From the NCBI RefSeq assembly GCF_010015445.1, contig NC_053123.1, forward strand, positions 9,875,934 through 9,939,933: a DNA stretch of 64,000 bases, given 5' to 3'. A program made the position numbers and the translations under genes. The stretch is from Perca fluviatilis. Its lineage: Eukaryota > Chordata > Actinopteri > Perciformes > Percidae. Position 1 is the first letter of the stretch. Every line of letters starts with the position of its first letter. The notes under the pieces are model-generated. The model had not been told where the DNA came from, did no database searches, and worked only from the letters and a program-made list of their open reading frames with translations. This document shows positions 1 through 64,000 of the stretch, one piece after another.

Positions 1-1
1 A

Positions 2-114
2 GAGGGACTGGGGACATTTGAGGAAAGTGGGGTGTTGAGAAAGACGAAGAAAGAGAACGACTCTGAAGCTGAAGTAGAACGAATGAAACAAGATGCCATC
101 ATAAAAAAAAGCAA
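2..114 (+). other. possible exon fragment at left edge, unrecognised
   Basis: One frame is open from base 2 into the low-complexity stretch near 115. It reads as a charged Lys/Glu/Asp-rich peptide with no obvious family. Composition changes at about 114 from purine-rich to T-rich, intron-like sequence, and a weak GTAACC donor sits at 115. It could be the end of an exon of a gene lying to the left. The alternative is a chance open frame in purine-rich DNA. Confidence 0.2.
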
Positions 115-2590
115 ATGTAACCCACTTTTCCTCCTTTTTTGTTTGTTTAGCCTGCAATATGTTCACTGAATAATCAAACACTCACAGTTTGCACTTACTG
201 GCTGTTTGCTTTCAGAACACAGCTTGCTTAGTCTATGGATGAGCTTTTCAATTAAGTGCAGGCTAGCTTTCATCTGTGTATTATTCTTTGAAGTTAACAG
301 ATGCCTGTGTTAGTTTGTATCGCAAATCTCCAAAAAGCCTTCTCATTCAGGATCTACAGATGTATTTTCTTATTGGGTTTAATCAGCTTTTACCATCTAT
401 GGTTTGGGGAAAAGCTCATGACATACAGTATTTCCTACATGTGGGAGACAGCTATATAGCTGCAATATTACATCTATGATGTCCCTACAGAAAATACATG
501 GTTCAGTAATGGGCAGTGTATATGATGTCTCCAAAACATACTAGTAACTCATAAGAAATATGGTGAAAATGATACAGGTACAGTATGTAGAAAAAAGAAG
601 AAAAAACATACTACAAACTGTGGAACACGCAATCAAAACAAAAGGTAGATTACTTTGTATTTTCTATCTGAAAAGTGACAAGACATTTAATTTCCATAAT
701 CAGAAATGGTGACATAAAAAAACAATACAAGCAACAAATGCAAGAAGTTGACCAAACTGTACTTTAGGTTAGAATAATGAGCATATTCAACATGTACATT
801 CAAGGCCAAATTTGTGAGTATTAAAAGCATATACTGCTTAAAGCTGCTAAACAAGGCAGAAGTATTATTTATAAAAAAATGAAATAAACAAAACAAAGGT
901 CAAATTAAGTCGAAGCCAACATAGACTTAACTAATTAACCAACATATAAACGGGCCTTTTGAAAAACCTGCAGGTTTTAAAATACAGTATCAACCACAAG
1001 AACAACCACTTCAGTGTCTTCTCGAAGTCAGAAAAGCTAAGTGATTATATCATAAATGTTGGCTAGCTTTTGTGAAGACATTCTTAAGGTGTACCCTTAA
1101 ATCGATACGGTAGTTAAGTCTTTAAAGTGAAGTCAGAAAAATGAAAAAGTAGGTGGAATTCGGGGTTATGACTTGGACTAAAATGTACAACAATGCACAT
1201 GCATAAGTCTTAATTAAACTAAAGCATTTGGAAAGTAATGCTAGGCATGGAACAATTGATTTTTTACATTGCCACAGCAGATAAGACTACGAGAGCTTTT
1301 ATGTTACCTTCATACATAGCATCCAAATCCCTTTGTCACCCTTTCCATATGGTTAAAGAAAAAAACAACAACAGTCCCCATTCCCATGACAATAACAGTG
1401 GAAGTGGTCCATGAGGTGTATATGACACACTCGGAAGTTTCCAGTCTCTCCGTAATAATTCAATGGTTAGGGATCTGAATCACTCATAACTGTGGTGTAC
1501 TGTAGCTAATGGTTGTATAGGTGGTTAGGGGCCATGTTGCTCTCACGCTCTCTTGGGCTCTCTTGAGATTTTTCCTGCACGTCTCTGAAGCAAATGGCAA
1601 TGAGTAAGGTCACACAGAGGGGGGGGAGGGGGTAAGATATCAGAATCTCCTGGGGACGGCACCCACTCCAAAACTTAGCATTTCCCAGCTTTTTGTTAGC
1701 TTAAAGTATCAAACATCCATGAAATCTGCAACAAATTAGTCTCTAAAACAAATAAAACGGAAGTAAAACATTTAATATTTAAACGATTAAATCAACAAAT
1801 TGCCTTTATGTGTATTGCAATAATGTGTTCTCATGCATGACAATTACCCACTACTGAGCAACTTAATCTTTTAAAGACCGCCTCTGCAAAACATCTGTGA
1901 CGCTGAGAGACAAATGTTGGCAGTAGCTGCTCCAGTGGCTACCGAATGGAAGAAAGATAACAGGACAATAACTTAGCCTACTCAGTTGCACAATGATTTA
2001 TGCCACATTTCAAACCAGGTCTGACTAGTTACAAATACTGAGATGGCTTTGAAGATATCCAGAACTAATCCAGCTAAGAAAAGTGTGCAGTCTGAACTCC
2101 TAATCACTCCATCTTTCCTCAGACTGTGACCTCATCTCCCTGGAGGAGGGGGGAGGAAGAGAGGAAAGCAGGGGGACAGAAAAGATGTTGACAGAGATTA
2201 GAAATGTATTTGTTTCCTTTTGTAGATTTCAACTTTTTAATAAAATACATGTATGAAAGCCTTATTGTACATTAAGTGCATGTGTAGAGTGCTGCAAGAT
2301 CTACAGATAAATACTGCAGGTTCAGCAAAAGCAGACCCAGAGACACTATCATAAACTATCATAAAAACTCAAAGGTGAGTACATGACTAAACTGGGTGAA
2401 AGATATGAAAGATTTGGATCCATCATGTAGGCATCCCACTCCTTACAAATGTATAAATGTCACAAGACTGAAAGTTTAACCCGTGGCTTCTTTTTCTTTT
2501 CTTCTCTTTTCCAAATGTATCCAGAGGATTCACCATAGCATAATTGTGGGTTCCCACCCCTTGCCTTACAGAAACAAAAAATATCCTGCA
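115..2590. other. AT-rich non-coding stretch
   Basis: No frame of useful length or recognisable protein is visible on either strand. An AATAAA hexamer at 2239-2244 (+), followed by a GT-containing stretch, could mark the 3' end of a gene lying to the left. A G-rich run lies at about 1618-1632. Nothing else is supported. Confidence 0.4.
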
Positions 2591-2817
2591 ATTAGGCGGT
2601 CCTCATCAACTCATAAAGACTGATATGTTTTACTACCAGTAAGGTTGCCTTTGAACTGCAGAGAATGTGGTAAATCTCGGGGGTATACCAGGGAAGTTCC
2701 GTGATAGCACAAGTTATTATATTATTTTTTATGTCTAAACTTGATGGACTATGTGAAAAGCAAATGCTAACTATACAGGTACCAGTAGAACGTTCTTGTT
2801 GCAATTTTGATCAGGTG

Positions 2818-3265
2818 CTGTCCGGACTGAAATATCTCAACAATTATTAGATGGATTGGCACAAACGTTTGTACAGACCTTCATGGTGCCCAGAGGATGA
2901 AGCCTTATGACTATGGTGATCTCCTGACATTTTCTTTAGCGCCATATTTGACATTTGTGGTTTTGAGTGAAATATATCAGCAACTATTTTATAGATTTCC
3001 ATGAAATGTGGTATAAACATTTCTGCTGCCCTCAGGATGAACTGTGGTAAGTCCGGTGATCCTCTGACGTTTCCTAGTGTCATCATCAAGAACAATTTGA
3101 ATTTGTCCTATACTTTGCAACTAAACACCTGCAAAACTAATGTCATACCCATCCGCCTCAGCTGTACCTGTTGTTTAGTGCTAATTAATAAATGTTATCT
3201 TAAATGCTAAAACAAGATGGTTATCAACATTATCGGCAAGTTGCTAACACTTTGTTGCAATTTGC
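2818..3265. repeat. interspersed fish repeat with internal tandem unit
   Basis: Two diverged copies of a unit of about 120-140 bp follow each other. Both run through a 'gatggatt / gatttcc' block, a 'cccagaggatgaa / cctcaggatgaa' block and 'ggtgatct/cctctgac', then 'gcgccat / gtgtcat'. From memory this is a common interspersed repeat in fish genomes, but I cannot assign a class. The part after 3100 continues the same family ('cctgcaaaactaatg'). Confidence 0.5.
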
Positions 3266-3339
3266 CGAATGCACTGCTGTGCGTAAGTAGAGCTTTACAG
3301 AGCCGCTACCATTGTCTTGATGTACATCCCGTGTCCCTT

Positions 3340-3500
3340 ATTTGATAGCTCCTCGACTCCTCGGTCCTCGACTGAACCGGAAGTTGTTCTGTCCCTCCTC
3401 GGGAAAAGGCCTTCTCAAAGCTCTTATTTCTGCCCCGAGGACCGAGGAGCGAGGAACAAGGAGGGATCACCGAGGAGCGATAGCCAAGGATACGCAAGAG
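3340..3500. repeat. GC-rich fold-back repeat
   Basis: A perfect 14-bp inverted repeat (ctcctcggtcctcg at 3357-3370; its complement at 3436-3449) is surrounded by further CTCCTCG/CGAGGAG steps. The region differs from its AT-rich surroundings and probably belongs to a small palindromic mobile element. Long open frames across it on both strands are side effects of composition. Confidence 0.45.
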
Positions 3501-3714
3501 CAGCCTTCCTGGAAGCCGTACAGTTGAAGGAGTTGCTAACTCTGCCCAAAAAGCTGACAAATTCATGTGACTCTTCAGAGGAAAGGACGTGTCATCCCTC
3601 TAAAAAAAAAAAAGATCATTTTGGTACGTGTGGACGTACACATCTGCTCGTTGCCTCTCTCCTCCCGTCACTTCAGGAAGGGAGGCAAGTGGAGGAGTCG
3701 GGCTTGCAATCTAA

Positions 3715-3870
3715 CCCCCCTGTTGTCCTCTGTTCAAATTTGACCCGTTTTCAAATGTCAGAAACATGGCTTTCTTTTCAACCAAATTTCCTAAAAATAA
3801 CATGGATGGTTCCATACGCTAATTGATGATCACTACTGTTATGGTATACCCGGGAGAAAATCTGTGATCA
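3715..3870. repeat. interspersed repeat fragment (unclassified)
   Basis: The block includes 'tcaaatttgacccg' and 'aacatggatggttcca', wording that I recall from a repeat widespread in fish genomes. The ends are not clear and no target-site duplication was found. The class is unknown. Confidence 0.3.
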
Positions 3871-6800
3871 TCCATAAACATATGTTTCTCTGACCTTAAC
3901 TAGTAGTCAAGATAATTCCTAATTGCTACTTATTTTACTCAATAATTAGGCGTCATTTCATGTAAATGAGATTTATTCACCATCAATTCCATAAAGAAGT
4001 GTAAAACTATTGGTAATAAGTTATGAAGTTGGTCAAAAAGATGTAACACAGAATTGGGTGAACATTTATTGGCTACTTTATGCTTTATAAACAGGCAAAG
4101 TTTAAAAACAGGCAAGTGCATGGTCGACGGGAAGACAATACGAGGGTTAAGCGACATGCGATGCAGCTTTAGTCTTGTTTTAACATCCACTCGAGGCATC
4201 TTCATCGGTCAAGTTAATGGAATCTATCCACCAATGACTTCCATAAGACCGGTTTTATGTGACATGATTATATTTTCAGTTAAGTAGATGAGGACTGTTC
4301 AACATTAGAAAAATATCGAGGATACTATGATCCAAATTTGACTAGAAAAAGGCTGACCCTGAAATTGGACACAACTATACAGACCAACTGTGGTAAAGTG
4401 CATGGCATTGTAAACTAGGTCTCTTGCGGAAACCTAATGCACTTTCCTTTTTTTTCCATGACAGCAAACATACTACTAAAAGTGAACGGAATGGACACAT
4501 GGAGACAACATCAGAACATTAAAGATGCCGTTAGGGGGTCAGATAGAGGAATGCAAGACATTTAAAAAATGGAAAACCCTGTATGAGAGGAAGGCATGAA
4601 AAGAATAGTGTAAGACGAGAAGAACAAGCCAGCGGAGACTGCTCTGGGATGTTGCAATAATATGTGAGGAATTGGCCAATTATTCAGTGCAAGGACACCA
4701 CATGGTGCTAAACCACAGTGAGAAAGGGGGAGAGAAGAAAGGAAGACAGTAAGGTCAGACAGCACCTAAAGAGTAACATTTTGAGAGGATTTGAAAAAGA
4801 GAGGGGCTTAGAAAGAAAAAGTTGGATGAAAATTGTGCAGCAGCTGTACATAGACTTCACAGCTGTCCTGTTTCTCAGGATGATCGTTCTGAGTGTGTTG
4901 CAATCACAAAGTTACAGTTAGATTTCCACACATCAGCATAAAACTCAACTAGCTCTTCGAAAGTTTCTCAACTCTCCATTCACTCGCATCACGTCGCCTC
5001 TATTTCACTCACTACACCCACTGTCTCTTATTATTCATATCTCCATCTGAACTCAATACTTTCAATTCCCAATTTCTTTCATGCACTTTCTCGGACCTCT
5101 CACTTTTCTCTACTCTTTTCCTTCCAGTTCAGGATCTTTCCTAACATCCAAAACATGACTGTATCTGTTCCAGTGTCTGCAAGCTTTCTGCTAAATCCAA
5201 GTTGAGAAGTTGACTTGGGACAAAATACAAAGAAATCTGTACATTGTTTCATACAATCATACACTGTATATGCTGTACAACAAAAGCACAGTGTAAGGTT
5301 TAAAGTGGCTGTACTCGAAATACAAAAAACCCCCCCAAAAAACCAGCAGACTGGGATAGCCTCCATACGGCTCTCATAGACCGTTCCCCAATACGTAAAA
5401 TACCTGCATTTTTTTCACGGCCATGCAAACAAAGAACAGAGAAGCTCTTTATAACAGAGGGAGTGTGACTTCATTCTCATCTCAGGCACGCTTTAATATC
5501 TAATTATATATTTACAAAGCAAAAATTTGTTTGCTGCTATATTACTGTATATTATTTGTTCTGATTATCAAGTACAGCCCCTTTAATGCAGAGAAGCTAA
5601 AGTCACATGGAGAAAAAGTCTGTTTTGTGTCTGTGACTGTCTCAACAACGTGACCAAGCTGCATACAGGAAATGATTGTCGCAGGTTTCATTGTGACCAT
5701 CTTGCGTGATTCACTTTTAATGGCAAATTACCACTTAAAACCAGGCTTTATAACCATAAGAATGTTGTATATTTATATGTGCAGCCACAGCGAGCTTGCA
5801 CAATAACCAGATAATGGCTTTAAACTGGGATTTCCGGCTTCATCAACATTCATCCCGGCATTGCAGTAGCTGAAGTGGTATAGAGATGGTAACCACAGGG
5901 AAATTATTTGACTTTGGTGGTAGTAGTGTGAGGGAGTAAAAAAACTAGGAACTGTTGTAAATAAATGACGGTGAAAAAGCTACTTTACCCAGTTTTTTGA
6001 CATACTTGGAATGTCAAAGTATGGATGAAAAAAATCAAAGAGCACTAAAACAAGCCACCACCCAGTGGAAGTATTAAATCTAGTGGTTAGCGCTTTCAGT
6101 TGGTTTCAGTGAATAACTGCATTTTAATGTAACATAACTATCTCACTACATTAGACTGATATGATTACCTCATTATTACGGCATGATGTAGTTTCCTCTC
6201 CTATGCTATGAGGCCCGAGGCTGATTATCCCTGTGCGGTCCAAATTTTGCAATTTTCTGTTGTCACGAGCTCTAAGTTCAAGTTCAAAACAGAAACACAA
6301 CATTGTCAATGCCTCTACGGATAATAAGAAATGCACTCGAGGTGTAAAACTGCGGTCAGTAGTATCAGATGACCTTTTCACCTCTTCACCTTTGCGTGAT
6401 GTTGCCATCAGACAAACATGTCCATATATAGATGAAGAGAGGAGATGAATGGAAAGAAAGACCATAAAGTACTGTTAACTATCAGAGGAAGATTAGTTGA
6501 ATATGCGGACAGATAGACAAGCAGATTGCATTTACACTGTTAGTCTGTAACTGAAAACACATGTGGGGCTTCTCTGCTCAGAAGTGATGTTTCCTCACTT
6601 CTTGAGCTGAACACATTGTAAAACATGTACCCTCACAAAATGTGAATGCAGGGCTTCAGTCAGGGTCACCTGCATGGATCCTTTTAAATAAAAGGACTCC
6701 GACCTACTACTCCTACAGACAGGAATACAATTGTTGAGTCTTTGAGTTTTATCAATCTTCTCTGTCTTGGTTTCAAAGAGAAGAAACCACAGACAGCGTT

Positions 6801-8790
6801 ATGGCATGTCCACATTCCAGCCAACAGATTTCCCATGCATGGGACAAAATGCAACAGATGAGTCCAATGGCATATCAAGGAGGCATTTCCTCCTGCATCA
6901 TTTTGTGCGGAGCAAATGCTCAATAAGAGACTGTGTGAACACGAATGTCACGGTAGAGGCAAATGATGCCAACACAAAATCTCTCTAACACCCTGAAAAT
7001 GTGCTGTAGATTTCCTGACACACATAAGATAACCCACATGGCCCGAGTTAGGGAGCTTGCACTCCCTTTTCACTACGGCTTGATTGACTTGATTTGCCAG
7101 CTGACTGAGGATTAATCTGGTTTACTGCTGTAACAGTTGAGCTCATGGCATCGCAGAGGAAATAATGACACCCAGTGTGCAGTTTTTCATTTTTGTCAGG
7201 AATGGATCGCTCTGAAAGTGCTTTATGTGAAGCGCACATTACATGTAGTGTGTCAACGACGATCTAGCGGGTTGCTTGAAGATTTTGTTTTTGTTTGACT
7301 GTATCGAAGTGTCTGCATCATCATTACGTGGGGCATTTATTTTAAAAACTTGGCTGATGCATCCATTGCTCCAAGATGGACTCAAAACAACTGTTTCTGT
7401 TATTGAAGAGAAATTTAGGGACTCACCATGACTGTTTCAACCTCAAAAATGTTTAGAAGTGACTAGACTTGTGACTTGGCAGGAAGTTTGCACTCATGCA
7501 AAATTGAAGTGTTGCTGTAGGTTTCCATTTACAAAGTGGTCACTATTTTATATTATATATATATATATATATAACAGAAAAGGATACCAAAATGTAGAAA
7601 AAAGGACAAAAGGATAATGGTAAAGGAACCTTATTAATATTCCAATTGCAAAAACCAAACACAAATGCCTAACTAAGTGGCTTTTCTAAAAAATGAATAA
7701 ACTTTAAATGTACACAAGGCTTTTCCCACTAAGCGACACATGGAAGTACTGAACAAAACAGTCACTAAGGGACAGATGAAGAGCACTCCTCTTGCTTTAT
7801 AAGGTTTTAAAGACTTTTAAAATGAGCCAAGGACAACGATCCATGCACAGGAGAAAAGGAACAACTGATTACAACTGATAAGAAAGGACAGAGAGCGAGC
7901 CAGAGAGAGTAAAAGAGAGAGAAAAAGAAAGTTGATCTCTTGACTTGCACATTACAGAAGTTAGCCAGCTCACCGAAGAATCATTTCTGGACATATAAAC
8001 ACTTTCCAGACATTGAAACTTTACGCTACTGGAGACTTTCCAGACAATGACGCCATTGACCTAATTCCTGCAGATCACTACCCTGACTGTATAAAACCTA
8101 TAGGCCAATATAATGCATGACATCAATGCCTTGTAGCAAGGTTGTGCTGCTTAACACTCAATGACAATATCACATAGCAATGAAGACACAGACCCCTCGA
8201 TATTTGACGTTAGGTATGAATTTGTTCAAATTAAGTGGGAGAGGCTTTCCTTTTAGTGAAAGACAACACTGTGTTCTACATTGTATTTCAAATGTAGTGA
8301 ATTGTCCCAAGAGGGCACACCTGGGACTCTTCAGAAACAATTTGGGCATTTGGTTGTATAAGTGACTAACAGTAGGCCTACAATTATAGGAGGTTTGAGT
8401 TTACTGATGGTGGATTTTAATTTTCTCCCTGGATGAAATTTCAAGGGAGTGAGAGCAGAGGACAGCCGGGCTGCACCCCTGTGGCCAACAGGGTCCTAAC
8501 CCCAGAACCTTTACAGTAGATACAGTATAGTAGATGTGCAGGGCCCAGGGCCCTACAGTTTTAACCAGGTGGGGTAATACAAATCTGCTAATGGGGCGTT
8601 GCCTCATCACGAGTTCAAAGACATTTTCAAGTTTGTTTAGGGCCACTTCAGTGTTGCAGGTTGCATGGAGACAAGCATGGCATTTCTAAAATAATACTTT
8701 TGTCTTACCTTATGGTTTAAAAAGAAAATAGTAGGAGGAAGAGCTTATGGCCTGGAACTTGTAACCATGTTTGTTTCGTAAAAGTTTGTC
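3871..8790. other. intergenic, no gene supported
   Basis: Only short chance frames are visible. A short (AT)n run lies at 7551-7573, preceded by 'tattat'. No exon, RNA gene or complete mobile element could be supported. Enhancers of fn1 could lie here, but the sequence alone does not show them. Confidence 0.4.
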
Positions 8791-9063
8791 CGCCTAACTT
8801 CTTATAGGCTACGTGCTGCGTGGGTAGTCGGCCTCTTTGTTGGACCTCCCTCCTCCGGCTGAAACTAAGCCATGCCCAGATAAATCACTCCCACAGACTG
8901 GTAACCTGCACACTGGGGCCGCGGACTGGAGAGGAGAGGAGCGGAGTTATCTGGGAGGTAGGAGCGCGGCAGAAAATAAGAGTTGCACTGGAACCGACTT
9001 CTCTCCGTCCCTGAGTGAAATAAACTTTGCACAAGGAGCACCTGTAAACTCGCATTAAACATT
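8791..9063 (+). promoter_or_regulatory. fn1: fn1 promoter-proximal region and 5' UTR (approximate)
   Basis: The stretch just before the fn1 start codon is clearly more GC-rich than the upstream DNA, as expected near a transcription start. No convincing TATA box could be picked out, so the transcription start is not placed. The bases before the ATG have A at -3, a reasonable initiation context. Confidence 0.35.
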
Positions 9064-40648
<31,585 letters not shown>

Positions 40649-41700
40649 AAAAGAGGTGAATACGAGTACAGGAGGATGAAGTGTCACTACTACAGCGTCA
40701 CTACCACTTCAAGAAGGAAGCCTTCTCCTGTTGTTGTTTTTTTTATAGAGAAGACATTGCCATCAGATCTGTACTTAAAGGTTTTCCCTTCACCAATTTA
40801 AAGTGCCTTAACAAGACTTTTTTCTACACACACCTGTGCCTTTTAAAACATCTGTCCATCTTTTCATGTTGGTTGTGGTCCTTCTTCAGTAGAAACAAGG
40901 ATTTCTTCATTCAATGAATTCTTAACATCTGTAAGGACACAAATCCTGCTGCTTGATCCCCTCAAACCTGCCTACACACAAACAAACTATTGACACACTC
41001 GCTCACACACACACACCAGTATTTGTACTGTTGCATTGGTACTTTTTTGAATATTTCAAAAACATTCCAAGGCATTTCTCTTCCTTTGACTGAGACAAAA
41101 CTTCCCTAATGACTGTAGCCACATCTGTTGCATTTCCCATGATTTTGAGTCTCACTGTGACTGTCTATTCAGAAAATATTTAGGTAATGATAGAATGCAT
41201 TTCTAAATCAGGAGTGTGAGTTTGTGTGAGCAATGGGTCACTAAGATTTCAAGTTAAATCTCAAGAAACTCAAAACAAACTTTCCTTAAAAAGATAAGCA
41301 CTGTTTCTTTTGAGTTGATATTAAAACATGTGACCTTGCTATTAATACAGCTATTTGAGTCTCCATCTGTAATGTGGTTATTTTAAAAGTACATAAGGTA
41401 TAGCATGTATGAAATCTATAAAGCAAACGCTGTCTGACCAAAAGTTATTTTAAAAAATGTATTGTAAAATTCACCATTATTTCCAAGTGAAATGCATTTT
41501 AATTACATAAATGTTTGTATTTTTTTTATATTTTTAATTCATTTCTTTAATTTATCCCTTATTATTCATGCATTTTTTTCAATGCTTCATTGGGGTGTAC
41601 ACTTTTTTTTGATTAACTTGTTTTTTTTTTATATTGTTGGTGCCAAAATCTGAACTACTGTGGACTGAATCTTTTTATAAAGTGAAAAAAAAACCAAACC
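40649..41700 (+). other. fn1: fn1 3' UTR
   Basis: AT-rich non-coding sequence after the stop. No other element recognised apart from a short (CA)n near 40998-41017. The end is set by the poly(A) signal at 41676. Confidence 0.6.
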
Positions 41701-41722
41701 AAATGTCAGTTTGTTTTGTTGG
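41676..41722 (+). terminator. fn1: likely fn1 poly(A) signal (TATAAA) with GT-rich downstream element
   Basis: TATAAA at 41676-41681 is followed by an A run and then 'tgtcagtttgttttgttggg', a typical GT-rich downstream element. No canonical AATAAA lies nearer. The cleavage site is inferred near 41690-41703. Confidence 0.5.
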
Positions 41723-41772
41723 GGGAGAGTGAGTATTTTCCAGGTTATTTCTTACAGCAGGTGAGGATACAC

Positions 41773-41773
<1 letters not shown>

Positions 41774-41808
<35 letters not shown>

Positions 41809-41815
41809 AACACAC

Positions 41816-41872
<57 letters not shown>

Positions 41873-41890
41873 TATATACACACATACATA

Positions 41891-41936
<46 letters not shown>
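41774..41936. repeat. compound microsatellite (CA)n-(AT)n-(CA)n
   Basis: CA, then A run, AT, mixed 'cacatacata' and CA again over about 160 bases, just past the fn1 poly(A) site. Confidence 0.9.
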
Positions 41937-41937
<1 letters not shown>

Positions 41938-42361
41938 TCATTTATTACCATGACTCCTCCAGGAGCCAAAGGGTTGCAGGCAGTTACAGTATTGTAAGAT
42001 CTGATAAAATTTGTACAATTATAGCCCTCCATTTAATTGTTGATTCATCCAATTAGTATTTAGCTTGTTTGTTGTTAGATGCAAACCTCCTAGGCCTTTG
42101 TCCAGTTTGTATAGTTGCATCATAAACAACTGCACGCAAAAAGAAACCTTAATTTTGACATTGACTTTCTAATACATGTAGTAGGGGTATAAATCAAGTT
42201 TTATCACGATACAATATTATATTGATTCTTAGCACAACAATACAATATTTATTGATTTCACAAAGTCTGCCACAACATGATACATGATCTACAAGATGTA
42301 CAAATGCTTACTGGAAACTAAACAGTTCGCTTTTACAACATGATGTGGTCAAATCAGACAT

Positions 42362-44170
42362 AAAAAAAACTAATATTGAAATTTTGGAATAAAGCAAAGT
42401 CCGAGGATGCTTTTGGTAGCAATTGGGAACTTCTGAAATTTAAAACTGGCCAATATTTGAGGAATTATGGAAGTATCTTATCCAAAATTCATTTTTATGT
42501 CCTGATGATGTCCTATCTTTTTCTTGGACTTCTATAAAGCCTTTGACACAGTAGAACATAACTTTATATTTCAAACTATTGAGAAATTTCAATTGCAGAA
42601 AGAGAAGTTATCCTCACCCAACTAGCAGACGATACTACATTATTTTAAAGAAATGCCAGCCAAGTGCCAATCGCTATCAAAACAATAGAATTATTTTCCG
42701 CAACTTCTGGAATTCTGCTTAAATCTGAAGAAGTGTGAACTTTTTTCCCTTAAAGAAAGCGACACCTCCCAGGTTTGTAACATAGGCTACCAATCAAAGA
42801 TAAGATAACTTATCTAGGGGTTACTATAATGAAAAATGAGGAGAGATGCTCTGTAAACTTTAATTTGATTAGTGATAAGACAAAGAAAAAGCTTAATCAA
42901 TGGCTGCAGAGAGATTTATCCTTGAAAGGACGAGTATTTTGTGAAAAAGGCTGAAGGTTTATCGCGTCTTACATATGCAGCTATCCCCTTGTTTGTCAAC
43001 AAAAAGCTCTGTAATTCCATTGATAAATTACTTTTCAATTTTATTTGGAAAAACAAGACGCATTATGTGAAAAAATCTGTTATGATGAACACCTTTGAAC
43101 GTGGTGGTCTAAACTTTCTTGATTTTACAACCCTTAATAATACTTTTAAAATAAATTGGATAAAGCAATTTCTAAAAAATCCCACATCTACATGGAATTT
43201 TACACCTAACTATATTTTCTCTAAGGTTGGTGGTCTAGAATATTTACTTTTGTGTGATTATAAAATAGAAAAAATTCCCTTAATTTGATCTAAATTCCAC
43301 AAACAAATGCGCTTAGCATAATTTCTCCCCACATAGGTGCTTCATCTGGAATAATCGGCTTATTAAGTTCAAGAATAAATCTTTATTTTATAAAACTTGG
43401 TTCAATAATAACATAATTCTAGTATCACAACTACTAAATGATAATGGATCATTGCTGAATTATTCTGAATTATTAAATTATTATTATTATAAATTATTCT
43501 TCACACTTTTGGCATTCCAATCACTTTGTTGACAACCGGAATTGGGGGAATATATGGAACCTTCCTTAGAAATACCTCCTTACGAATAAAGTAAGAGAAG
43601 TCTCTTTCAAAATCATAGGTATTATCCTGCTAAGCAATATATCCTTAGGTTTAAGCTTGACATATAGGTTAACGGTTCTTTATGTGGAATATGTCCAGAA
43701 ACAATGGTGCACCTGTTCTGGCAATGTCCTTACGCCATCACTTTCTGGAAAGATCTATTCCGATACATTACTGATAAACCTCTCTCTGATTTTTCTTTGT
43801 TGTAGAAAGATGTACTGTTTGGTTTCCATGACAACAAAAGTAAAAAAACAGAAAGAAATATACCGAATTAATTTATTAATCATTTTAGGGAAATATCATA
43901 TTCACAAAGCCAAATTTAGTAACTCTAAACCATCTGTTATTGCTTTTGGTAAGGAAAGGGAACAATACATCAAAATCATCTATGATTAAAAAAATAAGAA
44001 AGCTGCTAAAACCATTCAGTTATGCTCTATTTTTAATGTATATATTTGAAACTCTCCCTGGCTTTGCTCTTGACTAATATTTTTTTCTGTATGAATGACT
44101 GTTTGCTTGTTCTTACTGTTTTTATCGTAAAGATTTAATAAAGATTTTAAAAAAAAAAAGAAAAAAAAAA
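42362..44170 (+). mobile_element. decayed L1-like LINE, 3' part
   Basis: Pieces of a reverse transcriptase are readable in changing frames: DFYKAFDTVEHN (about 42527-42561), then LADDTTLF (about 42622-42645), which is the catalytic ADD box, with the sequence between them deleted. A 115-codon open stretch at 42941-43288 reads KAEGLSRLTYAAIPLFVNKK, typical of the C-terminal part of fish L1-type ORF2. The copy ends in 'aataaagattt' and an A run (about 44148-44170). Stops and frameshifts make it inactive. Confidence 0.8.
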
Positions 44171-44219
44171 GTGCGCGTTCATTTGGAAATATTTCCGGTC
44201 AAGGAGCTCTTTCGATTAG

Positions 44220-44364
44220 GAGGAGCGGGCGCCCATATGTGGAGGTTTGCTCCTCGTCGCAGCGGCCCTTTGCTGCATGTCATTCCCCCTCTCTCTCCCC
44301 TTTCATGTCTTCAGCTGTCCTGTCAATAAAGGCCTACAAATGCCCAAAAAAGAATCTTAAAGAA
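44220..44364 (+). mobile_element. tRNA-derived SINE, 5'-truncated and missing box B
   Basis: Bounded by a perfect 13-bp target-site duplication (ctctttcgattag at 44207-44219 and 44365-44377). Same family as 39567-39753: shares gcgggcgcccatat and the catgtcattcccc ... cctgtcaataaa tail. The start with box A is lost and a deletion removes box B. It inserted directly after the LINE A tail. Confidence 0.88.
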
Positions 44365-44863
44365 CTCTTTCGATTAGAACAAAATTGCGGTAAATCGTCC
44401 TTGATCCAAATATTTATTTACTCGTGCACTAAGCCTTAGATTAATAGTAGGGCCTGAAAGAGATAGAATAAGTTCCTATCAACCTACCTGTTTTTTGCAT
44501 TGACATATATTTTTTGGCTTGTGCTGGTGTTATGCTACATGTTCCTCTCAATATTTAGCCTACCTATTAAACGGATGTTGCATTTGAGTTCCTGCATACT
44601 TTCAATTTAGCTTAATTCGCATTGAGCTCAACTCTGTAGGCTTCATGAACAAGAAAACCCGCTGCAGGCCCTAAACAATTTAGCCGAACTTTTAAGACCT
44701 GACATTTTACTGGACATTGTAGTACAAATGTGTCGAAATACTCTCTAACATCCGAGTAGGGACGGCGCTTTTATTCTGAAGAAACCAGAGCGGAAGTGTT
44801 GCTGCTGCTGAGGAAGCAAAGAGTAGAATGTGTACGAGATCTCCTGAACTGAATACAGACAAG

Positions 44864-47800
44864 ATGGAAAACATCTCCATTGACAGTTTAATCCTGAAGC
44901 TCCACGATGTGAACGCGGTGAAATTTGGAGAATACAAGCTGAAGAGCGGCATGCTGACACCCATTTATATCGACCTGAGGGTTCTCGTGTCCTACCCCGC
45001 GCTCATGAACCAGGTAAACACGTGCTGTTCTTCCCTCCGCACGTCCTGATTCACTTTAAATTAAATGTGCTAAAGGGACAACTGTTCAACATAACATTAC
45101 ATTATCCAAAGAATAAATGTTAAATTCACGCTACAACGTAACTTGAAGTTTCCCCGTGTTGAAGTAATGTGATATTGGTGCACACGTGGGTGTATATCGG
45201 CAGATAAAAGTGCCAACATTTACAGGAATCTAACCCCAAACAGGAAATCTGACTCCAGCTTTTAGTTACGCTCAAAGTACATACACAGAAATCAGCGCCG
45301 GCTCGAGCCTTTTGGGGGCCCTAAGCAGAATTCGATTTGTGGCCCCTCCCACCACGCGGAACCACCTGTGCTTGACTATTATTGACACAAATGTCACGCT
45401 ATAATGTTACATTATAAACAGTGTTGGGGAGTAACGGAATACATGTAACGGCGTTACGTATTCAGAATACAAATTATGAGTAACTGTATTCCGTTACAGT
45501 TAAAATTTAAATCGTTGGTATTTAGAATACAGTTACATTGTTGAAATCAATGGATTACATGACGATACTGATCTGTTTCACGAGTTTATTCACTCTGACT
45601 AAATTAAGGCAACTCTATGCATTTTCCAGAAGCCCCGATATGAAATCGAAAAAATAGCTGCTTCGTGATCAGTCATAATGGAGTCGGAACCGGCACGACA
45701 GAGCCAGGGCAGGAATAAGTTTCTATCTTGGAAATTCAAACAGCATTTCACATTAAAGAACGAACAGGGAGAATGAAATATAACTGTGCAGTGCAACCGG
45801 TGCTTGCCAGCAACCAACCTCCTTTCAGCGTCCAAATGACTCCATCTCCAACCTGAAGAAGCATCTTAAAGTAAGCTATTTTTTTAATTAGCCAAGGGTA
45901 GTCGTCTGCTGTAGTTTTACTGGTCACCTTGCTATTTTAACGTTGACGTGCGACTTTACATTCTCCTACGTGCTGATTTACTAGCTCCAGAGCCGTTTAA
46001 AGACTGACTAGCCCCGTTTGACATGCTAGCTAACGTTAGCTAAAATTAGCTCGTGGTAGCAAGACTGCGGTTAGATTTTTGTAGTATGCAGTTCAGGACT
46101 ACCAATACAATAATCTATCTGCTTGTTCAGGTACACATTCAGCTAGTTGGAATAAAAAGAACACACCATTATAGGCCTGTTTAGTAAGCTGGAAGTGATA
46201 GCTGCATTCCTACACTTATAAAACGCAATTCAATGTGGAAGTAATCCAAGTATTCAGAATACGTTACTCAGATTGAGTAACGTAACGGAATACGTTACAA
46301 ATTACATTTGTGGGCATGTATTCTGTATTCTGTAACGAAATACGTTTTGAAAGTATCCTTCCCCAACACTGATTATAAATTAATACAGTGACGGATTATG
46401 AACTACTGTCCCCCTGGGCACAGATGCATAAGGACCCTCCCCCTACTCTATTTGTGCAAAATTAGGTGCAAACTCAAAAATGTTGAATTTTGTAGATGTG
46501 ATTTCCTGTATTCTGGTGCATTTTTGGGATGGTCAGCTGGAGAAGGGCAATACCTAAATTTGTTCAGATTCATAGCCTTTGGCTTTTTGACTTATTAAGG
46601 TAGTGACTTCACGCAACTACTTGGGCTTCAGGGCTAATCAAGACGTTCAATCCCACAGGACTTTATGTTGGAGTAAAATATATCTATTTATCCTAATAGA
46701 AATGCATATTTAGATTTTTGTCTTCCTTGTTTTTAGCCGTATGTATATTTCTGTCAGAAATATACATACGGCTAAAAACAAGGAAGAAGAGCGGAACGAG
46801 GTAAACATCGGACTGGCTACACCTTTTTTCAGATACGTTAAGTTTGTGAAAATGGGCTGGCGTTTTTCAATAAGCCTCATTCAGGGACGAGAGACCTACG
46901 TGAAAGATGCAAACTATGCAATATACGATTGTTTATATGTGTACTGCCCCTCATAGGCCTAGTCCAAAAAAAAAAATCTGAAACAGAAATCACTACAATT
47001 CTCTCTATTGCAAACACATTTACTTTAGCCTCCAAAATAATCACATATTTCAGTCAACATCTCCTTGACACAGTTTAAAAAAACATTGAACATTATCGTC
47101 TTTACAAATGTAGGCTATGCAAGAAATGTTAAGACTGCTCCAACACTTAACGATATGGTATATCTTACCAACATTTGGTCATGTTAAAACATAAAAGGTT
47201 CCACCAGAAACAGTTTTCACAAAGTTGTTGAGTTTATCGCCTCTGGAGGTTTTAGAAAAATGGATTTTATAGTTTAAACATAATCGGGAACAGTAAATGA
47301 AAAGCGTGAATGAAAATGTAGGTTTTGATTGCCCAGTAGTGTAATGTAATGTAGTCTAGCCCCCACCTACAACACTGCCACATTAGAATCTGGACCCCTT
47401 TTTTGTTGTTTTATTTGCAGGTGTCAAGTCTCATTTACCAGCGAGTGCAAGAAGAGGGACTGCAGTTTGACTCAGTGTGTGGGGTTCCATACACAGCCCT
47501 GCCTTTGGCCACAATCATCTGTTCTAGGCATGAATTGCCCATGCTCATCAGGCGAAAGGAGGCCAAGGACTATGGTGGGTGGCTGGGCTTGTGTCAGCTT
47601 TATTAATCAAGCCTTTATAAGTATTCCCCTTTGGATTTGTTCGTCAACCGTAAGAAACCACAAGAATGACTTTTGTTGGGATGGATGTTTGTGGTTTAGA
47701 ATTGTCCCATTTTGCAGCACTTTAATCTGGATAGTGATATGTATCCGATCCTAAGCTCATTTAAAAAAGCAAAAATAATCAAATAAATGCATTCTAATTC

Positions 47801-48898
47801 CCACCCACAATGATACCTTGATACCATATGGAGCTGCTGTTGCGCCATAAAGGTTAAAATGTTCACTAATACCACAGTTTTGGCGACAACTGATGTAATA
47901 GGTCTTTTCTCTCACCTGTCAAAGACAAACACCTAACTGTTCCACCCCTAAATTAGACAAGTTGCAGCGTGATTGAAAGTTAAGATGTTCGAACACGAGA
48001 CAGGAGCCTTTTCGGACTTGTGTAATTGGGAGCTGATTTATCTTCTTTTTTTTTTAAGTCTCAGCTGGCTTGAGACACGTGCATTGTTCCTTCTTTTTTT
48101 TTTTCGTGGACATTGACCTGCATGCAAAGCTGTTTGCCAATCAGTGACATTCCTCTGGCCCTACAAAGCTGAAAAATGTTGACTTAAGCCCTGAAAGTGA
48201 AGTTTCTCTCTCTCTCTCCTAAGACAATCTGACCATACATATGTGATTTGAAGCATATTTGTAAATCAGCAGAAACCTTTTCTCCATTGGAAGATGACTC
48301 TGCCAAGGCCTTGAATTAGAGTAACAGACACTATGACTCAGTTTGCCCAGAACAGGGAGTGATAAGGCTCCTTATGTAACCCTTTTAGGAACCAAGCGTC
48401 TGGTGGAGGGCTCGTTTCAGGAGGGGGACATATGCCTGATCATCGAGGACACCGTGACCAGTGGCAGCAGCATCCTGGAGACTGCTGAAGTGCTCAACAA
48501 AGGGGGACTAAAGGTGCAGTTTAAAAAAAAAAAAAAAAAAAGATTACAGTAGGGATGATAGTGTAACATGGATGCTTTTTGTTTGAATAATCACTGTAAA
48601 GGTTATAAAAGTCCATCAAGAACTGTAATAAGTTTACCAAGGGCAGCAGCCATCCTAAACCTGGCCCCAGTGGGCGTAATCCTCCTTTTGAAATCTTGTA
48701 TTTGTTTTAGGTGACGGATGCCGTGGTACTAATGGACCGAGAGCAAGGCGGTGTCGATATGTTGGCTTCTCAGGGAATCAAGCTCCATCCCATCATCTCC
48801 ATGTTCAAGCTGCTCAACGTGCTGCTGGCAGCTGAACGCATCGACGCTCAAACTGCCCAGAATGTCCGCACGTTCATCCAGGACAACAACACGTTCAG
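44864..48898 (+). CDS. umps: umps exons 1-4: orotate phosphoribosyltransferase domain
   Basis: Exon 1 has [20 protein letters not shown], exon 2 has [18 protein letters not shown] and [12 protein letters not shown], and exon 3 has the PRPP-binding motif [17 protein letters not shown]. Exon 4 reads [18 protein letters not shown] and ends FIQDNNTF in phase 2. All key OPRT segments are present, so this domain should be able to fold. Introns are phase 0, 1 and 0. Confidence 0.92.
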
Positions 48899-51800
48899 GT
48901 ACAGTCGCACAGTTCCCTCTCCCTAAGATGGCAGAAATAGTTTTTTTAACAAGTACTTTACATGTTGGTTGGTTGGTTGATTGGTTGATTGATTGATTGA
49001 TTGATTGATTGATTTATTTTCTGGATCAAGACGATGAAATGGTAATGTAAAATACTTATTTCCAGCACGGTCCTTGGTGTTACACACATGAAAGAATATA
49101 CAAGAAGCAAACAAACCAGACTAAAAAGACATACAATATGAGGGGGGGGGTAAAATAAAATAAAAATGCTGTAAAAACAAACTAAATAAAAAAAACAAAA
49201 AATGCTGTAAAAACTCTCCAATTTGTCAATAAATATTCAACTTGTTCCATAAAAGTTGCTTGACCTGTGTTTTAAGAATCCCTCGTGATGATAGGAGTTT
49301 TGTAGCATTAGGCAAACTATTCCATGCCATGATACCAGTGTAAAAAGAATTTTTTTTTTTTTTTGCATTAGTAGCTCTAAGAACTATCAAGCCGGATGCT
49401 GGCCCTATATATTGCATCCTGCGTTCATCCTTGTTCCCTTAGTGCATTCCATTTGTCACACCACTACCATGTTCCTCGTCCCCTTTCTTTCCTTCCTTCT
49501 TTCCCCATGTCCTTCTCTCCTACTTCCCATTCCTTCCATTTATTCATCTTATCCTCCTTCATGTCCTTCCATTCCTTCCAGGGTCCCCTCCTTTCTTTGT
49601 ACACTTGTCTCCACTGTGCTTTCTTCCTCCTTCCATTTATCATTCCATATCCATTATCTTTCTTCCTCTTCCACCATTCCTTCATTTTCCTCCATGATTC
49701 CTCTTCTACATCCCTCCACTATTTTCTCTCTTCCATCTGTCCATTCCATTCCCTTCTCTCATCTGTCCATTCTCCTTTATTTCCACTATTTCCTTTTCTT
49801 CATTTTCCTTCCTCTCTGCTCTTTCCTCTCTCTCTCTATGTACGTTCCTCTCTATCTATGTATATTCTCTCTATATATATGCTGTATATCTGTCTGTATC
49901 TGTGTCTCTCTCTCTTCTCTCTGTTCCTCTCTCTCTCTCTCTCTCTTTCTCTCTCCTCTCTCTCTTTTCCTGCCTATGTCTCTCTCTCTCTCTCTCTCCT
50001 TCTCTGCTCTCTTTCTCTCTCCTCTTCCTCTCTTATATATATATTCTCTCTCTGCTCTTTTCCTCTCTCTCTATATATATCTCTCTTTCTCTGTCTGTCT
50101 CTCCTCTCTCTCTTTCTCTCTCTCTCTATAAATATATATATATAATTTGCTCTCTCTCCTCCTTGTCTCTCTCTGTCTCTGTCTGTATATGTATTTTTTT
50201 TCCTGTATGCTCTCTGTGTCTCTCTGTCTCTCTTCCTGTCTCTCTCTGTGTGCCTCTCTATCTGTATGTGTCTCTTTGTCTGCCTGTGTCTGTGTGCTGT
50301 CTGTCTCTGTGTGTGTGTCTGTGTGTGTGTGTGTGTGTATGTGTGTGTGTATATGTGTATGTGTGTATGTGTGTATATGTGTATGTATGTGCTATATGTG
50401 TGTGTGTATATATATGTATGTATATGTGTGTATATGTGTATGTATGTATGTATGTGTGTATGTATGTGTATATGTGTGTGTGTGTATATGTGTATGTATG
50501 TATATGTATATATGTATATATGTATATATATATATGTGTGTGTGTATATATATGTGTATATGTCACCTGAAATGGTTTTCACTTCACAGGTGTGCTTTGT
50601 CAGGGAAGTTTTTCCCTTATTAATAAAAAAAGCAAAGGGTGGCTACTTTGAAGAATCTAAAATATATTTTATTAATAAAAACTCTACTCTAATAATCTTC
50701 CACTAATTAACCCTGACAAAGCACACCTGTGAAGTGAAAACCATTTCAGGTGACTACCTCATGAAGCTCATTGAGAGAACACCAAGGATTTGCAGAGTTA
50801 TCAAAAAAGCAAAGGGTGGCTACTTTGAAGAATCTAAAATATAAGACATGTTTTCAGTTATTTCACACTTTTTTGTTAAGTACATAATTCCATATGTGTT
50901 CATTCATAGTTTTCATGCCTTCAGTGAGAATCTACAATGTAAATAGTCATGAAAATAAAGAAACACATTGAATGAGAAGGTGTGTCCAAACTTTTGGCGT
51001 GCGTGCATGCGTGCGTGTGTGTCTGTTTATGTATGCTATCGGTCTTTACAGCTGAAGATGGCAGAGGAGCAGTCGGACTTTGTGATCGGCTTCATCTGTG
51101 GCTCTAAGATCACCCAGAGGCCAGAGTTCATCCACATGACCCCCGGGGTGCAGATTCAGGCTGGAGGTACATTTGACTCTTATTTTAAAGAGACTTGCAT
51201 TTGCCATTTCTTTGTATTCGGTCGATTTGTTTTCCTACAAATTATGTAATTTTACATTCATATGTTTATATTTACATTTGAGTACATGTTCACATTTTAA
51301 GAGGAAACTGAAATCGTGACACACATGCATACACACTCCAACTTCAATATTATTAATCGGTTGTGTTTGTGAATTTTAGGGGTTGATTTTGGATGCATTT
51401 TGTGTTATAGTGTACTTTTTGGTGCACCTACTTTGTCTCACCTAGGAGAGGCACATACTGTGTTTTTATAAAATGAATAAATGCACCACTACAACAAGGT
51501 TGAACCTCATACAGTGTGTCCCATACTGTGTGTGTTTGGACAGTGACACGTTTAGAATGGTTTTGCTCTGTACTCCCCCCACATCAGATTTGAAATGAAA
51601 CAATTACTATTAGGTTAAAGTGCTAACTTTCTGCTTTAAGGGTGTTTGATGTGTATTGGTATTGGTTGAACAATATAGGAAACCAGCCCTTTTTTATACA
51701 TAATATCCCAATAGTAGGACAATGCCTGGCACAACCTGGCAGACTTAATGTGCGGTAGGATTTTTTGTTATTTTTTTTATGGTGATTTATCTTTGATGCC

Positions 51801-52149
51801 TTAAACATAGACAGGAAAAGGGTGTAACTTGATTCCTTTCCACTCTGCTCTCGTTGTGGTGTTATGACTCCTCTTTAACACAAGGATGAGCTATAGTACA
51901 AGAAATGATTGCTGGGCCTGCTGTAGTCCTCCTCACACCCCTCAACACCCTCCCCCTCTTTCTCTTGCAGGTGATGGGTTGGGCCAGCAGTACTCCACCC
52001 CAGAGGAAGTCCTCTACAACAAAGGCTCTGATGTCATCATCGTCGGTCGGGGTATCCTGGAGGCCCCTGATAGGCTGAAAGCTGTTGAATCATACAGAAA
52101 GTCCGGCTGGGAGGCTTACACAAAGAGACTGGGCCAGAGTGGCCAATAG
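44864..52149 (+). CDS. umps: umps, bifunctional UMP synthase, decarboxylase core missing
   Basis: Cytosolic enzyme for the last two steps of pyrimidine synthesis: orotate to OMP (OPRT domain), then OMP to UMP (decarboxylase domain). Exons found: 44864-45013, 47421-47574, 48389-48513, 48711-48898, 51052-51166 and 51971-52149. Together they give about 302 residues; the family has about 480. The missing ~175 residues lie between exons 4 and 5 and include the catalytic Lys/Asp segment. Exon 4 ends in phase 2 and the next starts in phase 0, so at least one exon is absent. All six exons are open and well conserved. The ATG at 44864 was chosen (strong context ACAAGATGG); an upstream in-frame ATG lies at 44828. 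Confidence 0.9.
45419..46371 (+). mobile_element. non-autonomous hAT element keeping a BED-finger exon
   Basis: A 953-bp element with terminal inverted repeats CAGTGTTGGGGA / TCCCCAACACTG, bounded by a perfect 8-bp target-site duplication attataaa (45411-45418 and 46372-46379), the hAT signature. An ATG at 45678 opens a stretch reading [19 protein letters not shown], then after a stop and frameshift [19 protein letters not shown]. This resembles the BED zinc finger at the start of hAT transposases, with CxxC visible. The catalytic part is absent. Confidence 0.88.
46721..46787. repeat. perfect 67-bp palindrome (33-bp arms, 1-bp loop)
   Basis: Arms 46721-46753 and 46755-46787 are exact reverse complements around a single T at 46754. 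No mismatch in 33 pairs. Confidence 0.95.
47575..48388. other. umps: umps intron 2
   Basis: 0.8 kb of unique AT-rich sequence. Nothing beyond T runs and a short CT run near 48205 is seen. Confidence 0.5.
48963..49420 (-). mobile_element. 5'-truncated LINE 3' end with (GATT)n tail
   Basis: On the minus strand 49417-49226 reads [20 protein letters not shown] and [11 protein letters not shown], like the last residues of non-LTR reverse transcriptases of the CR1/L2/Rex type (WNSLP ... K..LK..L). The copy then runs to a tetranucleotide tail, (GATT)n on the plus strand at 48970-49013, as is common for such LINEs. Confidence 0.6.
49440..50561. repeat. long degenerate compound microsatellite, CT to GT to TA
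   Basis: About 1.1 kb passes gradually from TTCC/CCTT-rich, through CTCT(C/G)T, to TGTG and TGTATG steps. It is free of stops on several frames, which explains long Leu/Ser and Cys/Val open frames here. None is a gene. Confidence 0.9.
50563..50998. repeat. rearranged interspersed repeat with inverted and direct copies
   Basis: A 43-bp block at 50563-50605 occurs as its exact reverse complement at 50711-50753. A 41-bp block (about 50625-50666) recurs directly at 50803-50843. The right part ends in 'gtgtgtccaaacttttggc', wording that I recall from a repeat common in fish. The class is uncertain. Confidence 0.7.
51052..52149 (+). CDS. umps: umps exons 5-6 as found: C-terminal end of OMP decarboxylase
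   Basis: Exon 51052-51166 reads [20 protein letters not shown] and [10 protein letters not shown]; exon 51971-52149 reads [27 protein letters not shown] (as VIIVGRGI) and ends at TAG. These are the phosphate-binding end of the barrel. The intron between them is phase 1. Confidence 0.92.
51167..51970. other. umps: umps last intron
   Basis: 0.8 kb, no exon or classified repeat seen. Confidence 0.5.
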
Positions 52150-52212
52150 GAGCTCAACAAAAGAGTTGCATCTGCATCATTACGTCTAATTTCAAATTTA
52201 TCCCGCGACTCT

Positions 52213-52218
52213 AATAAA
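52213..52218 (+). terminator. umps: umps poly(A) signal AATAAA
   Basis: Canonical AATAAA 64 bases after the stop codon. Another in AT-rich sequence (near 52417) could serve as an alternative site. Confidence 0.6.
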
Positions 52219-52249
52219 GGACCTCTGCGGATTACCTTAAAGTATTTTT

Positions 52250-54526
52250 CTCTTTTACACCAGTGTGACCATGGTTGTTTACATAGAAACACGCAGACAT
52301 TTGCAGCAGTGGGGAACCCGACACTTTACTGTTGAACATATGTAAATGCGCTCTTTTGATTCTGTCCTGTTTTTAATAAGCTGCATTAACTGTGTTCTTC
52401 TGATTCCCTCCTAATTAATAAACTGCACAACTTGACCTGAAGTGTATCTGCTAAGGTACTTTATGATCAGGTTTCAACATAATAAGAAGGTTTCAGTATT
52501 CCGTTAACTAAGATTTGATTCCTTCTGTCCATGTCTAACCATGGAGAGTTGGAGATGAAATGTGGATAACCTAGAATGGCTAGTTTTATTTTTATTTTTT
52601 ATTTTTTTTATATATGATTTGGCTAAACTCCGAAAGTCACCTGATGATTTGTTTTTCAAAGCAGAAGGTGTCATTGCCTTGACAAATACTACAGCTTCCA
52701 GTCAGCCTGAAGCTTTTTTTTTGTCACAAATAAGAGGGAATGGCTATTACTTCATGGATGTAGGTTATAATTCAGGGCATTTTCCAGTTTAGATCTTAAG
52801 CATCACTTTTTAACATGATCACAGACATAGTAATAACTGCAAGGCAGTCTCTTTAACTCCGAAACACGTGTGTGACACGTGTCATGTTGAGCTCCAGCTT
52901 CACAAAGTATGTACAGTTAGTTAATTTCATAGCAAATGGAACAGCATGGTCAGTTACAATTCAGTAATAGACAATGGGTTTTAAATGTTTTGACTGTTGT
53001 CCTGACTTGATTATGCTTTTTTTTTTTTTTTAAAAAGGAAACACTTAAAGTAATGAATTTCATAGGTCAACTACAAAAGGATGGATTTTGATGTACCTGA
53101 TTGCAATTCCCTGAAGAGAATATGACAAAACATTGCGGATCCTTTGAACAGTGTTCAGCCATCTTGACATTTATTTTTAGTATTACTTTAGATGATCGGT
53201 GTGTAACCCCTGAGATTGTGTTTTTGATTACAAGATGAGGGATTGCTAAACGCAGCCGGGTTAGTCGTCAACTGTCTTGATTAAGTCCAATGTCTGCCGT
53301 CCATATTGCTAACAATGCTGAGGTGAGGCAATCCTTTTTCTAAAGTGATATGAATTCAGTTATAATGTGACATGATCAGTAATCCTGTCTCTCCAAAAAG
53401 AGTAGATAAACAAGTTTTGCTTAGACAAAAGAGAATTGCATTTATTTTGTGACACCTCCCTTTAAAAAGTATTTTGTATGCAGTGTGTCCTGCAGCCATG
53501 GCAGTTGTGCTGTTACTGCTAAGCCTACATGGCTTCAAGGTATTTTTAATGGTATGCCTTTGTTTGATTTAAGGGATACATGTTTTATTTAATGGAAACC
53601 TTGTTGGGCTTTTTCCCTCCATGTACAAATTTTGACCGAATACTTCAATAAATCATTTGTTGAATGAACATGTTTTTGTTTTTTTTCTCAAGTTTAATGT
53701 TAAATACTGCTTCACTTCTGTACATACTTCCTGTAATAATACTGATTTTCATGTTTTAAACTTCCACATCCTTGAGGTGAAAGAAGTGAGATGCCATTGG
53801 ATATGTTATTTAACCTTTTAAAAATTGTTTTTCATACTCCGTTTGGACGTACTTTGATGCTGATCAATTTACAATCAGGTGTGATAATCTACAGGTATAT
53901 ATATTTTTAAATGTTAGGTTAAAACCTCAGCTGCCTTTTGAACCACTGTAAAATTGGGATTACACAGGGTTCTCTCCACTGCGATGTGATTTAGCAAGGT
54001 TTATATAATTGTTTTTAAATGACAATGTTATATTGAAAAGAACCATCACCTGTATACAGATGAGGCTTGCGTAATGTATCAACAATCAAGGTACCCTGGT
54101 AATTATATTTGGTTATTATTACAGGATATTGGAGACTCTTTAGTGTAATTTTAGTTGGTGGTTTTCCTTTTTTCTTATTTTATCCTAAGTGTAAGTTGAA
54201 ACCACCTTTTGTTGACTTGTATAACTCCATATAAGGCTCCATAAAAGTAACTAATATCAGAAATCTGGTAATCTATGAATTATGACTGAAAAAAAACCTG
54301 ATTTGCCTCAACAATGAACCACAACAGAAATCAAATAGAAGCAATTGCTTCTAATCAAATAATTACACAAATACTGTCAATGTGAATCTTGAATCTCACA
54401 ATTTTTGATTGTGATCACTACACCTGGGAAATGTGATTGAATTATTACGAATTATAACAATATTAATACAATTAAATTATATTTTTTGTGGGTTTTGATT
54501 TATATGATGAAATATGGTAAATGTGT
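52250..54526. other. intergenic, no gene supported
   Basis: AT-rich, with only short chance frames. Further AATAAA hexamers occur (for example near 53648), so a longer umps 3' UTR is possible. Confidence 0.4.
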
Positions 54527-54539
54527 GCAAAATAAACTT

Positions 54540-54714
54540 AAAAACAATTTTTGGGGCATATTTTCCCTTTATTAGATAGTGACAGTGGATAGACAGGAAA
54601 GGTGGGAGATGACACGCAGCAAAGAGCCGCAGGTCGGACTCAAACCCGAGCTGGTGCAAAGGACTCAGCCTACATGGGGCGCGCACTCTTATTGGGTGAA
54701 CTAGAGGTCGCCCC
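54540..54714 (-). mobile_element. tRNA-derived SINE, second type, minus strand
   Basis: Perfect 13-bp target-site duplication (gcaaaataaactt at 54527-54539 and 54715-54727) bounds 175 bp. On the minus strand it starts GGGGCGACCTCTAGTTCACC, has a box-B-like GGGTTTGAGTC and ends TCTAATAAAGGG...GCCCC. Its tail differs from the SINE at 39567, so it is a related but separate family or subfamily. Confidence 0.85.
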
Positions 54715-55239
54715 GCAAAATAAACTTTAAATGGGTTTGCCAAAAAAAATTCTTTCTTGGTTACTGTTCTGGCTCAATTTTCTTTTTTTTTTCTTTTTTC
54801 TTTCCCTCATCTTCTCTGTGCCTTTCTAAAGTCGGGGCACTTAGATTATGGTCAAAATTAAAGCAGCAGGGGCTGAGATATATTTTAGTCCTTAGCATTA
54901 GTCAAACTTGGATCCTACAAGTCCCATACTGCCTGTAATACTCTCATCTTCAAACTCCATGCCCTCCATTTTCAACGTCAGTCTCAAGCCTCACTTTAGA
55001 TATGATGACATAATGACATCATCAGGTTCATTTTGTCAGACTTCACAAAGCTCCTCCAGAGCCACAAAATACATTATACAACTGATTTCACATGCTAGAG
55101 TTAATTAGAGAGTTTAATGTGTGAGTCTTGGTCCTCTTAGGGGAAGTATACATGAATACAGCAATGTTTCCTCATATTTTAGGGTGGATTTACCCTTTAG
55201 TGGTAGTTTGAACCCCAAGCATTTTCCTTCCATAACACC

Positions 55240-55760
55240 TTGATGATTCCACAATGCGCTTTTTTCCCGATGTTGTCGGGCAAGATGAGCCACCCATCAA
55301 CAGAAAGTCATTTGCAAGGCATATGATATGGAAATGATGCCCGAACAGGCGCTAGGAGAAATTGAGTCGGCAGGTAGCGACGTTACAATGCGCCTTTCTA
55401 CAGATTAACGCAGGCACAAAGGTCAGACACGTTGCCTGGCACAGAAGAGGAGGAGGGAGGGCGTTTTTGGATGGAGGAAAAGGGCTGGTAGGAATAATGC
55501 ATTTAGTGTGTGCGTGTGTGTCGCACCCCTCCCCCTTTATGTCAATATTGGATCAGAGCAACGCACCGTGCGACAGGTGTCTGTGCGCGCCCTGAGGATC
55601 TTCTACCGTTTTCATCCATGAGGGGTGGGGGTAAGAGAGAGAAAAAAAAAAAAAAAAAAAAAAGAGTAGCACCTGCAACTATCAAACCGCACACATTCAG
55701 TGCGCGTAAAAGGTGAGACAAAACTGACCAAGCTTGCGCATTTTGGCCTTCATCACTTTG
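55240..55760 (+). promoter_or_regulatory. possible CpG-rich promoter and non-coding first exon
   Basis: CpG steps are much denser here (gcgc, cgac, tgtcgcacc, gtgcgac, gcgcgcc) than in the flanks. A strong donor, AAAAG|GTGAGA at 55711-55712, follows. This could be the start of a gene running right. No coding frame supports it, and an A run (55639-55661) lies inside. Confidence 0.3.
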
Positions 55761-56830
55761 CCTCGTCTAAAGGTAGGCTGTAAGGCTTTTCATTCATTTC
55801 TTATTTTCTTCAGAGTATCCATTCTTACAAGAGTGTGCATTTGATGGTGTTCTAACTTCTCCCAAATCTTCTACCAAAGGTTACCTGACAACAGAAAGGC
55901 CAGCTGTTACGCGCTCCCTACCTCTCTCTCTCTCTTTCTCTGGATCCTCGTCACACTGTGATCGTTTTTGTGACTTTTTCATGTCCGTATTTGCTTCACG
56001 TTGAGCCTCACGTACAATACCTGAAGATGAAGTTTTGTTCGTTCGGCTCGCGTTATGCAGGTACGGGTTGGCAACTGGAAAAGACACAAAGTTTGTTCTT
56101 AGTTATGGGAGCATCATCACCGTTGTCAACACTGTCAAGCTTCATTTCAGACAAATAATGGAGTGTTGTTTTTGTTTGAGTTGTTTTAAAGTTTGTTGGT
56201 TCAAGGGCGCCAAATGTGGGAGGACAGATGGGTAAGGCCACATATTGCTGCAGCACGAGTGAGTCAAATTACAGTAATAAAAGTCTTGAAAATCTTCAAA
56301 AATGTATAAGACTTTTCTAAGAAAAATAGAAACATTAGCCATTAGACCAAGACCATTGCTCAATCTGAGACAACTTGATAACAACATAGTTTCAGTGACT
56401 GAAGCACCAGGTGTAACCATATTTCAATGGATAGATTGCCTTATTTGCATACAGCTGGCAACAGGCAGTGCTCTCAAAGAAAACTATGTCAGCCTTGGAC
56501 AACTTTTGGCCTGGCTATATGAAGTCACAACCATTTATCCAATGGTAAATAAAAAAAAAAAGAAGCTGTTCAAAGAAAACTCATTTCCTGACTCATTTGA
56601 GTAGAAATGTAAAGATTCTTTGTTGAATAAGTACAGAACAGCACAGAAAAGGTTACTGCGGGTGAATCGGTTGATTCAGGTAATCAAGGCAGTTCATAAA
56701 TAAAAAGTTCCAGTTTAAATCCAACTCTTGTTTTTACTGAAATGGTAAAAGTCAGGATTATAAATATCACATCATTCCAAATATTAATGTAAAACCTGTC
56801 GCTTTTAACAGACACACCTGTCTGTTCAAG

Positions 56831-57106
56831 TCAGTACCTTATCACTACTGATAAAGCTGTAACTGGCGTTGTGTCCACAGTGATGGTCATTCTCTGTTTA
56901 TTTCTTAGTCCACGGTTGTATTTGACTGCACGTGCCTGTTTGAACTGCCCCTGGACGATATCATATCTCATGCACTGAAAAGGTTGATATTTACAATGAC
57001 AGGGGTGATAATCTCCGTATCCCCCTTTTGGTGGGTTTTTGATAATCACTTTTCCATTGGCACATTCATGTTGACAGCATGTTTTTTCCACTGGGGGCCT
57101 ATTCAT
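56831..57106 (-). other. Cys-rich open frame, 91 codons, unrecognised
   Basis: Minus-strand frame with clustered Cys and His in its first half (CC at 10-11, H13, C15, H34, C36, H37, C38, C45), then a basic stretch. Composition is not low-complexity. I recognise no family. No splice sites or neighbouring exons were made out. It could be a relic of a mobile element or a chance frame. Confidence 0.2.
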
Positions 57107-57119
57107 TACTGTCCATCTC

Positions 57120-59340
57120 CTACGTCATGAACTGAGGCTGCAGGCGAGCACCAGGGAGCAGAGAGATGGGCTTAATGGGAGGTTATGTCAATCATTAACT
57201 AAACATTAACCACACACACACACCAGACATCTGATATTGGCCATCTGTCATTTGGATGTTAAAATGCAACATTCAGCCGTCACACGTTTACCATTCATTA
57301 TATTTATTGTTCCTTATGTTTAATGTTTAATGTCATTTAAATGAACGCTGGTGTTTTCCTTTTATCCAGCTCTCGGATTAGGAGGCAGTTTTTGAATATT
57401 TGGGATTTCAGACAATAAATTGATGCCCAGACAATAAACTGCCCTTTTACATTCCCAGTTCAAACTGATACATTCATTCAAAAGCAGCACCGTTACGTAG
57501 AGTAACATGTAGTGCCCAAACTTATGAATGTACCATAAATTGTTACAGATAACAATCCCTGACCAATTTTTTCCAATGATTAATTTATTAAATTGTCCGC
57601 TTAAACAATGTATATGAGGCATTCAAGTTTCTACTATAGACTATTCAAACACAAGTGCTTTACAATAGAAGTGTACATGTGAGCCAAGAGTAATACGAGT
57701 AAAACAAAACACAAATCACCAATAATCACATTGTCTGAAACAAACACAAACACAAACACATTATGTCCTACAATTAAAAGTAATGTGTTCCTCTGTGGCA
57801 TTTGGATCTCTTTGTCACTGAATATGTCATGTATGCACTTCTGAAGTGAAATCACTAATGTTCAAGCCGAAGTTTGATGTACATTTCTTTATACCTTTGG
57901 TTTTTCCGGCAGATTAGTCCCTTAACATTGTTTTTGTTTCCTTGGTAAGTCCCTTTCAATCTTTATTATCTCAAAACACAGCTCATTTAGGTACCATCAC
58001 CTTACAAGAGACCTTATTTTAAAGCCTGCCCAACATGCCACTCTTTACCTGAAAGCCTATTTGCCTCTGCTTTAAGCTCCAGTCAATATTTGTTTAAAGC
58101 CAGAGGAAGGGAAAGCTCACACTCCTCAGTATCCTGGTTACCTTGCCCTGACTGTCCCAACTGGTCCTGCTGCTGCTACACCCTTCCTACCAGCTCCAGG
58201 ACCTGTACAGCGTATTAGCAAGCAGCTAATTTGTTTAGGATTCATGGCGGCTTAGACAGCTGCTTTTTTCCGAATGTATATATTCAGTCAAATCACAATT
58301 TGAAACAGTATGGAAAAGATGGGAAAATATTACACTGGATCCTATCTAGTGATATTGACCATATTTAAAATAAGCCTGACAATTTACCCGTCAGTGTAAA
58401 TTTTCAAAGCAACATTACGAAACGATACAATACAACTTTATTGTCAGTTAACACTGAAATTCATTTTGCGTTCCCGAGCAGCTCCGCTCAAAAGAAAAGA
58501 AAAGTACACACCGAGTTAAACAACAATTACACATATAGTACAACGATGAAAACACATCAACAGCCATGACAAAGAACATTACACAACTGAAGAACTTTCA
58601 AAGAGGCCAGATACTTTCCATCAAAACTTGTGTAGCAGTGCTTACATTGGCGATCCAGTCCTTTTTTTTCTGTATGTGATAAATATTTTCACTGGAACCC
58701 TTTTGATTCTATTGTTACTTTCATTTCTTTAGGACACACACAGAAAATGTCCCTGGAGTCCATGTCGGCCAGATGATGCAAAAACCAGAAACATGCAATA
58801 TACTGTAAATACATTAGTTGTAACTAAGTTTTATATTAACTTACCTATATACATTTTTTTTTGTCAGCTAAATGTGAACAGAGAAAGCATACACACAAAT
58901 AATAACATATATTATGTTTTAAGATGTTTTAAGCAATTCATGTTATGTGTTATTTCCTGTTTGATTAATATTGTCATTCTGTTTATCCATATTATAATTC
59001 TACTACTGCTACATGTATTGCATGTCTGTCTGAGCCCTCCTCTGTTGCTCTACCTGAGGTTTCTTCCGTTTCCTACATCAAGGGTGCAATGATGACAGAA
59101 GGTGTTCTATGTATAAAAAGCCCTCTAATTCATATGTGTGATTTTGGGCAAAATAAATTAAATTGGCTTGACCACCAGGAAACCCCAAAGCTTGCATTCT
59201 CTTATTTCAAGACTCATGCTGCCCCGGCTGTGACCCTATGAACAGGGCCACACTGTTTGTATCTGTACAGCAGTAACATAATTACATTTTTTGTGCCTGT
59301 CAAACGGTTTGCTGCTATCTGTTAATGGTAAAGAGAGTGC
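57120..59340. other. intergenic, no gene supported
   Basis: AT-rich; contains 'acaatacaactttattgtc' near 58428, which resembles the reverse of a LINE 3' end. Nothing else supported. Confidence 0.4.
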
Positions 59341-59350
59341 TTTCCAGAGG

Positions 59351-59351
<1 letters not shown>

Positions 59352-59427
<76 letters not shown>
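59352..59427. repeat. (GT)n microsatellite
   Basis: Pure GT repeat of about 75 bases. The open frames across it are artefacts. Confidence 0.95.
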
Positions 59428-59429
<2 letters not shown>

Positions 59430-59963
59430 CTGCCTGTAGGCTGTGTGCTGTTTCCTCTGACAGTTACCGATTATCAAGAGTCATGCAAATGCTCTAGGCC
59501 TTTACCCTCTCCTGATTGGCTAGTCCTTACCTTTGCTCTCTGACTTTCAGATGACATGGAGTATGGAGTGCTACTGGAATAAAGTGATAAGTTAACATTT
59601 GAGATCTTAGAATAATTATCTCAATAAGCTGTAATGTATTCTATATTAGAAACAAAAATGAGAGCATGACAAATAGCAATCACGGTAACAAGCTGATTAT
59701 ATTTTTGGAAATCAATAGAAGAAAAAAAAAGAATGGCAAAGATTCTTGCTTAGTCTGAGTCTCTCAAGCTAAAATAGTCTCTCTTGTGTAGCATTTGTTC
59801 TGTCTGTTTGTACACCTAACTCCCAACTACAGTTTGTGTGCGCCTGGCATCACAATTCAATACTGATTGTCTTTCTATGTGCCTGTCTACCTCAACAGTG
59901 ATAACTCATGGACACTAGCACAGAAGATGTTATAATCTACATATTTCTCTGTTTTTTCTGCAG

Positions 59964-60077
59964 GGAAATCCAGCTGCTTGGGTGTCCGTGTATAGAGATC
60001 AGTGGGGACAAGTGGAGGCGGTGGGCCTACGAGCAGATGTCCTGCTTGCATCATCCTCACCTGGATTAGTCTCCACG
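59964..60077 (+). other. exon-like segment, unrecognised
   Basis: Bounded by a good acceptor (ttttttctgcag) and a donor (ACG|GTAACC). Its length of 114 nt is divisible by three and one frame is open throughout (GNPAAWVSVYRDQWGQVEAV ...). No family recognised. A chance pairing of splice-like signals cannot be excluded. Confidence 0.25.
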
Positions 60078-60646
60078 GTAACCTTCCACCTGAAGGAGGG
60101 CATTTATTCAGTGCAATCTGTATGTCATTGTGTGTGTGCATGTGTGTCAGCGTGCAGATATAAAAACAGTCACGTGTGTGTGTGCCTGCATGCAAACACG
60201 TTAATGTGTATGTGCAGGTGCATTCACTCACTATTCAAATAATTTGGACTCACACTGACCCAGAAAACAAAATCTTTTAACACACTTCCTGCCCTCCAAC
60301 CAATCTATACAAGTACAACAAAATTACCTTTCATTATTTTAAAATGTTCAAGTGCCAGACAGATTTGTTTTAAATATTAAGCTATACATTTGTATTGTTA
60401 CTGGGAGAAAAAAGTCGATGAAAAGCTTTTCACACAGATGTATTGGGAGATGAGACAGCCGTTGGCCAACTGCTATACAGCAAAAAACAAAGTGACTACT
60501 GAGCCAAGTGCACTGGCTTGTGTTAAAGTGTGTGAGCTTCCTTTTACATTTGCATGCACTGTATGGGTTGGATAATAAAAACATCAAAAGTTGTTTGATT
60601 ATGATGTCATTTATGAGATGATGGCATTTTAGTCTCAAATCCTATG

Positions 60647-60840
60647 GAGCCCCTAAAGGGACATGGGGATTTTTTTTTTCTGGTGCTCACAAAAAACTTT
60701 CTGTTGCTCACGAGAAGCCAATCTGAGTACCAGTCAGAATACTGGTAGCCGAAAAGCCAGAAAACGCAACAATATTTGCAGAGCCCCTAAAGGGATATGG
60801 GGATTTGTTTTCTTCTCGTGCTTCTCGTGAGCACGGAATT
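60647..60840. repeat. repeat fragment with direct and inverted copies
   Basis: 'gagcccctaaaggga(c/t)atggggattt' occurs at 60647-60672 and 60781-60806. The 14-mer tgctcacgagaagc at 60705-60718 is inverted at 60820-60833. Confidence 0.7.
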
Positions 60841-60888
60841 TAGGCAGGCAGTTTAACCACAATGTCTTATTGTGTCGTGCTATCTTAA

Positions 60889-61523
60889 AGGTCCCATGAC
60901 ATGCTGCTTTTTGGATGCTTTTATATAGACCTTAGTGGTCCCCTTATACTGTATCTGAAGTCTCTTTTCCGAAATTCAGCCTTGGTTCAGAATTACAGCC
61001 ACTAGAGCCAGTCCCACAATGAGATGCCCTTAGTATGTGCCATTTCTGTGTCTGAGGAGGAGAGGGGGGCAAGGTGGAGGGGGGGGTGTGGCCTTGACCA
61101 ACTGCCACTTGCCTTGTTTGCAAGCCATGATGTCTCTCTCTCTCTCTCATGGGTGTCTGGCGAGGTCAGTGACTTGAGTCTGTTCGTTGTGTGTCCCGTG
61201 CTGTCGTCAGTCTGGGGGGCTGTCGGCGTTCATTTTGGCCGCCCTGACATGTTCAGTCGGAGGCAGGGCAGTTGGGACTCACCCGGAAATGGCGAGCGGA
61301 ATGAGCGTGACTAGAGTCTCTCAAAATCGGACAAAAATCTGTTGAGCTGAAATGAGGACCTCGGGGACCCGACTGATCATTCCGACTGGCTGTCGACGGT
61401 CGGCCGTCTGGCTGGTGTGTCCTGGCTATTACACCTATCACCATTTCTAGCCACTGGGGGTCCATAGGCAGGCTGGGGGAACGCATATTAATGTTAAAGT
61501 GAAATTTTCATGCCATGGGACCT
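60889..61523 (+). mobile_element. TTAA-flanked MITE, copy 1
   Basis: A 635-bp element with ends AGGTCCCATGACATG / CATGCCATGGGACCT, flanked by TTAA on both sides (60885-60888, 61524-61527). Its first ~260 bp match the reverse complement of copy 2 closely; its central part (about 61150-61430) is not in copy 2. TTAA duplication suggests piggyBac-type mobilisation. Confidence 0.88.
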
Positions 61524-62010
61524 TTAACTCTCTCCAGTTCCTGTCTTCCTGAAGGTGTATTTTTAACTCATGCTTGAGGCATTAAGTTTAGCTGCACCTT
61601 CAATGTAAACAAAGATATTGCGGGCCCGTAAACACAGATCCTTACCTACATCATCAAACACCTATGCACAGACAGAAAACAATGTCAGCCTGACCATACT
61701 GCAGTAGAGCAGTTTTCCTTCATGAACTTGGCAGAATGGGAGCGCTTGAGACAGCACAGTCTTATCATACAGCTGGTGCGTCTCCCGTTTATCTATGGAG
61801 ACACAGAATTGAAGTACCTCTCTGCCTGAGACAGGTTGTGAGGTTATGTTGGACACTGACCATGAATGAGTTTGGGGTACCACTGTCTCAATAGCATTCT
61901 TAAGCTGTTCTTAAGCTGGAAATTCCACCACAAGAACGTGACCCAAGGATCAATGGTTAATAACAATTGTAATGTTCTGTGACTGTTACACGACCATGCA
62001 GTGCAATCAG

Positions 62011-62290
62011 CAGAGGTGTCAAGTAACGAAGTACAACTACTTCGTTACCTTACTTAAGTAGAAACTTTGGGTATCTATACTTTACTGGAGTAATTATTTT
62101 ACAGCAGACTTTTTACTTCTACTCCTTACATTTTCACACAATTATTTGTACTTTCTATTCCTTACATTATAAAAATAGTGGGACGCTACGTTAGTTAACA
62201 CTAGCTACACTCGACAGCAGCTAACGTTAGCATACCGCTAGCTAGCAGCTGGAGGAAACACGGTTAAATGCTGACAGCTAAACGGTGTAA
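62011..62290. mobile_element. fragment of another hAT-type repeat
   Basis: Begins CAGAGGTGTCAAGTAACGAAG, like the terminal sequence of a second fish hAT family, and goes on with 'tttactggagtaattatttt'. No matching right end is seen before the MITE at 62452, so the copy is truncated. The right limit is approximate. Confidence 0.5.
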
Positions 62291-62451
62291 AAGTGTGTCT
62301 GTATTTCACTGAGAGGATTGTAACACCAGACTGTAGCTGCCGTTGTCTGAAAAACACAGACTCTGCCTGAAATAAGTTATTGTTATTACATTTTTAATAA
62401 ATCATTTAATTTTGACCCTGTGGCCTTAGCAATACACAAGCCATTCTTTAA

Positions 62452-62972
62452 AGGTCCCATGGCATGAAAATTTCACTTTATGAGGTTTTTTAACATTAAT
62501 ATGAGTTCCCCCAGCCTGCCTATGGTCCCCCAGTGGCTAGAAATGGTGATAGGTGTAAACCGAGCCCTGGGTATCCTGCTCTGCCTTTGAGAAAATGAAA
62601 GCTCAGATGAGCCGTTTTGGAATCTGCTTGTTATGAGGTCATAACAAGCAAGGTTACCTCCCCTTTCTCTGCTTTGCCCGCCCAGAGAATTTGGCCAACC
62701 CATGAGAGAGAGACATCATGGCTTTCAAACGAGAAAAGTGGCAGTTGGTTAAGGCCACACCCCCACCATCCACCTTGCCCCCCCCCCCTCTCCTCCTTAA
62801 TAGCTTCAGACACAGAAATGGCACATCCTAAGGAAAGCTCATTGTAGGACTGGCTCTAGTGGCTGTAGTTCTGCACCAAAGCTGAATTTCGGGAAAGAGA
62901 CTTCAGATACAGTATTAGGGGACCACTAAGGTCTATATAAAAGCATCCAAAGAGCACCATGTCATGGGACCT
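62452..62972 (-). mobile_element. TTAA-flanked MITE, copy 2 (inverted)
   Basis: 521 bp, ends AGGTCCCATGGCATG / CATGTCATGGGACCT (read along plus), flanked by TTAA at 62448-62451 and 62973-62976. Opposite orientation to copy 1. Confidence 0.88.
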
Positions 62973-63045
62973 TTAATGTCACCTTGTGCTCCTTTTTTAA
63001 AATTTAGATCAACTTTTAATTGTTTTATATTTTCGAACATACAGA

Positions 63046-64000
63046 CAGTGTTGGGAAGGATACTTTCAAAACGTATTTCGTTACAGAATACAGAATACAT
63101 GCCCACAAATGTAATTTGTAACGTATTCCGTTACGTTACTCAATCTGAGTAACGTATTCTGAATACTTGGGTTACTTCAGGATTACTTCCACATTGAATT
63201 GCGTTTTATAAGTGTAGGAATGCAGCTATCACATCCAGCTTACTAAACAGGCCTATAATGGTGTGTTCTTTTTATTCCAACTAGCTGAATGTGTACCTGA
63301 ACAAGCAGATAGATTATTGTATTGGTAGTCCCGAACTGCATACTACAAAAATCTAACCGCAGTCTTGCTACCACGAGCTAATTTTAGCTAACGTTAGTTA
63401 GCATGTCAAACGGGGCTAGTCAGTCTTTAAACGGCTCTGGAGCTAGTAAATCAGCACGTAGGAGAATGTAAAGTCGCACGTCAATGTTAAAATAGCAAGG
63501 TGACCAGTAAAACTACAGCAGACGACTACCCTTGGCTAATTAAAAAAATAGCTTACTTTAAGATGCTTCTTCAGGTTGGAGGTGGAGTAATTTGGACGCT
63601 GAAAGGAGGTTGGTTGCTGGCAAGCACCGGTTGCACTGCACAGTTATATTTCATTCTCCCTGTTCGTTCTTTAATGTGAAATGCTGTTTGAATTTCCAAG
63701 ATAGAAACTTATTCCTGCCCTGGCTCTGTCGTGCTGGTTCCGACTCCATTATGACTGATCACACAAATAGCTATTTTTTTCGATTTCATATCGGGGCTTC
63801 TGGAAAATGCATAGAGTTGCCTTAATTTAGTCAGAGTGAATAAACTCGTGAAACAGAGAAGTATCGTCATGTAATCCATTGATTTCAACAATGTAACTGT
63901 ATTCTAAATACCAACGATTTAAATTGTAACTGTAACGGACTACAGTTACTCATAATTTGTATTCTGAATACGTAACGCCGTTACATGTATTCCGTTACTC
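63046..64000 (-). mobile_element. hAT element, second copy, cut by window end
   Basis: Starts CAGTGTTGGGAAGG and follows the reverse complement of 45419-46371 almost to its end; about ten bases of the far terminal repeat fall outside the window. The left flank 'catacaga' (63038-63045) would be the 8-bp duplication. The BED-finger stretch lies at about 63560-63770 on the minus strand. Confidence 0.88.

Follow-up and report, generated by a model that had tools for sequence, protein, structure and literature searches.

Absence of the OMP decarboxylase core from umps in a Perca fluviatilis chromosome sequence, a probable assembly fault

Introduction

Has Perca fluviatilis lost the catalytic core of its OMP decarboxylase, or have the exons that encode it been lost from the genome sequence? 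The question is raised by the umps gene in a 64,000-nucleotide stretch of P. fluviatilis DNA (NC_053123.1, positions 9,875,934–9,939,933; referred to in the following as the window). The UMP synthesis step is regarded as essential in vertebrates, and to our knowledge the decarboxylase domain of UMPS is the sole OMP decarboxylase that vertebrates have. We consider it most likely that the core exons were falsely lost in the assembly, rather than that the enzyme was lost by the fish. A real deletion, most plausibly one that was heterozygous in the sequenced animal, is unlikely.

Results

Exon structure and surroundings of umps

We identified six umps coding exons, all with GT/AG borders and on the + strand, from 44864 to 52149:

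44864-45013, +, exon 1, start of OPRT; the ATG at 44864 corresponds to the start of homologues
47421-47574, +, exon 2, OPRT
48389-48513, +, exon 3, OPRT
48711-48898, +, exon 4, end of OPRT (...QDNNTF plus AG), donor in phase 2 (AG/gtacag)
51052-51166, +, decarboxylase exon (...QIQAGG), 115 nt, phase 0 (cag/CTG)
51971-52149, +, last coding exon, end of the decarboxylase, stop TAG

The deposited P. fluviatilis model starts instead at the ATG at 44828, so that its exon 1 spans 44828..45013. The N-terminal OPRT domain is present, matching Pribosyltran (PF00156) in Pfam with an E value of 2.6e-10, and exon 4 is 100% identical to residues 144–205 of P0002, the Perca flavescens protein. The downstream side matches positions 139–221 of 221 of OMPdecase (PF00215; Pfam, E 2.6e-19), and the last two exons align to the end of UMP synthase structures. 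When the six exons were checked for decay, no stop, frameshift or broken splice site was found in them, and pseudogene decay was therefore rejected. An earlier interpretation made from the letters alone, referred to here as the sequence-only reading, had described the exons for OPRT and for the decarboxylase C-terminus as intact, in agreement with the six exons, their GT/AG borders and the Pfam matches on both sides.

The two sets of exons do not fit together. Joining exon 4 directly to the 51052-51166 exon places phase 2 against phase 0 and shifts the frame immediately, as the sequence-only reading had stated. Nor can the frame be rescued by skipping: exon 4 is out of frame with either of the remaining exons (phase 2 onto 0 or 1), and the decarboxylase exons therefore cannot follow a complete OPRT in frame. 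Exon 3 could be spliced in frame to the 115-nt exon (phase 0 to 0), but the end of OPRT would be lost and the core would still be absent.

Five ORFs on the + strand at 10.5–40.0 kb, chosen by eye, matched fibronectin type I (four) and type III (one) domains; this is consistent with fn1 lying immediately upstream of umps. On the other side of umps lies a microRNA gene:

55994-56058, +, mir-375 precursor, some 3.8 kb beyond the stop codon of umps; Rfam RF00700, 75.4 bits

Two near-identical translated stretches were also seen in opposite orientations, at 45602-45865 (−) and 63562-63822 (+). The first lies in umps intron 1, and the ends of the region surrounding it look like inverted repeats by eye; we take this region to resemble a non-autonomous hAT-type element.

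The missing decarboxylase core

The closest intact full-length protein among the matches listed was P. flavescens P0002, with 487 aa. It resembles the window closely, at 99.0% identity in the OPRT part and 97.9% in the decarboxylase end, but its residues 206-390, which hold the catalytic segment, have no counterpart in the window. These 185 residues, which include FEDRKFADIG, would be expected in the following interval:

48899..51051, +, 2,153 bases between exon 4 and the 115-nt exon, lacking the 553 nt expected to encode P0002 residues 206-390

Adding 553 nt reconciles phase 2 with phase 0 and gives a frame of 487 residues, as in P0002. The sequence-only reading had put the loss at about 175 residues; against P. 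flavescens P0002 it is 185. In the best 120 of 2815 homologues, the spacing between the flanks was exactly 185 residues in 75 and between 181 and 189 residues in 108, while 12 fell outside this range, one of them a scrambled model. The pattern FxDRKFxDIG was present in 119 of the same 120, the exception being P0095.

Core-only tblastn queries from P0002, P0003, P0005 and P0066 (185, 184, 185 and 185 aa, respectively) were run against the whole window, where their best E values were 0.42, 0.31, 1.7 and 1.3. Reversed core pieces, used as a control, gave 1.3, 1.3, 0.42 and 0.74 in the same order; because these score alike, the core matches are at chance level. Two such P0005 matches fell in the interval or at its edge, with E values of 4 and 7 and 21–22% identity. 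The Asp-x-Lys-x-x-Asp segment of UMP synthase, which we take to be catalytic in OMP decarboxylase, was absent from the window by both tblastn and a motif scan: DxKxxD occurred nine times in the six frames of the window and not once inside 48899..51051. The claim that umps here lacks its decarboxylase core is thus upheld. By the same two approaches we rejected a core at another position in the window, whether in inverted orientation or on the opposite strand.

Full-length UMPS models were found in three percids, P. flavescens, Sander lucioperca and Etheostoma spectabile. Of the 17 mostly incomplete models in which we looked for core exon borders, one gave a hint, zebrafish P0124, which aligned to residue 309. 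Since only this model hints at a border, the count of two exons for the missing core is weakly based. The one model listed above P0002, P0001 from Coryphaenoides rupestris, is scrambled, with its OPRT and C-terminal blocks repeated, and is probably a further assembly or annotation fault.

The interval between the exons

The interval was said in the sequence-only reading to be full of repeats, and this was borne out by a TTGA tandem repeat, a C/T-rich and TG/TA tract and an inverted-repeat fragment. Besides the TTGA repeat, we distinguished:

49226..49438, −, open stretch resembling a LINE-like protein tail
49440..50561, +, low-complexity tract of 1.1 kb that passes from C/T-rich sequence through imperfect TC to a TG/TA microsatellite; start set by eye
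50562..50998, +, inverted-repeat element fragment, presumably Tc1-like; right arm ends at 50998

We take the open stretch to resemble the tail of a LINE-encoded protein and the inverted-repeat fragment to be Tc1-like; neither peptide had a Pfam match. The left arm of the fragment is only 44 nt long (50562-50605), an exact inverted match to 50711-50754 of the longer right arm, with the TG tract immediately before it. Provided that the arms of the element were once equal, the edge between the TG tract and the left arm would be a candidate join point. A naturally truncated element would give an identical picture at this edge, and truncated transposons do occur naturally next to microsatellites. 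The window contains no N letters. Three features that accord with a false exon loss were seen at this locus, namely close relatives that have the exons, undecayed flanks and a candidate join within repeats.

The deposited protein and related records

Protein searches were made with the full query, OPRT only and the core only, and the best 120 of 2815, 730 and 3525 matches, respectively, were considered. In the OPRT-only search, P0121, "hypothetical protein PFLUV_G00142800 [Perca fluviatilis]", a protein of 226 aa, was 100% identical across the whole query. P0121 is a cluster of 4 member sequences, judged here on one. Translation of exons 1–4 from the ATG at 44828, continued beyond the donor of exon 4 as far as the first stop, yields it letter for letter, the last part being:

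48899..48926, +, start of the intron as translated in P0121 (RYSRTVPSP), stop at 48924-48926, exact match

The deposited annotation therefore has the same gap as the window, and the gap is therefore not limited to the window.

This truncated P0121 was the sole P. fluviatilis umps record among the matches listed. The best 120 of 2815 full-query matches held no entry named P. fluviatilis, and those without a species name had at most 92% identity. None of the best 120 of 3525 core-only matches (candidates of about 102–324 aa) was named P. fluviatilis, the top match among those listed being from Amphilophus, with 91% identity over 82% of the query. The protein database is reportedly clustered at 90%, and clusters P0009 (11 members) and P0012 (30 members), 91–92% identical to P. 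flavescens, could conceal a P. fluviatilis record. Several percid proteins that are mutually 93–99% identical are, however, listed separately; clustering at 90% thus does not merge every close pair, which weakens the excuse of a hidden record. We found no literature naming both Perca fluviatilis and umps, and none joining umps, orotidine decarboxylase and zebrafish.

OPRT-only records were also seen in other fishes. Oreochromis P0122, P0128 and P0129 carry a tail of the RYNFTEF type and end where the perch model ends. On their letters, these tails look like read-through of the same intron, either as a shared annotation habit or as an intron-retention isoform. Five "umps-like" records of 216–258 aa came from Hoplias malabaricus (P0127, P0130, P0134, P0137 and P0138), each listed with a sequence of 41,943,464 bases, and two were termed isoforms X3 and X4. 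In four of them OPRT is the sole domain, whereas the fifth lacks any precomputed Pfam domain; they may represent a genuine set of OPRT-only copies.

Discussion

We prefer an assembly fault as the explanation of this locus, because the exons are undecayed, three percids have full-length models, the missing domain would be the only OMP decarboxylase of a vertebrate, and a umps defect is lethal in cattle. In the sequence of events that we envisage, the umps locus of the animal would encode both domains, and one contiguous piece, probably two exons with the intervening intron and adjoining intron sequence, would have dropped out of the chromosome sequence. The loss would have occurred at or near the microsatellite and truncated transposon tract at 49.4–51.0 kb, where nanopore reads may have been collapsed or bridged over low-complexity DNA by the assembler or by a gap-closing step. 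Gene prediction would then have ended in the intron past exon 4, yielding the OPRT-only protein of 226 aa. We infer that the loss arose during assembly rather than in the DNA itself, that a single event removed two exons, and which kind of step may have been responsible.

The window presumably derives from the assembly described in PMC11209984. According to the available text of that paper, the P. fluviatilis genome was assembled from nanopore reads longer than 9,999 bp with SmartDeNovo, followed by Racon, Pilon and Hi-C scaffolding, with LR_gapcloser and then short-read polishing as the final steps, and reached an N50 of 39.55 Mb (PMC11209984). Long-read gap closing through low-complexity DNA would leave no N, as in the window. 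Among the false losses recorded by a survey of earlier vertebrate assemblies, missing exons ranked with the commonest, as far as the available text goes (PMC9516821). Those losses likewise consisted of internal exons absent while their neighbours were present, and led to wrong gene models; they differ in having been identified against newer assemblies, with some sites checked in reads, whereas the perch case comes from sequence comparison and a nanopore-based assembly (PMC9516821, available text).

Several observations count against an assembly fault. No core-bearing P. fluviatilis sequence was present among the matches listed. The NCBI annotation of the genome drew on ample RNA-seq, according to the same partial text (PMC11209984), and yet the truncated umps record was the only one among the matches listed. 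At 67-fold coverage, spans of a few kilobases should often be bridged by reads. The abstract of PMC9516821 concerns short-read assemblies, and the climbing perch, the single fish that its available text includes, had the fewest missing exons. We found no literature account of false exon losses in SmartDeNovo assemblies. The sequence-only reading had weighed an assembly fault against a real loss. Its leaning towards the former gains from the full-length percid models, the intact flanks, the lethality in cattle and the assembly route, but stops short of a demonstration.

The most viable alternative, although improbable in our judgement, is that the sequenced fish carried a real deletion of the core exons in the heterozygous state and that the haploid assembly retained the deleted haplotype. 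The interval contains no N and does read as a join, and the short arm of the inverted-repeat fragment starts at the microsatellite edge as a breakpoint might. The codon 405 mutation of DUMPS, the bovine deficiency of UMP synthase, reportedly creates a stop codon. According to the part of PMC2959049 available, DUMPS is caused by a point mutation affecting codon 405, which lies in exon 5, and kills homozygous embryos. It thus offers a precedent for a recessive umps loss allele and, like the perch case, concerns the decarboxylase portion of umps in a vertebrate; it differs in being a recessive lethal point mutation that is neither a deletion of the core nor fixed (PMC2959049, same part). Such an allele would, however, be rare a priori, and no DUMPS carriers were found among the 350 cows reported there (PMC2959049).

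It is somewhat less probable that P. fluviatilis has the core exons, or an entire second copy of umps, at another place in its genome, translocated or misplaced on another contig. Umps-like records in Oreochromis aureus, Pelmatolapia mariae, Fundulus heteroclitus and H. malabaricus are candidate extra copies by name. Against this, no second P. fluviatilis umps record appeared among the best 120 of 2815, 730 and 3525 matches, the core is absent from the 64 kb window, and, were the core to sit on an unplaced contig, that would in itself be an assembly fault. Least probable of all, and very doubtful, is that P. fluviatilis is truly without the core, having OPRT only and depending on its diet and the salvage of pyrimidines, or else on a split enzyme: the deposited protein is indeed OPRT-only and no core-bearing record was found for the species among the best 120 of 2815 and of 3525 matches, but the decarboxylase exons further downstream show no decay, full-length models exist in sister species, neither of the two remaining exons can be joined to exon 4 in frame, and the bovine umps mutation is embryonic lethal in the text available (PMC2959049).

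If the core exons were lost in the assembly, as we favour, the relevance of the finding is for curation only. A real deletion would break a step held to be essential in vertebrates, and a true loss of the core would mean a vertebrate without an OMP decarboxylase of its own, relying on a single-domain OPRT and uridine salvage. The deposited 226-aa P. fluviatilis protein, as it stands, is no evidence that the UMP synthesis pathway has been lost.
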